Source: Acinetobacter larvae
GTDB taxonomy: Bacteria; Pseudomonadota; Gammaproteobacteria; Pseudomonadales; Moraxellaceae
Direction of reading: 5' to 3'
Assembly (NCBI RefSeq): GCF_001704115.1
Contig: NZ_CP016895.1
Location: 1,798,001-1,862,000 of the forward strand
Length of the DNA stretch: 64,000 bases
A program made the position numbers and the translations under genes. Positions 1 through 64,000 of the stretch are shown here, one piece after another. The notes below the pieces were generated by a model. It ran no database searches and was not told the origin of the DNA. It saw nothing but the letters and a program-made list of their open reading frames with translations. The first letter of the stretch is position 1. Each line of letters opens with the position of its first letter.

Positions 1-622
1 TTGCTGTCTCGATAGCAAACAAGAAACCCCATGCAACATAATGTTGTGGCTTACTGGGCACCTGACCAATTTCGTACTCTAGTAGTTCGAGCATTGTATT
101 GATTTCATCTTGTGAAATTCGTCTATATCTCGATTCTGGTTTACTTGGCTTGGTGATCTGCATCCACACATTTGAATCCAACAGAAACATTTCTTTCTGT
201 GCGTAGGTGAACATTGCAGAATAAAGTGAAATTTCTTTGAGTACAGTGTTATCTGAAACTTCTTTAATTCTTTTATTTCGCCATAGGGTTAAATCTTGTG
301 GCGTAATTTCATAGATACTTTTGTGCGCAATTACGCCAAGCTTTCTGTCGAAAGTATTGTATTGGGATAAGATCCAGTTTTTTGATTTTGAGTGCTTACC
401 AACTTTATCCCAGTATTCATCAAATAATTGTTTGAATGAGTAGGGTGGTTTAGCATCATTTTCTACAGTCTGACCATTGCTAGACTTATGTTCAAGTAAT
501 TTTGTTGCCGCCCATTGCTCACATTCTCTCGCTGTATCACGAGTGGCAGAAAGACGCTTACCATTGATCATAATCTCAATTCTGTAAGCATCACCTCTTT
601 TTCTTGGTTTTGGAATTTTCAT
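1..622 (-). CDS. Tyrosine-type phage/island integrase, N-terminal part (cut by window edge)
   Basis: About 207 codons are visible from an ATG at 622; the C-terminal catalytic half lies outside the window. The visible protein begins MKIPKPRKRGDAYRIEI, an AP2-like N-terminal DNA-binding segment (residues about 8-45, with NGKRLSATRDT). It is followed by a SAM-like core-binding region (about 60-165, with SKNWILSQYNTF and ISLYSAMFTYAQKEMFL) and the beginning of the catalytic domain (RYRRISQDEI onward). The Arg/His/Tyr catalytic residues are not in view. The gene starts about 150 bp from the 3' end of a tRNA-Val gene and reads away from it, the usual arrangement of an integrated island or prophage, so the element would extend to the left. 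The family is inferred from domain pattern; whether the gene is intact is unknown. Confidence 0.8.
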   Translation of the reverse strand, partial: MKIPKPRKRGDAYRIEIMINGKRLSATRDTARECEQWAATKLLEHKSSNGQTVENDAKPPYSFKQLFDEYWDKVGKHSKSKNWILSQYNTFDRKLGVIAHKSIYEITPQDLTLWRNKRIKEVSDNTVLKEISLYSAMFTYAQKEMFLLDSNVWMQITKPSKPESRYRRISQDEINTMLELLEYEIGQVPSKPQHYVAWGFLFAIETA

Positions 623-629
623 ATCAAAA

Positions 630-651
630 ATCTTGGCGTAATCTTGGCGTA
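630..651. repeat. Two adjacent 11-bp direct repeats upstream of the integrase start
   Basis: The 11-mer ATCTTGGCGTA occurs twice with no spacer, 8 bp upstream of the integrase ATG. Related GGCG and GCCGC words follow up to about 712. Such repeats beside an integrase gene and attachment site can be arm-type integrase or excisionase sites. That reading is inference; the repeat itself is seen directly. Confidence 0.5.
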
Positions 652-712
652 AATTATGCTGCAAAATCGTTATTTTTTACAGCTTTTAAAGATATTGCCG
701 CAATTTAGGCGC

Positions 713-754
713 AAAAAAAAGACCTACAAGTTATTGATATTAACTGTAAGTCTT
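713..754 (-). terminator. Rho-independent terminator of the tRNA-Val gene
   Basis: On the minus strand an imperfect stem (AAGACTTACAGTTA against TAACTTGTAGGTCTT, one bulge and one G-T pair) is followed by eight T residues. It lies about 20 bp past the tRNA 3' end. Confidence 0.7.
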
Positions 755-774
755 TGATTTTGTTAATTAGAATT

Positions 775-851
775 TGGTAGGCATATCCAGATTTGAACTG
801 GAGACCTCTACGATGTCAACGTAGCGCTCTAACCAACTGAGCTATACGCCT
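775..851 (-). tRNA. tRNA-Val (anticodon GAC)
   Basis: A 77-nt cloverleaf on the minus strand. The acceptor stem AGGCGTA pairs with TATGCCT (one G-T pair), the anticodon arm is CTACG-TTGACAT-CGTAG with GAC in the loop, the T arm contains GTTCAAATC, and the CCA end is encoded. GAC reads GUC/GUU valine codons. Its 3' end faces the integrase gene, so it probably supplied the attachment site of the element to the left. Confidence 0.95.
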
Positions 852-862
852 AAGTGCTGTGA

Positions 863-891
863 ATAATAGTAAGTTTTTAAATGGATGACAA
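863..891 (-). promoter_or_regulatory. Sigma-70 promoter of the tRNA-Val gene
   Basis: On the minus strand TTGTCA (891-886) and TATTAT (868-863) are separated by 17 bp, placing the start of transcription a few bases before the tRNA 5' end at 851. Confidence 0.7.
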
Positions 892-1520
892 GCTTTTTTC
901 AAAAAAAATGGTTTAGACGCATATTATTTATTCATCTTGTTGCTTTTTTGACATGATATCGCAATATATCTTCAGAATCCTTATGGTTTATCTCTATTCT
1001 ATCGCTATGCTTTGTGATTAATTTTGAATAAATATTATTCGATCTCTAACGAATTGTCTTATTTCATCTGCTTTGATTTTGGAGCTTGGTTGATATGATG
1101 ACGTTAATTTTGGGCCAACCCTGTTACTATAATAGAATTAATTTCTAAGCGCCTTTGAATTGCATGTTTTCTAAATTTTAAGCATATTGAATGTTGTTAT
1201 ATCTATCTAAATTTTTAAATTCAAATAATTTTTATTTTAGATGTATTCGAGGTTTGTTTTTATTATTAAAGTGCAGAAAGTATTTAATTATTAGTTTGTT
1301 GCTTTAAATAATTTTAATATAAATATAGCTTAGTTTTAATATTTTAATAATATAGAATTATTGTTGAAATAAAATAGCCTAAGTATATAAATCCGACTAA
1401 TTCTCTTGGTTATTTTTTGCAAAAAATAGAGTTATTGGCTGTAATTAGATCATTAGTCTTCGAAGATTTAAGATATACTATTTGATAATATTTATATCTT
1501 ATAGTAGAGGTAAGAAAAGT
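892..1520. other. AT-rich stretch with no recognisable gene
   Basis: No ORF with coding character and no tRNA-like or strong hairpin structure was seen on either strand. The last bases before 1521 supply the ribosome site (AGAGGT) of the small membrane protein gene. Confidence 0.5.
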
Positions 1521-1724
1521 ATGCCTAAAAGCTTTATTATTCGTTTTGCTGGTGTTCTTCTGGTATTTTTAATTTTAGCAGCAATCGCAATTCATTTCTT
1601 GACGTCAGGGGATACGACGATTGTCATGTGGATTTTTACAGTACCATTTATTTTGGGTATTCCAATTTTAACATCTGTTATATTGGCAACAGATACTGAA
1701 CTAGAAATTCCCACACAGAGCTAA
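1521..1724 (+). CDS. Small two-helix membrane protein, function unknown
   Basis: A 67-residue protein starting MPKSFIIRFAG. The start at 1521 is preferred over an ATA-region start at 1482 because AGAGGT lies just upstream. Two hydrophobic segments are visible: residues about 5-29 (FIIRFAGVLLVFLILAAIA) and about 36-56 (VMWIFTVPFILGIPILTSV). Their arrangement suggests a small inner-membrane protein with an acidic C-terminal tail. I do not recognise a family. The gene stands alone, with its stop 33 bp before the edge of the IS4-family element. Confidence 0.55.
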   Translation: MPKSFIIRFAGVLLVFLILAAIAIHFLTSGDTTIVMWIFTVPFILGIPILTSVILATDTELEIPTQS

Positions 1725-1811
1725 GAAGGTGGTATTGGAACTTAAAACATACCTTTTTCCCACCCCAATCGCTAGGATTAGGGTCATAGTTGTACCCACA
1801 ACACTCTAATT

Positions 1812-2670
1812 AGGGTCTGTTGACATTTGTTGCCTAAAAAAATAGCGAGGTAGTAAAATCAAATCGCCAAACGTAATTTTACACTCGCTATGCCTCGTAC
1901 AATGTTAAATGATCAACACTGGTCTAAGTTAAAATCTATTTTCAGACATTTTAATATTTATCTCAAATTAAATTTACGAAATTTTATTGAAGCCATCTTA
2001 TTTCGTATTAGAACGGGATGTCCTTGGAGAGATTTACCTAAAGAATTTGGTAATCATAATTCAATTTTTAAAAAATATAATCGCTGGTCTAAAAATGATA
2101 AGCTTATGAATATATTTAAGTTATTTAGTAAACATGCTGACAAAGAATGGATCTTTATTGATGGCAGTCACGTCAGAGCACATCAACATTCAGCAGGAAT
2201 TAAGCATCAAGACATTTCTAAAAGTATCGGTGGTAATAGCTCTAAAATACATTTAGCAACTGATTCTAATGGTAATCCAATAGACTTTATTATTTCTGAC
2301 GGGACATCTCATGACATAAAAATTGCCCCAGCCCTAGTATCAAAACTGGATTTGACTGAATCAGAAATACTATGTGCTGATAAAGGTTATGACTCTGAAA
2401 GTCTGAGAAATCAAATTGAAGCGACTAAAACAAAAGCGAACATTCCTAAAAAATTCAACACAAAATCTAGTAATGATTATATGGACTGGTATATGTATAA
2501 AATCAGGCACTTAGTTGAAAATACATTCTGCAGATTGAAACAGTTCAGAGGAGTTGCTACACGATATGACAAGCTAAAGCGTAATTATCAAAGTGCTGTT
2601 GCCTTAGCTTGTATCTATATTTGGTTGCCTCTTTAGATCAATTTATCGACTGTAAATGTCAACACACCCT
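1812..2670 (+). mobile_element. IS5-family insertion sequence (859 bp)
   Basis: Terminal inverted repeats AGGGTCTGTTGACATTT (1812-1828) and, inverted, AGGGTGTGTTGACATTT (2654-2670) differ at one base. The trinucleotide ATT lies on both sides (1809-1811 and 2671-2673) and is a plausible 3-bp target duplication. One full-length transposase ORF is inside. The element is nested in the IS4-family element. Confidence 0.9.
1890..2636 (+). CDS. IS5-family transposase
   Basis: A 248-residue DDE transposase in a single uninterrupted frame. The N-terminal helix-turn-helix region contains CPWRDLPKEFGNHNSIF. The catalytic acidic residues are visible as D in WIFIDGSHVRAH (about 91), D in ILCADKGYDS (about 165) and E in IRHLVENTFCRLKQF (about 213), with the R and K typical of this family after the E. 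Length and composition fit the IS427-type branch, which in many relatives needs a frameshift; here none is needed. The element appears capable of transposition because both ends and the transposase are intact. Confidence 0.9.
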   Translation: MPRTMLNDQHWSKLKSIFRHFNIYLKLNLRNFIEAILFRIRTGCPWRDLPKEFGNHNSIFKKYNRWSKNDKLMNIFKLFSKHADKEWIFIDGSHVRAHQHSAGIKHQDISKSIGGNSSKIHLATDSNGNPIDFIISDGTSHDIKIAPALVSKLDLTESEILCADKGYDSESLRNQIEATKTKANIPKKFNTKSSNDYMDWYMYKIRHLVENTFCRLKQFRGVATRYDKLKRNYQSAVALACIYIWLPL

Positions 2671-3978
2671 ATTTATTTTTGTTAGAATATTTACCATGTG
2701 CAAAGATGTCTGTACTTGCATTAGACCCCGCCAAATGGTTTTTACGCCAGGGTCTCCATCTCCTTTTCTGCCCATATGCCCTCCAAGTTGAGCAATAATA
2801 CTTACCATTTGTTTTAACTTCGGTGGCTTCGTTGGTGGCTTTTTTTCATAATAAAGTTTGTAGGCAACATGCCATTCTTCTCTATCAAATAATATTTCAC
2901 AACTTGAGTCAGGAAGCTCTCTAGAAAGCATCGTAACCAGTAATATCCTGTATGATATCAATAAATAAAGTAAAAATAATTTCTCTAGCTTATCAATGCT
3001 ATTGAACTGCCTTTCTTCAATCAGACAACCCGTTTTTAGAATGTTAAATAAAATTTCTATCTGCCAACGCTGGCGATACCAGTCTATTAATTGGCTTGCC
3101 TCATCAAGCTCATTCACAATGCGATTGCTCAACAAGCGCCATATCACTGCTGTACTTCCTTTCGGTGGATTATTTTCTTTAGCGATAATAATCGTTACCC
3201 AGAAGCCACTTTTGAGTTGAACGCGTTTACTATAAATCGTTTGAGTAGCTTTACGACTTGGCTTACCTCGTCCACTTGATACAGTAAATTCGATCTGTCC
3301 AAGTATATTTTCTGCTTTAGTGATATCGAATAATTTACTACCATCCTGTAGTAATCTTGAATGTTTTGCACGTATCAAATAATCTGCAGGACATTGTTTT
3401 TGCTCAGCTAATTCAATGATATCGTGCAAGTCACCTTCACGATCAGCAATATAAACATAATGAGTTTCGGGATTGTCCTCGGCTAGTTCACAAACCCTTT
3501 CGTAGCCTTCTTTCCAACGTAAACTTTCTTTGATATCTGGTTCATCTTTAGCCTTCCTCGCCCATGACCACATATCGGTAATACCCAAAGGTACACCTTC
3601 GGGTGTAATCATCAATGTTGGGTGTAAATACATGCCTTGACGGGCTTCGTAATTCAAGCGACCTAAGCCTTTGATTGAGGACTTTGTGCTGTAATCTAAT
3701 TCGGTTGTATCTTGAATACATAGTACGGTGTCGTGTTCTTTTGCTCTGAGTTGAACAGCCTTAATGTGTTCTTCCAAAACAATATTTTTATCGAGTTTAG
3801 GGTTTTCAATTAACCGATAATAGGCTTTACGTGTATGTTGATCTTTAGACAATTGAGAGACACTGGCTTGGAAGTTTTGACTGGCTTTGTTTAGAAATTC
3901 ACACAGTCGAATCGTTCTTCGGCGATCGCCTAAATCAATATTACCCATTTCCTGCTCAGCCCACATTGAAGAGTTCAT
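2659..3978 (-). CDS. IS4-family (Tn5/IS50-like) transposase with a three-residue tail from IS5
   Basis: A 439-residue protein. The N-terminal DNA-binding part contains LGDRRRTIRLCEFLNKA, as in Tn5 transposase. Catalytic D is seen in CIQDTTELDY (about 97) and in IADREGDLHD (about 178). The YREK signature Y-x2-R-x3-E-x6-K is seen in DWYRQRWQIEILFNILK (about 306-322), which carries the catalytic E. The last three codons (R-V-C-stop) come from the terminal repeat of the IS5-family element. Rejoining the flanks after removing one ATT gives the codons AAT-TAG, so the original protein ended at Asn436. The enzyme is therefore probably still functional, although its element is interrupted. Confidence 0.88.
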   Translation of the reverse strand: MNSSMWAEQEMGNIDLGDRRRTIRLCEFLNKASQNFQASVSQLSKDQHTRKAYYRLIENPKLDKNIVLEEHIKAVQLRAKEHDTVLCIQDTTELDYSTKSSIKGLGRLNYEARQGMYLHPTLMITPEGVPLGITDMWSWARKAKDEPDIKESLRWKEGYERVCELAEDNPETHYVYIADREGDLHDIIELAEQKQCPADYLIRAKHSRLLQDGSKLFDITKAENILGQIEFTVSSGRGKPSRKATQTIYSKRVQLKSGFWVTIIIAKENNPPKGSTAVIWRLLSNRIVNELDEASQLIDWYRQRWQIEILFNILKTGCLIEERQFNSIDKLEKLFLLYLLISYRILLVTMLSRELPDSSCEILFDREEWHVAYKLYYEKKPPTKPPKLKQMVSIIAQLGGHMGRKGDGDPGVKTIWRGLMQVQTSLHMVNILTKINRVC

Positions 3979-4247
3979 TAAATAGTAGAAATTTAACAGG
4001 AATTAAGCATTATGGGTACAACTATGGATTAGGGTGGGAGTATGCAATTACAATCATGATCTATAGCACCACGTTATTGATGATTTTAATTGTATAAGCT
4101 AAACTCTAAATAGGATATGTTGATTGAACTTAGCAAATATAATAAGTTGATCAGTTATTTTAAAAAACCTAAAAAAAATTAAGGGATTAATTTAGTAAAA
4201 TCTTGTCACGAATTGCTTTTTTTATCACTAAAAGGTCTTAAGGATAA

Positions 4248-4274
4248 TTGACAGACGTGTCAAATCGCTATAGT
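4248..4274 (+). promoter_or_regulatory. Probable sodA promoter
   Basis: TTGACA (4248-4253) and TATAGT (4269-4274) with a 15-bp spacer lie directly upstream of the Fur-like palindrome and 40 bp before the chosen sodA start. Confidence 0.5.
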
Positions 4275-4278
4275 TTGT

Positions 4279-4299
4279 AAATGATTTCAATTATCATTT
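4279..4299 (+). promoter_or_regulatory. Fur-box-like palindrome at the sodA transcription start
   Basis: AAATGAT (4279-4285) and ATCATTT (4293-4299) form a perfect 7-bp inverted repeat around a 7-bp centre, resembling the Fur consensus half-sites. It sits just after the -10 element, where a repressor would block initiation. Mn-type sodA genes are Fur-repressed in enterobacteria. Function here is inferred. Confidence 0.5.
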
Positions 4300-4313
4300 G
4301 CAATGGAAGTTCA

Positions 4314-4997
4314 ATGAGCGAAAAAGATAAAGTTGCAGCCACCGCTGCAGGGGCAGAGTCAGGTTCTTCTGTGAATACAGAATACAAGCAATTGCCATTA
4401 CCTTATAGTGTAGATGCATTGGAACCTGCGATCGATACAGCCACGATGGAAATTCATTATGGCAAACATCATAAAACCTATGTTGATAACTTAAATGGTC
4501 AAATTAAAAATTTTCCTGAGTTAGCAAAATTATCAATAGAAGATCTTCAAAAACAGATTTCAAAATATAATGTCGCTGTACGTAATAATGGTGGTGGACA
4601 TTTTAACCATAGTTTCTTTTGGGAATGTTTGGCACCGTCAGCAACAGCCGGTGAGCCATCTGCTGAACTATTGAAAAAAATTAATGAAGATTTTGGTTCA
4701 TTCGAAAATTTTCAAACAAAGTTTAATGATGCTGCAACCAGTCGTTTTGGTTCAGGTTGGGCATGGTTAAGTGTTAAGGATGATGGTACTTTGGTGGTGA
4801 GCTCTACACCATATCAAGATAATCCACTTATGGATATTGCCGAACAACAAGGTACACCCTTATTAGGGCTTGATGTTTGGGAGCATGCTTATTATTTAAA
4901 ATACCAAAACCGTCGGGCAGACTATACTAAAGCATTCTGGAGTGTAGTGAACTGGAATAAAGTAAATGAACGTTATGCAGATTTTCTGAGTGCTTGA
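4314..4997 (+). CDS. sodA: Superoxide dismutase, Mn/Fe family (Mn-type or cambialistic)
   Basis: A 227-residue cytoplasmic enzyme that dismutes superoxide to oxygen and hydrogen peroxide. The metal ligands are visible: His in MEIHYGKHHKTYVDNL, His in GGGHFNHSFFW, and Asp and His in DVWEHAYYLKYQNRR. The GGGHFNH and GTPLLGLDVWEHAYY contexts are those of Mn or cambialistic enzymes rather than the classical Fe enzyme, but the metal cannot be settled from sequence. The start at 4314 is chosen because GGAAG precedes it and because the upstream ATG at 4281 lies inside a Fur-like palindrome. A polar leader of about 20 residues (SEKDKVAATAAGAESGSS) precedes the fold and is not a signal peptide. Iron-dependent repression is suggested by the operator-like site. 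Confidence 0.9.
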   Translation: MSEKDKVAATAAGAESGSSVNTEYKQLPLPYSVDALEPAIDTATMEIHYGKHHKTYVDNLNGQIKNFPELAKLSIEDLQKQISKYNVAVRNNGGGHFNHSFFWECLAPSATAGEPSAELLKKINEDFGSFENFQTKFNDAATSRFGSGWAWLSVKDDGTLVVSSTPYQDNPLMDIAEQQGTPLLGLDVWEHAYYLKYQNRRADYTKAFWSVVNWNKVNERYADFLSA

Positions 4998-5071
4998 TTT
5001 AAAATAGTTGGCTTCAAGTATTTACTTTATTTTAAGATCTATTGATTTATAAAAACAATATGATCATTTTC

Positions 5072-5099
5072 AATGAAAGCACTTTCGAGTGCTTTCATT
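5072..5099. terminator. Hairpin after sodA with TTCG tetraloop
   Basis: AATGAAAGCACT-TTCG-AGTGCTTTCATT is a perfect 12-bp stem closed by a stable TTCG loop. There is no long T tract, so termination is likely but not certain. Confidence 0.6.
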
Positions 5100-5338
5100 C
5101 TATGCCCATCATATATAACATATGATTTATGTATGAGATGACAAATCATCGTGTTGTAATGAACAAGATTTAAATAATGTTGTCCTTTATAATTATTTTT
5201 ATTGGTAATACTGCTGCTGTTGCTTGTATTTTGTGCGTTTGAGATAGCATAAATGGTTCTTACTATATATGACCATCTATAGCCTAATACTACGCAGATT
5301 TTATTTTACGTTGGTGTTTCCTAGAGAGTTACTCACTT
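5100..5338 (+). other. Gene-less stretch that may encode a small RNA or 21-residue hydrophobic peptide
   Basis: No annotated-size ORF is present, yet a strong plus-strand terminator ends the stretch. A 21-codon ORF at 5177-5242 (MLSFIIIFIGNTAAVACILCV) would be a single hydrophobic helix, but it has no clear ribosome site. A short non-coding transcript is equally possible. Confidence 0.3.
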
Positions 5339-5373
5339 ATACGTAGCGTGTTTACACGCTACGTATTTTTTTT
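5339..5373 (+). terminator. Strong orphan rho-independent terminator
   Basis: A perfect 12-bp stem ATACGTAGCGTG / CACGCTACGTAT around TTTA is followed by eight T residues. No gene is recognised directly upstream on this strand. Confidence 0.8.
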
Positions 5374-5392
5374 AATTATTTTCTATTGTGCA

Positions 5393-5752
5393 AGCAGAAG
5401 TGGGCCAGGAAATTTGAACAACACGTATAAGTGATAAACTGCTCCCTAAACGATGTGGGAAACATCTAAAAATGGAGCATTTCATGGCGCGTAGACCAAG
5501 AAGAAATCATTCAGATGACTTTAAAGCAAAGGTAGCACTTGCTGCAATCAAAGGTGAAAAAACACTTGCTGAGCTAAGTGCTGACTTTGATATTCATCAG
5601 AACCAAATTATAGACTGGAAGAATCAACTCATCGCTGCGTCAGCACAAGCCTTTGCAAACCCTAAAAAGGACACAGAGCCGCAAGTCGATTTAAAAAAGC
5701 TACATGCTAAAATTGGTGAACAAGCTTTGGAAATTGATTTTTTAGAAAGTAA
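5393..5752 (+). mobile_element. Inverted 5' fragment of the neighbouring IS3-family element
   Basis: This stretch repeats, in inverted orientation and nearly base for base, the left end and orfA of the intact element at 5753-7028, starting with AGAAGTGGGCCAGGAAATTT. It stops within orfA exactly where the right end of the intact copy begins. The fragment has one terminal inverted repeat only and no orfB, so it cannot move alone. Confidence 0.85.
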
Positions 5753-5771
5753 TGTGGCTCCGATGTTTTGA
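5484..5771 (+). pseudogene. Truncated IS3-family orfA
   Basis: It is identical to the intact OrfA over about 88 residues from MARRPRRNHSDDF to EIDFLES. It then runs into the right end of the adjacent IS copy and terminates after the foreign residues NVAPMF. The helix-turn-helix is kept, but the leucine-zipper end, the frameshift site and the whole catalytic OrfB are missing. A DNA-binding fragment of this kind could in principle act as an inhibitor of transposition; that is inference. Confidence 0.8.
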
Positions 5772-5810
5772 ACAACTAAAAGTCTTTTTATAAGTGATAT
5801 TCTGCTTTAG

Positions 5811-6614
5811 TTAAGCTACCTGTTTTTGTTTAGGTAACTGGTTATAGTAAAACTCATTCGGTGTTAATTTGTCTAGACTCGAATGAGGTCGTTTGTGATT
5901 ATAAAAATCAATGTACAGCTTTAATTGGCATCTTGCATCAGCAACATTGCTGTACGCTTTGAGATAAACCTCCTCATATTTAACACTTCGCCATAAGCGT
6001 TCAACCATGACATTATCTATCCAACGACCTTTGCCATCCATACTGATTTTAATCTCATGTGTTGTAAGAACACTGATAAATGCATCACTGGTGAATTGAC
6101 TCCCTTGATCCGTATTAAATATTTCTGGGGCACCATATTTTTGAATAGCTTCATTTAAAGCCTCAATACAAAAATCTGACTCCATGCTAATCGATACTCG
6201 ATGTGCCAACACTTTACGACTGTGCCAGTCTAAAATCGCGCATAAGTACACAAATCCTTTCGCCATTGGGATATAGGTGATGTCGGTTGCCCAGACCTGA
6301 TTGCTATGCGTAATTTCAAGCCCCCTAAGTAAATAAGGGTACTTTCGATGAGCCTTATTTGGCTTACTCAAATTAGGCTTGCGATACAGCACACGTATCC
6401 CCATTTTTTTCATCAGTGTCCGAGTATGACGTCGGCCAATATGATGACCTTCTCCTCGCAATAGATCACGCATCATTCGGCTCCCTGCAAAGGGGTACAT
6501 GAGATGTAACTCATCAATACGACGCATCAGCTTTAAATCTGAATCGCTTGTTGGTTTAGGGCGGTAGTAATAGCTACCACGAGAGACCTTCAGTAACTTG
6601 GCTTGCCTAGTCAC
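5811..6614 (-). CDS. IS3-family transposase OrfB (catalytic part of OrfAB)
   Basis: A 267-residue rve-type integrase core. It has an HTH_21 segment near the N-terminus (YPFAGSRMMRDLLRGEGH) and the DDE triad: D in NQVWATDITYIPM (about 110), D in EIFNTDQGSQFTS (about 170) and E in NVMVERLWRSVKYEEV (about 206). The listed start is a GTG, but the frame stays open upstream across the end of orfA (reading PQKLIDDSQQLSVTRQ). The active enzyme is therefore most likely an OrfAB fusion made by -1 frameshifting, as is usual in this family. Confidence 0.88.
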   Translation of the reverse strand: MTRQAKLLKVSRGSYYYRPKPTSDSDLKLMRRIDELHLMYPFAGSRMMRDLLRGEGHHIGRRHTRTLMKKMGIRVLYRKPNLSKPNKAHRKYPYLLRGLEITHSNQVWATDITYIPMAKGFVYLCAILDWHSRKVLAHRVSISMESDFCIEALNEAIQKYGAPEIFNTDQGSQFTSDAFISVLTTHEIKISMDGKGRWIDNVMVERLWRSVKYEEVYLKAYSNVADARCQLKLYIDFYNHKRPHSSLDKLTPNEFYYNQLPKQKQVA

Positions 6615-6637
6615 TGAAAGCTGCTGTGAATCGTCTA

Positions 6638-6943
6638 TTAACTTTTGTGGTTGAAGCGGCCCAGTTTCTTCAACACACTTTCTAAAAAATCAATTTCCAA
6701 AGCTTGTTCACCAATTTTAGCATGTAGCTTTTTTAAATCGACTTGCGGCTCTGTGTCCTTTTTAGGGTTTGCAAAGGCTTGTGCTGACGCAGCGATGAGT
6801 TGATTCTTCCAGTCTATAATTTGGTTCTGATGAATATCAAAGTCAGCACTTAGCTCAGCAAGTGTTTTTTCACCTTTGATTGCAGCAAGTGCTACCTTTG
6901 CTTTAAAGTCATCTGAATGATTTCTTCTTGGTCTACGCGCCAT
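6638..6943 (-). CDS. IS3-family OrfA (DNA-binding)
   Basis: A 101-residue protein from MARRPRRNHSDDF. The ATG at 6943 is preferred to the one at 6955 because GGAG precedes it. It has an HTH_8 helix-turn-helix (FKAKVALAAIKGEKTLAEL, then FDIHQNQIIDWKNQL) and a C-terminal coiled-coil/leucine-zipper stretch (DLKKLHAKIGEQALEIDFLE). orfB lies in the -1 frame relative to orfA. A possible slip region is the run AAGAAAC in the codons for VLKKL near the end of orfA. Confidence 0.85.
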   Translation of the reverse strand: MARRPRRNHSDDFKAKVALAAIKGEKTLAELSADFDIHQNQIIDWKNQLIAASAQAFANPKKDTEPQVDLKKLHAKIGEQALEIDFLESVLKKLGRFNHKS

Positions 6944-7029
6944 GAAATGCTCCATTTTTAGATGTTTCCCACATCGTTTAGGGGGCAGTTTATCACTTAT
7001 ACGTGTTGTTCAAATTTCCTGGGCCACTT

Positions 7030-7560
7030 CTATTTTTTTTGTTGTCGTTGTAAAAATAAGTAGGTTGGCATTTTAAGTTTTGCTTGATGACGTAATTTCA
7101 TTTTGATATAAAACACCAAAGCAAAGCATGTGGTTGCAACGGTTAGCATTAAACCATTCATATAACTCATAATAGAGCTAATATAACCAACAGTTGCTAG
7201 ACGATTCATCATTTTTACCACCTGCGGGCTACTTTCAACCCCCGTGATTGCCCAGGTGCATAGATGTTCGCAGTTGTTAATAATTAAATGATAGCTATTT
7301 TCATGCATACGGCTACGCATGCGGCGAACCACCAAACGACCTTTGTATTTGGGGTGGTGATATTCTCGTATGCTAATCTTGCGATGTCGTGCAAATTGTG
7401 CCAAGGAGGTGATTTCTATCGGTTTCTTTTTAAAGAAATGCGCGAAGCCCGAATAATGAATAACACGACCTTTGCCTGCATAGATGCCATGATGGGTATA
7501 ACCAAAATTTTTAACCATCAAATGTGCACCCAGTGGGTATTTCTTAGCTCTGTTCTGCAT
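7030..7560 (-). CDS. LRAT-domain (NlpC/P60-like) membrane-anchored protein
   Basis: A 176-residue protein. The N-terminal domain has the LRAT hallmark features: an early His in GYTHHGIYAGKGRVIHYSG (residues about 20-39) and the catalytic Cys in NNCEHLCTWAITG (about 98-110). Bacterial LRAT-type proteins are thiol enzymes of the papain-like fold acting as acyltransferases or hydrolases; the substrate here is unknown. After the domain comes a hydrophobic segment (about 125-152, LMLTVATTCFALVFYIKM) and a basic tail ending QRQQKK. A GGAAA site precedes the ATG. The stop codon TAG overlaps the AGAAGTGG word at the edge of the IS3-family element, so the natural C-terminus may have been replaced or shortened by the IS. 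Confidence 0.7.
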   Translation of the reverse strand: MQNRAKKYPLGAHLMVKNFGYTHHGIYAGKGRVIHYSGFAHFFKKKPIEITSLAQFARHRKISIREYHHPKYKGRLVVRRMRSRMHENSYHLIINNCEHLCTWAITGVESSPQVVKMMNRLATVGYISSIMSYMNGLMLTVATTCFALVFYIKMKLRHQAKLKMPTYLFLQRQQKK

Positions 7561-7689
7561 ATCAGATTTCCAACAAATTGTGCGTCCTTAGTCTTTTATT
7601 GAAAAGCAGTTCATTATACATAGATTTTAAGCGAGATGTTTCGCCGCAACACCACGCAAAAGGCAAACTAAGGTCATATGAGCATCAGC

Positions 7690-7697
7690 TATGTTTA
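7690..7697 (+). repeat. Target duplication, left copy (IS982-family element)
   Basis: The 8-mer TATGTTTA immediately precedes the left inverted repeat and recurs exactly after the right end at 8675-8682, proving a simple insertion. Confidence 0.9.
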
Positions 7698-8674
7698 ACC
7701 TGAGTTCGATGAAAAACGTTCAACCTTTCAGCATATTTTTGAAAGTTGGCTTATTCGGATTTAAACAATAAGCCACTACAGCAGCCATAATATTTACCAT
7801 GAAATTATTCACAGAACGATGACGCGAATGGTCAAGTTGATGTAAGTTTTTTAACTGATCATTCACCGTTTCTATTAATCCTCTTCTGCCAAGCAATTGT
7901 TTTTCTTCTTCAGTTCGGAGTGGCTTGTTTTTCATATTCTTACGTGATGGAGTCAATATTTTTAATCCTCTTGCTGCTAAAGCCTCTGTCTTAGCTTTGC
8001 TTAAATAGCCTTTATCTCCTAATAAAATGCCTTTTAATTCTTTGGTTAAAGACTCTAGTACAGCAATATCATGGATATTCCCTGATGTTACTTTAATATT
8101 AATAATTTCACCTAAGTTATTGATAACCACATGTAATTTAAAACCATAGAACCACCCAGTACTACTTTTTCCACGATTCGCTAAGCCTTTAAATACGCGG
8201 TTTCTTTTAATTCTAAGATTATGACAAACTACAAGTTTGGTTGAATCAATAATACTAATTCCTGTATCAGTTCCTTTAACCTGATGAAAAAAGCTACTCA
8301 AAGCTTGTAAACAACGTGGCATGATTTCAATAAAACGATTCTAGCTCAGCAGCTTAGGAAATGCTGATTTCCAAAAAGGGATGACCATGTGGCAGTAAAA
8401 ATATTTAAAGAATCTAAAACCTGATTGGTGAAATAAGATAACAATTGTCATGATCTCAGATAAACTTAAAGCTGACTTTTGAACTGGCTTATTTTGCTCA
8501 GGAATAAGAGCTTTCTCTAGAGATTCGTTAAATATTTTGCAAAAATCATCCACTTTACAGAATAATTCAGTAATATGATCCATAGAAAAGCCTTGTGTTT
8601 TAACTTTTGTCTTAAGAACCAATAAGTTACAAACATTAAGGCTTTTTTTCTACTTTTTTATGTCGAACTCAGGT
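7698..8674 (-). mobile_element. IS982-family insertion sequence (977 bp) with broken transposase
   Basis: The ends are ACCTGAGTTCGA (7698-7709) and its exact complement (8663-8674), flanked by a perfect 8-bp duplication TATGTTTA. The single transposase frame on the minus strand is cut by an in-frame amber codon. Confidence 0.92.
7720..8622 (-). pseudogene. IS982-family transposase with in-frame amber stop
   Basis: Two segments in the same frame, 8622-8341 (93 residues) and 8340-7720 (207 codons after the stop), together give one transposase of about 300 residues. They are separated by TAG at 8343-8341, where relatives usually have Tyr (context FPKLLS-stop-NRFIEIMPR). The downstream part has the DDE-type motifs SIIDSTKLVVCH, GWFYGFKLHVV, LLGDKGYLSKA and the E in RRGLIETVNDQLKN. 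A single base change explains the stop. The copy is inactive unless amber is suppressed or transposase is supplied by another copy. Confidence 0.85.
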
Positions 8675-8788
8675 TATGTTTAACAATTGAACTTTTACTG
8701 ACATTTTTGCTGATATTTTTAAAATAGCCTAAGCAAATTTAGAACTAAGTTGAGACCAACACACCAATATCCCATATCATACAAAAAC

Positions 8789-10693
8789 TCAATTTAGTAA
8801 TTTTTTAATATAATGTTCAACAACATAATTAGATCCAATCGGGCTTAAATGACCATAATCGACTTGTAATAACTCACCATGACCATCCTGAAAACGACAG
8901 GCGAATTGCTGCTGGTCTTGATAGCACATTTGACTGATTAAGGAGATATATTGCACCTGTGGTTCAGCGAGTGCATCAACAATTTGTTTGGCTTGCGCAT
9001 CATCTTTTATAATGCTTTGCATCAGTCCAGTATTGCTTAACTCGACCTGAGTTAAAGTTTTTGTTAAGTCTTTGGCAACGATTTCAGGCAAAGACGGTTG
9101 CCATTGTGGTACAGCCCCAATAATACTAATCCGTTGTACACCTAAATTTTTTAGTTGTTTAATCAAAGCCGACCAATCATTTTGGTGATGTAAATTTTGC
9201 TGAGCAATCACCACACGATACGGTTTAAGCGTTTGAATACTTTCTATGGCTTGCTTATTGGCATAATCACAGGCTTGTTTAAATTCTCCTCGCATTGCGG
9301 AAGGTGTCAAACTGGCTTTACAGCCTGAGGACGTGACTTGATAAAAGGCTTGTTGTGGAAAAGCCTGTCTTAGCCCTAAAGATAGTGCTTGTGCATGTGA
9401 GTCACCCCATAAAAATATACTGTGAGTAGTTGAGTGTGCTTGAATACAACTCGGGTCAATTTTATTTTGACCATTTTTATTTAGATTAAAGTAGGCATCA
9501 CATTTTAACCAATAGGCATCATCAAGGTTTTGGTGTAAGTTTTTATACTTTTCGATAAACTGCGCTTTGGCACTCTTTGTTGCTGGACGTAATACAGTGT
9601 TGGCGCCATGACTATAATAAATAACAATACTGAGCAATATAATACTGCCACAGCTGGCTATTATGATTAAGTTTATTTTTAAATCATTTAAACGCTTTAG
9701 AGCGTTGCCTAAATTATTTTCAATATAATGTGCAGATAAATAGCCTAAAAGAATAGAACTTAGCAAACCAGCAAAGATATAATAGCCATTATGTTGTAAT
9801 TGTTGTTGGTTTAATATCGCGACAATCGGCCAGTGCCATAAATAGATTGAATAGGAGCTAGCCCCCAAAAATTGGCAAAAAAAGTTATTGGTCCAATATG
9901 AGTTTTGTCTTTGAGCATATAAAATACAGGCTGCTGCGAATGTCGGAATCAGGCTATAACAACTTGCCCATGGTGTGGTTTGATCAAAACTGCATAAGGC
10001 AATGACAATCAGTATGATCCCTAAAGATTCTAAAGCGATTTGTTGTGTTGTATGCAAACGATATTTTGGCAGAAAATAAACAATCCCACCTAGAATCATT
10101 TCCCAAGCTCGGCTTGGCAGTAAATAATATGCAGCATCAGGTTGAGCATAAGCTAAATATTGTGCTGTACATAATGATAGCGCAAAAACTAAAACATATA
10201 GCCAAAGTAATTTTTGTTGAAAATAGCGATAAGCTAGCAGCGTGAATATGGGTAATAATAGATAAAACTGCCATTCTACGGATAGTGACCAGCTATGTAA
10301 TAATAATTTTTGATGTGAAGAACTGTCAAAATAACCAGCATTGAGCCAATAAAAGATATTAGAACTAAAGCTAAGACTGCTTATAATATCTTTAGCGAGC
10401 GTTTGATACTCGCTGGCAATGAGAAAAAACCAACCGTAGAATAATAACGCTATACATAGTACCACCAAAGCTGGAATGATGCGTATTCCGCGATTGCTAT
10501 AAAAGCGTAGCAATGAAAAACGTTGTGCTTCGAGACCCTGCATAATAATTTTTGTCATTAAATAACCAGAAATGACAAAGAAAATATCAACACCAATAAA
10601 GCCAGCGCCGAAACCACCAATACCGAAGTGAAATAAGACAACAAATAAAACAGCATATGCTCTTAAGCCGTTTATATCATACCGAAAGTGCAT
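8789..10693 (-). CDS. Membrane O-acyltransferase with periplasmic SGNH domain (OafA-like)
   Basis: A 634-residue two-domain protein. Residues about 1-355 form an Acyltransferase_3 domain with about ten membrane segments and the conserved opening YDINGLRAYAVLFVVLFHF (catalytic His) and GVDIFFVISGYLMTKI. The C-terminal part (about 400-634) is an SGNH esterase/transferase fold with the GDS block FLWGDSHAQALSLG and the D-x-x-H block VDYGHLSPIGSNY. Proteins of this design O-acetylate lipopolysaccharide, capsule or peptidoglycan, using acyl groups passed across the inner membrane. The acceptor glycan cannot be told from sequence, and no glycan genes are adjacent. It is a single gene unit; the IS982-family insertion lies downstream of its stop. 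Confidence 0.85.
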   Translation of the reverse strand: MHFRYDINGLRAYAVLFVVLFHFGIGGFGAGFIGVDIFFVISGYLMTKIIMQGLEAQRFSLLRFYSNRGIRIIPALVVLCIALLFYGWFFLIASEYQTLAKDIISSLSFSSNIFYWLNAGYFDSSSHQKLLLHSWSLSVEWQFYLLLPIFTLLAYRYFQQKLLWLYVLVFALSLCTAQYLAYAQPDAAYYLLPSRAWEMILGGIVYFLPKYRLHTTQQIALESLGIILIVIALCSFDQTTPWASCYSLIPTFAAACILYAQRQNSYWTNNFFCQFLGASSYSIYLWHWPIVAILNQQQLQHNGYYIFAGLLSSILLGYLSAHYIENNLGNALKRLNDLKINLIIIASCGSIILLSIVIYYSHGANTVLRPATKSAKAQFIEKYKNLHQNLDDAYWLKCDAYFNLNKNGQNKIDPSCIQAHSTTHSIFLWGDSHAQALSLGLRQAFPQQAFYQVTSSGCKASLTPSAMRGEFKQACDYANKQAIESIQTLKPYRVVIAQQNLHHQNDWSALIKQLKNLGVQRISIIGAVPQWQPSLPEIVAKDLTKTLTQVELSNTGLMQSIIKDDAQAKQIVDALAEPQVQYISLISQMCYQDQQQFACRFQDGHGELLQVDYGHLSPIGSNYVVEHYIKKLLN

Positions 10694-10932
10694 ATGCAGA
10701 TTACAGTTTTCAAAAAATGCATTCTAATTTTTTTTATATTTTAATTCAATTCGACTCAATGTAAGTTGATGAATTTTTTATGTAAATACAATTACTTGCT
10801 ATTGAGTTGGGTAGGGTGAGAAATGCCAATCTACTGATCTAATACGGCGCTCACTCACCATGCTAAAAATAGCGAGTTGCAATATTCTTATTTGCGTGAC
10901 TACAATTTTTTATAATTAATGCAAGAAAGTAC

Positions 10933-10961
10933 TTGTCAAACGAGAAAACAGTGCGTATTGT
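10933..10961 (+). promoter_or_regulatory. Probable promoter of the aroG leader transcript
   Basis: TTGTCA (10933-10938) and TATTGT (10956-10961) with a 17-bp spacer. The predicted transcript start near 10968 is about 25 bp before the first leader ORF. Confidence 0.5.
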
Positions 10962-10993
10962 GTTTTCTAAGCTTTCATTTTTAGACAATAGAC

Positions 10994-11047
10994 ATGTTAC
11001 AGCAAATTTTAACCACAAACCGTTATTATTTTTGGCAATACTTTTAA
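10994..11047 (+). CDS. Attenuator leader peptide rich in Tyr/Phe
   Basis: A 17-codon ORF encodes MLQQILTTNRYYFWQYF and ends exactly after a run of seven codons of which six are aromatic (Tyr-Tyr-Phe-Trp-Gln-Tyr-Phe). It is followed within 85 bp by mutually exclusive RNA pairings and a rho-independent terminator, and then by the DAHP synthase gene. DAHP synthase feeds Tyr, Phe and Trp synthesis. This is the classical layout of amino-acid-sensing transcription attenuation. The ribosome site is weak (no GGAG seen). Recognition rests on layout, not homology. Confidence 0.7.
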   Translation: MLQQILTTNRYYFWQYF

Positions 11048-11051
11048 TAGG

Positions 11052-11132
11052 TTGCCTAAGCGTGTTCTGGGCAATGTAGAAGTTGCCCATCAATTTTATA
11101 CCTGATCGGCAACTTCGGTCAGGTTTTTTTTT
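11052..11132 (+). promoter_or_regulatory. Transcription attenuator upstream of aroG
   Basis: Four segments can pair alternatively: A TTGCC (11052-11056), B GGGCAA (11069-11074), C GAAGTTGCCC (11079-11088) and D GGCAACTTC (11108-11116). A:B frees C to form a perfect 9-bp helix with D, which disrupts the terminator. B:C leaves D free so that the terminator (11100-11124 stem plus T tract) forms. A ribosome stalled at the Tyr-Tyr codons leaves A free (read-through). A ribosome at the leader stop covers A (termination). The pairings are seen; the mechanism is inferred. Confidence 0.65.
11100..11132 (+). terminator. Rho-independent terminator of the aroG attenuator
   Basis: ACCTGATCG and CGGTCAGGT (one G-T pair) form a 9-bp stem around GCAACTT, followed by nine T residues. 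Confidence 0.85.
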
Positions 11133-11176
11133 GCTGTAACAATCGTCATTTAAACTACTCAATATTGGAGTTCGTC

Positions 11177-11275
11177 ATGGGTACATTATATTTTGCTTAT
11201 TTTGGTCAGTTTTATTGGTCTTCATACCGTAAGACACTTTCTAAACTCTCGCATAGACCCAGAATGCTCAAATAA
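11177..11275 (+). CDS. Second aromatic-rich leader ORF before aroG
   Basis: A 32-codon ORF with a good ribosome site (GGAG, six bases before ATG). Its first 17 residues read MGTLYFAYFGQFYWSSY, with four Tyr, three Phe and one Trp; a basic tail follows and ends RPRMLK. It ends 38 bp before aroG. Downstream, GGGCA (11282-11286) and TGCCC (11295-11299) can form a hairpin that abuts the aroG ribosome site AAGGA. No T tract follows, so any role would be in translation rather than termination. Its aromatic bias matches that of the first leader peptide, which argues against chance. Confidence 0.6.
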   Translation: MGTLYFAYFGQFYWSSYRKTLSKLSHRPRMLK

Positions 11276-11313
11276 AAGATCGGGCAGATGCTATTGCCCA
11301 AAGGAAAAGACCT

Positions 11314-12375
11314 ATGAATGCTATTCAACACTTATTAACAAAACAGACTAAAGAAGTACAACTCAGTTCGCCACAACAACTTAAAACGCAATTACCATTA
11401 ACGGCGATACAGCAACAACATATTGCACAACAAAGACATCATATTCATCAAATATTAACTGGGAAAGACCATCGTTTATTGGTTATTGTTGGACCATGTT
11501 CAGTTCATGACCCCATTGCAGTGCTCGAATATGCAGAAAGATTAAAACAACTGCAAAGCCAAGTTGCAGATCAAATGTTATTGGTCATGCGCGCTTATAT
11601 CGAAAAACCACGGACCACAGTCGGTTGGAAGGGGTTCTTATACGATCCAGATTTAGATGGTTCTGCCAATCTACAACATGGTCTATCTCGATCACGTCAG
11701 CTTTATTTACAATTGATTGAATTGGGTTTGCCGCTCGCAACGGAAGTGTTAAATCCAATGGCGACAGCATATTTTGATGATCTGATTGCTTGGGGGGCGA
11801 TTGGTGCGCGAACCAGTGAATCACAAATCCATCGTGAAATTGCCAGTTTAATGCCTTATAGCATTGGTTTTAAAAATGGCACCGATGGTTCTGTTCAGAT
11901 TGCCTTGGATGCTATACAGTCAGCATCTAATAGCCATCATTTTTTGGGAATGAGCCAAAATGGCTTACCGAGTATTTTAACCAGTGTCGGTAACCCCGCA
12001 GCACATCTCATTTTACGTGGCGCCAATCATGGCACCAACTATGATGCGCACAGTATTGCTCAACTAAAACAGCAACACCAAGGTCAACTACCTGCTTTGG
12101 TCATTGATTGTAGCCATGGTAATAGTGGCAAAGACCCTTTAAAACAACCGCAAATTCTGGCACAGATTATTGCTGAACGTCATCTGACTCAGGTTAAAGG
12201 CGTTATGCTTGAAAGTCATTTGGTAGACGGTCAGCAAAAAATATCAGATCAGATGTGCTACGGTCAGTCGATTACCGATGGTTGTTTGGGCTGGGAAAAA
12301 ACGGCGACGTTATTAACAGAAATGTCAGCGTTACTGGCACAACAAGATCATCATAAGCTGTCTATCTTGGGCTAG
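11314..12375 (+). CDS. aroG: 3-deoxy-7-phosphoheptulonate (DAHP) synthase, class I
   Basis: A 353-residue enzyme that condenses phosphoenolpyruvate and erythrose 4-phosphate, the first step of the shikimate pathway. Family blocks visible are LLVIVGPCSVHDP (about 50-62), MRAYIEKPRTTVGWKG (about 92-107), GAIGARTSESQIHRE, GFKNGTDGSVQIALDA, LRGANHGTNYD, VIDCSHGNSGKDP (metal-site Cys/His region) and MLESHLVDGQQ. Length matches AroF/G/H-type enzymes. The ribosome site AAAGGA precedes the ATG. Which amino acid inhibits the enzyme cannot be told by eye, so the symbol could equally be aroF. The Tyr/Phe-rich leader suggests control by tyrosine and/or phenylalanine supply. The gene is followed by a bidirectional terminator. 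Confidence 0.92.
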   Translation: MNAIQHLLTKQTKEVQLSSPQQLKTQLPLTAIQQQHIAQQRHHIHQILTGKDHRLLVIVGPCSVHDPIAVLEYAERLKQLQSQVADQMLLVMRAYIEKPRTTVGWKGFLYDPDLDGSANLQHGLSRSRQLYLQLIELGLPLATEVLNPMATAYFDDLIAWGAIGARTSESQIHREIASLMPYSIGFKNGTDGSVQIALDAIQSASNSHHFLGMSQNGLPSILTSVGNPAAHLILRGANHGTNYDAHSIAQLKQQHQGQLPALVIDCSHGNSGKDPLKQPQILAQIIAERHLTQVKGVMLESHLVDGQQKISDQMCYGQSITDGCLGWEKTATLLTEMSALLAQQDHHKLSILG

Positions 12376-12406
12376 CATCGTTGTCCTGATTCTGGGTTTA
12401 GATTTT

Positions 12407-12439
12407 ATGGGCTATTAAAATTAAGTTTTAATAGCCCAT
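12407..12439. terminator. Bidirectional terminator between aroG and the desulfurase gene
   Basis: ATGGGCTATTAAAA and TTTTAATAGCCCAT form a perfect 14-bp stem with loop TTAAG between two convergent genes. Confidence 0.8.
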
Positions 12440-12466
12440 ATGTTGATCTACGCATTGATTTAATAC

Positions 12467-14239
12467 TTAAAATGAAGAGCGCTCTTGATGGCGTTGTCGA
12501 TGTAAATGTTGCAATACATCGACCATTTGATTGATCTCATCATGTTGATTATAAAAAGCAATAGAAGGGCGTACGGTTTTCTCGACCCCAAAACGTCTGA
12601 GTATCGGCTGTGCGCAATGATGACCTGCACGAACGGCGATACCCTGTTCATTTAAACATCGACCTATTTGTTCAGGGCTATAGTCAGTCATCACAAAAGA
12701 CATCACACTGGCTCTGTGTTGTGGGTTACCGATCAAGCGTAGACTGGGCACCGTTTGCAAACGTTGTAAACTATACTGCAATAATTCATGTTCATACTGC
12801 GCAATATGCTGTAAGCCAATTTTTTGAATATAGTTTAAGGCTGCTGCCAGTCCAACCGCATCTGCAATATTGCCTGTACCAGCTTCAAACTTATTGGGAG
12901 GATCTTGATAGATCACATGTTCAAAACGAACATCGGCAATCATATTGCCACCACCTTCCCATACTGGCATACTCTCTAAAATTGCTGTTTTGGCATAAAG
13001 TACTCCTATACCGGTTGGACCAAAGACTTTGTGCCCTGAAAAGACTAGAAAATCTGCATCTAAGGCTTGTACATCTGTCGGCATATGGGCAATGGATTGC
13101 GCCGCATCGACCAAAACAGGAATATGCTGTTGATGTGCCATCTCAATGACTTGCTGTATGGGGGTAATCGTTCCCAAAGCATTTGACACTTGTGTAATGG
13201 CTAAAAGTTTGGTTCTGCTATTCATTAATTTAGCAAGTGCGATGAGATCGATTTGCCCAGTATCATCGACAGGAATGACTCGCAGTACTGCACCTTGCTG
13301 CTGGCAAAGCTGATACCACGGCACGATATTGGCATGATGTTCTAAATGGGAAATTATAATTTCATCTCCCGCGCCAATATTGTGAACACCCCAGCTTTTG
13401 GCAACTAAATTAATCGCCTCCGTAGTACCACGAACAAAAACAATATTATCGGTAGATGCTGCGTGAATAAAATCCGCCACAACTTGTCGAGCATGTTCAT
13501 AAGCATCGGTAGCGCGTGCAGCCAGCTGATGTGCCGCACGGTGAATATTAGAATTTTCATTCTGATAAAAATAAACTAGACGATCTATCACCGCTTGTGG
13601 TTTTTGGGTGGTTGCTGCGCTGTCGAGCCAGATCAATGCATGACCATTTACTTTTTGTTGCAAGATGGGGAAATCACGGCGAATTTGCTCAAAAACCAAG
13701 CCATTGGCTGTGGTCTGTGCAAATCGGTCTGCTGTGATGACATCTGGTTTTTCTGTATGGCTTGAATGAGTAGCAGTTGTTGGCTGTAAATGCTCCTGAT
13801 CAAAAAGAAAATAATAATCCCTTGCTGATGCATCAATAGAATGCGCTTGGTGCTGCGGCGAAGCATTTGCCTCCAGTGCATCAATGGGCAAATCAGGCTG
13901 TAAGCTATTTGGCGCAGTGGTATTGAGTAAGCGTTGATAAAAAGGGCTATGTCTAGACTGATCAATGCGTGGTGGAGCATTGCTTTCGAGCCGATCAATT
14001 GCATAGTGTGGCGTAGTCTGTGTTGCTGCTGCCACGTGCTCTGATAGGTTATGCTGATCAATTGCCTGAGCATCGTGTAGTGCGGCGGGCGACAATGCTG
14101 CAAAAAAAGCATCCGCCATGCGATTTAAAAAATCTTCGTCAGCGATGCTTGGGGCGGCGGCATGATGGGATCTACGACTGGCTTGCATATCGGTAGCATC
14201 CATTTCAGGCGACTTAACGATAGTTTGTTGGATAGTCAT
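12467..14239 (-). CDS. Encapsulated cysteine desulfurase (family 2A cargo), copy 1
   Basis: A 590-residue PLP enzyme that removes sulfur from L-cysteine to give alanine and enzyme persulfide. A SufS-like catalytic core starts near IRRDFPILQQKVNG (about 192) and contains the PLP lysine in VFSGHKVFGPTG, the substrate/PLP block ISHLEHHANIVPW, and the catalytic Cys in VRAGHHCAQPILRRFGV. Before the core is an Ala/His/Gln-rich extension of about 190 residues, absent from ordinary SufS, with short conserved islands (FLNRMADAFFAALSP, FYQRLLN, RDYYFLFDQEH). In family 2A systems such disordered extensions direct loading into the encapsulin. The start at 14239 is chosen because GGAGGT lies 11 bp upstream, inside the shell gene; the two genes overlap by 26 bp. 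Confidence 0.9.
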   Translation of the reverse strand: MTIQQTIVKSPEMDATDMQASRRSHHAAAPSIADEDFLNRMADAFFAALSPAALHDAQAIDQHNLSEHVAAATQTTPHYAIDRLESNAPPRIDQSRHSPFYQRLLNTTAPNSLQPDLPIDALEANASPQHQAHSIDASARDYYFLFDQEHLQPTTATHSSHTEKPDVITADRFAQTTANGLVFEQIRRDFPILQQKVNGHALIWLDSAATTQKPQAVIDRLVYFYQNENSNIHRAAHQLAARATDAYEHARQVVADFIHAASTDNIVFVRGTTEAINLVAKSWGVHNIGAGDEIIISHLEHHANIVPWYQLCQQQGAVLRVIPVDDTGQIDLIALAKLMNSRTKLLAITQVSNALGTITPIQQVIEMAHQQHIPVLVDAAQSIAHMPTDVQALDADFLVFSGHKVFGPTGIGVLYAKTAILESMPVWEGGGNMIADVRFEHVIYQDPPNKFEAGTGNIADAVGLAAALNYIQKIGLQHIAQYEHELLQYSLQRLQTVPSLRLIGNPQHRASVMSFVMTDYSPEQIGRCLNEQGIAVRAGHHCAQPILRRFGVEKTVRPSIAFYNQHDEINQMVDVLQHLHRQRHQERSSF

Positions 14240-15146
14240 GATATTTATCGACCTCCACATCATCTAAAACAGCTAAAGCATCTTCGGTTAAAACCGCCAA
14301 AGAGCAATATAATGAAATTAAATATGAAGCAATGGCATTGCGGTTGATGCCCATAAAGCGCACCGATAAACCCGGTGATTGTTCACCAGCAAGTCCTGGC
14401 TGGAAAAGACCGACGATACCTTGACGTTTTTCACCGACCCGAAGCAGTAAAATCTTTGTTTTACCGTCTTCTACAGGGATTTTATTGGTTGGGATCAATG
14501 GTACACCGCGCCAAGTGATAAATTGTGAGCCAAATAAACTGACTGTTGGTGGTGGTACACCACGGCGTGTACATTCACGACCAAAAGCAGCAATCGCATG
14601 GGGATGTGCTAGAAAAAAACCAGGTTCCTTCCAAACTAAACGTAATAAGTCGTCTAAATCATCTGGTGTAGGTGCACCATGCAAAGTGCTTAGGCGCTGT
14701 TGATCTGCTACGCTGGCTAATAAACCATATTCTGGGTTATTAATGAGCTCACTTTCTTGCCGTTCTTTGATGGTTTCAATGGTCAAACGTAATTGTTCTT
14801 TGATTTGATCGTGTGGGCTACTATATAAATCGGCAACACGGGTGTGAATGTCCAGTACCGTCGATACACCATTTAAAAAATATTCGCGCGGTTGGCTATC
14901 ATAATTTACAAAAGTTTGCGGTAGCGTGGCTTCATCACGTTGTGTACAAGCAACTTGGATATCTTCGGTATTACAAACTTGGTTGACCCGATAAATACCA
15001 GCTTCAACCGGAATCCATTGTAAAAGCTGCGTTAACCAACGCGGGCTAATACTAGATAATTGCGGTACCGTTTTTGTGGCATTTGCCAATTGCCGTGCGG
15101 CATGATCACCAAGTGAATGTTGGCTTTTATCGTTATATGTTGTCAT
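14214..15146 (-). CDS. Family 2A encapsulin shell protein (SrpI-like), copy 1
   Basis: A 310-residue HK97-fold shell protein. Blocks typical of SrpI-like encapsulins are visible: ADLYSSPHDQIKEQLRLT (about 123-140, E-loop region), NPEYGLLASVAD, PTPDDLDDLLRLVWKEPGFF, GRECTRRGVPPPTVSLFG, and the C-terminal VGEKRQGIVGLFQPG and RFMGINRNAIASYLIS. The length leaves no room for the cyclic-nucleotide-binding insertion of family 2B. Published work on Acinetobacter baumannii shows that this shell with its desulfurase cargo stores elemental sulfur in the cytoplasm. Upstream on the same strand is a serine O-acetyltransferase gene (276 bp away); downstream the desulfurase gene overlaps. A near-identical paralogue lies at 34326-35261. 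Confidence 0.93.
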   Translation of the reverse strand: MTTYNDKSQHSLGDHAARQLANATKTVPQLSSISPRWLTQLLQWIPVEAGIYRVNQVCNTEDIQVACTQRDEATLPQTFVNYDSQPREYFLNGVSTVLDIHTRVADLYSSPHDQIKEQLRLTIETIKERQESELINNPEYGLLASVADQQRLSTLHGAPTPDDLDDLLRLVWKEPGFFLAHPHAIAAFGRECTRRGVPPPTVSLFGSQFITWRGVPLIPTNKIPVEDGKTKILLLRVGEKRQGIVGLFQPGLAGEQSPGLSVRFMGINRNAIASYLISLYCSLAVLTEDALAVLDDVEVDKYHDYPTNYR

Positions 15147-15422
15147 AGCACTGTACCTGTTGTTTTTATTTTCTCAATGGAGAAGCGTTGTTTGTTATGT
15201 GCGTTGTTGCTTTTGCAGCGTTAGTGTAGGAAGAAAACACATCAAGAAAAACCGCTTGCCTTGAATCTTCAGGCGTGTCGTGCGGGTATATATTTTTTAA
15301 GTATTTGTTTATATGGTTAATTTATTTAATATGTTGAATGATTTTTATAGGTAAATAACGTTTAGTACCAGCGCGTTAAACAGGATAAATATTATTTACC
15401 ATCTAAAAATCTTTTGATTAAT

Positions 15423-16364
15423 TCATGTGCTTTTTGATTTTTGTTGTGACGCAGTAGGTGATTGCATAATGGAACTATTGGCAGGAACACTATGGGTCAA
15501 CCATACATTACCGCCAATAGTTGAACCTTCACCAATGGTAATTCGACCCAATAAAGTTGCTCCAGCATAAATCACCACATCATTTTCAATAATCGGATGA
15601 CGGGCATAATCTTTTTTGAGTTGCCCAGCTTCTGTCAGCTCAAAACGTTTCGCCCCCAAAGTCACGGCTTGATAAATCCTGACTCGTTCGCCAATAATAC
15701 ATGTTTCACCAATCACCACGCCTGTACCATGGTCGATAAAGCAGCCTTGACCAATCTGAGCACCAGGATGAATATCGATGCCGGTAGCCGAATGAGCAAG
15801 TTCTGAAATCACGCGCGACAATAGGGGTACATCAGGATATAACTGGTGGGAAATACGATGATAAATCATGGCAAAAATGCCGGGATAGCATAATAAAACT
15901 TCATCGACACTATGTGCAGCCGGATCACCACGGTAGGCAGCAGCCACATCTGCATCAATTAAACGGCGGATTTTTGCTAGGTTATTGGCAAAATCTTGTA
16001 CGATATCTTCTGCATGCCGTGAGAGATTGTTTTGCCAATCACTCTGAGATACTGTGCCAGTATCAATGGCTTGATGGTATTTTTGCCGATATGCCAACGT
16101 CAGTTTTACTTGCTGTAATAGATCACTGAGTACACGATCTAAGCTATAAGCAATATAATGATCCTCTGTTTCCTGACGTAAATCGGCTGGTCCCAGACGC
16201 ATCGGAAATAAAATACCGCAGAGTTGATTGAGTATATTTTTTAGTTGTTGTTTGGATGGCAACTCTCTTCCGCCCATTTCACGCAAGCGTTGTTGTGACT
16301 TGCGCCAGTCTTGTCTGGCTTGCTTCAGATCCAGCATGACATGTTGTATGTCCCATTGTGCCAT
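15423..16364 (-). CDS. epsC: Serine O-acetyltransferase (CysE/EpsC type), copy 1
   Basis: A 313-residue enzyme making O-acetyl-L-serine from serine and acetyl-CoA, the precursor of cysteine. The N-terminal helical domain (about 1-180) contains PMRLGPADLRQETEDHY. The left-handed beta-helix of hexapeptide repeats (about 195-290) contains ATGIDIHPGAQIGQGCFIDH, GTGVVIGETCIIGERVRIY, YAGATLLGRITIGEG and NVWLTHSVP. The start at 16364 has GGAGG five bases upstream; the frame stays open to 16556 without a better site. Family 2A encapsulin loci commonly carry such an acetyltransferase, suggesting it supplies cysteine to the encapsulated desulfurase. It is the first gene of cluster 1 and diverges from the hut operon. 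A paralogue lies at 44287-45216. Confidence 0.9.
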   Translation of the reverse strand: MAQWDIQHVMLDLKQARQDWRKSQQRLREMGGRELPSKQQLKNILNQLCGILFPMRLGPADLRQETEDHYIAYSLDRVLSDLLQQVKLTLAYRQKYHQAIDTGTVSQSDWQNNLSRHAEDIVQDFANNLAKIRRLIDADVAAAYRGDPAAHSVDEVLLCYPGIFAMIYHRISHQLYPDVPLLSRVISELAHSATGIDIHPGAQIGQGCFIDHGTGVVIGETCIIGERVRIYQAVTLGAKRFELTEAGQLKKDYARHPIIENDVVIYAGATLLGRITIGEGSTIGGNVWLTHSVPANSSIMQSPTASQQKSKST

Positions 16365-16693
16365 GTTGCCTCCTTGAGTACATGATTGAGCATAAATCGC
16401 TATTTTAAAAATATTTTTAACACAAAGAGAAGCAATATTGACAAGCCGAAGCAATTTAACGCTGAATTGCTTCATAAATAAGCCGCTTATTGCGTTGATT
16501 ACAGTTTTAAATCTGCTAAGCAAGGCATTTTCTTTTATTGCACTCGTATATTTCACAAAAATGAAAAAAAACTGCGTTCAACTCTTTTCAACAATAATTT
16601 TTTGTGTAGTATATAGATGTATATACAGGTAGATGTAAATATAGACAAGGATAATCAAGCCCTCGCTTAAATATTCAATGGAAGGAGCCCACC
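16365..16693. other. Divergent regulatory region between epsC copy 1 and hutU
   Basis: No gene of its own. It carries the HutC-type palindrome (16618-16627), an AT-rich -10-like run (TATATAG near 16610) and the hutU ribosome site GGAAGGAG. The minus-strand half should hold the epsC promoter; I could not fix its -35/-10. Confidence 0.5.
16618..16627 (+). promoter_or_regulatory. Probable HutC operator upstream of hutU
   Basis: The perfect palindrome TGTATATACA lies 66 bp before hutU. The same 10-mer recurs upstream of hutC (24941-24950), flanked in one orientation by the same CTG-TATATACA extension. GntR/HutC-type repressors bind palindromes of the TGTATATACA/TGTATGTACA kind. Confidence 0.7.
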
Positions 16694-18370
16694 ATGTTAG
16701 ATCAAACAACAAAATTTCGTGATACAGAGATTCGTGCGCCACGCGGGACGACGCTCAGTGCTAAAAGTTGGTTAACAGAAGCACCACTACGGATGTTAAT
16801 GAACAATTTAGATCCTGATGTTGCTGAAAACCCGAAAGAATTGGTGGTCTATGGCGGCATAGGTCGTGCGGCACGCAATTGGGAGTGTTTCGATAAAATT
16901 ATAGAAACACTGCGGCATCTAGCCAATGATGAAACGCTATTGGTGCAGTCCGGCAAACCGGTTGGTGTTTTTAAAACCCACACAGATGCACCACGCGTCT
17001 TAATTGCCAATTCTAATTTGGTACCCCATTGGGCAAACTGGAAACATTTTAATGCCTTAGATGCACAAGGTCTGGCGATGTATGGTCAAATGACCGCAGG
17101 TTCATGGATTTATATTGGCAGTCAGGGCATTGTACAGGGTACATATGAGACTTTTGTTGAAGCTGGACGTCAGCATTATCAAGGCGATTTAGCCGGTCGC
17201 TGGGTTTTGACCGCAGGACTCGGAGGGATGGGGGGTGCACAGCCTTTGGCTGCAACCTTGGCAGGTGCTTGTTCTCTCAATATAGAATGTCAACAAGCCA
17301 GTATAGATTTCCGTTTACGTACTCAATATGTCGATGAACAAGCAACGGATTTAGATGATGCCTTGGCACGTATAGCCAAATATACCACAGAGAAAAAAGC
17401 GGTATCGATTGCTTTGCACGGTAATGCAGCAGAAATTTTACCCGAATTGGTACGCCGTGGTGTGCGCCCAGATATGGTGACCGATCAAACCAGTGCACAT
17501 GATCCCTTAAATGGTTATTTGCCCATAGGATGGACATGGCAAGACTATAAAGACCGTGCACAGACCGAGCCCAATGCGGTAGTAAAAGCAGCAAAGCAAT
17601 CTATGGCTGTACATGTGCAGGCCATGCTAGATTTTCAAAAAATGGGAATCCCCACTTTTGATTATGGCAATAATATTCGTCAGATGGCGCAAGAAGAAGG
17701 TGTGGAAAATGCTTTTGATTTCCCCGGCTTTGTACCTGCCTATATTCGACCGCTGTTTTGCCGTGGCATTGGACCATTTCGTTGGGTGGCACTGTCTGGT
17801 GATCCAGAAGATATTTATAAAACGGATGCCAAAGTAAAAGAACTGATTCCCGATGATACACATTTACACCATTGGTTAGATATGGCACGTGAACGGATTC
17901 GTTTTCAGGGTTTACCCGCACGGATTTGTTGGGTGGGTTTAGGCTTACGCGCCAAACTGGGGCTAGCGTTTAATGAAATGGTCCGTAGCGGTGAACTCTC
18001 TGCTCCCATTGTGATTGGGCGAGACCATTTAGACTCAGGTTCTGTGGCAAGTCCTAACCGAGAGACCGAGGCAATGCAGGATGGTTCGGATGCTGTTTCA
18101 GATTGGCCGCTGTTAAATGCCTTATTAAATACTGCGGGTGGCGCAACGTGGGTCTCTTTACATCATGGTGGTGGCGTTGGCATGGGATTCTCACAGCATT
18201 CAGGGGTCGTGATTGTTTGTGACGGTACGGATGAAGCAGCGGCGCGTATTGCACGAGTACTCACCAATGACCCAGCAACAGGTGTTATGCGTCATGCCGA
18301 TGCTGGATATGACATTGCCATCAATTGCGCCCATGAACAAGATTTACATTTGCCGATGATTACCCGATAA
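16694..18370 (+). CDS. hutU: Urocanate hydratase
   Basis: A 558-residue NAD-dependent enzyme converting urocanate to imidazolone propionate, the second step of histidine degradation. Typical blocks are [18 protein letters not shown] (about 42-59), the nucleotide-binding loop [14 protein letters not shown] (about 175-188), [35 protein letters not shown] (conserved Cys) and the C-terminal [16 protein letters not shown]. Full family length, with a strong ribosome site (GGAAGGAG). It is the first gene of the hut operon, directly after the HutC-type palindrome. Low GC and codon use match the neighbours. Confidence 0.96.
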
Positions 18371-18385
18371 ACCCAGCTAACGCAA

Positions 18386-18433
18386 CCCGTACCAGAGAAG
18401 TGCCAAAGCGCGGCACGGTGCTTCAGCTACGGG
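18386..18433 (+). other. Structured spacer between hutU and hutH
   Basis: CCCGTA (18386-18391) pairs with TACGGG (18428-18433), and inside it GTGCC (18400-18404) pairs with GGCAC (18412-18416), giving a nested stem-loop of 48 bp without a T tract. It may stabilise or process the polycistronic mRNA. Confidence 0.45.
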
Positions 18434-18489
18434 ATCGCATCAATAGACAACATCAATCATAGCGAATAGAACACATAAAGGAAGCAGAA

Positions 18490-20031
18490 ATGGAATTACT
18501 GATGCAACCCGGTAAATTAACACTTGCAGCATTACGCCAAGTTTATTTTCATCCGGTTACAGTGCAATTGGACGACAGTGCCAGCGCTGCGATTGAAGCC
18601 AGTGTGACCTGTGTTGAAAATATTATTCAAGAAGGTCGTACAGCCTACGGTATCAATACCGGTTTTGGGCTATTGGCATCGACTAAAATAGCCAATCATG
18701 ATCTAGAAAAATTACAACGCTCCTTGGTGCTCTCACATGCGGCAGGTGTAGGAGAGGCTTTGGATGACAATATGGTCCGTTTAATTATGCTGCTCAAAGC
18801 AAATAGCTTGGCACGTGGTTATTCTGGTATACGCCGTCAAGTGATCGACATGTTGCTGACCTTAGTAAATGCTGAAGTCTATCCACATATTCCGCTCAAA
18901 GGTTCAGTCGGTGCTTCGGGTGATTTAGCCCCTTTGGCCCACATGTCTTTATTACTCCTTGGTGAAAGTAAAGCACGTTATCGCGGAGAATGGTTAGATG
19001 CCAAAGACGCACTCAAAATTGCTGGTTTAGCCCCCATTGCACTGGCGGCCAAAGAAGGTTTGGCACTATTAAATGGTACGCAAGTATCAACCGCTTATGC
19101 ATTACGTGGCTTATTTGAAGCAGAAGATTTATTTGCCGCAGCCACTGTTTGTGGTGCTTTAAGTGTGGAAGCCATGTTGGGATCACGTTCTCCCTTTGAT
19201 GAGCGCGTTCATGCTGTTCGTGGGCAACATGGACAAATTGATGTAGCAAGGGCGTATCGAGATCTATTAAGCACGGACAGCGAAATTTCTCTTTCCCACC
19301 AAAACTGTAGCAAGGTACAAGATCCATACTCTTTACGTTGTCAGCCACAAGTGATGGGTGCATGCCTGACACAAATTCGTCAGGCTGCTGAAGTGTTAGC
19401 CATAGAAGCCAATGCTGTTTCTGATAATCCTTTGGTGTTTGCAGAGCAAGGCGATGTTATCTCTGGTGGTAATTTTCATGCTGAACCTGTAGCGATGGCA
19501 GCAGATAACTTAGCTTTAGCATTGGCTGAAATAGGTGCCTTATCTGAGCGTCGGATCTCGATGATGATGGACCGTCATATGTCACAGCTGCCGCCATTTT
19601 TGGTCGATAACGGCGGTGTCAATTCAGGTTTTATGATTGCACAGGTGACCGCAGCAGCATTGGCAAGTGACAACAAAGCTTTGGCTCATCCTGCCAGTGT
19701 TGACAGTTTACCCACCTCTGCCAATCAGGAAGATCATGTTTCTATGGCTCCCAATGCGGGTAAACGGTTATGGGCTATGGCTGAAAATGTACGTGGTATT
19801 TTGGCTGTGGAATGGCTAGGGGCATGTCAAGGTTTAGATTTTAGAACGGGGCTAAAAAGTTCCAGTAAGTTAGAACAAGCACGGCAGATTTTACGCGACA
19901 AAGTGCCTTATTACAGTGAAGACCGCTTTTTTGCACCAGATATTGCTGAAGCCAGTCAAATTTTGGCCAGTGGTCAACTCAATACACTGCTTATTCCTGA
20001 TTTACTGCCCAGTCTGCTACAGGATGGTTGA
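18490..20031 (+). CDS. hutH: Histidine ammonia-lyase (histidase)
   Basis: A 513-residue lyase converting L-histidine to urocanate and ammonia. The Ala-Ser-Gly that forms the MIO cofactor is visible in [16 protein letters not shown] (about 140-155). Other conserved blocks are [44 protein letters not shown] and [16 protein letters not shown]. Full length. The ATG at 18490 has AAAGGAAG eight bases upstream. It is the second gene of the operon, 119 bp after hutU, with the spacer forming a nested hairpin. Confidence 0.96.
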
Positions 20032-20127
20032 TGCCCCTGTTTTTGCTCTATTTTAGACAGTTATCACTGCTATTCAGTCACAAGACGTGACTGATATTTT
20101 AGAACTCTTCATGGATTGGAGAATGAA

Positions 20128-21555
20128 ATGTCACAGAATAATACATTACAACGTGGCTTAAACACACGCCACATTCGTTTTTTAGCGTTAGGCTCTGCCA
20201 TCGGTACGGGGTTATTTTATGGCTCTGCGACGGCCATACAAATGGCGGGTCCTTCAGTATTGATCGCATATCTGATCGCAGGGATTGCAATTTATATCGT
20301 TATGCGAGCTTTGGGGGAAATGTCGGTTCGCAATCCAATCTCAGGATCTTTTAGCCATTATGCATCGCAATATTTAGGTCGTTTTGCAGGCTTTAGCACT
20401 GGATGGACCTATGTTTTTGAAATGATCATAGTCGCTTTGGCGGATGTTACCGCATTTTCAATCTATATGGGTTTTTGGTATCCCGAAGTCGATCGTTGGA
20501 TTTGGATTATGTCACTGATCTTCTTTTTAGGTGCCATTAATCTCATCCATGTGAAAGTCTTTGGCGAGTTAGAATTCTGGTTGTCGATTATCAAAGTGAT
20601 GGCAATTGTTGCCATGATTCTTGGTGGCTTTGCACTGATGCTCTATGGTTTTCAAACGGGCAATACTGCCGAGGGCGGCTTTAGTGCTGGAATTTCCAAT
20701 CTTTGGATTCATGATGGCTTTATGCCCAATGGCATAGGCGGATTAATTGCCTGTTTATCCGTGGTGGTATTTGCTTTTGGTGGTATTGAAATTATTGGGA
20801 TTACTGCTGGTGAATCACAACATCCCAAACAGACTATTCCCAAAGCAATCAATGCAGTACCCATGCGGATTTTATTATTTTATGTCGGTACCATTTTTAT
20901 TTTGATGTCGATTTTTCCTTGGAATCAAATCGGCACACAAGGCAGTCCCTTTGTACAAATTTTCCAAAACTTAGGCATAACATCTGCTGCAACAATTTTA
21001 AATATCGTGGTGATTAGCGCTGCTATATCTGCCATTAACAGTGATGTATTTGGCGCGGGACGGATGTTATATGGGATGGCGCAACAGGGGCAAGCACCAC
21101 GTATTTTTACCAAGCTATCTAAAAATGGTGTGCCATGGATGACGGTCGTGGTCATGATGTCCGTGTTATTACTGGGCGTAGCCTTAAACTATTTTATTCC
21201 CAAAAATATCTTTGTGATTATTGCCTCGATTGCTACTTTTGCAACGGTTTGGGTGTGGTTGATGATTTTATGCTCTCAGGTGGCAATGCGCCGTCAATTA
21301 TCTGCACAAGAAATTAAAAACTTAGATTTTCCTGTGATAGGTTGGCCGCTACTCCCTGCATTTGCCATCTGCTTTATGCTGTTTATCCTCTGCATGATGG
21401 GTTATTTCCCTGAATCAAGACCTGCAATCTATGTTGGACTAAGCTGGTTGGCATTACTTGGCATTGCTTATTTGATCTGGATTAAACCGCAACAAAGCAT
21501 TAAAGATGACAATAAAGTGATGCTAGAACAAACATCCATTGACCCACAACCATAA
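20128..21555 (+). CDS. Histidine/amino-acid permease of the hut operon (APC, AAT family)
   Basis: A 475-residue inner-membrane transporter with about twelve hydrophobic segments. It has the AAT-family opening [20 protein letters not shown] and conserved [34 protein letters not shown] and [16 protein letters not shown]. The ATG at 20128 is preferred to a TTG at 20116 because GGAG is spaced correctly before it. Its place between hutH and hutI points to histidine uptake (HutT-type), a role inferred from context; the close AAT relatives also include proline-specific transporters. Confidence 0.85.
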
Positions 21556-21708
21556 AACTAAGTATAGCCGTTGCTTATTGATTTTATGTTTTTTGATTAT
21601 ATGTTTCTGGTTATATATTATTGATTTTACGTTATTTATTTTATAGGTCTTATGGGCTTAATGATTAGGCTTAGAGATCGCTTTTGAGCGTTATTGGGAG
21701 TATCGTCG

Positions 21709-22923
21709 ATGCAAAAAATTTGGCATAACTGTCATGTCGTCACCATGCAAGATGGTCATTATCATATGATTCACCATGCTGCGATTGTGAGTCATCAACA
21801 GCGTATTGTTTGGATTGGTGAATCTGCTGCATTGACCGGCATGGCTGAGGCACAGTGGATTGATTTAGCTGGTGCTTGGGTTACACCGGGGTTGATCGAT
21901 TGTCATACCCATAGTGTTTTTGGCGGCAATCGCAGTATCGAGTTTGAACAGCGCTTAGAGGGGATGAGTTATGCCGAAATTGCTGCCCAAGGGGGTGGCA
22001 TTGCCAGTACGGTGCGGGCGACACGAGCAGCCAGCGCAGCAGAACTGTATCAATCTGCCCGTAAACGTATTATCCAACTTTTAAATGAAGGGGTGACCGC
22101 CTTAGAAATCAAATCTGGTTATGGTTTAGATTTAGACAATGAGGCAAAAATGCTACGCGTGATTCGTCAATTGGCTGCCGATCTGGCGGTTGATATTCAG
22201 GCGACTTGTTTGGCTGCTCATGCATTACCCCCCGAATATCAGCATCGTGCCGATGATTATATTGCAATGGTCTGCCAAGAGATGCTGCCGCGTTTACATG
22301 CCGAGGGCTTGATCGATGCGGTGGATGCTTTTTGCGAACATTTGGCTTTTAGCCCATCTCAGGTACAACGTGTTTTTGCTTGTGCGCAGGCATTGGGACT
22401 GCCAGTTAAAATTCACGCTGAACAACTGTCAGCACAACATGGTGCTAGTCTTGCTGCGCGTTATCAGGCATTGTCTGCCGATCATCTGGAATATTTAACC
22501 GAACAAGATGCGCAGGCGATGGCTAAAGCAGGAACAGTCGCGGTGTTGCTACCTGGTGCATTTTATTTTTTAAGAGAAAGTAAATTACCAGATATCGCCG
22601 CGTTGCAGCGCCATGGGGTCAAGATTGCGCTCTCAACAGATTTAAACCCAGGGACTTCACCTGTGCTATCGATTCGTTTAATTATGAATATGGCCAGTAC
22701 TTTATTTAAGTTAACACCAGAACAAGTCTTAGCTGGAGTCACGCTCCATGCGGCTCAGGCTTTGGGCTTGCAAGACAGCCATGGCAGTTTAGAAGTGGGT
22801 AAGTTTGCCGATTTTATTGCTTGGGATATCGACCATCCGGCCGAGATAGTGTATTGGCTGGGTGGCGATTTAAATAAACGGGTGATTTATCATGGGGAAG
22901 AACGTTCAGCCAGTTCACTGTAG
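21709..22923 (+). CDS. hutI: Imidazolonepropionase
   Basis: A 404-residue amidohydrolase-fold enzyme opening the ring of imidazolone propionate to N-formimino-glutamate. The metal-binding HxH motif is in [16 protein letters not shown] (about 65-80). Further family blocks are [28 protein letters not shown], the His of [13 protein letters not shown], and [15 protein letters not shown] (metal Asp). The ATG at 21709 follows GGGAG; an upstream TTG at 21694 would overlap that site. A gap of about 150 bp separates it from the permease gene and shows no terminator, so it is likely co-transcribed. Confidence 0.95.
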
Positions 22924-23049
22924 TTTGCGCAGCAAAATAACCAATATAACCAATCGATGTTTTAAGTGAATAAATGCTTTTAACGAATAAATGCTTTGAA
23001 TGAATCGATATTTTTATAGTGAGAGCTTGAGATGCTAGAGGAGGTTGAT

Positions 23050-24069
23050 ATGCCAGAAAATGCTTCCCCACCAAGGGCACAACGCTTTGAGTGGAAAGGT
23101 CGTCATGATGGCGAACAAGCGTCACAGTTACGTTTACACCAGATTATTCATCAAACAACGACAACAGCAGTGCAAGAGCGGGCTAGGCACACAGAGTCTA
23201 ATGCTTATGTGTTGCTGGGTTTTTGTAGTGATGAAGGGGTAAGACGCAATCATGGGCGTATTGGCGCCGCCACAGCTCCCCATTATATTCGCCAGCAATT
23301 GGCAAATTTACCTGTCCATCATGCCTTGCAATTGCGTGATGACGGCGATATCTACTGTCAGGGACAGCAGTTAGAACAAGCTCAACAGGCATTGGCCGAG
23401 CGTTTAACACAGATCTTGACGCAAGGGGAAATGCCCATTGTATTGGGGGGCGGGCATGAGCTTGGTTTTGCCAGTTTTTGTGGATTATTTGATTATCTAC
23501 AGCAAAATGAGCCACAGAAACACATGGGTATTATTAATTTTGACGCGCATTTTGATTTACGCCAGCATGATGTTGCCACGTCGGGCACACCTTTTTTACA
23601 AGCAGCACAGCGTTGTCAGCAGTATCAGCAGGACTTTCATTATCTTTGTATTGGTGTGGGGAAACATGCCAATACCAAGATATTATTTGAAACAGCCGAT
23701 CAGTTAAAGTGTCACTATATTTATGATCAACAGATTCATAGCGCCAATATGCCACAGTTATTGGCGCAGTTGCAGCAGTTTATCGATCAGGTCGATTATC
23801 TTTATATTACGGTAGATTTAGATGTATTTGCTGCCAGCATTGCACCGGGGGTTAGTGCGCCTGCATGGAGAGGAATTACACTCGGTGATTTTGAACAACT
23901 ATTTGCATGGATTCTACGTAGTGGCAAAGTGCGTATTTTAGATATTGCCGAATGCAATCCTGTTTTTGATATAGACCAACGTACTGCCAAACTGGCCGCT
24001 TATATTATTTTCGAGTATTTAAATACTGCCGTAACGCATGCTGCAATATCTGGCACTGTGACGACTTAA
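23050..24069 (+). CDS. hutG: Formimidoylglutamase (arginase family)
   Basis: A 339-residue ureohydrolase that splits N-formimino-L-glutamate into glutamate and formamide, completing the pathway. The Mn ligands appear in VLGGGHELGF (His), INFDAHFDLRQH (Asp-x-His-x-Asp type) and TVDLDVFAASIAPGVSAP (Asp-x-Asp). The ATG at 23050 is chosen because GAGGAGG lies just upstream; the ATG at 23032 precedes that site. The last gene of the operon faces hutC head-on with a gap of 64 bp. Confidence 0.94.
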   Translation: MPENASPPRAQRFEWKGRHDGEQASQLRLHQIIHQTTTTAVQERARHTESNAYVLLGFCSDEGVRRNHGRIGAATAPHYIRQQLANLPVHHALQLRDDGDIYCQGQQLEQAQQALAERLTQILTQGEMPIVLGGGHELGFASFCGLFDYLQQNEPQKHMGIINFDAHFDLRQHDVATSGTPFLQAAQRCQQYQQDFHYLCIGVGKHANTKILFETADQLKCHYIYDQQIHSANMPQLLAQLQQFIDQVDYLYITVDLDVFAASIAPGVSAPAWRGITLGDFEQLFAWILRSGKVRILDIAECNPVFDIDQRTAKLAAYIIFEYLNTAVTHAAISGTVTT

Positions 24070-24133
24070 ATGATATGACAATAGTCGCTAAACCGATGCT
24101 ATCACTGCTTGAAGGCATTGCTATTGCTGCAAT

Positions 24134-24886
24134 TTAAGCATTAAATTTGCCTTCAAGCTGATAACGACTACCGGGGTAGATTAAACGTGCGCTGGAAACG
24201 ATATGCTGGTTTGACCAAGTACGCCGTTGAATAAATAAACAAGGTTCATTTTTGGTAATTTTTAACCATTTACATTCTTGAGCAGAGGCGACAATGGCTT
24301 TGACAATATGCTCACCCTCGGTCATCGGGGCGATAGACATTAAATAAGCATGCGGCGTTAGGCTGCTAAAATCCTGTTGTAAATAATCGGGGATAATCGT
24401 GGCATTGATCAAACGATCTTCAATCTGAACAGGAATAGCATTTTCATAATGGACAATAATCGAATGATAAATATCCTGACCTTCACGTATTTGCAGGGTT
24501 AATGCTTGATGGCTATCTGCTGCTATTTTTTCTAAGACTACAACTTGGGCATGATGTTGTTGCTGACGCGCTAGAATTTCATCTGCAATATTATTAATTT
24601 CAAATAGTGCGGTATGGCGTTTTTCTTCGGCGACAAATGAGCCTATCCCTTGCACGCGCAGTAAGACGCCTTCAGCAGTGAGTTCTCGCAGTGCCCGGTT
24701 AATGGTCATACGACTACAGCCTAGAGATTTTACCAACTCACTTTCCGATGGAATCTTGGTGTTGACCGTCCAAGTACCATCTTTAATTTTATTTGTAATT
24801 AAGAGCTTAACTTGCATATAAATGGGTGTCGGACTATTGCTGTCGAAACTCAGCTGCTCAGTTAAGTTATTTTTTGCAGAACACAT
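24134..24886 (-). CDS. hutC: Histidine utilisation repressor, GntR/HutC family
   Basis: A 250-residue regulator. The N-terminal winged helix (about 22-88) includes PIYMQVKLLITNKIKDG, KIPSESELVKSLGCSRMTI and ALRELTAEGVLLRVQGIGSF. The C-terminal UTRA ligand-binding domain (about 105-245) contains QIEDRLINATIIPDYL and KNEPCLFIQRRTWS. Urocanate is the usual inducer in this family. The start at 24886 follows GGGAA and leaves the palindrome TGTATATACA (24941-24950) in the promoter; a longer frame up to 24973 would put that operator inside the coding region. It probably represses both itself and hutU. Confidence 0.93.
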   Translation of the reverse strand: MCSAKNNLTEQLSFDSNSPTPIYMQVKLLITNKIKDGTWTVNTKIPSESELVKSLGCSRMTINRALRELTAEGVLLRVQGIGSFVAEEKRHTALFEINNIADEILARQQQHHAQVVVLEKIAADSHQALTLQIREGQDIYHSIIVHYENAIPVQIEDRLINATIIPDYLQQDFSSLTPHAYLMSIAPMTEGEHIVKAIVASAQECKWLKITKNEPCLFIQRRTWSNQHIVSSARLIYPGSRYQLEGKFNA

Positions 24887-24940
24887 GTTTAAATTCCCAT
24901 TTCTTGCCAAGATTCTTATTCTACGCATTCTATAATAACC

Positions 24941-24950
24941 TGTATATACA
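24941..24950 (-). promoter_or_regulatory. Probable HutC operator upstream of hutC
   Basis: A perfect TGTATATACA palindrome 54 bp upstream of the chosen hutC start, identical to the one before hutU. It implies autoregulation. Confidence 0.7.
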
Positions 24951-25013
24951 AGTGGCAGATAAACTAGATGCATTTTGCGACACTGGCTCAGTAGGGCTAA
25001 ATAGCAAACTTAA

Positions 25014-25034
25014 AATTGATAATCATTATTAATT
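25014..25034 (+). promoter_or_regulatory. Fur box upstream of the fecI-like gene
   Basis: TTGATAATCATTATTAAT closely follows the core of the Fur consensus (GATAATCATTAT) and lies about 30 bp before the sigma-factor start, so the signalling set should be iron-repressed. Confidence 0.7.
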
Positions 25035-25061
25035 GCATTAATATATTTTGATCACACTATA

Positions 25062-25616
25062 TTGCATTGGGCTGTTAAATTGACAATTGATGGTCACAAC
25101 ACCACACTGCCGCTGGCATTACTGTATCAAGAACATTATCAGTGGCTCTATTTATGGTTACGCAAAAAAACCGGTAATATGCACAATGCAGAAGATATTG
25201 CGCAGGATACTTTTACCAAGATTTTACAATCGCATCAGTGCTTATTTGAGATAAAGGAGCCTCGTGCTTTTTTAACCACTACGGCGAAAAATATTTTAAT
25301 TAACCGTTTTAAAAGAGAACAATTCGAAGCACATTATTTATCGGAATTACAACAAGTACAGCAGTTATTACTTGAGCAAAATTCTTTAGAGCACAGCATG
25401 ATGTTATTACAAGCGATTGAGCAATTAAGCTTGGCCTTAAAAAAAGTTTCTGACAAAGCCCGTTTGGCTTTTGTGGCACATTTTTTAGATGGTTATACCT
25501 ATGTGGAAATTGCTCAGCAACTTGGTGTATCGACCAAAATGATTCAAAAATATTTATCACAGTGTTTAATGGCTTGTTATGACATCCGTTGCCAATTAGA
25601 ATTCATCAACGCTTAA
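25062..25616 (+). CDS. FecI-like ECF sigma factor
   Basis: A 184-residue sigma-70 family factor for iron-dependent surface signalling. Region 2 is visible at about 18-80 (LYQEHYQWLYLWLRKKTG, NAEDIAQDTFTKIL, PRAFLTTTAKNILINRFK). Region 4 lies at about 122-176 (ARLAFVAHFLDGYTYVEIA, QLGVSTKMIQKYLSQCL). The listed start is TTG; another TTG lies 18 bp downstream and no ATG is available nearby, so the exact start is uncertain. A Fur box lies directly upstream. Its stop overlaps the start region of the fecR-like gene. The sigma factor should activate the receptor gene at 26894. Confidence 0.88.
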   Translation: MHWAVKLTIDGHNTTLPLALLYQEHYQWLYLWLRKKTGNMHNAEDIAQDTFTKILQSHQCLFEIKEPRAFLTTTAKNILINRFKREQFEAHYLSELQQVQQLLLEQNSLEHSMMLLQAIEQLSLALKKVSDKARLAFVAHFLDGYTYVEIAQQLGVSTKMIQKYLSQCLMACYDIRCQLEFINA

Positions 25617-26707
25617 CGGGCATATTGGACCATGATTTGAATAAACACGCTTCTGAGCAACAGCCACAGTTAGATCATGTGCAAGATGCCTTGATCGTTG
25701 AAATGATTTCAGATTGGCTGATTCAAATTCATGGTGAACAGGGACAAGCACGACAACAAGCTGAACACGCCTATCAACAATGGAAGTTACAACATCCAGA
25801 TGATGTGCATATTGCTGAAAAAATTGAAGAGAGCTTTGCCCAAATGCTGTTATTACAGCAGCAATCGATAGCACATAAAAAAATTATGCAGCCTTTATTT
25901 CAAAATGCGCATAAAAATAATAAAACGGGCAAAGGCAGACAACGCATTAAATATGGTGTGTTCGCACTGCTAGGCATGTTACCCATTGCACTTTATCTCC
26001 AGCAGAATTCACCAGGTTATTTATTGGCAGATATACACAGTAATACTGGAGAATGGCGCACAGAAATTTTAGCCGATGGGACGCAGATTACTTTAAAAAA
26101 TAAAACTGCCTTTAATGTGGATTATTCCAAACAGCAACGTGTGATTCAACTGATTCAGGGTGATATTTTAGTCCACGTCGCAGCAGACCCAACACGGCCA
26201 TTTAGCGTACAAGTCGAACAGGGTTCAATCCGTGCTTTAGGCACTCAGTTTAGTGTGCATTATGCGGCAGATCATACCGATTTAATCATGTTGGAATCGA
26301 AAGTATTATTGCGTTCAAATACACAGCAGCTCGATCAAAACCGCTTACAGCAAAAACAATTGATTGTGGGACAACGTGCGTATTTAACCGCTTCTGGCAT
26401 TCAAACTTTGCCCAATGTTGATGTTGAAAATATTCGCTATCAGTGGAATAAACAGACATTGGTTGCAGAAGAACGACCTTTACTCGATGTTTTAGCTGAA
26501 TTAGATCAGCACCATCGTGGCAAGATTTATTATGACCGCAAAAAAATGGCAAAAATACGTGTTACAGCGGTGGTGCCATTAAATCACAGTGCCAATGCTA
26601 TGCAGCTTTTACAACAGGCATTGCCGCAATTAACGGTAAAACACATTGCAAATTATGTGTATTGGGTAGATATAGCCAATCCCGATACCACAGCTACACA
26701 AAATTAA
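25589..26707 (+). CDS. FecR-like anti-sigma/signal-transducing protein
   Basis: About 372 residues if the TTG at 25589 is used; a later start near 25625 is possible. The N-terminal cytoplasmic part (about 35-90, ALIVEMISDWLIQIHGEQ and EHAYQQWKLQHPDD) is the sigma-binding DUF4880 region. A single membrane helix follows (about 115-135, YGVFALLGMLPIALYL). The periplasmic FecR domain shows GEWRTEILADGTQITL, LNSD-like NKTAFNVDYS and RPFSVQVEQGSIRALGTQF. The end resembles an STN-binding tail (KIRVTAVVPLNH). It overlaps the sigma-factor gene by 28 bp and precedes its receptor. Such proteins relay the receptor's substrate signal to the sigma factor. Confidence 0.88.
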   Translation: MPIRIHQRLTGILDHDLNKHASEQQPQLDHVQDALIVEMISDWLIQIHGEQGQARQQAEHAYQQWKLQHPDDVHIAEKIEESFAQMLLLQQQSIAHKKIMQPLFQNAHKNNKTGKGRQRIKYGVFALLGMLPIALYLQQNSPGYLLADIHSNTGEWRTEILADGTQITLKNKTAFNVDYSKQQRVIQLIQGDILVHVAADPTRPFSVQVEQGSIRALGTQFSVHYAADHTDLIMLESKVLLRSNTQQLDQNRLQQKQLIVGQRAYLTASGIQTLPNVDVENIRYQWNKQTLVAEERPLLDVLAELDQHHRGKIYYDRKKMAKIRVTAVVPLNHSANAMQLLQQALPQLTVKHIANYVYWVDIANPDTTATQN

Positions 26708-26893
26708 AATTAATCAAAAAAAAATCAAAAAAAATCAAAAAATAGGTTCCAGTTTTTGGCTTCTCAATTGTCATAGTGATTAAAAGCAGCAATGGTGGCG
26801 AGTGAAATCGATCATGGTTGTTGTGCTTGGGCATTGTGGTGATTTTTTCTGATCACAATAAATAATGAATCCGTATATTTTTAGGGGCTGCTT

Positions 26894-29341
26894 ATGTTGC
26901 AGATTAAACCGCTCGCATTGGCTTTACATTTAATGATTCTCGGAAGTGGAGGATTATATTTAAATACCGCATATGCATCACCAGCATTAAAAACCTATCA
27001 TGTCGATGCAGGAAGTTTATCCAATGTCTTAACAAAATTTGCCCAACAATCAGGTACGGCGATTATCGTCGATGCAAATAAAATAAAGGGCATACAGAGT
27101 GTAGGTGTACAAGGTCAGTATTCAGTCGAACAAGGTTTTGCTGAACTTTTAAAAGGTACAAATTATCACGTTGTTAAAACCACTCAGGGCTATATTTTAA
27201 GAGCAGATTCCCTATCTGAAACACAGGCGACAGGCGCATTGGCAGCAGGTGGACAAGATATTGTAGAACTTGAAAAAATTAGTTTATATGCTCGAAATAG
27301 CAAGCAAAATTCTGATGTTGCAGAATTACCGATTATTCAATTACAGGCTGACGACCAGAGCTATGTCGCCAAACAAGTCAGTATTGGTAAAATAAATCAA
27401 AGCTTAAAAGAAATCCCCCAGTCGGTTTCAGTTATTAAAAAACAGCAGATTGAAGACCAAGGTTTTAACACCATGGCAGATACTTTAAATCAAGCGACCG
27501 GGGTAATTGCCTATGGTTATAGTGGCTCAGAAAATTATCAAGTCCGTTTTGCCGATGCCAATGTGCAGGTTAATGGTGTTCCTCAAGCCAATAATATTTC
27601 CAATGAAGATCCCGCACTCTATGAACAGATCGAGATATTGCGTGGTCCTTCTGGCTTATTAACTGGCAGTGGTAATCCCAGTGGTTCCATCAACTTTGTA
27701 CGTAAACGCCCTGTGGCCGATACCTCAGCGTCATTTGCATTAAGCGCCGGTTCATGGGGAAGTTATCGTAGTGAGTTTGATGTTAGTGATCAATTAGATC
27801 AGGAGGGACGTTTAAGGGCACGTTTGATTGGTATTCGAGACCATAAAGGTAAGTTCAGAAACGATGAGAAAGATGATGATAAAACCACGCTCTATGCCGC
27901 GGTAGATTATGATTTAACTGAGCGCGCGACTTTTGGTTTGGCGACAACTTATATTCAACAAGAATATATTAATTTTTGGGGATTACCGCAATTTCTAGAT
28001 GGGCGTGTACCCGATCGTAAAGATTTTGCCGGGTATAATAAATTATCAAAGTTAGAACAAAAACAAATTGCCGCTGATTTTAGCTACCATTTTGATAACC
28101 AATGGATTGCCAAAGCAGCCTATAACTATAATCGTATCAATCATAATAACTATGGCACTTATGCCTCTGAGGGAATGGATGTCAATGGACGAACAACTGC
28201 CAATGTTGGATATATTGAACAAGAATATACCAACACATCTTTTGATATTAATCTATCTGGACCAGTGCAATTATGGGGCAGAGAACATCAATTGCTCTTG
28301 GGATATAACCAATGGAAAAGTGATTCCCTCAGTGGTGCAAGATATGTCAAAATTCCCGATTGGGATATTTTACATCATCATGACTATAGTGCTTATATCG
28401 ATTCAAATATTCTCAATAGTGGTAATAGCCTGACCCAACAATCTGGTATTTATGCCTCTGCCAAATTAAAAGTATTGGATCCATTGACGGTGATTATTGG
28501 CGGGCGTTGGTCTGATTATCGTATGAAAGAGCGTACCGTTGGACAAAATGCGACGCCTTGGCAAAAAAGTGATGCACAAGCCAAGGGGGAATTTACACCG
28601 TATCTTGGCATAGTATGGGATATTAACCCGCAATTTACCTGGTATGCCAGTTATGCCGATTCATTTGTACCTCAGTCACAACAAAACTTTGAAGCCAAAA
28701 CCTTAGACCCAAGAATAGGATGGCAAATAGAAACTGGAGTGAAAGCAGATTTCTTAGATGGTGCATTAACAACCAATGCGGCAATCTTTCAAATCCGCGA
28801 TAAAAATCGTTCAATGTTAGATCCCGACCACGTTGGCTGCGCGGGTTCAGCAACTGGTGAATGTTATCGTGCTGCGGGTGAAGTGCAATCTAGGGGGATC
28901 GAGTTAGAGATTGTTGGTAAACCGACAGATCAGTTCAATCTCAGTGCAAGTTATACCTATAACGATATTAAAACTTTATCTGACAGTGATCCTGAAAATG
29001 TCGGTCGACGTTTTGGTGCCGATGCAATTCCCAAACAAATGTTTAAGCTTTGGACACTGTATAAATTTGATGAACGTTATCTAAATGGGGCATTGCATGG
29101 TTTTGATGCTGGCTTTGGTGTACAGGCTCAGAGCAATACCTACAATACCACGACAACACGTCCCGGTTTTAGCACATTTTCAATGCGTATAGGCTATGAG
29201 ATTAATCCATATTGGCAGGCATCTTTACAGGTCAATAACCTGTTGGATAAAAGCTATTTGACTTATCCTGGTAATGCTAACTTTTATAATATTTATGCAG
29301 CGCCCCGTAATGTCATGTTGACACTACGGGCAAAATATTAA
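26894..29341 (+). CDS. TonB-dependent siderophore receptor with STN signalling domain (FecA/FpvA-like)
   Basis: An 815-residue outer-membrane protein. The signal peptide ends near TAYASPA (about 30). The periplasmic STN domain (about 35-112) reads YHVDAGSLSNVLTKFAQQSG and QGQYSVEQGFAELLKG. The plug domain (about 165-270) contains SLKEIPQSVSVIKKQQIED and EILRGPSGLLTGSGNPSG. The rest is a 22-strand beta-barrel of the TonB-siderophore class, ending with aromatic LRAKY. The STN domain and the adjacent sigma/anti-sigma pair make it the sensor of a FecI-FecR-FecA-type circuit. The ligand is unknown; similarity in the plug is to hydroxamate/catecholate-type receptors. Confidence 0.9.
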   Translation: MLQIKPLALALHLMILGSGGLYLNTAYASPALKTYHVDAGSLSNVLTKFAQQSGTAIIVDANKIKGIQSVGVQGQYSVEQGFAELLKGTNYHVVKTTQGYILRADSLSETQATGALAAGGQDIVELEKISLYARNSKQNSDVAELPIIQLQADDQSYVAKQVSIGKINQSLKEIPQSVSVIKKQQIEDQGFNTMADTLNQATGVIAYGYSGSENYQVRFADANVQVNGVPQANNISNEDPALYEQIEILRGPSGLLTGSGNPSGSINFVRKRPVADTSASFALSAGSWGSYRSEFDVSDQLDQEGRLRARLIGIRDHKGKFRNDEKDDDKTTLYAAVDYDLTERATFGLATTYIQQEYINFWGLPQFLDGRVPDRKDFAGYNKLSKLEQKQIAADFSYHFDNQWIAKAAYNYNRINHNNYGTYASEGMDVNGRTTANVGYIEQEYTNTSFDINLSGPVQLWGREHQLLLGYNQWKSDSLSGARYVKIPDWDILHHHDYSAYIDSNILNSGNSLTQQSGIYASAKLKVLDPLTVIIGGRWSDYRMKERTVGQNATPWQKSDAQAKGEFTPYLGIVWDINPQFTWYASYADSFVPQSQQNFEAKTLDPRIGWQIETGVKADFLDGALTTNAAIFQIRDKNRSMLDPDHVGCAGSATGECYRAAGEVQSRGIELEIVGKPTDQFNLSASYTYNDIKTLSDSDPENVGRRFGADAIPKQMFKLWTLYKFDERYLNGALHGFDAGFGVQAQSNTYNTTTTRPGFSTFSMRIGYEINPYWQASLQVNNLLDKSYLTYPGNANFYNIYAAPRNVMLTLRAKY

Positions 29342-29365
29342 CGCTAGATTATTGACCGTATCTAA

Positions 29366-29400
29366 ATACATGATTCCCATAGACCATGGGGATTATGTAT
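29366..29400 (+). terminator. Long hairpin after the STN receptor gene
   Basis: ATACATGATTCCCAT and ATGGGGATTATGTAT pair over 15 bp with two G-T pairs around a 5-base loop. It lacks a T tract, so it may be a terminator or an mRNA 3' protector. Confidence 0.5.
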
Positions 29401-29700
29401 TGATGCGGGAGAGAGCACATTAAAACCCAAAGCACACGATTAAAATCAGCTCGCTCTAACTCAGTCAAAACAATCAAAATGCAAAATAGTCAAAACAAAA
29501 ACATCTCCTAATTTACTCCACAAATAACGCTTTTTAGCAGCATTTGAAACAGAAAATATACAGAGCTGATTTTTATGTAGCCTCAATTCCCTGATTTTAA
29601 TTTTAATATTTTTTTGATTTACAAGAGATTTATTAAAAAGTATAGGCAGATGTTTGATTTATGGTGTTACATAAAAAGCTTAGAACAATTCTATTATTCA

Positions 29701-29719
29701 AATGATAATTCTTATCATT
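29701..29719 (+). promoter_or_regulatory. Fur box upstream of the second TonB receptor
   Basis: AATGATAA-TTC-TTATCATT is a perfect palindrome with 8-bp arms, very close to the Fur consensus. Confidence 0.75.
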
Positions 29720-29945
29720 CATCTAGATGATAGCGCTATATTTTTTTGTGATGTTTACCGTTAAACCACAAGCTATAGCCGGAATATTGCATGACTTTGA
29801 TGCGCCTTGAATAGGCGTCTATTTTATTATCTCTGTTGGCTATGATTTAGCATTTATTGAGATGGTGATGCATATTCCAGCTGCTATCAGGTCTATATTT
29901 TTTGATGATGTTCTTTTTGATTTTTTGATCCGCTTTGGAAATCTT

Positions 29946-32183
29946 ATGCGTATATTTAAGCTTTGCCCTATGGCTGTCGCACTTTTAGTCGCAACTTCGA
30001 CTTTTGCCCAGCAACAAAATGCTTCATTAGAATCAATCATGCAATTACCAACCATTGTTGTTTCTGCTTCAGGTTATGAACAAGATATTAAAAAAGCTCC
30101 CGCCAGTATTACTGTTATTACTGCAGAGGATTTACAGAAAAAAGGTGCCACCAATATTGCTGATGTTTTAACAGATGTGCCTGGTGTCGATGTCCGAAAT
30201 GGTCAAGGTAAAACAGGTGGTTTAAATATTCAAATGCGTGGTTTAAATCAGGCATACACCTTGATCTTAATTGATGGTCAGCGTCAAAATACCTCGGGTG
30301 ATATTTCACCCAATGGTTTTGGTGAGTATTCCACCAGTTTTATGCCACCAATGTCCGCAATTGAGCGCATTGAGGTAATTCGTGGACCAATGTCGACTTT
30401 ATATGGTTCAGATGCCATGGGCGGTGTTATTAATATTATTACCAAAAAAGTTAGCGATGAATGGCATGGCGGTTTAAGTGCAGAACATACTTTTCAAGAA
30501 AATAGCGCAATTGGTAATAGTGCAAAAACCAGTGCGGTCATCAGCGGTCCATTATTAAAAGATCGTTTAGGGGTGCAATTACGGGGTGATTTTTATCATC
30601 GCGATCAGTCTGATCGTTTGGTTACACCGACCAAGGATATTACTATTGGTTCACAAGGACGAGATCCACGCAATGTTGAAGCGGATAATTTTAGCCTAGG
30701 CTCCAAGCTCAATTATAAAATTAACGACGATTATAATGCTTGGGTCGATTATGATTATGCTCAGCAACGCTATGATAACCGTGATGGTCGCTTAGGTGAG
30801 TTATATGAATATAAACGTACTGGCGGTATTGCCAATATTGGCTCTTATGCAGATGAATTAAAATTTTTACGTCATCGTATTTCTACAGGTTTAGATGCAG
30901 ATCTAGCATGGGGGCAATGGAAAACATTTGCTTCACAAGTTAAATCAGAACAAAAAGGGCGTCGTTTACCGATTGGTCAAGCTGCCGATTTTAATTATTA
31001 CTCAGATGGCTCTCAAGCACGGCAACTGGAAACCAAAGATATTACCTTAGACAGCCGTCTAATTATGCCATTAGCACAACATAAACTGACGGTCGGTACA
31101 GAATATAAAAACAACCAAACCATCGATGGCGCTGCAGGACAGGGACAAAAATTTAAACAACATTCTTGGTCAGTTTTTGCTGAAGATGAATGGAGTTTAT
31201 TAGATAATTTAGCATTTACCTTTGGTGGTCGTTATGAGCATCATAGTGCTTTTGGTGGGCATTTTACCCCTCGAGCCTATCTGGTTTGGAATGCACATGA
31301 CTATGTTACCTTAAAAGGTGGTGTCAGCACTGGATATAAAGTACCAACAGCCAACGATTTACATGATGGGATTAATGGTTTTACTGCACAAGGTCGTTCC
31401 GTGATTTTAGGCAATAAAGATTTAAAACCAGAAAAAACCACCAACTATGAGTTGGCAATGGTATTTGATAACTTAACGAATTTTAGTTTAACCACGACCG
31501 GTTTCTATACGCAATTTAAAGACATTATTGTGAGTAATGCCAATATTGTGGAAAACTGTTTGTGGGCGGACCGTCCAGCAGGACAAGCGGCGGCAAGCAA
31601 TTGTATGAGAGTCGGGAACTTTGATTATCAACAAAACTTTGGTTTTAAAGGCAATGCCGATAAAGCGAAAAGCTACGGGGTAGAATTCAGTGCGCGTTAT
31701 GAGATTAGCCCGCAATTTAATGTCAAAGCGAATTATACATGGATGGAATCCGAAATTACTTCTGGTAAAAGCAAAGGGCAAGCCATTGAGAATACCCCTA
31801 AACATGCAGCCAATTTAACCGGCACATGGTTGGTCAATGATCAATTCTCTACCTGGTTGGAAACAGAATATAAAGCAAAACGTTTACGTTTTACCGATCC
31901 AAACAGTAGTGTCGATACTATTCGTGAAGCAGATGTCACCCATAACCAATTAAAAGCTTATGCTTTACTGAATTTAGGTGCTGCTTATAAAGTGAATTCA
32001 CAAGTGACCTTATCGGCACGGGTAAATAATTTGCTCAATAAAGATTTTGGTGACTATAAAACTTTTCAAAATAGCCGCGGTGAAAGCGTGAATGCGTTTT
32101 TATATCAAAAGACTGGACGATCAACAGAAGGAACCTATATCCCAGACCGCAATTATTGGTTAGCGCTAAGTTATAACTTCTAA
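29946..32183 (+). CDS. TonB-dependent receptor (FepA/CirA-like), no STN domain
   Basis: A 745-residue outer-membrane receptor from MRIFKLCPMAVALLVA. The ATG at 29946 is preferred because it begins a clean signal peptide (cleavage near TFAQQQ) and follows GGAAA; the frame is open back to 29862. The plug (about 35-155) has PTIVVSASGYEQDIKKAPAS, DVPGVDVRNGQG, IQMRGLNQAYTLILIDGQR and IEVIRGPMSTLYGSDAMGGV. The barrel includes YKVPTANDLHDG and LKPEKTTNYELAM, and ends LALSYNF. The architecture and plug motifs are those of catecholate/enterobactin or colicin I-type receptors. Fur control is suggested by the palindrome 245 bp upstream. A terminator follows. Confidence 0.9.
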   Translation: MRIFKLCPMAVALLVATSTFAQQQNASLESIMQLPTIVVSASGYEQDIKKAPASITVITAEDLQKKGATNIADVLTDVPGVDVRNGQGKTGGLNIQMRGLNQAYTLILIDGQRQNTSGDISPNGFGEYSTSFMPPMSAIERIEVIRGPMSTLYGSDAMGGVINIITKKVSDEWHGGLSAEHTFQENSAIGNSAKTSAVISGPLLKDRLGVQLRGDFYHRDQSDRLVTPTKDITIGSQGRDPRNVEADNFSLGSKLNYKINDDYNAWVDYDYAQQRYDNRDGRLGELYEYKRTGGIANIGSYADELKFLRHRISTGLDADLAWGQWKTFASQVKSEQKGRRLPIGQAADFNYYSDGSQARQLETKDITLDSRLIMPLAQHKLTVGTEYKNNQTIDGAAGQGQKFKQHSWSVFAEDEWSLLDNLAFTFGGRYEHHSAFGGHFTPRAYLVWNAHDYVTLKGGVSTGYKVPTANDLHDGINGFTAQGRSVILGNKDLKPEKTTNYELAMVFDNLTNFSLTTTGFYTQFKDIIVSNANIVENCLWADRPAGQAAASNCMRVGNFDYQQNFGFKGNADKAKSYGVEFSARYEISPQFNVKANYTWMESEITSGKSKGQAIENTPKHAANLTGTWLVNDQFSTWLETEYKAKRLRFTDPNSSVDTIREADVTHNQLKAYALLNLGAAYKVNSQVTLSARVNNLLNKDFGDYKTFQNSRGESVNAFLYQKTGRSTEGTYIPDRNYWLALSYNF

Positions 32184-32273
32184 AGCATTCTTGCTCTGAT
32201 ACGCTTATTTTTATAGCTCAGTGTGTATTCCTGCTTTTGTACTGAGTATATTGAGTAGCTTAAGCACATATTC

Positions 32274-32303
32274 AAAAGAGGCTGTCATATGATAGCCTCT
32301 TTT
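32274..32303. terminator. Bidirectional terminator between receptor and desulfurase copy 2
   Basis: AAAAGAGGCT and AGCCTCTTTT form a perfect 10-bp stem with flanking A and T runs, between convergent genes. Confidence 0.85.
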
Positions 32304-32362
32304 GCGTTATACGCTTTCCCTTTCGGGGTATTTAAGCGATTTCGGTTTAGAGGTGCAGACAT

Positions 32363-34351
32363 CTATCTCAATTGTATTGATCTACGCTGCTTAATTTGTG
32401 TGAGTTGCTGTAATACCGCAACCATGCTGTCAATTTCCTCTGTCGTATTATAAAAAGCCAAAGAGGGTCGTACCGTTTGTTCAACACCAAAACGCCGTAA
32501 AATTGGTTGAGCACAATGATGTCCAGATCGTACAGCGATTCCATGTTGATTGAGAGCCTGCCCAACTTGTTCAGTACTAAAGCCATCCAGTGTAAAGGAC
32601 AAGACACTTGCTTTCTGTTTTGCCGTACCAATAGGGCGTAGTCCTGCTACACTCCGCAGTGCATATTGACCATATTGCAATAAATCATGCTCATAACGTG
32701 CAATATTGTCTATTCCAATCGCCTCGACATACTCTAAGGCAGCGCCTAAGCCAACAGCATCGGCGATATTGCCTGTGCCTGCTTCAAATTTATTGGGGGC
32801 GGGCTGATAAATCACCTGCTCAAAGGTGACATCTTGAATCATATTCCCGCCACCTTCCCATACCGGCATACTGTCTAATAATTCTGCTTTGGCATACACC
32901 ACACCGATGCCCGTAGGTGCAAAGACTTTATGCCCAGAAAAGACAAAAAAATCGGCATCCAGTGCTTGTACATTGGTAGGTAAATGAGAGACTGACTGTG
33001 CGCCGTCTACCAATACTCGAACACCGTTGGCATGGGCCAATTGAATCACCTCGGCAATTGGGGTAATTGTACCGAGTGCATTCGATACTTGGGTTATTGC
33101 AATCAGTTTGGTCCGTTTATTAATGAGCTGTGCCAGTGCTGACACCATAATTTGCCCATCATCATCCACAGGGATGATACGTAATTTTGCACCAGTTTTT
33201 TGACTCAATTGATACCACGGCACAATATTGGCATGGTGCTCAAGATGGGAAAGAATAATTTCATCACCTGCCGCAATGTTCTGTTCTCCCCAGCTTTTGG
33301 CGATTAAATTGATCCCTTCCGTGGTTCCGCGTACAAAGATAATGTCCCGAACCGACGGCGCACCAATAAAACGTGCAACGACTTGGCGTGCATGTTCATA
33401 AGCATCTGTAGCCCGTGCAGCAAGCTCATGCGCTGCGCGATGAATATTGGAATTTTCATATTGATAAAAATGAGCAATACGATCAATCACCACTTGCGGT
33501 TTATGGGTGGTCGCAGCATTATCTAGCCAGATTAAGGGATGACCATGTACCCGTTGCTGTAAAATTGGAAAATCACGACGGATCGCCTGTACATCAAATG
33601 ATCGCAGCCCATCGCCAGAGCGCTGCAAGGGTGTTGCTAACGGATCAATAGATGTCTTGTGATGGGCTACATCCACATGAGCATGATCTAAAAAATAGAA
33701 TTGTTGCTCCTGTTGCTGTGGTCGATTCAAAGGATTGGCATAGCCTGCTGTTTGAGGCAGTGTGGTAGCATCTGTTGCAGAAGGCTGTTGTTGAGCCGTG
33801 TGCTGAACTGCTGTATTTGCTGCCGTTGCTGTGCTTTGATCAGTTTGTGCAAAGTTTAAAAAATAAAAAGGCGCATCATGACTTGGCTTGGCGTCATTTA
33901 AATCGAGTTGTGGAATCGCATGGCTATGCGCACCAATCGAGGTAAAATGAGGCTCTAGCGGAGGGCGGGGTAAATTTGCCCCCCCAATAATCGGTGCAGA
34001 TGCAATCGCTCGTCGTTCTGGGTTATCAGGATAAAGTGGAATTTGCGTGGGATATTCCTGATTTAAACTTTTTTGATAAGCAATATTGGGGGCGCGTCCA
34101 CTCAAAGCACTGAGCGGTTCCGCTGCTTGTGGTGGATGCGGGGGTGGGGTGATATTCGCTGCATCTACGTTTAGCTCCGAATGTTGTCCAGTAGTGGAGG
34201 TTGTATTGAGGGGCGACTGTTCTGCAAACAATGCAGTGGCGAGTCGCGCCAAAGTTGCTTCGTCAGGCAGATGTGCTGGCGGGCTAAATGCCGCCAGATC
34301 TGATGTATCCTGTTTTAGCTGAGAATTATTTGTATATAACTGGGTAGTCAT
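32363..34351 (-). CDS. Encapsulated cysteine desulfurase (family 2A cargo), copy 2
   Basis: A 662-residue paralogue of the desulfurase at 12467-14239. The SufS-like core begins near IRRDFPILQQRVHG (about 263) with the PLP lysine in VFSGHKVFAPTG and the catalytic Cys in VRSGHHCAQPILRRFGV. The N-terminal extension is about 260 residues, some 70 longer than in copy 1. It is rich in Ala, Pro, Gln and Thr and carries the aromatic island twice: PFYFLNFAQ and QFYFLDHAH. The island LARLATALFAEQSP matches LNRMADAFFAALSP of copy 1. The start at 34351 follows GGAGGT inside the shell gene, giving the same 26-bp overlap as in copy 1. The core is highly conserved while the extension has diverged. Confidence 0.9.
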   Translation of the reverse strand: MTTQLYTNNSQLKQDTSDLAAFSPPAHLPDEATLARLATALFAEQSPLNTTSTTGQHSELNVDAANITPPPHPPQAAEPLSALSGRAPNIAYQKSLNQEYPTQIPLYPDNPERRAIASAPIIGGANLPRPPLEPHFTSIGAHSHAIPQLDLNDAKPSHDAPFYFLNFAQTDQSTATAANTAVQHTAQQQPSATDATTLPQTAGYANPLNRPQQQEQQFYFLDHAHVDVAHHKTSIDPLATPLQRSGDGLRSFDVQAIRRDFPILQQRVHGHPLIWLDNAATTHKPQVVIDRIAHFYQYENSNIHRAAHELAARATDAYEHARQVVARFIGAPSVRDIIFVRGTTEGINLIAKSWGEQNIAAGDEIILSHLEHHANIVPWYQLSQKTGAKLRIIPVDDDGQIMVSALAQLINKRTKLIAITQVSNALGTITPIAEVIQLAHANGVRVLVDGAQSVSHLPTNVQALDADFFVFSGHKVFAPTGIGVVYAKAELLDSMPVWEGGGNMIQDVTFEQVIYQPAPNKFEAGTGNIADAVGLGAALEYVEAIGIDNIARYEHDLLQYGQYALRSVAGLRPIGTAKQKASVLSFTLDGFSTEQVGQALNQHGIAVRSGHHCAQPILRRFGVEQTVRPSLAFYNTTEEIDSMVAVLQQLTQIKQRRSIQLR

Positions 34352-35261
34352 GATATTTGTCCACCTCCACATCATCTAAAACAGCCAAAGCATCTTCTGT
34401 TAATACCGCCAAAGAGCAATACAATGAAATGAGGTATGAGGCAATTGCATTACGGTTGATACCCATAAAACGTACAGATAACCCAGGAGATTGCTCTCCA
34501 GCTAAGCCCGGCTGAAAGAGCCCAACAATGCCTTGACGTTTTTCACCGACTCTCAATAATAAAATTTTACTTTTGCCATCTTCTACTGCGATTTTATTGG
34601 ATGGAATCAGTGGAATACCACGCCAAGTGATAAATTGTGAGCCAAATAAACTAACTGTTGGTGGCGGTACACCACGGCGCGTACATTCACGTCCAAAAGC
34701 CGCAATTGCATCAGGGTGTGCCAGAAAAAAACCAGGTTCTTTCCAAACTTTACGGAGTAAATCATCTAAATCGTCTGGTGTCGGTGGACCATTTAAAGTT
34801 GCAATACGTTGTTCATCTGCAACACTTGCCAATAAACCATATTCGGGATTATTAATCAGTTCGCTTTCTTGACGTTCTTTAATGGTTTCAATCGTGAGCC
34901 GTAATTGTTCTTTGATTTGATCATGCGGGCTACTATATAAGTCGGCAACACGGGTATGTATATCTAAAATGGTTGAGACACCATTCAAAAAGTACTCACG
35001 TGCCTGTGGGTCATAGTCAACAAAGGTTTGTGGTAAGCTGGCTTGGTCTCGTTGAGTACAGGCAACTTGAATGTCTTCCGTATTATTAACGCGGTTAACA
35101 CGATAAATACCAGCTTCTACGGGCACCCATTGTAAGAAATGCGTCAACCAACGGGGGCTAATGGTTGCCAGTTGTGGTGCAGTTTTGCTGGCATTGGCCA
35201 GCTGGCGCGCAGCATGATCGCCTAAAGCCAATTGCGATTTATCAATCGAGGTATTCGTCAT
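34326..35261 (-). CDS. Family 2A encapsulin shell protein (SrpI-like), copy 2
   Basis: A 311-residue shell protein very close to copy 1 along its whole length. Long identical blocks include ADLYSSPHDQIKEQLRLT, NPEYGLLASVAD, GRECTRRGVPPPTVSLFG and VGEKRQGIVGLFQPG. Differences cluster at the N-terminus (MTNTSIDKSQLALG against MTTYNDKSQHSLG) and in a few surface positions such as the last residues (DYPVIYK against DYPTNYR). Because shell contacts appear conserved, the two proteins might co-assemble. There is no acetyltransferase gene directly upstream here; the co-oriented acetyltransferase and rhodanese lie 9 kb further, beyond the iron block. Confidence 0.93.
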   Translation of the reverse strand: MTNTSIDKSQLALGDHAARQLANASKTAPQLATISPRWLTHFLQWVPVEAGIYRVNRVNNTEDIQVACTQRDQASLPQTFVDYDPQAREYFLNGVSTILDIHTRVADLYSSPHDQIKEQLRLTIETIKERQESELINNPEYGLLASVADEQRIATLNGPPTPDDLDDLLRKVWKEPGFFLAHPDAIAAFGRECTRRGVPPPTVSLFGSQFITWRGIPLIPSNKIAVEDGKSKILLLRVGEKRQGIVGLFQPGLAGEQSPGLSVRFMGINRNAIASYLISLYCSLAVLTEDALAVLDDVEVDKYHDYPVIYK

Positions 35262-35443
35262 GAAGGATTATTCCTGTTATCTAGTCATTTTTGTGCAAAT
35301 AAGTCTAATTTTAAAAAATCATTTTAAACCTTGTACTTATCAGGAATAGACTAAGCTGCTTCGTCACATGATAAAAATATGAATACCTTATAAGCTATTG
35401 AAATAAATATAATAATATTTTTAATGATATAGAATGCTGTATT

Positions 35444-35626
35444 GTGAATTTCTGTTTTATAGCCCAAGGGCTGCATCCGATTTGTAATAACCATATTTGT
35501 AATAATCATATTTGTAATCGTCATAAATGCTCATCGTGCTGTAAGGCTGGTGCTCATGGAGTACAACATGCGCAGCACCACCATGTTGTCATGGATGAGT
35601 GCATGAGATGTCATCACTCATCCTGA
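35444..35626 (+). CDS. Possible Cys/His-rich micro-protein, unknown
   Basis: A 60-codon ORF from GTG with 9 Cys and 11 His. Residues 13-27 are three consecutive copies of I-C-N-(N/R)-H, followed by KCSSCC, then a His-rich tail (HAQHHH) and ECMRCHH. Such spacing could bind metal, but no known family is recognised. Evidence against it being real: no ribosome site is clear, no ATG is available and a repeat can create such bias by chance. Evidence for it: the repeat differs at the DNA level while keeping the Cys and His codons, and the ORF diverges from the sulfur-storage operon. Confidence 0.3.
   Translation: MNFCFIAQGLHPICNNHICNNHICNRHKCSSCCKAGAHGVQHAQHHHVVMDECMRCHHSS
35480..35524 (+). repeat. 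Three tandem 15-bp repeats
   Basis: ATTTGTAATAACCAT, ATTTGTAATAATCAT and ATTTGTAATCGTCAT follow one another without spacing. The unit length is a multiple of three and lies in frame within the Cys/His-rich ORF. Confidence 0.85.
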
Positions 35627-35669
35627 TGATCAAAATTATCAAGTGGATATCATTACTACAGCAAAAGCT

Positions 35670-36902
35670 TTAATACGAAAATTTTAGGTTTAAAAAATAG
35701 GTGGTAAGTCTTGGATCAGCATAGCGGCTAATATAAGTCTGCCCACGGGATAAGTCTTTTTCGTAGCTTTTAAAGATATTATTGACGCCAAGCGTAATTT
35801 CAGGATGTCCATAACGTGCAGCAATATTGGCCGGTACTTTGTATCGGGCAAAAACATCATGAAATATTTGATGCTCTACTTTATTACTACCTTGCAGTTG
35901 AATGACTTCAGAATCTTCAGCACCTGCAAGACGGTAGGCGCCAACAAATTGGCTATTCCATCCAAAGCCCCAGTTGTCTGTGGCTTGTAAGTAAGCTGAG
36001 AAATTAGCTCGATTTTTTACTGGACCGCCAGTTGGAATATTCACTTTTTCTTCAAAATCTGCTCCCGGTTTGGCTTGTTGCTTATAGCTGTGTACCCATG
36101 TGTAATTGGCATTCAAAGATAGATCACCGAGAGAGGTGGTTAAGAAGTAAGATAAGTTGGTGTCAATACCGCTGGTTTTAAGACTCCCCGCATTTAAAAC
36201 TGAAGCATCGATTTCAGTAATATTGCCAGCGCTGTCATATTGAATACGATCAGGGAAATATTTGGCCAATAAATCATTATCTGGCGTAATAATATTATTG
36301 TCTTTCTCGATTTTATAATAATCGATAGACATCCGTAAATTAGGGATAAAACTTGGTGTTAATATAATCCCGGCATTGATGGTTTCAGAGCTTTCAGGTT
36401 CAAGGTTGGGATTTCCGCCAGATTTTTTAATGACATTTTGATAAATATTGCCATTCACGACTTGATCACTCGGATCGGCAATACTTGGTGCATTTAACTG
36501 GCTAACCGATGGGGAAACGAAGCCTTCACCGTAGGAACCACGCAGCATAATAGTGTCGTTAGGTTTAAATCTAAAACCAATGGTTGGCGTTGTCGCATCG
36601 AAACTGGCGCCATTGCTTTTAATATCAAATTTTTCATAACGACCAGCAAGTTGCACTTCCAGTAACTTTGCAAAAGGAAGCTGCATTTGAGGTGAAATGA
36701 ACGGCACATTGAGTTCAGAATAAAAACTCGTGGTATTTTGTTCACCCTTGGTAATTGTCGCAGGTACGCTATGTTCTGCATGACCTTTGGTTTTGAGTTC
36801 ACGATATTCTAGCCCACTGGCGAGATTAATTTTGTCTGCATACCAGTTGGCAATGCTTCCTGATGAACGTAATGAATAATCATAGAGTTGTTGTGTACTC
36901 AT
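35670..36902 (-). pseudogene. C-terminal fragment of a TonB-dependent receptor
   Basis: About 410 residues of beta-barrel from MSTQQLYDYSLRSSG to LNLKFSY. It is homologous to the last 410 residues of the intact receptor at 37760-40801 (for example YADPRLTTYFLNLKFSY against YADPRLQQYYLNLKFSF, and NPNLEPESSETINAG against NPDLKSEKIKNINIG). Signal peptide, STN domain and plug are missing. The frame continues back to 36986 but those residues have no similarity, so homology ends near 36902. Without a plug or export signal it cannot be a working receptor. It lies head to head with an equally truncated fecR-like gene, pointing to a rearrangement. Confidence 0.85.
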
Positions 36903-36949
36903 AATTACAATTACAAAATAAATATTCAGAGATTCCGCTGCAATTAGCA

Positions 36950-37702
36950 TTGCCAGTGATGGGCAAATTACAACATGTACAAGCACAAGCCGCCAAAAAA
37001 TATCTTTGGTTGTTGGCGTTTATACCAGTGATAACGGCTTTATTTTTTGCGAATGAACAACAACAATGGTTGGCAGATTATCGCAGCCCTGTGGGTGAGC
37101 GTAAAACGATCGTATTACCAGATGGTGGCAAGATTATTTTAAATAGTCGTAGTGCCATTGATGTGCAGTATTCTGCACAGCAACGCCGTATTATTTTACG
37201 TAAAGGTGAAATATGGATAGAAACCCAGCCAGATCCATTAAAACGTCCCTTTATGGTCTATACCCCACAAGGTGTTGCACAAGCATTGGGCACCAAATAC
37301 TGGGTTAAAAAAGAGCCCAAAGATGTTTATGTTGGCGTGGTTCAAGGTGCGGTTAAAATTACGACACAGCAAAGTCAACAACAACAGCTGATTGGTTTAA
37401 ATCAGCAAAGTCGCTTTAATCAAAATCATGTACAGCAACCAGTACCGTTGGATCAAAAGCATATTACTTGGGTCTCGGGCTTTATTACCGTAGACGCCGT
37501 CGCGTTAAAAGATTTTATGAACCAATTAAAACCTTATCAAAATTGTGTGTTGCGTATAGATCCGAAGGTGGCACAGATTAAGATTTCGGGATCTTATCCA
37601 ATTGATGATTTAGACAAGACCTACAAAATGATTGCAAAAACCTATGGCTTAGAGATTGATGAGTATATGGGTGGTTATTTTAAATATATTCAAAAAAAAT
37701 AA
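36950..37702 (+). pseudogene. N-terminally truncated FecR-like protein
   Basis: About 250 residues remain. They include the membrane helix (KKYLWLLAFIPVITALFF, about 16-33), the periplasmic FecR domain (RSPVGERKTIVLPDGGKIIL, LNSRSAIDVQYS, RPFMVYTPQGVAQALGTKY) and the C-terminal receptor-binding part (VAQIKISGSYPIDDLDKTY). The cytoplasmic sigma-binding domain of about 80 residues, present in the FecR at 25589-26707, is gone, and no sigma-factor gene accompanies it. The frame stays open for about 30 bp upstream of the TTG, then similarity stops. Expression is uncertain. It directly precedes an STN receptor, its likely former partner. Confidence 0.75.
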
Positions 37703-37759
37703 CCTGAGGGCATAGAGATTGCACGAGATCATGAAATGGAATCATCGCTATTTTGAGGG

Positions 37760-40700
37760 ATGTCGGTCTTTGTTATGTTAATTCACGCCGTTTTTCTCTC
37801 GCATGACAAAGCATTATTCCAATCTATGCGCTATTTATTGATTTGTGTATTGGGGTGCATGGTCAATGTGCCGGTCCACGCAAAACAGAACTTAGGCACT
37901 CGTCCAGCGGCATATTATGAGATTCCAGCAGGGCGGTTGAGTCAGGCATTGGCTAATTTTGCGATGCAAAATGGCATTGCATTGTCTTTTGATACAACAT
38001 TAACCGAGAACTTAATGACCACGGGTCTAAAAGGGCATTATGGTGTGCAAGAGGGCTTTGATCAACTCTTGCTCGGAACATCTTTACAATTGGTGGCCGA
38101 TGGTGATGGAACATGGAGTATTCAAAAACAGTTCGCCTCAAATCCAGTATCAGATGCTATACAAACTGCCAGCCCCGTTGTATTAGAGCCTATTTATTTA
38201 AAAGCAGATACGCCGCGCACAACTAAAAATGAAAATACGCAAAAAGCAGAACAGAATAATCTAGATCTCGTTCATTCAATCAATGATATACAACCTTATA
38301 AAATTATTGATCGAGCTGCCATCGGGCAAAGTGCCGCGAGTAGCGTAAATGAACTGCTGCAAAAGGTATTATTGAGTAATCACGCCACACAAAATTGGAA
38401 TGGTCGCGGTTTTATGGGCAATACCACGCAAGTAAATTTACGTGGCTTAGGTACACAATATACCTTGATCTTAGTGAATGGTCGACGCGCTGCGGGTACC
38501 GGTTATCGTGGCTCATCAGAAAGTACCGATCAACAAAATATCAATAATATTCCTTTGGCTGCGATTGAGCGCATAGAAATTTTACCCACAACTGCTGCAG
38601 CAATTTATGGTGGTTCAGCAATTGGCGGTGTTATTAATGTGGTATTACGCAAGCAATATATTGGGAATGAATTAAGCTTAAGTTATGAAAATAGCTTTGA
38701 TAGTGATAGTGCTGTAAAAACCATAAATTTTATGAAAGGTATGCTGTTGCAAAGCAGTCAAACCAGTATTTTAATTACAGGACAAAAAACATTAGCCAAT
38801 GAAATGCTCAATGGTGATAGAGCATTTCAAGCACAGCAGCGAGCGCAGATCTTAGCCAATGACTCCGGTCAAATATATACTGCTGGTGGACACTATAATC
38901 CACCAGCAGGATCGTTGGTCAATATCAAGACCCAAGATGGATCGGCACTACTACCACAGTATAGTGATGCCTCATTTGCCTATTTACCACAAGGCTATGC
39001 CGGCTATGCTCAGGATGGTTTTGAACCATTAAAAGACAGCTTAGGGAAATATAACCTTGAAGCCTATGACGGTTTGTCAGCTTATAGCCGTGATGCTACT
39101 TTATTGGCTGGTAATCGTAGTGAATCCTTGGCAATTCATCTGTTGCAACCGATTCAGCAAAAACTCGATTATTTTTTAGATGTATCTTATGACCACTCGA
39201 CAGTGCAGACAGCGAGGGCGACTTATGATCGCTTAGGTATTATAACTTTAGATGCTAATGCTAAGAATAATCCATTTGGCAAAACAATTTTAATTTCCTA
39301 TCCCATTCGTTGGCAAGATGCACCACAGCGATATCGGAATATTCAAAATAAAAACAAAAAAATAATTACAGGTTTTTTATATCGCCCCAGTGAGAATTGG
39401 CGTATTGATCTAGAATACATGTGGTCATCTGCACATATTGATATGGCTCATCCACGCTTATTAAGTGACAAATTTGCCGATGATTATAATGCTGGGGTGA
39501 TTGATTTTTTACGTGACACCACAACATTTCAGACGATGATTGGCAATTATTGGAAAGTTTCTAGTACCTATACCGATGAAGTATTACAAAGTTATTTATT
39601 ACGCAGTACTGGATCTTTTAATCGATGGTACGCTGGTAAAATTAACGCCGTTTGGGGAGTGGAGTATCAAACTATTCATAGTCAAGGAATTCCTGAATAT
39701 AGCGAACAACCCGTATTTCATCAGCAAAAGCAGAATGTACAGAGTATTTATACAGAATGGAATGTACCTTTACTCTCAGAACAAAAACAGCTGCCTGGGT
39801 TTAAAAGCTTAGTCTTACAATTGGCAGCACGTTATGAAAAAATCAACATTGAAAAACGTGCAGTGAACTTTGATGCCACTTTGCCGACGATGGGTTTGAA
39901 ATGGATTCCGCATGATGACTTTATATTTAGAGGCTCTTATAGTCTGGCTTATAATCATCCGACTTTATCACAACGTGCTGAAAGCATTTCGAGTACTCGA
40001 CCGATTTATATTACCAATCCAGCAAATGGAGAAAGTATCTCGACCTATGTCAATTCAGGTGGAAATCCTGATTTAAAATCAGAAAAAATTAAAAATATAA
40101 ATATTGGCTTTGTTTATATACCAAAGCGGTTTCCAGATATTAGGTGGTCTATAGACTATTATAAAATTCAAAAAAATAATAGTATCACCACGCTCAGTGC
40201 ACAAGACATATTTAACAATGCCCATGCACTCACTGAGCTTATCGAGCAAGATGAAAAAAACAATATAACAAGAATGAATACCACACCATTTAATGCGCTG
40301 GATTTAACTACATCTACTTTAGACGTAGCTTTTTCTATGTATTTGGCAGATATTTTAAGTGGTTTAAACATTGCTGTAGATTATAGCCATATGTATAACT
40401 ATAAATTGCGTGTCGATTTAAATAAGCATTCAATCGAGAATATTGATGTACGCGATACACAAAACTCTAAAAATCGTTTGGCTGCATCGGCTATATTACA
40501 TTTAACAGATCAATGGTCTTTGGGTTGGGGAATGCAATATTATGGTCAATATAAAATTCCAACCGGCAATCAAACAGCAATCGCTGCGCAGGGGAATGAT
40601 CGGGTCGCCAGTCAGATTTTCCATGATATTTTTATTCGCTATCAAATGCCCAAACAGCCTAAACACACTGGCGCTAGCTTGAGTATCGGGATTAAAAATT

Positions 40701-40801
40701 TATTTAATCAGTATGCAGTCGATATGTCACAAGACTATATCAGTGCCTATGCAGATCCCAGATTACAACAGTATTATTTAAATCTTAAATTTTCTTTTTA
40801 A
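37760..40801 (+). CDS. Large TonB-dependent receptor with STN domain
   Basis: Up to 1013 residues; a start at 37826 (MRYLLICVLGCMVNVPVHA) gives a cleaner signal peptide and is as likely as the listed one. The STN domain follows (YYEIPAGRLSQALANFAMQ, LKGHYGVQEGFDQLLLG), then a plug (SSVNELLQKVLLSNHA, QVNLRGLGTQYTLILVNGRR, IERIEILPTTAAAIYGGSAI) and a long barrel ending LNLKFSF. The plug with NGRRAAGTG resembles the large receptors of the iron/peptide group rather than siderophore-type FecA. Because the linked FecR is truncated and no FecI is present, signalling may be lost while transport remains possible. Ligand unknown. Confidence 0.87.
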   Translation: MSVFVMLIHAVFLSHDKALFQSMRYLLICVLGCMVNVPVHAKQNLGTRPAAYYEIPAGRLSQALANFAMQNGIALSFDTTLTENLMTTGLKGHYGVQEGFDQLLLGTSLQLVADGDGTWSIQKQFASNPVSDAIQTASPVVLEPIYLKADTPRTTKNENTQKAEQNNLDLVHSINDIQPYKIIDRAAIGQSAASSVNELLQKVLLSNHATQNWNGRGFMGNTTQVNLRGLGTQYTLILVNGRRAAGTGYRGSSESTDQQNINNIPLAAIERIEILPTTAAAIYGGSAIGGVINVVLRKQYIGNELSLSYENSFDSDSAVKTINFMKGMLLQSSQTSILITGQKTLANEMLNGDRAFQAQQRAQILANDSGQIYTAGGHYNPPAGSLVNIKTQDGSALLPQYSDASFAYLPQGYAGYAQDGFEPLKDSLGKYNLEAYDGLSAYSRDATLLAGNRSESLAIHLLQPIQQKLDYFLDVSYDHSTVQTARATYDRLGIITLDANAKNNPFGKTILISYPIRWQDAPQRYRNIQNKNKKIITGFLYRPSENWRIDLEYMWSSAHIDMAHPRLLSDKFADDYNAGVIDFLRDTTTFQTMIGNYWKVSSTYTDEVLQSYLLRSTGSFNRWYAGKINAVWGVEYQTIHSQGIPEYSEQPVFHQQKQNVQSIYTEWNVPLLSEQKQLPGFKSLVLQLAARYEKINIEKRAVNFDATLPTMGLKWIPHDDFIFRGSYSLAYNHPTLSQRAESISSTRPIYITNPANGESISTYVNSGGNPDLKSEKIKNINIGFVYIPKRFPDIRWSIDYYKIQKNNSITTLSAQDIFNNAHALTELIEQDEKNNITRMNTTPFNALDLTTSTLDVAFSMYLADILSGLNIAVDYSHMYNYKLRVDLNKHSIENIDVRDTQNSKNRLAASAILHLTDQWSLGWGMQYYGQYKIPTGNQTAIAAQGNDRVASQIFHDIFIRYQMPKQPKHTGASLSIGIKNLFNQYAVDMSQDYISAYADPRLQQYYLNLKFSF

Positions 40802-41161
40802 TACAAATTAATTAAAAACAACAACTTACTTAAAAATATCGCATATTTTGCATTTTTTTCTCATATGCATGAGCGAGTTTTTGATTTCAACTGGCATAGA
40901 TAGTGAAAAGATTTTTTCTTTGCGATAGCGATGTGCATCATTACAGCCAAGCTGTAGTGATGTTATGAAGCCAATCATGGCTTTATTGTCTGCAAGATCC
41001 CCATGCCGATAATTATTGATGATTCGTCATTGATGATTCGTTATTGATTATGCAGGAAGGATTTTGCTGAGATAAAGCAGTACGGATGTGTAAATTAATA
41101 AGCTTAGTCTGTTGTTGTAAGCGGGCTAGCATGTTTTGTGAAATGTGGTGATTTGACTTTT
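40802..41161. other. Gene-less region upstream of the Fur-like regulator
   Basis: No gene seen. A 14-bp unit ATTGATGATTCGT(C/T) is repeated twice plus a partial third copy at 41015-41050. Promoter elements for the Fur-like gene could not be fixed. Confidence 0.45.
41015..41050 (+). repeat. Short tandem repeat (14-bp unit)
   Basis: ATTGATGATTCGTC and ATTGATGATTCGTT are adjacent and followed by ATTGATTA, about 110 bp before the Fur-like gene. Confidence 0.75.
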
Positions 41162-41572
41162 ATGGATATTCATGAGGATGTAATTCAACAGTTACGGCAA
41201 AGTGGATTAAGGGCGACTTATTCTAGAACTCATATTTTAAAAGCATTACTCAATGCCAAACAGGAGGTCTCGGCAGATCATTTATATCGAGATTTTGCAA
41301 TTGCAAATAATGATATAAGTTTGACCTCCATTTATAAAACTTTATCTGAGTTAGAGTCTAAGAAACTTATTCGTTGTATTACATTGGGACGCAATAAAAG
41401 TTTTTATAAAATTAATAATGATTTCTTTTATTGCAAGATTATTTCCAATAAAGACTCGGAAATCATATCTTTGGATAAAACAGTCGTAAATAAAAGTCTA
41501 AAACAGTTTATTGCTGATTTAGGCTTGGACATAGAGGTAGAAAGTATTGAGTTAGTAATTTATAAGAAATAA
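41162..41572 (+). CDS. Divergent Fur-family regulator lacking the usual metal motif
   Basis: A 136-residue protein. The N-terminal winged helix is clear: LRQSGLRATYSRTHILKALL, VSADHLYRDFAIANNDISL, TSIYKTLSELESKKLIRCI (residues about 8-82). The C-terminal half lacks the His-rich HHDH-type block and the paired Cys motifs of Fur and Zur; in their place stands FYKINNDFFYCKIISNKD with a single Cys. It therefore probably does not sense iron in the classical way. The ATG at 41162 is preferred over a GTG at 41138, although the ribosome site is weak. It is followed by the DUF3649/PepSY/DUF3325 set, which it may regulate. Confidence 0.75.
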   Translation: MDIHEDVIQQLRQSGLRATYSRTHILKALLNAKQEVSADHLYRDFAIANNDISLTSIYKTLSELESKKLIRCITLGRNKSFYKINNDFFYCKIISNKDSEIISLDKTVVNKSLKQFIADLGLDIEVESIELVIYKK

Positions 41573-41666
41573 ATTAGGTTTAATTTTTAAAAGCCCATAA
41601 TTTATTCACATTCGTAAAATAAAATATCCGCAAATTATTGTCTGTATTTTTTGTGGAGTATTTAAA

Positions 41667-41990
41667 ATGATTTCTTTTAATATAAATGAAATTCAGGCGT
41701 TATTCAATAAAAAGCCCTATTATTTAAGCTATCGATTAAAAATATTCTATCGTTTTATATTGGCATTGGTGGGTGGTTATCTATTGGCATCATTCAGTGC
41801 CATGTTTATTAGTCTAGCATTTTCTCAACATCCAGCCAGTGCAGTAATGAGTGCCACGATGTTGGCATTTATTATTCACTGTGCTGTTTTTATTTGGACC
41901 TTTATGGTCAATTCCACATTAAAAGCAAGTCTTGGCGTCATAATTCCAATCATTATGGCTTACCTGATTTATATATATTTAAAAGGATAA
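41667..41990 (+). CDS. DUF3649-like small membrane protein
   Basis: 107 residues with three hydrophobic segments (about 27-52, 60-80 and 87-105), including FYRFILALVGGYLLASFSAMF and ATMLAFIIHCAVFIWTFM. This pattern matches DUF3649 proteins encoded in front of PepSY membrane proteins next to siderophore receptors. GTGGAG precedes the ATG. It is first in a tight three-gene operon (6 bp to the next gene). Function is unproven; a role in siderophore-iron reduction or uptake at the inner membrane is inferred from context. Confidence 0.7.
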   Translation: MISFNINEIQALFNKKPYYLSYRLKIFYRFILALVGGYLLASFSAMFISLAFSQHPASAVMSATMLAFIIHCAVFIWTFMVNSTLKASLGVIIPIIMAYLIYIYLKG

Positions 41991-41996
41991 TGCCCT

Positions 41997-43841
41997 ATGA
42001 GAGTTGATGCAAAGAAGGAAGGACCACGCCAGTCGATGTCATGGTTACATACATGGATGAGTTTATTATTGGGCTGGTTATTATATGCCATTTTTTTAAC
42101 AGGAACTTTAAGTTTTTTCCAAAATGAAATTACCATTTGGATGAAACCAGAATTACATCAGTCTTTGACCTATCAAAGCCAGCAACAACAATTGGCAACA
42201 GCACTGCATCGATTACAAGAAAACTCACCACATGCCGCAGGCTGGAGTATTAATTTACCGACAGCACGACAAACCACAACCAGCATTTCTGTTCAACAAG
42301 CGGATGAGCAACAAGGACAACGTGGTGGTGGCGGTCGTCGCGGTGGTCAAAACTATGACACGGTAACAGGGGAAGAAATAAAAGCGCGTGATACCCGTGG
42401 TGGTGGTTTTTTATATCGTTTTCATTTTGAGCTATACGGTATGGAACGGAATACCGCACGTTGGCTGGTTGGACTCGCTACTTTATTTATGTTTGTTGCT
42501 ATTATTAGCGGAATTATTACCCATAAAAAAATCTTTAAGGATTTCTTTACCTTTAGACCCGGCAAAGGTCAACGTTCTTGGTTAGATGCACATAATGCCA
42601 CCGCCGTATTTGCCTTACCCTTTCATCTGATGATCACCTTTAGTGGTTTATTATTATTGATGTTTACTATTATGCCTTGGGGGGTAGATCAGGTTTTCGA
42701 AGGCGGACGGCGAGAGTTCTTACAAGCACAAAATTCAAATACTGTCACACCTGACCGGCAACAAAACCGTGATACAGGCGCAGCAAGACAATCGCTAAAC
42801 CGTGATGAAGGGAGGATGGCACGTTCGACTGCAGCAGGAGAGGGTGCAACAGGACGCGAAGGTCATGCTGGCAATCCAGCTTTTGCGCATACTGAAGGTC
42901 AACGCATGGGAGGTCCTACCAAGCGTGATGGTCAAACTATGCATGCTGAGCAATTAGATACTAAATCGGCTGCACCAGTGCCAATGGCAGATATCATTGC
43001 CATGCTGAGCTACGCTCAACAGCAATGGGCAGGCAAAAATGTGGTTTCGAGTGTCATTGTGACCGCACCCAATAGTGCCAATGCGCAAGTCGAAATTCGT
43101 GCGGTTGCTTCTGAGAGTTTGGTACAGCGAGACCAAACACCGAGTTTTAAATTTAATGCGGTCTCTGGTGCCTTAATTGCAACGGACCAAAAGAATAGTC
43201 CAAGTACTGTGCCTGCTGCTATTTATAATTTAACGACCTGGTTACACCAAGCACGTGGGGTGAGTTTAGCTTTACGTTGGTTATTGTTCTTATCTGGTAT
43301 TTTGGGAACCTTAATGATTGCAACGGGCTTAGTGCTGTGGGTAGTGAAACGACAAGTTGATGTGCAAAAACGCGGTTATAAACCTTGGGGGCATCGCTTG
43401 GTTGAAATACTCAATGTTAGCAGTATTGTTGGTTTACCCATCGCCTGTGCAGTTTATTTTTGGGCTAACCGCGTTATTCCAGCCCAGATGGAAGGACGCA
43501 GTGAATGGGAAATAAAATGCTTTTTTATTGCGTGGTGTCTAAGCTTAATTCATGCTGCAATACGTCCACATCGCCAAGCATGGTTAGAACAACTGGCATT
43601 GGCTAGCGTATTATTTTTATTGATTCCGATTTTAAACCCACTGACAGGTGGTCGGGGATTGTGGGGGAGTCTCTATTATGGGCAATGGGTGGTCGCGAAT
43701 TTTGATTTGGCCTGTGTATTACTTGGCTTAGTGTTGCTCTATGCATTCTATAAATTAAAGCGGTACCCCAAAACGCCAATTCGTGCCAAAAAAGTAACCA
43801 GCAAAACTCAAGCAGCAAGCACCACAACAGGAGACTTATAA
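41997..43841 (+). CDS. PepSY-associated membrane protein (PiuB/FoxB-like)
   Basis: 614 residues. Membrane helices are seen near 18-40 (WLHTWMSLLLGWLLYAIFL), 152-175, 195-225 and several after 420 (WLLFLSGILGTLMIATGLVLW). Helix-associated His residues (WLHTW, RFHFELYG, WLDAHNATAVFALPFHLMI, LTTWLHQARG) could bind haem, as in PepSY-type siderophore reductases. Two low-complexity parts stand out: a Gly/Arg stretch near 100-112 and a polar, probably disordered insertion of about 85 residues near 240-325 rich in Arg, Gly, Gln and Ala. It overlaps neither neighbour but is spaced by only 6 and 1 bp. A role in releasing iron from imported siderophores is inferred from family and context. Confidence 0.83.
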   Translation: MRVDAKKEGPRQSMSWLHTWMSLLLGWLLYAIFLTGTLSFFQNEITIWMKPELHQSLTYQSQQQQLATALHRLQENSPHAAGWSINLPTARQTTTSISVQQADEQQGQRGGGGRRGGQNYDTVTGEEIKARDTRGGGFLYRFHFELYGMERNTARWLVGLATLFMFVAIISGIITHKKIFKDFFTFRPGKGQRSWLDAHNATAVFALPFHLMITFSGLLLLMFTIMPWGVDQVFEGGRREFLQAQNSNTVTPDRQQNRDTGAARQSLNRDEGRMARSTAAGEGATGREGHAGNPAFAHTEGQRMGGPTKRDGQTMHAEQLDTKSAAPVPMADIIAMLSYAQQQWAGKNVVSSVIVTAPNSANAQVEIRAVASESLVQRDQTPSFKFNAVSGALIATDQKNSPSTVPAAIYNLTTWLHQARGVSLALRWLLFLSGILGTLMIATGLVLWVVKRQVDVQKRGYKPWGHRLVEILNVSSIVGLPIACAVYFWANRVIPAQMEGRSEWEIKCFFIAWCLSLIHAAIRPHRQAWLEQLALASVLFLLIPILNPLTGGRGLWGSLYYGQWVVANFDLACVLLGLVLLYAFYKLKRYPKTPIRAKKVTSKTQAASTTTGDL

Positions 43842-43842
43842 T

Positions 43843-44184
43843 ATGAAACTGTGGTTATTGTGGTGTATGACGATTTGCGGTTTAAGTTGCCTAGCTGCCA
43901 GTATGAGCAAACATCAACGCGATATTTTCGCGCATGCTATTTCTGCACGGCAGAGTCAATTTTTATACATAATCGGCTGGGGAATTGTAATTGCCTCAGC
44001 AGTGCCGGCTATTTTTTACTCGGGTTTATCGGTTGGTTTATCTGAATGGGTTGGCGTATTATCTTTTGCAGCTTTAGCTGTCGGTTTAACTTTAAGTTAT
44101 CGTGCCAAATATATTTTACAGTTCAATCTTGCAATTGCGACCTTGTTTATTGTGCTCTGCATTTGTTCTGTTTTTATAGATTAA
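43843..44184 (+). CDS. DUF3325-like small membrane protein
   Basis: 113 residues with about four hydrophobic segments: LWLLWCMTICGLSCLAASM at the start, then FLYIIGWGIVIASAVPAIF, EWVGVLSFAALAVGLTLSY and FNLAIATLFIVLCICSVF. The order DUF3649, PepSY protein, DUF3325 is a recurrent iron-uptake set in Pseudomonas and Acinetobacter. The ATG follows the upstream stop after a single base and GGAG is inside the preceding gene, so translation is coupled. Exact function unknown. Confidence 0.72.
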   Translation: MKLWLLWCMTICGLSCLAASMSKHQRDIFAHAISARQSQFLYIIGWGIVIASAVPAIFYSGLSVGLSEWVGVLSFAALAVGLTLSYRAKYILQFNLAIATLFIVLCICSVFID

Positions 44185-44286
44185 TGCTTTATCAATCAAT
44201 CGTTCATAAATGAATGTTTTATGAACCCGTTGGTTATGCACGTTTGAGTTTACTCTGCGTGCATAATTGATTGTTATGTGTGCGGT

Positions 44287-45216
44287 TTATTCAGTCTTAG
44301 CATAAGTCGCGGATGGCGACTGTAGAATCTGACTGCCAGCAGCTACGCTATGTGTTAACCAGACATTTCCACCGATGATAGAACCTCGACCTATACGGAT
44401 TGCACCCAATATGGTTGCCCCAGCATAAATCACTACATCATCTTCAACAATAGGATGGCGAACATAGTCTTTTTTTAAACTACCGCTTTCAGTTACTTCA
44501 AAACGTTTGGCGCCCAGTGTAACTGCCTGATAAATCCGGACTCGCTCACCAATAACACAGGTTTCTCCAATCACGACACCCGTTCCATGGTCAATAAAGA
44601 AGGCTTGACCAATTTGTGCACCTGGGTGAATGTCAATTCCCGTCGCTGAATGCGCAATTTCTGCAATCATGCGCGAAAGTAAGGGGACAGCTGGATACAA
44701 TTGATGTGCAATACGGTGATAGATAATTGCAAAAATACCAGGATAACAAAGTAATACTTCATCGACACTATGTGCCGCAGGATCACCTTCAAATGCAGCA
44801 CAAACGTCAGCATCAAGTAAGCGTCTTATATTGGCTAGTGCATTGGCAAATTGCTGCACAATTTGATGGCTAAGTTCATTGAGCTCTGCTTCTTCATCGA
44901 GTTGCTCGGTTGCATAGCGACTGTCTTGACGTTTATGCTGATAATGCAAAGTAAGATGAACCTGCTCCAGTAAGCTATCGAGAACCTGATGCAAAGTATA
45001 ACTAATATAATAGTCTTCAGTTTCTTGTCGTAAATCGGCAGGTCCTAAGCGCATTGGAAATAAAATACCGCATAAGCCATCGAGTATGTCTTGTAAAACC
45101 TGTTTTGAAGGTAATTCACGACCACCAATTTCTTTGAAACGATGCTGACGTTCACGCCATTCATGCCTAGCTTGCTGTAAACCTTGGATGACAGGTTGTA
45201 TATTCCACTGAGTCAC
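44287..45216 (-). CDS. epsC: Serine O-acetyltransferase (CysE/EpsC type), copy 2
   Basis: A 309-residue paralogue of the enzyme at 15423-16364. It has the same N-terminal block (PMRLGPADLRQETEDYY) and hexapeptide repeats (ATGIDIHPGAQIGQAFFIDH, GTGVVIGETCVIGERVRIY, YAGATILGAIRIGRG, NVWLTHSVA). It makes O-acetylserine for cysteine synthesis. It lies 138 bp downstream of a rhodanese gene on the same strand, a partner seen in other family 2A encapsulin loci. The co-oriented shell and desulfurase copy 2 are separated from it by the iron-related block at 35.4-44.2 kb. Confidence 0.9.
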   Translation of the reverse strand: MTQWNIQPVIQGLQQARHEWRERQHRFKEIGGRELPSKQVLQDILDGLCGILFPMRLGPADLRQETEDYYISYTLHQVLDSLLEQVHLTLHYQHKRQDSRYATEQLDEEAELNELSHQIVQQFANALANIRRLLDADVCAAFEGDPAAHSVDEVLLCYPGIFAIIYHRIAHQLYPAVPLLSRMIAEIAHSATGIDIHPGAQIGQAFFIDHGTGVVIGETCVIGERVRIYQAVTLGAKRFEVTESGSLKKDYVRHPIVEDDVVIYAGATILGAIRIGRGSIIGGNVWLTHSVAAGSQILQSPSATYAKTE

Positions 45217-45354
45217 TGTTTTTCCTTATGATATCTGCTGGCTATGCCATCAATTACTGTGATGATCTACGATGTATATTTGTATTGTTATCAAGTCTTT
45301 ATAAATATGCTATGAAGACATGGAATTTTTTGAACCTTTTATCGCGCTATGGCT

Positions 45355-45864
45355 TTATTCTTGTTGCCACGGTAAATGACGTGCTTTCCAGCCATTATAT
45401 TGATTACGCTGCTGTTTTGCATCGAGTTCGCCTTCGAAACCCTCGAGAACGTTATATACCTGTTCAAAACCAGCTTTAAATGCCGCTTCTGCAGCTAGAG
45501 CAGAGCGTTTACCGCTACGACAAAGTAATAAAACGACTTGTTGTTTAGAGACTTTATGTTCTAATTCTTTTAGAAAGCGCGGATTTCGATTAAAGGCGGT
45601 GCCAGTGGCCCAAGCAACATGTATACTTTCCTCAATATAACCTACGAATTTACGTTCTTCATTGGTTCTTACATCGATTAAAACAGCATCGCCACGTTGC
45701 ACCAATGCCCATGCATCTATAGGGCTTAAACTGCCACTAAAGTTTAACTGCGACGCCTGAGCATCATGTTGGGCTTGTGCCAAAATATCCTCTGTGCTTT
45801 GCTGTGTACTGTTAGTGCCGTGATCCAAAGGTAGGGTGGGTGTGGGGTTGAGTTGTATATTCAT
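45355..45864 (-). CDS. Single-domain rhodanese (sulfurtransferase)
   Basis: 169 residues. After a polar N-terminal extension of about 45 residues comes one rhodanese domain (about 47-165) with GDAVLIDVRTNEERKFVGY, the active-site loop LLLCRSGKRSALAAEAA (Cys about 117) and NVLEGFEGELD. It would transfer sulfane sulfur between persulfides and thiol acceptors in the cytoplasm. Rhodaneses occur beside desulfurases and acetyltransferases in family 2A encapsulin loci, so it probably belongs to sulfur cluster 2. The extension is rich in Gln, Thr and Asn and contains no FYFL-like motif. Confidence 0.88.
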   Translation of the reverse strand: MNIQLNPTPTLPLDHGTNSTQQSTEDILAQAQHDAQASQLNFSGSLSPIDAWALVQRGDAVLIDVRTNEERKFVGYIEESIHVAWATGTAFNRNPRFLKELEHKVSKQQVVLLLCRSGKRSALAAEAAFKAGFEQVYNVLEGFEGELDAKQQRNQYNGWKARHLPWQQE

Positions 45865-46030
45865 GGCGTGTTCCTCAAAAGCATATCTATATCAAACAAC
45901 GCAATTGATGCTACGCCGGTTTTTTTATTTCTAAAAACAAAGAAAATCTATTTCTATATCTTTTTTCTGTATATATTGAATCCGTATAGATGGCGGATGG
46001 CATATTGATTAATGCTAAAACATGCCTTAA

Positions 46031-46771
46031 TTATTTGTTTTTTAATATATATTTGCTAAGCATTAGACCAAATTCAAATAATAAGCACATCGCTGTTGCC
46101 AGAAATAGCATGCTTAGTGCGTCAGGTGGGCTAATAAACATAGCAATAAAAAAGAACATTACAATAATGTATTTTCGATACTGTACCAATTGATCAACTT
46201 TAAAAATACCAACAAGTAATAAGACAAAGATCAGGACTGGAATCTGAAATACCGTAGCAATTATAAAGCAAAGATTAAGGCAAAAAATCAGATACTGGTT
46301 CATATCTGTCATGGGAATAACACTCTCAGGAGAGATATGAATAAAAAAATGTAAAGCCATAGGCAAGATCATGAAAAACGTCAAGATAATGCTGCTATAA
46401 AACAAGATGATGCTGGTCAATATAATTGCAAAAACGCGTTTTTTTTCATAATGATATAAGCCCGGTGCAATAAAACGCCAAAATTGATAGAGCAAGAAGG
46501 GTGCGGTAATGAATAGCGCGACACAGAAATTTAATTGAAGTGGTACAACAAAATTCGCCGTGAGATTAGTTGCAATAAGATGTCCATGCTGCGGTAAAAT
46601 CGAAACTAAAGGCTGGGATAGGGTATTGTAGTTATATTGAGCAAAGGGAATAAGTAAAATAAAAATAACCAAAATGCTGGTAAAACTATAGATTAAGCGT
46701 TTTCTTAATTCGATTAAATGTGTGGTATAAGGATTGGGCTTATGTTGTGCTGTATCATTATTTTTTATCAT
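46031..46771 (-). CDS. tatC: Twin-arginine translocase subunit TatC
   Basis: 246 residues with six membrane helices, the receptor for twin-arginine signal peptides. Conserved blocks are HLIELRKRLIYS (about 19-30), the cytoplasmic/first periplasmic region LTANFVVPLQLNFCVALF, FWRFIAPGLYHYEKKRVF (about 92-109) and FQIPVLIFVLLLVGIFKVD, ending in SPPDALSMLFLATAMCLLFE. The ATG overlaps the tatB stop by 4 bp. The full tatABC set is seen, so the system should be complete. Whether this is the only Tat system of the organism cannot be told. Confidence 0.92.
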   Translation of the reverse strand: MIKNNDTAQHKPNPYTTHLIELRKRLIYSFTSILVIFILLIPFAQYNYNTLSQPLVSILPQHGHLIATNLTANFVVPLQLNFCVALFITAPFLLYQFWRFIAPGLYHYEKKRVFAIILTSIILFYSSIILTFFMILPMALHFFIHISPESVIPMTDMNQYLIFCLNLCFIIATVFQIPVLIFVLLLVGIFKVDQLVQYRKYIIVMFFFIAMFISPPDALSMLFLATAMCLLFEFGLMLSKYILKNK

Positions 46772-47187
46772 GCTGCTTCAGCCTGATGAAGATTCAATAC
46801 TTTGACATAGTTAATCTGATAAGGAATATAGACTAAATTTTCTACGATTAAGCGCAATGGTGGTCTAAAGAATAAAGATGCCGGCCAAGAAATATCTTGC
46901 TGCTCTTGTTGTTGTATCCATGTCATATCATACTGAATTTGCTGTAAACGCTGTTCTAAGCGTTGTTCACTTGCTCTGATATTTTCAATTTCGTGATGAA
47001 TTCTTTGTTTTAAATCTATTAATTCCACTTCATTTTCAATATCTTGCTGAATTTTAATTAAGCTTATTTTTAAGTTTCGATATTGGCTAAGTAATCTGTT
47101 TAGACCGCTTAATAACTTGTCTGGTCCTAATATAATCAGAGCGATAGCAACCAATAAGACTAATTCAGTAAAACTAACATTTAACAT
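46768..47187 (-). CDS. tatB: Twin-arginine translocase subunit TatB
   Basis: 139 residues starting MLNVSFTELVLLVAIA. The frame is open to 47268, but a true TatB begins directly with the membrane helix, so 47187 is preferred. It has the N-terminal helix with the conserved Gly-Pro hinge (LIILGPDKLLSGLNRLL), then a long amphipathic/coiled region (about 30-90, KISLIKIQQDIENEVELIDL, RASEQRLEQRLQQIQ). It works with TatC in recognising substrates. The glutamate in FTEL at position 8 is the Glu typical of TatB. tatC follows with a 4-bp overlap. Confidence 0.85.
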   Translation of the reverse strand: MLNVSFTELVLLVAIALIILGPDKLLSGLNRLLSQYRNLKISLIKIQQDIENEVELIDLKQRIHHEIENIRASEQRLEQRLQQIQYDMTWIQQQEQQDISWPASLFFRPPLRLIVENLVYIPYQINYVKVLNLHQAEAA

Positions 47188-47276
47188 GGTGGGAGATATC
47201 CTGTCGATATATTTTCTGATTGGTGTTGTAGGTATCGTTGTATTCATAATTAAATTGTGTTGATGCATTAAGAATG

Positions 47277-47465
47277 CTATGAATTATTTGAGTTATTTTC
47301 ATTTTTTAAAGATTTTTCATTTTTAATATGTGGCTCGTCTAATACATTTTTAAAATCTTTTAAAGCACCACCCAGATCTTTACCTAGGTTTTTAAGCTTT
47401 GATGTACCAAATATTAAGATTATGACCAAGGCAAATAATAGAATATGCCAGATTGACAGCCCCAT
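47277..47465 (-). CDS. tatA: Twin-arginine translocase subunit TatA
   Basis: 62 residues: the N-terminal helix [19 protein letters not shown] with the [20 protein letters not shown] signature (about 19-38) and a polar tail. It is the pore-forming subunit and first gene of the tatABC operon. A spacing of about 90 bp to the chosen tatB start contains no terminator. Compared with housekeeping TatA proteins the tail is short. Confidence 0.9.
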
Positions 47466-47819
47466 TTTATAAACTCCAAGCTAAACTCTTTGACTTTTCC
47501 AATTGCAAGAATTGGGAATTGCTAGAATTGGATAATAATGATCTACCATGAGATCAATATTCTGCTGTTTTGCAATTATTCTCTTGCTAAATTAAGCGTT
47601 TTTACAGCGAATATGATAAATAGCACATAGAGATCAATTGACGAAATCATAATAAGATCAATCGATATCAAAAACCTGCTATAAGGAAAATAATAATATT
47701 ATTTCAATCACTTAATCTTTAATTTTGCTATTGAAATTTAGTCGCATTGCTAGACCATATTATTGCGAATCTCTACAATGCTATTATTCGTAGTTAATCT
47801 TAGTTTGGCAGCTCATCCT
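47466..47819. other. Divergent intergenic region between tatA and the hydrolase gene
   Basis: AT-rich. A degenerate repeat around AGAATTGG (47507-47530) and a run of A/T are seen, but no convincing promoter, operator or RNA gene. The hydrolase frame is open from 47763. Confidence 0.4.
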
Positions 47820-48518
47820 ATGCAGGAAAAATCGTTAAAAATTCTTTTAATTCCTGGTTTTATGCTTAATGCGAGCTTATGGGATAAGGTTAAAGGGTTT
47901 TTACCAACGATATATGACATAGATTGTGTAAGTCACTTACACGGTCCAAATATCGATGAAATTGCACAGTCGATTATGAAAGATAGACCAGCACAGTATG
48001 TTGTCATCGGTTTTTCTTTAGGTGCTTATATTGCTCGCTCAATTGCAGAGCAATTTCCAGCCCAAGTTAAAGCATTGATTGTCATAGCATCTTCATTAAG
48101 AGCTGATACGATTGCACAGCAACATCAGAAATTACACGCAGTGCAACTTTATAATCAACATAATTTCCGTGGTCTGAGTACAGGCAGCATTGCCAAGACA
48201 TTGCATCCCCAGTCCAATCAAAATAAAGAACTGATTCAAACAATTCAAAATATGGGATTGCAATTAGGTTATCAAGTCTTTGCTCAACAATCGATATTAC
48301 AGCGCTATCCACCACAAAAGACACTGAATTTTCCAACCTTGGTTATTGCTGCAAAGAATGATCAATTACGATCAGCAGAAGAAGCGCTCGAGCTCAAACA
48401 ATACTTAAGTGCTAAATTGGTATATATCAAAAACAGTGGGCATATGATACCACTTGAGCAACCGAAAGCTTTAGCACAAACCATTGCATCTTGGTTAAGT
48501 CATCAAAAGTGGGGTTAG
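47820..48518 (+). CDS. Alpha/beta hydrolase, substrate unknown
   Basis: 232 residues from MQEKSLKILLIPGFML. The frame extends upstream to a TTG at 47763 and an ATG at 47778 (MLLFVVNLSLAAHP), which would add a short hydrophobic leader; no start has a clear ribosome site. The catalytic triad is visible: the nucleophile Ser in VIGFSLGAYIAR (about 78), Asp in AAKNDQLRSAEE and His in KNSGHMIPLEQP. The oxyanion region is LIPGFMLNASLWDKV. The type is close to small carboxylesterase/MenH-like hydrolases. Context (tat operon on one side, pump remnant on the other) does not indicate the substrate. Confidence 0.75.
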   Translation: MQEKSLKILLIPGFMLNASLWDKVKGFLPTIYDIDCVSHLHGPNIDEIAQSIMKDRPAQYVVIGFSLGAYIARSIAEQFPAQVKALIVIASSLRADTIAQQHQKLHAVQLYNQHNFRGLSTGSIAKTLHPQSNQNKELIQTIQNMGLQLGYQVFAQQSILQRYPPQKTLNFPTLVIAAKNDQLRSAEEALELKQYLSAKLVYIKNSGHMIPLEQPKALAQTIASWLSHQKWG

Positions 48519-48864
48519 CACAATAATGGCGAACCATTCTCAAGATTTAAGGTAGTGCCAAAGAAGAAAATTTATTTAGATGCAAGCATCAACTATTGGC
48601 AGTAAACAGAAAATTTATAGACATGATACATGCAGCAAAATATCAAATGACAGATTTATAAACTTATGAGCGAACTATATAAATAGCCAAAGCTTGCTAG
48701 CTGCTCATACTCGTTTTAACTTTATATAGGATTTCGCATAATGTATATTATGTTAAATAAGATATCTGAGACTGTGGTCTACATACAGCACTGTTTGTTG
48801 CCACAGCTCAGCAACGTGAATATCTGCGATTATAATTCACGTTGGTCTATGATCAACGTCAACA
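48519..48864 (+). other. Non-coding stretch before the pump remnant
   Basis: No recognisable gene; probably decayed sequence upstream of the RND fragment. No terminator or operator is evident. Confidence 0.4.
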
Positions 48865-49197
48865 ATGGGAATTGTCACAAAGAACTCAATTTTATTAGTA
48901 GATTACACAATTATTGCACGTCGGCAATATGGTCTCAGTCGTTTCGATGCCGTTATAGATGCCTGCCGTAAACGTGCCCGCCCCATTCTCATGACCACCA
49001 TTGCCATGGGTGCTGGCATGTTACCCAATGCGCTAGGGCTGGGTGCTGAACCCAGTTTTAGACAGCCTACCGCAGTTGTGGTTATTGGTGGCTTAATTAC
49101 CTCAACCTTACTCAGTCTGGTGGTTATTCCGGTAATATTTACTTATGTTGATGATTTTTATCAATGCTTAGTGGCTAAGTTTAAGGTCCGCAATTAA
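48865..49197 (+). pseudogene. C-terminal remnant of an RND efflux pump
   Basis: 110 residues match the last membrane helices of AcrB/MexB-class transporters: GIVTKNSILLVDYTIIARR, RKRARPILMTTIAMGAGMLP, EPSFRQPTAVVVIGG and TSTLLSLVVIPVIFTYVDDF. Full pumps have about 1000-1050 residues, so about 90% is missing. No upstream part in any frame could be recognised between 48519 and 48864. A terminator hairpin follows, the likely original 3' end. It cannot function as a pump. Confidence 0.85.
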
Positions 49198-49239
49198 AAT
49201 TTAAGCTTTATTTTTTATTCAAATCATTTGCCTTCATCA

Positions 49240-49271
49240 AAAAGTTGGTCTAAGAATATAGACCAACTTTT
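49240..49271. terminator. Terminator after the RND remnant
   Basis: AAAAGTTGGTCTA and TAGACCAACTTTT form a perfect 13-bp stem with a 6-base loop between convergent genes. Confidence 0.8.
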
Positions 49272-49343
49272 CTCATCTCTTCTGCATTTCTGATTGCTCG
49301 ACCATACTATTTCTGGAATTTTCTTGTACATCAAAGCAAATAT

Positions 49344-50273
49344 TTAAAACGGTCGCCCACCCGCCAAACTAACACGTTTTAATAAACGGCGTTGTTCTGC
49401 TGGAAATGCCGTCCTCGAATGTAACGTCACTTGATTATCCCAAAATACAATATCACCCACTGACCATTGATGTTGGTAGCGATATTTATCTTGCACAATG
49501 TGTTCACGTAAACTGGCAATGAGAGCAGCCCCTTTTTGATCACTATAGCCCACCACTTCAACTTCAGTATGTGTATCTAAATACAATGCTTGTTTTTTAC
49601 TTTCAGGATGGGTACGCACCAAAGGATGAGGAAATGCGGCGCCTAATGCTTCCTGATCTGAAAAACGATAGCTTGGGTGTACTCCGCCACCAAAACGTAA
49701 AAAAGGATTATAGGTAATCAGTTGTAAATGCTGAATTTCAGCTTTGGTCGCATCATCTAAATCGGCATAGGCTTGTACCGTGTTATACCATGTTGTTGCA
49801 CCACCATCTTGAGGAACTTCAAGCGCATATAACAATGAAGCACTCGATGGTTGTGGGGTCCAGTGATGATCACTATGTGGCGTAAGCTCGCCATGCCCAG
49901 TGTAATCGCCCTCACCAACAGCATTGGATACAGGCACGACATCTGGCGGTAAGCCAGAGTCATTTTGTGTAGCCAAAACTTTTACATCAACCGGCGGTTT
50001 AAATATGGCACCAAAATAACTGGCAAAGGCTAGAAACTGCTCATCACTCAGGTGTTGTTGCTTAAAGATCAAAATCAAATGATCTTGCAGTGCTTGTTTT
50101 AGTTTTAAAATACTTTCTGCGCTTTGTGGCAAACTAGCGTCGAAACCGGTCACCACTGCCCCCAATGCCGCTGGTAAAGCGTCGATCTGCAATATTTCAG
50201 GCTGCTGCACAACAGACTCATGCCATCTTGGCGAGTTTTGAATTGAAAAGGATAACTGGGTTAATACGCTCAT
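49344..50273 (-). CDS. TauD/TfdA-family 2-oxoglutarate-dependent dioxygenase
   Basis: 309 residues. The iron ligands are HSD in GELTPHSDHHWTPQPSSA (about 135-137) and the distal His in WDNQVTLHSRTAF (about 285). The 2-oxoglutarate-binding Arg is in RLLKRVSLAGG near the end. Family members oxidise taurine, alkylsulfonates, sulfate esters or herbicides such as 2,4-D. The position some kilobases from the sulfur genes makes a sulfonate or sulfate-ester substrate attractive, but this is inference and no transporter genes are adjacent. It stands as a single gene with an unremarkable 300-bp upstream region. Confidence 0.85.
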   Translation of the reverse strand: MSVLTQLSFSIQNSPRWHESVVQQPEILQIDALPAALGAVVTGFDASLPQSAESILKLKQALQDHLILIFKQQHLSDEQFLAFASYFGAIFKPPVDVKVLATQNDSGLPPDVVPVSNAVGEGDYTGHGELTPHSDHHWTPQPSSASLLYALEVPQDGGATTWYNTVQAYADLDDATKAEIQHLQLITYNPFLRFGGGVHPSYRFSDQEALGAAFPHPLVRTHPESKKQALYLDTHTEVEVVGYSDQKGAALIASLREHIVQDKYRYQHQWSVGDIVFWDNQVTLHSRTAFPAEQRRLLKRVSLAGGRPF

Positions 50274-50572
50274 TTTTTATTCCTTATTACATACGACCGC
50301 ATAGATCAAACCGATTCATTTAAATCATCTATAGTGTTATGCCCGCTGGCTGCTAGTGCTGGTTATGAAACCTATAAATCAATGACTTAAATAAAAAAAT
50401 ATGTTCTTGACGGGCTGAAAAAATCATCTGGTGCTGCGATTATGCAAAAGATCAACTTGATACTCTGTCTGTTTCTAGACTGTTATTGCTATTAATTCCG
50501 CTATCCATAGCAGAATTCACGCTAAATCTATCTGCTTGCAATGAGCGCAGAATTGAATCTGGTCATTGAGCT

Positions 50573-52054
50573 TCACGGCGCATAGTAGTTATATAACTGA
50601 TTACTGAATATTTCATTTGGATCATATTTTTTCTTCAGCGCAAAAAATTGCTGTGCTTGTGGATAGGCACGGCGCATTTTTTCTGGGGAAATATGCAAAC
50701 GATAAGGCAAGTAAAATGTGCCGTGATGCTGTAAGGCAACATCTAATAATTGATTACTTAAAACTTTCATTTGTTGTTCTTGCTGCACATTTTTGCGCTG
50801 ATTAAATAAAAACACCAGTCCGAATACATCCTCACGCGCGTAATTCATATATGCATCTGAATCTTTTTTGACTTCACGGATGGTAATATTTAATAAGTCC
50901 AATGGGCTATTGTGTAGGATTGGCTTGATATCCTCAATAAACCCAGCAAGCTGCTGCTTGGGAATAAAGTACTCATGTAAAATATCGGTCGAATTGGGAT
51001 CATGATTCTCTATTAAGGCTGCATCTTCACTGAGAATTTCATTACGGCTAAAAGTGCTATAGGGTAATATTAGATTTAATGCATTTTCTAAATCCCAACG
51101 TAAGCGTTTGCCATATTCATTATTGACCGATCCCCGAAACACAATACGGCGGATTTCTTCATTTTTAGGCGCTTGCTGCGCTAAGGCAACCGGTGCTTGG
51201 TTTGTCTTTTCAAAATAGTTTAAAGTCGCTTGTTGTAAAAAACCTTTATTTGAAATTTTTAAACGTCCATAAGCAAATTGGATATGTTCTTGCTCAGTCA
51301 CCAAAGCCTGATATGTTTCATGATATTGTGCGGGTTTTAATGACACGGAATGAAATTTTAATGCAGTGTTATCAACAACTTTTAATTTGACATCCAAAAT
51401 AATACCGAATAGCCCATATCCCCCAATAACCAATTTAAATAACTCAGGGTTCTGCTGCCGACTACAATTGACAATATTCCCATCAGCCAGCATAAGCGTA
51501 AAGGATACAATGCTTGAAGAAATAGGTGCTGCGTTCTTTTGCCAGCCATGCCCATTGACACTGATTGAACCACCGATAGAGAAATTACTAAAAGACTGCA
51601 TGATAGCAATCGATTTACCATAACGATCTAAATACTGTATAGCATCCTGCCAGGTCGCACCCGAACCTATCGTTAAAATATTTTGCTCCACATCAAACTG
51701 CATTGCGCGATACGGCAGCATATTAATCACAATCCCATCAGGCGAGATACTTTGCCCACCCATGCTGTGTTTAGCACCAGCCAGTGCAATGTTTAAATGA
51801 TTCTGCTGGGCATATTGTAGTAATGCTTTGAGTTGTTTGTGGAGCTGTTCAGGCTGTTCAGCAGCATTCACCAATAACCGTACTCGGGTTAAATTTAAAT
51901 GGCTGGCATCATCTCGGTAAATCGCTGGCAATAATGCCGAATTCGATTTTGCTTCATTCAATTTAACCCGAATTAAATAACCACTTGGAATTGCCATCAG
52001 TGCTAAAAATAAAATAAGCAACATTACATATATTTTTTTATTCATATTGCTCAT
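50573..52054 (-). CDS. Membrane-anchored FAD-linked oxidase (PCMH/VAO type)
   Basis: 493 residues from MSNMNKKIYVMLLILF; the frame is open to 52084 and starts at 52045-52084 cannot be separated. An N-terminal helix (about 7-27) anchors it or acts as a signal. The FAD-binding PCMH domain (about 60-235) has LAGAKHSMGGQSISPDGIV, ILTIGSGATWQDAIQYL, GGSISVNGHGWQ and VIGGYGLFGIILDV. The C-terminal substrate domain ends KKKYDPNEIFSNQLYNYY, typical of sugar-lactone oxidase-like proteins. The substrate is not recognisable. The gene stands alone between the dioxygenase and the ydcH-like gene. Confidence 0.75.
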   Translation of the reverse strand: MSNMNKKIYVMLLILFLALMAIPSGYLIRVKLNEAKSNSALLPAIYRDDASHLNLTRVRLLVNAAEQPEQLHKQLKALLQYAQQNHLNIALAGAKHSMGGQSISPDGIVINMLPYRAMQFDVEQNILTIGSGATWQDAIQYLDRYGKSIAIMQSFSNFSIGGSISVNGHGWQKNAAPISSSIVSFTLMLADGNIVNCSRQQNPELFKLVIGGYGLFGIILDVKLKVVDNTALKFHSVSLKPAQYHETYQALVTEQEHIQFAYGRLKISNKGFLQQATLNYFEKTNQAPVALAQQAPKNEEIRRIVFRGSVNNEYGKRLRWDLENALNLILPYSTFSRNEILSEDAALIENHDPNSTDILHEYFIPKQQLAGFIEDIKPILHNSPLDLLNITIREVKKDSDAYMNYAREDVFGLVFLFNQRKNVQQEQQMKVLSNQLLDVALQHHGTFYLPYRLHISPEKMRRAYPQAQQFFALKKKYDPNEIFSNQLYNYYAP

Positions 52055-52337
52055 TGCATATTCAAATCGATGCTTTGTTGGCAATCATCGCAAAATTGGA
52101 CCATTTAGTGCAAGCAGCCTATTCACATCAAGCAAAAATACCCGCCATGTTGCCAACACAACGCAATGCTATTTTAAAGATGAGTCTTTTGTAGAAGACC
52201 CAATATTCTACTATATTTCCATAAAGAAATTAAGGTTTTAATTTGAATAGAAAGTATTTGTTTTACAATGTATTTTTATAAAAATTAAGCAATAATAAAT
52301 ACATAAAGTTCATCAGTCACACATAGGTATATCCAAT

Positions 52338-52556
52338 ATGTTTCCAGAATATCGCGATTTAATCAGCCAATTGAAACAAAAAGATGCGCACTTTGCCAAA
52401 GTCTTTGAAGAACATAATGCTATAGACCATGAAATTATTCGTCTAGAACAAAATCCGGTTACCAGTGGCTCAGATCAAATTGAAGTTTTGAAAAAACAGA
52501 AGTTAAAATTAAAAGATGAACTTTATGTACTCATCAAACGTGCACAAGTGAGTTAG
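52338..52556 (+). CDS. YdcH/DUF465-family small protein
   Basis: 72 residues of predicted helical hairpin: MFPEYRDLISQLKQKDAHFA, then a turn (EEHNAIDHEIIRLEQ) and LKKQKLKLKDELYVLIKRA. It matches DUF465 (YdcH), a widespread cytoplasmic protein of unknown role. The start is supported by its position and the canonical opening; the ribosome site is weak. A hairpin terminator follows. Confidence 0.85.
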   Translation: MFPEYRDLISQLKQKDAHFAKVFEEHNAIDHEIIRLEQNPVTSGSDQIEVLKKQKLKLKDELYVLIKRAQVS

Positions 52557-52616
52557 CTTTACCGCCATAGATTCATAGGATGGCACAATCTAAAATTTAT
52601 TTTGTTCGCAAGTTAT

Positions 52617-52648
52617 GTGCAAGGGCTTGCTCAACTCAGCCCTTGCAC
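52617..52648 (+). terminator. Terminator after the ydcH-like gene
   Basis: GTGCAAGGGCT and AGCCCTTGCAC form a perfect 11-bp stem with a 10-base loop, followed by a modest T-rich stretch. Confidence 0.65.
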
Positions 52649-52757
52649 CTGTTTTGCCTTTATTTACTATTTTATTATGATTGATGCCCTTGCTTATGAT
52701 TTATCCTCGCTCTACCCACTCTCTGTCCAATGCACGATTTTCAACTTGTTAATTGAG

Positions 52758-54173
52758 TTATTTGTCTAACTGCCGCCAAGGCTTAATATATGTGCGTTTA
52801 CGCGTTACCAGCACACTGGCGATGAGAATCACCGTTGTGACAGCAAAAGTTAATAAAGTTTCATAACGATAATTTTCAGAAAAGCCCATAAATGCGAGAA
52901 CCAGTAAAATAAAGAAAATCACCAGCCATGTTAACCATGGGAAACACCACATTTTAAAGTCGAGTTGCTGACCAAGTGCTTCATAATGACTACGCATACG
53001 GTATTGCGAGATGGCAATAACTAAATAAACAATCAGCGCAATCGCACCTGTGGTCGATAAGAGAAAGCCAAAGACTTGTCCCGGAAATGCATAATTGGCA
53101 AAGGCACCGACAAACCCCGCTACACTGGATGCCAATACGGCTATTTTAGGCACGCCTTTATGAGTTAATTTTGCTGCTGCCGCAGGTGCATCACCACGTG
53201 TTCCCAATGAATATAACATGCGTGAAGCTATATATAATCCAGAATTCATACAACTACAGACTGCAACAAATACCACGATATCCATAATGGCTTTGGTACC
53301 CGGAATATTTAATACATGTAATACATATTGGAAGGTTCCCATTTGTTTTAAGCCAGGATCATCCCAACTGACCAACGCGACAACCAGAAAAATCGACAAC
53401 AAATAGAAAATGGCGATACGATAAATCACCAAGTTGGTAGCACGACGAATTTGTTTCTGTGGGTCTTGCGATTCTGCCGCAGCAATAGATACCACTTCCG
53501 CACCAAAAAAAGAGAAAATCGTGACCAACACACCATATAGAACGGCACTAAAACCATTGGGCATAAAGCCATTATTATCATAAATCTTGGCAATACCACT
53601 GATCTGCGGTGCTAAGGGCCACCAGCCAAATATGGCCATCGTCGCTACAATAATAAAAGCAATGATTGCCACGACTTTGATTAAAGCAAACCAAAATTCA
53701 AATTCACCAAAATTTTTCACATTAAATAAATTGGTCATGCTGAGCCCAGCCAAAATTAAAATGGCATAACACCATGATGGCAGCATTGGAAACCATGCAT
53801 GTAAAATATCGGCACCGGCGATGGCTTCAACGGGAATAATCAGTACCCAAAACCACCAATATAACCAACCAATCGAAAACCCAGCCCAAGGACCAATTGC
53901 TTTGGCTGCATAAGTTGAAAATGAGCCAGAGTCAGGTTGCATAACAGCCATTTCCCCCAACATCCGCATCACTAAGAACACCAATAAACCTGTGAGTGCA
54001 TAAGAAATAATAATGGCTGGTCCCGCTAAGGCGATTGCTGAAGATGAGCCAATAAATAAGCCAGCCCCAATAATGCCACCAATGGTAATCATCGTGACTT
54101 GACGACTTGATAAACCATGTTCCAATTTGGTCGAATCAGCATGCGGATTGCTATTCATGTGCTTTGTTTCCAT
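52758..54173 (-). CDS. Amino-acid permease (APC superfamily, GabP-like)
   Basis: 471 residues with about twelve membrane helices. Family blocks are LSSRQVTMITIGGIIGAGLF, GPAIIISYALTGLLVFLVMR, LGEMAVMQPDSGSFSTYA and FGAEVVSIAAAESQDP. The ATG at 54173 follows AAGGGA and removes an improbable 68-residue extension of the open frame. The sequence most resembles GABA/aromatic-type AAT permeases. Its neighbours are a divergent LysR gene and, beyond it, an amine oxidase and aldehyde dehydrogenase, so it may import the substrate they degrade. Confidence 0.85.
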   Translation of the reverse strand: METKHMNSNPHADSTKLEHGLSSRQVTMITIGGIIGAGLFIGSSSAIALAGPAIIISYALTGLLVFLVMRMLGEMAVMQPDSGSFSTYAAKAIGPWAGFSIGWLYWWFWVLIIPVEAIAGADILHAWFPMLPSWCYAILILAGLSMTNLFNVKNFGEFEFWFALIKVVAIIAFIIVATMAIFGWWPLAPQISGIAKIYDNNGFMPNGFSAVLYGVLVTIFSFFGAEVVSIAAAESQDPQKQIRRATNLVIYRIAIFYLLSIFLVVALVSWDDPGLKQMGTFQYVLHVLNIPGTKAIMDIVVFVAVCSCMNSGLYIASRMLYSLGTRGDAPAAAAKLTHKGVPKIAVLASSVAGFVGAFANYAFPGQVFGFLLSTTGAIALIVYLVIAISQYRMRSHYEALGQQLDFKMWCFPWLTWLVIFFILLVLAFMGFSENYRYETLLTFAVTTVILIASVLVTRKRTYIKPWRQLDK

Positions 54174-54656
54174 ACGATCCCTTATTTTCGAATAGATGGC
54201 ACGTTGATCAAACCGCAAGCGCACATGATGCATTGATAAAATCATAGATACATCATAGCGAGTGCTATATAGAAACATATGGTTCAAGCGGCTTGTATCA
54301 CCGTGCTGTTTATTACTAGGCGGTATAATCCATTCCACCCTCATCATTGGAGTATCAATTTGCACGGCGATGTTCACAAGCGAAAAAAAATACTATCGAC
54401 ACAACTTATTTTCTTAGATGCTTACTTTTTTCTTAGCTGTTTCCCTCAGCTGTTCTGCGCGTTTTTATTCGCGTTTTTTACGGTGATTCGCATAACAATT
54501 TCGCGTAAGAATATTGAAATAAATTAATATTTTCGATGCGCTCAGTCTTTATAAGCTCAGCTTATGCTACATTAGCAAAAATAATGAAAGTGTTGCTATA
54601 GGATAGCTTGAACGCCTTAATAAAGCGTGTTTTACCAAATAAGGGAGAATTATTTG

Positions 54657-55586
54657 ATGCACAAAATTACTGCAAGGACCTATCCATCCACCATGTCTTT
54701 ACGCTGTTTTGAAGCATCAGCACGATTTTTAAGCTTTACCAAAGCTGCGCAGGTTCTACATATGACGCAAAGCGCAGTCAGTAAACAGGTCGCACACTTA
54801 GAAGACAATCTCAATACCTGTTTATTTGAGCGAACATTAAAAGGCTTAGCGCTGACACCAACCGGAAAGTTATTTTTACAACAGACACAACTGATCTTAA
54901 ATAAAATCGAAATTTCGGTGCTCAATATCTTGGCTTATGGCAGCGAAGCAGAAGCCGTTAATATCGCCGCCCATCCAACGCTATGTGCACGCTGGTTAAT
55001 CCAAATCTTAAAAGGCTTTGGGCAGCAACATCCACAGATCCATTTAGACATTCAAGAACAGATTACCTCGACTGAAATAGAAAACCAGCAAACCGATATT
55101 GCCTTTTTATATGGTGAAGGGATTTGGCGCGATATGACCAGTGTCAAACTCTTTGAAGAGCGCTGCGTTGCCGTATGTTCTCCTGAGCTTATTCCCCAAG
55201 CATTTAGTCATTTAGAAGATTTTTGCTGCCATGTGTTGATTCAATCGCGTTCTCGACCACGTGCTTGGGATGAGTATTTTCAAAGCCAAGGTTTTATCAA
55301 CGAACAGCCTTTTATTGGACCGCGCTTTGATACATTTTATTCCTGTATCAATGCCGCAATAACAGGTTGTGGCATTGCCTTAATTCCTAAGTTCCTCGTC
55401 GAAAAAGAACTCGACTCAGGTGAGTTAATCTTGGCATGGTCTTATGAAATGAATAGCCATAATGCCTATTATATGACTTACCCCACCTCAATGGCGAAAA
55501 TCCCCAAAGTTGCAACGGTGGTGCATTGGATTCAAAATCATTTACATTCCACACCAACACCGCCAACCCACTCTGCTTCGCTTTGA
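54657..55586 (+). CDS. LysR-family regulator (GcvA-like)
   Basis: 309 residues. The N-terminal winged helix-turn-helix (about 8-66) reads SLRCFEASARFLSFTKAA, then TQSAVSKQVAHLEDNL and LFERTLKGLALTPTG. The C-terminal effector domain of substrate-binding-protein fold follows (about 90-300). The ATG at 54657 follows AGGGAGA. It is divergent from the permease gene and convergent with the oxidoreductase gene, a typical position for the local activator. The effector is unknown; a metabolite of the amino-acid pathway is likely. Confidence 0.9.
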   Translation: MHKITARTYPSTMSLRCFEASARFLSFTKAAQVLHMTQSAVSKQVAHLEDNLNTCLFERTLKGLALTPTGKLFLQQTQLILNKIEISVLNILAYGSEAEAVNIAAHPTLCARWLIQILKGFGQQHPQIHLDIQEQITSTEIENQQTDIAFLYGEGIWRDMTSVKLFEERCVAVCSPELIPQAFSHLEDFCCHVLIQSRSRPRAWDEYFQSQGFINEQPFIGPRFDTFYSCINAAITGCGIALIPKFLVEKELDSGELILAWSYEMNSHNAYYMTYPTSMAKIPKVATVVHWIQNHLHSTPTPPTHSASL

Positions 55587-55619
55587 TAGTCTGTCCGTAT
55601 TAACGATTACTCGACCATT

Positions 55620-55658
55620 AAAAAAACCGCTTGATCCTGACAATCCAGCGGTTTTTTT
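55620..55658. terminator. Bidirectional terminator between the LysR and oxidoreductase genes
   Basis: AAAAAAACCGCT and AGCGGTTTTTTT form a 12-bp stem with A and T tracts on both sides, between convergent genes. Confidence 0.9.
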
Positions 55659-55726
55659 AACTAGGGCTGCGCGACTTAATTTAGAGCCCATCAGTTGACA
55701 ACAAAAAAATCATAGCCTATGTGCGA

Positions 55727-57028
55727 TTAAGCCACGATTTTAAGACATTGTCCGGCATGATAGAGCGTAATACCGCAATCATAAAATAATGAACGCGCAC
55801 GGCGAAACGCGACTTTATTACCCGCTAAATCCACCAAAGGCAATGGTAGTTTTTCTGGATCATCCGCTTGTAAATAATCCGCAAATGCTTTTCCCACCAA
55901 AGTTCCAGTGGTAATACCACGTCCATTAAAAGCTGTCGCGGCGACAATGCCGGGTGCAGGTTCAAATAAACGCATAATATGATCACTGGTAAAACCAAAT
56001 TGACCTGACCATTGATATTGCCAACCCTGAGGTTTTAAATCTGGAAAATACTTCTGCAGCATCAAATTGGCCCAACGTAAATAAATTGCTGGATTGGTTT
56101 GATAATCCCCCACAGTGCCCAATAATAAACGCCCGTCTTTGTCGCGACGGATACTGGATAACGCCAAACGAGTATCCCATGAGCCATTTTTATATGGCAA
56201 GATTCGATCAGCTACTGGACCACTTAATGGTGTTGTCGCAATTTGATAATATTTTACAAAGTAAATGGTTTTTAAAATCTCGGTCCATTCACCTTCGGTA
56301 TAAGCATTGGTGGCAATAATAACTTTATCAGCCAAAACCTGACCCTGTTTGCTCTGCACACACCATTGTTGTTGTTGCTGCTGAACAATCCCTGTAACAG
56401 GAGAGTTTTCATAGATATTAACCGGAAGCTTTTGCGCTGCCTGTGCTAGACCCGTCACATAGGCATAAGGATTTACAGTGCCTGCACGGCGGTCCAATAA
56501 TGCTTTTTGAATAGACCTCGTTCCGCAATATTCATGGCATTTATCACCCGTCAGTAGCTCAACATCCGCACCTCGACGCCGCAATTGTGCATAACGTACC
56601 TCGACATCGCGCTCACCTTCGGCATTATGTGCCATATGTAAATTACCCGTGCGATGATCTTGTGCATCGATGCCCAAACGGTCAATCAGATCAAAGACCA
56701 ATCGTGGTGCTTCAGCCAAAGCGGCTGTAAGTTTTTCACCTACTTTTTCACCCAAATATTGATTGAGTTCATCGGGCTGTGCCCAAGTGCCAGCATTGAC
56801 CAAACCGACATTGCGCCCAGACCCACCCGCACCGACTTCGGCTGCCTCTAATACCGTAACCGTATAACCCGCTTCAGCTAGATGTATGGCAGCAGATAAA
56901 CCGGTAAAACCCGCACCAATAACACAGACATCCGTTGTCACTTCTGCCGATAATGTCGGAAATTTTGTAGGTGCTGCGACCAAACTTTTCCATAAGACCT
57001 GATTGTTTAACATTGTATTGTTTAACAT
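55727..57028 (-). CDS. FAD-dependent amino-acid/amine oxidase (DAO family, AmaA/PuuB-like)
   Basis: 433 residues. The Rossmann FAD motif is VCVIGAGFTGLSAAIHLAEA (GxGxxG, about 34-53), followed by LEAAEVGAGGSGRNVGLVNA. The C-terminal FAD motif region is GIVAATAFNGRGITTGTLVG. The family includes gamma-glutamylputrescine oxidase and L-pipecolate oxidase (AmaA). It is encoded downstream of an aldehyde dehydrogenase gene with an 89-bp gap, likely one operon. In Pseudomonas putida amaA and amaB lie together in lysine/pipecolate degradation, which fits best, but a putrescine route is possible. Several in-frame ATGs at the start leave the exact N-terminus open. Confidence 0.82.
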   Translation of the reverse strand: MLNNTMLNNQVLWKSLVAAPTKFPTLSAEVTTDVCVIGAGFTGLSAAIHLAEAGYTVTVLEAAEVGAGGSGRNVGLVNAGTWAQPDELNQYLGEKVGEKLTAALAEAPRLVFDLIDRLGIDAQDHRTGNLHMAHNAEGERDVEVRYAQLRRRGADVELLTGDKCHEYCGTRSIQKALLDRRAGTVNPYAYVTGLAQAAQKLPVNIYENSPVTGIVQQQQQQWCVQSKQGQVLADKVIIATNAYTEGEWTEILKTIYFVKYYQIATTPLSGPVADRILPYKNGSWDTRLALSSIRRDKDGRLLLGTVGDYQTNPAIYLRWANLMLQKYFPDLKPQGWQYQWSGQFGFTSDHIMRLFEPAPGIVAATAFNGRGITTGTLVGKAFADYLQADDPEKLPLPLVDLAGNKVAFRRARSLFYDCGITLYHAGQCLKIVA

Positions 57029-57117
57029 CGTGATGACCCTATCCTTAGGAATTACACAGATATGGCGTGATGCTCCAGTGAGTAAACAAGATGCACCACG
57101 CCATCACAGAATATAAC

Positions 57118-58611
57118 TTAACCGAAGTTAATCCCTTGCGCTAAGGGTAATTCACCGGAGTAGTTGATGGTATTGGTCTGACGACGCATATAGTTTTTCC
57201 ATGCATCTGAACCTGACTCACGACCGCCACCGGTTTCTTTCTCGCCCCCAAAAGCGCCACCAATTTCTGCACCACTGGTACCGATATTGACATTGGCAAT
57301 ACCACAATCACTGCCCTGCGCGCTCATAAATGCCTCAGCCTCACGCAAATCATTGCTAAAGATACAAGATGACAAGCCTTGTGGTACATCATTTTGAATG
57401 GTCAATGCCTGTTCAAAATCATCATAAGGCATGATATATAAAATCGGTGCGAAAGTTTCTGTTTTGACAATCTCGTTTTGTTGTGCAATTTCTACAATTG
57501 CAGGCTGTACATAGTATGCATCAGGATATTGTGCTGCCAATAGACGTTCGCCTCCTGTTACGGTGGCACCTGCCGCCCTTGCTCGTTGCAGTATCGTTTG
57601 CATTTGCTCAAAGATGTGTTGATCAATTAAAGGTCCCACCAAATTGCCCTCTAAAGGATGACCAATCGACACAGATTGATAAGCTTTTTTCAGTTTTTCA
57701 ACAACATCTGCTTGAATAGAACGATGCACAATCAAACGTCTTAGGGTGGTACAACGCTGACCTGCTGTACCCACCGCAGAAAATAAAATACCCCGTATAG
57801 CCAAGTCTAAATCTGCGCTTGGCGCCAAAATCATGGCATTATTGCCGCCCAGTTCTAAAATGCATTTCCCAAAACGTTGTGCCACTTTGGGCGCGACCAA
57901 TTTCCCCATGGCGGTACTACCAGTTGCACTAATCAGTGCTACACGCGCATCACTCACCAAGCGATCACCAAGATCAGCCCCACCAATCAATAGTTGTGAT
58001 AAGTTTGCGGGTGCATCACGACCAAATTGCTCAATGGCTTGATCAAACAAAGCTTGGCAGGCCAAAGCCGTTAATGGTGTTTTCTCTGACGGTTTCCAAA
58101 TGACGGCATTACCGCAGATTAAAGCCAAAGCCGTATTCCAAGACCACACTGCGACAGGAAAATTAAATGCAGAAATAACACCGACAATCCCTAATGGATG
58201 CCAAGTTTCACGCATATGATGCCCTGGGCGCTCAGATGCGATGGTCAAACCATATAACTGACGCGACAACCCTACAGCAAAGTCGCAGATATCAATCATT
58301 TCCTGAACTTCACCTAGACCTTCTTGCTCGATTTTACCGGCTTCCCATGACACCAAAGTCGCTAATTCTTTTTTATAATCACGTAACACCTGCGCGAAAA
58401 TTCGAATGAGTTCACCGCGACGCGGTGCGGGCACTTTACGCCATGCCTCAAAAGCTTGTTGTGCTTGCTGTATGGCTTGATCGGCTTCGGCAACACGATG
58501 TTCAACGACTTTAGCAAGCACTTGCCCTGTAATCGGAGTGCTCACCGTCAATGTCCCAGACTGATAGCTTTGTTTTGCAACGCCAAGTTTGTCTAATAAA
58601 TCCTGTATCAT
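57118..58611 (-). CDS. Aldehyde dehydrogenase (ALDH7/AmaB-like)
   Basis: 497 residues. NAD-binding and catalytic features are visible: GIVGVISAFNFPVAVWSWN (about 146-164), VIWKPSEKTPLTA, the general base Glu in KCILELGGNNAMI (about 260) and the catalytic Cys in VGTAGQRCTTLRRL (about 294). The C-terminal part has GGEKETGGGRESGSDAWK, characteristic of ALDH7/alpha-aminoadipic semialdehyde dehydrogenases. AmaB oxidises piperideine-6-carboxylate/aminoadipate semialdehyde in lysine catabolism. The gene order with the AmaA-like oxidase supports that role. Substrate preference is inferred, not proven. Confidence 0.87.
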   Translation of the reverse strand: MIQDLLDKLGVAKQSYQSGTLTVSTPITGQVLAKVVEHRVAEADQAIQQAQQAFEAWRKVPAPRRGELIRIFAQVLRDYKKELATLVSWEAGKIEQEGLGEVQEMIDICDFAVGLSRQLYGLTIASERPGHHMRETWHPLGIVGVISAFNFPVAVWSWNTALALICGNAVIWKPSEKTPLTALACQALFDQAIEQFGRDAPANLSQLLIGGADLGDRLVSDARVALISATGSTAMGKLVAPKVAQRFGKCILELGGNNAMILAPSADLDLAIRGILFSAVGTAGQRCTTLRRLIVHRSIQADVVEKLKKAYQSVSIGHPLEGNLVGPLIDQHIFEQMQTILQRARAAGATVTGGERLLAAQYPDAYYVQPAIVEIAQQNEIVKTETFAPILYIMPYDDFEQALTIQNDVPQGLSSCIFSNDLREAEAFMSAQGSDCGIANVNIGTSGAEIGGAFGGEKETGGGRESGSDAWKNYMRRQTNTINYSGELPLAQGINFG

Positions 58612-58859
58612 GATCTTTTCCTACATCCTTAATGAGACTGCTATATCAAGCTTTCCTTCGCAAATACGAGATTCCATTGCAGTAAGCTTATCTATAGATC
58701 CATTAAATCCTGCGCATTGAAATTGGACAAACGAATTAAAATATACGCTGCATTCCTTTTTTTCTTAGCCTCAGCATTGCTTCTAGCTCACAGCAGACCC
58801 ATTAAAAATTTTGCAAATAAATTTGTCAGGTTTTTCTAGCCAAGTGGGTAATAGATATT

Positions 58860-58878
58860 GAGAATGTAAATCATTGCC
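58860..58878 (+). promoter_or_regulatory. Weak Fur-box-like site upstream of the HasR-like receptor
   Basis: GAGAATGTAAATCATTGCC matches the Fur consensus at most positions and lies 17 bp before the start codon. Less convincing than the sites at 25014 and 29701. Confidence 0.4.
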
Positions 58879-58895
58879 ATAAAGGTCTTTTTCTA

Positions 58896-61625
58896 ATGTC
58901 ATTCAGAAAACAAACACTGGTCGTCCTGATACATTGTTTTTTCATTCATGGCGCATATGCCAGTAGTCCGGCGAGTACGCAAACTGCTGTAAACAGCAAT
59001 ACCGAAAGGTATTATCAAATTCCTGAGAATGATCTAGGTCGTGTGCTCTCCAATTTTGCAGTGCAGTCTGGCGTACCTTTAAGCTACGATCCCAATATGG
59101 TAAAAGGTTTAAAAAGCAAGGGAATTCAAGGGAATTATTCTATACAAAAAGGCTTCGAACATATTCTGTCCGAACAACCTTATCATATTGAAAAACAAGG
59201 CTCGGTATTTCTCTTAAAACCAAATACCGCAGCAAAGCCGCAAAACAATGCATTGCTTATACCGACCTCTGTAACAGCAGATCCGTCCGCAGCATTACCA
59301 CTTACAGAAAACACGATTGCCAGCCTGCCGGTGATTACCCTCAATGCTGAACCGAAAAGAGTCAATACCACTCACAAAGACCGTGAGCAAATCAACCGTT
59401 TCCGTGGTACAGGTAACGGCGATGTCTTTGGTGATATTGCTGGCTTACAAGTCAACAGTATGCGTAATGAAGCTGGTGCCTTAGATATCGGCATTCGTGG
59501 TATGCAAGGTGAAGGTCGTGTGCCTGTGATTATTGATGGCAGTTTACAGTCTAGTCATGCATTCCGCGGCTACCAAGGAGAAAGTGACCGTACCTATATC
59601 GATATGGATCTCATCAGCAATATTGAAGTTGAAAAAGGTGCATCACGCGCTAAATTTAGCGTCGGCGGTATTGGCGGTGTGGTCAAAATGCGTACCTTGG
59701 GCGTAGATGATATTTTATTGCCTGGTCGGCAAAGCGGTGTCATGCTCAAAGGCAGTTTTTATAATAATAACAAGAGCCCAGTAGTCTCTGACAATGAAAA
59801 AGAACAAGTCAATTATATTATTCGCAATAAACTGTCTTCCACTAACTTCCAAAATGGTGCTGGTACTGTCGCCTTTGCCTTTAAAAATGACTTTATTGAT
59901 GTCGTGACTGCCTATAGTAAACGTGAGGTGGGAAACTATTTTGCCGGTAAACATGGTTTAGACTTTTATAAAGAAAAAGATATGTATGAACTTGATGGCG
60001 GTCAGGAAGTCGTCAATACCGGCTATCAAAGTGATTCAGGCATCATTAAAGTGGGGCTAAATTTAACGGATGAGCATCGTATTGAAGTCAATACCCGACG
60101 CCATGTGCAAAAGGCTGGAGAGGTGTTGTCATTTTATTGGGGACGTTATCCTGTCAAAGATCCCAATTCCCCTCCTGGACGTTATGATCATGACGATCAA
60201 GGCAATCTAATTTATATTCCACAAGCCGATATTCCCGATCTCTACAATATGACGCAATGGCCGATGGGGAAAGCAGCTGTGAATGCATTCAGTGCCAGTT
60301 ATACCTATAAGCCCAAAGATAACCCATTGCTAGATTTGGAACTGGGGCTGTGGCAAACCCGTGCCAAATATGATCAGAATAATGGTATGGGCAATACCGT
60401 AAATATCAATGGTGGTGCTGCCCATCAAGGTGATCAATACCGTGGGAGTTATCAGGACTTTCGTACTGGCATCAATCTCGAAAACAACAGTCGATTTGAT
60501 GCACTGGGTCTGCTGCTAAACTACGGCTTCACCTATGACGAACAACGCATGAAACCGCGTAATATGTATCATACAGAAGCTTCTCGTGATGCCTTACGTA
60601 AAGAAACTTCGATCTTCTTAAATGGTGACTATCAGTTTAAAGACTTCACTTTAAGCTTGGGAGGCAAGTGGCATAACGCAGAAGTCGAGGACTATGCTGA
60701 CCAAGAAGTACCGATGCGCCCAGTACAAAATCCAGATATTGGCAGCAAAGGCTATGCCGTACGCAAATATGGCGGTAAATTTGATTGGATGGGACAGCTA
60801 AATTATCAAATCGTTGATGGCTTTGATGTTTACGGAAAACTATCGAGTATGTACCGCAGCCCAAGCTTATTTGAATCCAGTGTGTCCGGACAAACTTTTA
60901 CTTATGATCCAGACTTGCCTATTCGCGCTGAAAACTCGCGCATTGTGGAATTTGGTTTTATAGGTCAACGTGACAATTTATTTTTGAACAATGATCAAAT
61001 CAAGTTAAACCTGAATTATTTCCGTAATCAGACCAATAACTTCCTGACCCAAGAAACCATACAAAAAGACATCCCGAACGTCATAACACCAAACTTCATT
61101 CTGCCCTATACCACATCATATACCTTTGCCAATTATGATCGGGTGGTATTAAAAGGTGTGGAGCTGGATTTAAGCTATACACTGCCGAGCTTTTTTGTGA
61201 GTTTAAATGGTACGCTATATCAAGCACCCAAAGTCTGTGCTCATTCATCTGACGAGTGTAACCAAGTTGGTGGAACATGGAGTCTCATGACCACACGTCT
61301 ACCACCGCGTAAAATCTTTAATATTACCGTCGGTAAAAGCTTCTTTGAAAATAAACTCAATGTCGGTGCGCGCGCCCGATACCATTCTGAAAAGAAAAAT
61401 CCTAAAGATTGGCTACAAGGTACAGGAATTGCTGGACGTGCAGTGACGGAACTGTCTTCAGAAACGGTCGTCGATGCCTTTGCCAGTTATCGTTATAACC
61501 CCAATCTGGAATTCTCATTTAATATAGATAACCTCACCAACCGTTATAACTATGATCAAGGCACCGTTATCAGTATGCCGATTCCAGGGCGTACCTTTAA
61601 AGCAGGCGTAGAGTTGAAGTTTTAA
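58896..61625 (+). CDS. TonB-dependent receptor with STN domain (HasR/haem-receptor-like)
   Basis: 909 residues. The signal peptide ends near GAYASSPA (about 24). The STN domain (about 38-112) reads YYQIPENDLGRVLSNFAVQ and IQGNYSIQKGFEHILSE. The plug (about 165-275) has RFRGTGNGDVFGDIAGLQVN, IGIRGMQGEGRVPVIIDGS and IEVEKGASRAKFSVGGIGGV, phrases characteristic of the HasR branch of haem/hemophore receptors. The barrel ends FKAGVELKF. No FecI/FecR genes adjoin it, so its STN domain lacks a local partner. Haem uptake is inferred from the plug only; the two His ligands of HasR could not be confirmed by eye. Confidence 0.83.
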   Translation: MSFRKQTLVVLIHCFFIHGAYASSPASTQTAVNSNTERYYQIPENDLGRVLSNFAVQSGVPLSYDPNMVKGLKSKGIQGNYSIQKGFEHILSEQPYHIEKQGSVFLLKPNTAAKPQNNALLIPTSVTADPSAALPLTENTIASLPVITLNAEPKRVNTTHKDREQINRFRGTGNGDVFGDIAGLQVNSMRNEAGALDIGIRGMQGEGRVPVIIDGSLQSSHAFRGYQGESDRTYIDMDLISNIEVEKGASRAKFSVGGIGGVVKMRTLGVDDILLPGRQSGVMLKGSFYNNNKSPVVSDNEKEQVNYIIRNKLSSTNFQNGAGTVAFAFKNDFIDVVTAYSKREVGNYFAGKHGLDFYKEKDMYELDGGQEVVNTGYQSDSGIIKVGLNLTDEHRIEVNTRRHVQKAGEVLSFYWGRYPVKDPNSPPGRYDHDDQGNLIYIPQADIPDLYNMTQWPMGKAAVNAFSASYTYKPKDNPLLDLELGLWQTRAKYDQNNGMGNTVNINGGAAHQGDQYRGSYQDFRTGINLENNSRFDALGLLLNYGFTYDEQRMKPRNMYHTEASRDALRKETSIFLNGDYQFKDFTLSLGGKWHNAEVEDYADQEVPMRPVQNPDIGSKGYAVRKYGGKFDWMGQLNYQIVDGFDVYGKLSSMYRSPSLFESSVSGQTFTYDPDLPIRAENSRIVEFGFIGQRDNLFLNNDQIKLNLNYFRNQTNNFLTQETIQKDIPNVITPNFILPYTTSYTFANYDRVVLKGVELDLSYTLPSFFVSLNGTLYQAPKVCAHSSDECNQVGGTWSLMTTRLPPRKIFNITVGKSFFENKLNVGARARYHSEKKNPKDWLQGTGIAGRAVTELSSETVVDAFASYRYNPNLEFSFNIDNLTNRYNYDQGTVISMPIPGRTFKAGVELKF

Positions 61626-61679
61626 ACCAGCTCGACACGAGGCTTAAGGCTTTATAGCCTTTATTAAACGCAACGCAAC

Positions 61680-61713
61680 AAGCAGCCATAATTTGTAAAA
61701 GTTATGGCTGCTT
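61680..61713. terminator. Terminator between the receptor and the peptidase gene
   Basis: AAGCAGCCATAA and TTATGGCTGCTT form a perfect 12-bp stem with a 10-base loop between convergent genes. Confidence 0.8.
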
Positions 61714-61758
61714 ATCAGGCAATACCGTTTGATTTAGATTGTTTTTGCTTGCGTCGTT

Positions 61759-62262
61759 TTACTCAGGGAGTAATGCCAAATAAGAAGATGGATTTTGTCT
61801 TTTCCCAGCTTTCACCACCTCGAAATGCAAATGCGGACCTGTACAACGTCCAGTACACCCAACGTCAGCAATGTGTTGTCCTGCATGAACCTGATCGCCA
61901 ATTTCAACATGCAATTTAGACGCATGAGCATAGCGGGTAAAATAACCATTGCGGTGATCTATCTCAATATAGTTACCATAGCCTTTGCCCCAACCCGATT
62001 TGGTTACGATGCCAGGTCCCGTTGCATAAATTTCTGTGCCGGCTTTGGCGGCCAAATCCAAGCCAGAATGTCCTTCAACCTTACCATTCATCACGCGTTG
62101 CCCAAACTCTGAGCTCACTGTTGAATTGGGTAAAGGATGCTTTACAAACCATGACCCTAAAGATGAGGCTGATAGTTTTTGATTGGCCAGTGCCGAGCAA
62201 GAAATCATCGCGGTCAATATCGCACAAGAAAAAAACTTCAACTTCGACAATGTCATCATCAT
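61759..62262 (-). CDS. M23-family peptidoglycan endopeptidase (LytM-like)
   Basis: 167 residues. A signal peptide (about 1-26, ending SCSALANQK) directs it to the periplasm. The peptidase domain (about 45-160) has the zinc ligands in GKVEGHSGLDLAAKAGT (His and Asp) and in CTGPHLHFEVVKAGK (HxH motif). It would cleave peptide cross-links of peptidoglycan. The domain is single, without a coiled coil or LysM repeats, so an accessory role in wall remodelling is likely. The second or third of three adjacent Met codons may be the start. Confidence 0.88.
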   Translation of the reverse strand: MMMTLSKLKFFSCAILTAMISCSALANQKLSASSLGSWFVKHPLPNSTVSSEFGQRVMNGKVEGHSGLDLAAKAGTEIYATGPGIVTKSGWGKGYGNYIEIDHRNGYFTRYAHASKLHVEIGDQVHAGQHIADVGCTGRCTGPHLHFEVVKAGKRQNPSSYLALLPE

Positions 62263-62510
62263 AAATCTTATCGCTCGTAAAAAACAATGTCATGTTATAA
62301 CATAACAAATTAGCTATAAAAAATAAGGTTCGCGTTGATTTTGTAAATACATATTTCTCATGCCTGCTACAAATCATGCCGGTTTATGCAAGCCGGTTGC
62401 TAGATTATGTTGCACTGGGGCATAATCTATGCCGATATCGCAATGCCTCTAACCCCAAGTATCCGGACATCAAGCATACGGATATTACGGATATATTGCT
62501 GAGCAGTAGA

Positions 62511-62918
62511 ATGAATATTAGTACTTTAGCCAAATTAAGTGGTGTTACCCCATCGACCATTCGCTACTATGAGCACATTAAACTCTTAGCCAAGGTGAAA
62601 CGGAAAGCCAATGGCTATCGCGAATATCATGACGATGACCTAAAACAATTGATCTTGATTCAGCAAGCACAACAAGTTGGTTTTAGCCTCGCTGAAATCA
62701 AGGCACTGTTACCTACCAATATCAAACAATGGAATCATAGCCAATTGCTCGATACGCTCAATGGCAAAATAAAGGACATCGAGCAATTGCAACACCAATT
62801 ACAACAGAGCAAACGCAACTTACAAAGCATGATCGATGCCATCACCGATAAGCCAGCAGAAATCAGTTGTGAAGAAAATGCTGAACGTTTGCTGAAACAA
62901 TATGCCGTCAAAGATTGA
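62511..62918 (+). CDS. MerR-family regulator
   Basis: 135 residues from MNISTLAKLSGVTPSTIRYY. It has the MerR winged helix (about 2-70, YYEHIKLLAKVKRKANGYRE and IQQAQQVGFSLAEIKALL) and a C-terminal dimer coiled coil (about 80-115). A single Cys near the end (EISCEENAE, about 119) is not the thiol pattern of metal-sensing MerR. The start at 62511 is the family opening; the frame is open 135 bp further. It is convergent with the flavin oxidoreductase gene, stop codon against stop codon. Target and inducer unknown; regulators of this type often control OYE-family genes, but here the orientation gives no shared promoter. Confidence 0.85.
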   Translation: MNISTLAKLSGVTPSTIRYYEHIKLLAKVKRKANGYREYHDDDLKQLILIQQAQQVGFSLAEIKALLPTNIKQWNHSQLLDTLNGKIKDIEQLQHQLQQSKRNLQSMIDAITDKPAEISCEENAERLLKQYAVKD

Positions 62919-64000
62919 TCATGTTAGGGCAACTCGCTGCATTTGCTTACGATAAAGTCGACTACGACAAGCTAGCATCTGTTGTTCTTTAAGCAATGCC
63001 CACCACGGTGCAACATTGGGCTTGGCAGCTAGCCCTCGGCTATGACGTTGTAACTGATACTTTACGCGTGCCATCTCGACCAAAGCGGCTAAGGTTTTGT
63101 TGGACCATTGGATTGGCGGCAATTGTGCTGCTACGGGATCATCATGTTGCCATAAAGTGACTAAATCAGGCATCAATGCCAAAGCTGTAGCGATCCCCAC
63201 CATGGCAATACCATCTGATAATACCTGTTCAGCAACCGCTTTACGGCGTATACCACCAGTCAACATCACTGGCATGTGTGCCACATTGACAATCTCTGTG
63301 GCAAATTCCAAGAAATAAGCTTCTCGTGCCAAACTACGCTCATCACGAGTCTTCCCTTGCATTGCCGGTGCTTCATAGCTGCCACCAGAAATCTCGACCA
63401 AATCGACCGCTTCAGCATTGAGCATACTGACGACTTGTTGTGCTTCTGCTGGGCTAAAACCGCCGCGTTGAAAATCTGCAGAGTTCAATTTGACTGCTAC
63501 AGCAAAGTTTTTGGAAACCACAGCGCGAATTGCGCGAATAATCTCCAATAACAAACGTGCACGATTTTCCAGTGAACCGCCCCAGCGGTCTTGTCGTTGA
63601 TTGGTTAATGGTGATAAAAACTGGCTCAGCAAATAACCATGTGCGGCATGAACTTCAACGCCATCAAAACCCGCTTGCTCAGCCAATTGTGCTGTACGGC
63701 TAAAACGCTGAATCAGCTCTGTGATCATCGCTTCAGTCATGGCAATGGGGCGATTAAAACGCTTGGACATATTGCCTAAATTCATGGCAACCGCAGAAGG
63801 TGCCCAGGTTTGCTGTCCCAAATTTGCTTGCATTTGCCGCCCAGGATGATTGATTTGCATCCAAACCTGTGCGCCATGTGCACGGCTGACGTCTGCCCAT
63901 TTCCGAAAAGCAGATAAATGTTGCTCATTTTCAAGCACCACACCCGCAGGTCCAGTCATCGCACGGCGATCAACCATGACATTGCCTGTAATAATCAATC
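62919..64000 (-). CDS. NADH:flavin oxidoreductase, Old Yellow Enzyme family (N-terminus beyond window)
   Basis: At least 359 residues of a TIM-barrel FMN enzyme; the start lies past the window end. Visible blocks are WMQINHPGRQMQ (FMN/substrate region), EQAGFDGVEVHAAHGYLLSQ (His-type catalytic pair region), FLSPLTNQRQDRWGGSLENR and the phosphate-binding MPVMLTGGIRR with GIAMVGIATAL. Such enzymes reduce activated alkenes using NAD(P)H. The C-terminal part lacks the iron-sulfur and FAD domains of 2,4-dienoyl-CoA reductase. Its stop codon abuts the merR stop with no spacing. Confidence 0.88.
   Translation of the reverse strand, partial: LIITGNVMVDRRAMTGPAGVVLENEQHLSAFRKWADVSRAHGAQVWMQINHPGRQMQANLGQQTWAPSAVAMNLGNMSKRFNRPIAMTEAMITELIQRFSRTAQLAEQAGFDGVEVHAAHGYLLSQFLSPLTNQRQDRWGGSLENRARLLLEIIRAIRAVVSKNFAVAVKLNSADFQRGGFSPAEAQQVVSMLNAEAVDLVEISGGSYEAPAMQGKTRDERSLAREAYFLEFATEIVNVAHMPVMLTGGIRRKAVAEQVLSDGIAMVGIATALALMPDLVTLWQHDDPVAAQLPPIQWSNKTLAALVEMARVKYQLQRHSRGLAAKPNVAPWWALLKEQQMLACRSRLYRKQMQRVALT

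Follow-up and report, generated by a model that had tools for sequence, protein, structure and literature searches.

A conserved aroG leader of Acinetobacter with two aromatic-rich ORFs in series as a candidate two-tier attenuator

The window analysed here, a stretch of 64,000 nucleotides from a genome of 3.74 Mb in one contig, contains the DAHP synthase gene aroG behind a leader of ~350 bases, whose parts are collected in Table 1. A short leader ORF (ORF1) is followed by five segments with alternative partners and an intrinsic terminator, beyond which lie a second ORF (ORF2) with eight aromatic residues within its first 17 and a hairpin next to the aroG Shine-Dalgarno (SD) sequence. An earlier note on this DNA had described the 17-codon first leader, its pairings and the nine-T terminator as well as the aromatic ORF2 and the hairpin, and both the letters and the positions hold. 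No obvious SD precedes ORF1 in the window; six bases separate the ORF2 stop from the hairpin stem, and the aroG SD follows the stem directly. A pattern resembling the promoter-like pair of the window is present in 70/81 of the leaders compared below, and from this putative promoter to the predicted terminator a terminated RNA would measure ~165 nt, in agreement with the length predicted before.

Table 1 Features of the aroG leader in the window
Feature	Position	Strand	Basis
Promoter-like pair TTGTCA-N17-TATTGT	10933-10961	+	consensus scan
ORF1, leader MLQQILTTNRYYFWQYF, then stop	10994-11047	+	kept in 81/81
Segment 1 GGCAA, within ORF1	11034-11038	+	alignment A1
Segment 2 UUGCC, partner 1 or 3	11052-11056	+	alignment A1
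Segment 3 GGGCAA	11069-11074	+	alignment A1
Segment 4 GAAGUUGCCC	11079-11088	+	alignment A1
Segment 5 GGCAACUUC, within terminator	11108-11116	+	alignment A1
Intrinsic terminator with nine T	11100-11132	+	stem 11100-11124, T run 11124-11132; scan
ORF2, leader MGTLYFAYFGQFYWSSYRKTLSKLSHRPRMLK, then stop; SD GGAG upstream	11177-11275	+	kept in 81/81
ORF2 aromatic codon strand, predicted partner of aroG start site	11211-11222	+	species-averaged pairing
aroG start-site strand opposite ORF2 codons, one mismatch	11307-11318	+	pairing analysis
Hairpin GGGCA/TGCCC, ORF2 stop to aroG SD	11282-11299	+	96.6% of cells paired
aroG Shine-Dalgarno AAAGGA	11300-11305	+	conserved in alignment A2
aroG start ATG	11314	+	sequence
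aroG, DAHP synthase	11314-12375	+	NF009395 and TIGR00034 above cut-off; PF00793

Several neighbours of the leader lie on the opposite strand. A gene for a membrane acyltransferase fused to an SGNH domain (8789-10693, − strand; PF01757, PF19040) diverges from it, and near aroG there is a family 2A encapsulin shell gene (14214-15146, − strand; NF041162, 535.5 bits against a cut-off of 380; PF19307) with the cysteine desulfurase cargo of the encapsulin (12467-14263, − strand; NF041166, 798.3 bits, just below the cut-off of 800). A short ORF at 8341-8622 (− strand) weakly matches the start of an IS982 transposase (E = 0.0009, below cut-off) and is perhaps a transposase remnant.

The leader stands out from shuffled sequence by folding and by coding content. 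The fold of 10960-11320 has z = −3.4, with 0/100 shuffles equally stable, and an ATG-started stretch of 17 codons with at least eight aromatics arose in 11/5000 simple dinucleotide shuffles of 10960-11313, or in 0/5000 when an SD was required as well. No family was found in an Rfam 15 scan of 10600-11500, where the best scores were 22.1 bits (gathering threshold 50) and 18.7 bits (gathering threshold 49.5).

We compared the window with 80 Acinetobacter loci, which are everything returned by one locus search of named genomes; its own copy and a paralog were excluded from every count, and the aroG start was shifted by a script rule in 12/81 sequences. ORF1 and then ORF2 occur in this order in all 81 sequences, and it is this comparison that provides the strongest test of whether the leader goes beyond chance. 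Read by eye, the consensus is ~MLKQPxxxNAYYYFWQFR for ORF1 and ~M.TFNYSYFSNFYWFYFSQ...RP.TLK for ORF2. A run of Tyr, Phe and Trp is present in every ORF1, and an SD-like motif lies upstream of ORF2 in 80/81. Identical rows were then removed (3/81 for the ORF2 region, 78 kept; 11/81 for the attenuator, 70 kept). In a further 30 loci (L083-L112), ORF1 was found in 30 and ORF2 in 29; in the thirtieth, L109, the aromatic ORF2 is preceded by an SD and, at 55 codons, extends across the aroG start. The aroG copy at L109 is only 55% identical to that of the window. At eight divergent places (L125-L132) both ORFs were recovered in 8/8.

To describe the distribution of the leader, we used R1, a covariance model of the attenuator, and R2, a model of ORF2. 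Strong R1 matches (E < 1e-12) were obtained in 39 of 149 genomes of the family, all of them Acinetobacter (39 of the 41 Acinetobacter drawn). These 39 places are the window's own genome, the eight divergent places and the 30 loci L083-L112, and each has ORF1 and an aromatic ORF2 preceded by an SD. R2 matched in 31/149 genomes, again all Acinetobacter; it missed the two Acinetobacter without the attenuator (G101 and G117) and eight others, namely seven of the eight divergent places, where ORF2 was recovered by script, and one genome (G028) whose ORF2 has 55 codons and overlaps aroG. Among the 108 genomes of 15 other genera, the best R1 match had E = 3e-4. A tblastn search with aroG at eight weak R1 places in other genera gave no match, and two of these eight places hold an acyltransferase-like and a Fur-like ORF (named by eye). 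Across 194 genomes of the order, R1 found, besides the window's own genome, one match at E = 7.9e-5, with no complete ORF longer than 109 aa within its 3.1 kb. The only DAHP synthase found in G101 and in G117 is 49% identical to the query, and those found in 23 genomes from 14 other genera are 46-50% identical. In this sample, the leader thus accompanies one paralog. The second DAHP synthase of the window's own genome (48%) has no aromatic leader recognizable by eye in ~430 bases.

We then considered the first tier, the part of the leader from ORF1 to the terminator. In alignment A1 of 70 distinct sequences, TTGGCAA, TTGCCTGAA, TTCGGGCAA, GGTTGCCC and GGCAACC are nearly unchanged and the terminator stem ACCTGATC/GATCAGGT is little altered, with its pairs standard in 69-70 of the 70. 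Counting of pairs in these sequences shows that antiterminator and terminator exclude each other. Of the cells that belong to the antitermination pairing (2:3 plus 4:5), 94.5% hold standard pairs, compared with 16-48% when the alignment is slid, and two-sided changes occur in 7 cells against a shuffle mean of 2.2, in a control that leaves relatedness in. The earlier note took a lack of conservation of the leader ORFs or pairings in relatives as a refutation; both ORFs and the pairings are conserved, so that the proposed second, translational tier withstands this check. Amongst 25 cluster representatives, most of the variation in the aromatic ORF1 codons before TGG is silent or exchanges Tyr and Phe, as it should be if the encoded residues matter.

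Modelled partial transcripts carrying a ribosome on codons −3 to +1 of ORF1 mostly adopt 2:3 (weighted means 0.52-0.60), and those with a ribosome at the ORF1 stop adopt 3:4 (weighted mean 0.53). At equilibrium, however, folding of the whole tier-1 leader gives no switch, the finished terminator winning at every ribosome position, and in partial transcripts of the window itself 3:4 beats 2:3 once segment 4 has emerged, so that a switch in the window would hinge on which parts of the RNA emerge first. The classical logic that had been proposed for this region, with stalling at Tyr-Tyr favouring the antiterminator and arrival at the stop favouring the terminator, thus stands in its anatomy, its conservation and the mean direction of the partial transcripts, but not at equilibrium and not for the window's own 2:3 pairing. 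Overall, the first tier is well supported by its anatomy, by its conservation throughout the genus and by the direction in which a modelled ribosome shifts the pairing, and it very probably fits classical transcription attenuation.

We next asked how ORF2 could bear on the aroG start site. In base-pair probabilities averaged over 78 sequences, the aroG start region is partnered, at ~0.4, by the ORF2 codons around TTT TAT TGG TTT; the same register is the best in 44/78, and individual species reach as many as 16 predicted pairs, with one mismatch, from the SD through the start codon. Another candidate helix, AUUUUAGC:GCUCAAAU, between ORF2 and its stop region, has a mismatch at one position in 75/78 and no two-sided change. 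For each ORF2 codon in turn, we placed a ribosome footprint there and calculated the energy needed to open the stretch between SD and start codon. In 61/78 sequences, all except a group with SKxxWFYFAKK, the mean cost is 6.9 kcal/mol without a ribosome; it is 3.9-4.4 kcal/mol while the A site lies between −4 and +6 relative to Trp, and 7.0-7.9 kcal/mol at +10 to +15. In the SKxxWFYFAKK group (17/78), the modelled site opens only for ribosomes early in ORF2. Six calcoaceticus-group loci go from 7.5-9.6 kcal/mol without a ribosome to 1.8-3.8 from −2 to +4, and the window from 6.0 kcal/mol to 3.5-5.4 up to codon +3 and 7.1-8.8 later. Amongst the eight divergent loci, L132 has a modelled switch like that of other loci, L128 and L129 have a different one, and L125, L126, L127, L130 and L131 show little or none.

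We compared this effect with that of recoding by random synonymous codons. The weighted difference between stop and stall is 2.97 kcal/mol, compared with 1.36 under aroG codon usage (24 draws), 1.63 under the usage of long open frames in the window (14 draws) and 1.60 under leader codon usage (14 draws); it exceeds all 14 replicate means of both 14-draw nulls, although U-rich codons facing an A-rich start site pair to some extent regardless and the nulls remove only part of this. Under the three nulls, 63, 63 and 62 of the 78 sequences lie above their own null mean, and the window, at 3.6, lies above 24/24, 13/14 and 12/14 draws. A related score, stop minus best stall, reaches at least 2 kcal/mol in 71/78, but it takes the best of twelve codon positions with no null and hence is not evidence. 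Codon choice in ORF2 is uneven as well: Tyr(+2) is TAC in 19/21 Tyr-bearing cluster representatives, against 57/549 in long ORFs of the window, and Tyr(−1) is TAT in 22/23. In the window itself, position +2 is Ser. At codon −4 from Trp (L003-L082), Ser is AGC in 19/21 Ser-bearing representatives; no tested pairing accounts for this preference.

Co-evolution between the ORF2 core and the start site was not detected: mixing partners between loci did not weaken the duplexes (p = 0.54 for cognate against mixed, 25 representatives), and in covariation the ORF2 structure scores on a par with its shuffles (263/500). In these models, the aromatic codons of ORF2 can make a pairing able to hide the aroG start site; the suggested second tier rests on folding models together with codon choice, and some divergent members show it weakly or not at all.

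The hairpin beside the aroG SD is the only structure that RNAalifold predicts in the ORF2 region. Its arms are GGACTG/CAGTCC in most loci and differ in the window; four divergent loci have, by eye, GGGT/ACCC or GAGCA/TGCTC. Three of the six pairs carry changes on both sides. As to covariation, proposed beforehand as a check, two-sided changes are thus seen in the hairpin (three pairs) and the antiterminator (7 cells), and none of the co-evolution looked for between the ORF2 core and the start site was detected. We rejected the hairpin as a cover of the SD, since its 3′ arm ends on the base immediately preceding the SD. Opening the aroG SD alone costs a mean of 1.69 kcal/mol over 78 sequences and hardly changes; with the SD left free, the hairpin is unlikely to be a working part of tier 2. 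The two-tier control envisaged in the earlier note accordingly keeps its conserved ORFs and pairings but probably loses this element. A scan found no second intrinsic terminator on the + strand after ORF2. On the opposite strand, the same hairpin is followed by a T-rich stretch (11301-11280, − strand; scan), which could be a terminator for an antisense RNA.

The ORFs, pairings and hairpin of this leader are real and conserved, and both codon choice and folding models agree with a scheme in which a single DAHP synthase gene is governed by two serial ribosome-sensing devices. Where Tyr or Phe (or Trp) runs short, the ribosome would stall in ORF1 just before or on TGG and cover segment 1; 2:3 and then 4:5 would form, the terminator would be blocked and RNA polymerase would continue. 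A ribosome that reached the ORF1 stop would instead cover segment 2, and with 3:4 formed the RNA would end at ~165 nt. Once RNA polymerase has read through, the SD and start codon of aroG would be paired with the aromatic ORF2 codons. While a ribosome lingers on those codons, it would cover that strand and leave the aroG site open, and with the ribosome further along ORF2 the site may close. We infer from sequence and folding models the translation of both ORFs, the stalling, the response to amino acids and the direction and size of both effects. The chances that the full two-tier mechanism operates seem to us even. We are equally divided on whether one leader senses the same amino acid class twice, with the codons of the second stage antisense to the SD and start codon of the gene, and the case for a two-stage design that Acinetobacter has retained as a genus and that goes with a single DAHP synthase paralog is likewise finely balanced.

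The main rival is translational coupling, in which ribosomes translating or finishing ORF2 melt the aroG start site or reinitiate there. Such coupling fits those loci in which ORF2 extends up to or into aroG: it stops 17, 16 and 8 bases before the aroG ATG in L128, L129 and L131, where no hairpin was seen (by eye), and the 55-codon ORF2 of L109 runs past the start. A closed hairpin also leaves a short distance, as do the six bases from stop to stem in the window, and on this reading the hairpin would merely shorten the path from the ORF2 stop to the aroG SD while the aromatic codons set the rate, with no starvation switch in tier 2. Coupling leaves the conserved aromatic codons, TAC at Tyr(+2) and a start-site pairing above the synonymous nulls without a reason, however, and in most loci the modelled site becomes more costly to open when a ribosome sits at the ORF2 stop. 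We consider it unlikely in both respects, as the way in which aroG is translated and as the explanation of the hairpin and the aromatic codons.

That only the ORF1 attenuator works, with ORF2 translated to no regulatory effect (for example, shielding the RNA), is improbable in our view: tier 1 suffices to explain control, the modelled tier-2 switch is not universal and no co-evolution accompanies it, yet all 81 sequences retain an SD-led ORF2 with its run of aromatics, and its codons are biased. ORF2 might also act on transcription through Rho or RNA polymerase pausing with the hairpin involved, as Salmonella mgtP functions with no intrinsic terminator and PMC3641672 considers Rho in its case; the lack of a + strand intrinsic terminator after ORF2 speaks against this, and we hold it to be quite improbable. 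A nascent peptide or small protein encoded by ORF2, such as an arrest peptide sensing free aromatic amino acids, is very improbable, for although the SYFS and WFYF residues recur in most loci they are lost in most divergent ones while the aromatic content stays, codon choice is constrained at the nucleotide level and ORF2 has no Pfam or NCBIfam match at the cut-offs used.

If the two-tier scheme is correct, the leader would be a compact natural two-stage control that reads one starvation signal at both transcription and translation, and the benefit of the second stage (a steeper response, less leak or a quicker shut-off) would be testable. It would further mean that sensing codons double as an anti-start-site strand in a γ-proteobacterium, and it would give a function to two short ORFs of Acinetobacter genomes.

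Classical attenuators of the trp, his and pheA type combine a leader ORF rich in codons for the end product, alternating segments and an intrinsic terminator before a biosynthetic gene. Attenuators of proteobacteria were reportedly covered by Vitreschak (2004) and Panina (2001). The aroG leader likewise has an ORF of pathway codons, alternating segments and a terminator before the gene, but differs in its five segments, its two-step antiterminator (2:3, then 4:5) and its second ORF past the terminator. In the literature searched, which covered few subscription papers, we found no description of an Acinetobacter aroG attenuator or two-leader arrangement, and no intrinsic-terminator attenuator joined to a translational leader ORF of the same codon class before one gene. 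The main text of a paper on premature terminators names neither Acinetobacter nor aroG (PMC2965389). DAHP synthase genes under attenuation are known from other genera and gene contexts, with attenuators predicted for the Vibrio aro-tyrA DAHP synthase gene (PMC1173090) and cited for Shewanella aroF (PMC2659441); the passages on them in these two papers mention no second leader ORF.

For the second tier, the closest likenesses lie elsewhere. In the translational attenuation of erm genes, of which ermB has two leader peptides (PMC8274638), the place of a ribosome on a leader ORF exposes the start site that follows, as modelled for ORF2, but induction is by antibiotic and involves no amino acid sensor. 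For the LEU element of Actinobacteria, which precedes leuA, base pairing has been proposed between consecutive control codons and the SD of the gene under control; the description of the element in PMC1262725 includes a pseudoknot and leaves the mechanism unsettled. The aroG leader resembles it in that an SD-led ORF of control codons stands just before the gene (ORF2 in 81/81, SD-like motif in 80/81) and these codons may pair with the gene's start site; the codons here are aromatic rather than leucine codons, and the passages on LEU in PMC1262725 describe no terminator stage.

Two leader ORFs in series before one gene recall Salmonella mgtCBR, whose mgtM and mgtP are called a singular example in the abstract of PMC3641672, a paper that also describes ribosome-mediated transcription attenuators. 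There, the two ORFs respond to different signals (ATP and proline), both affect transcription and intrinsic terminators are absent (PMC3641672). By contrast, both ORFs of the aroG leader are, in their codon content, rich in the same three amino acids.
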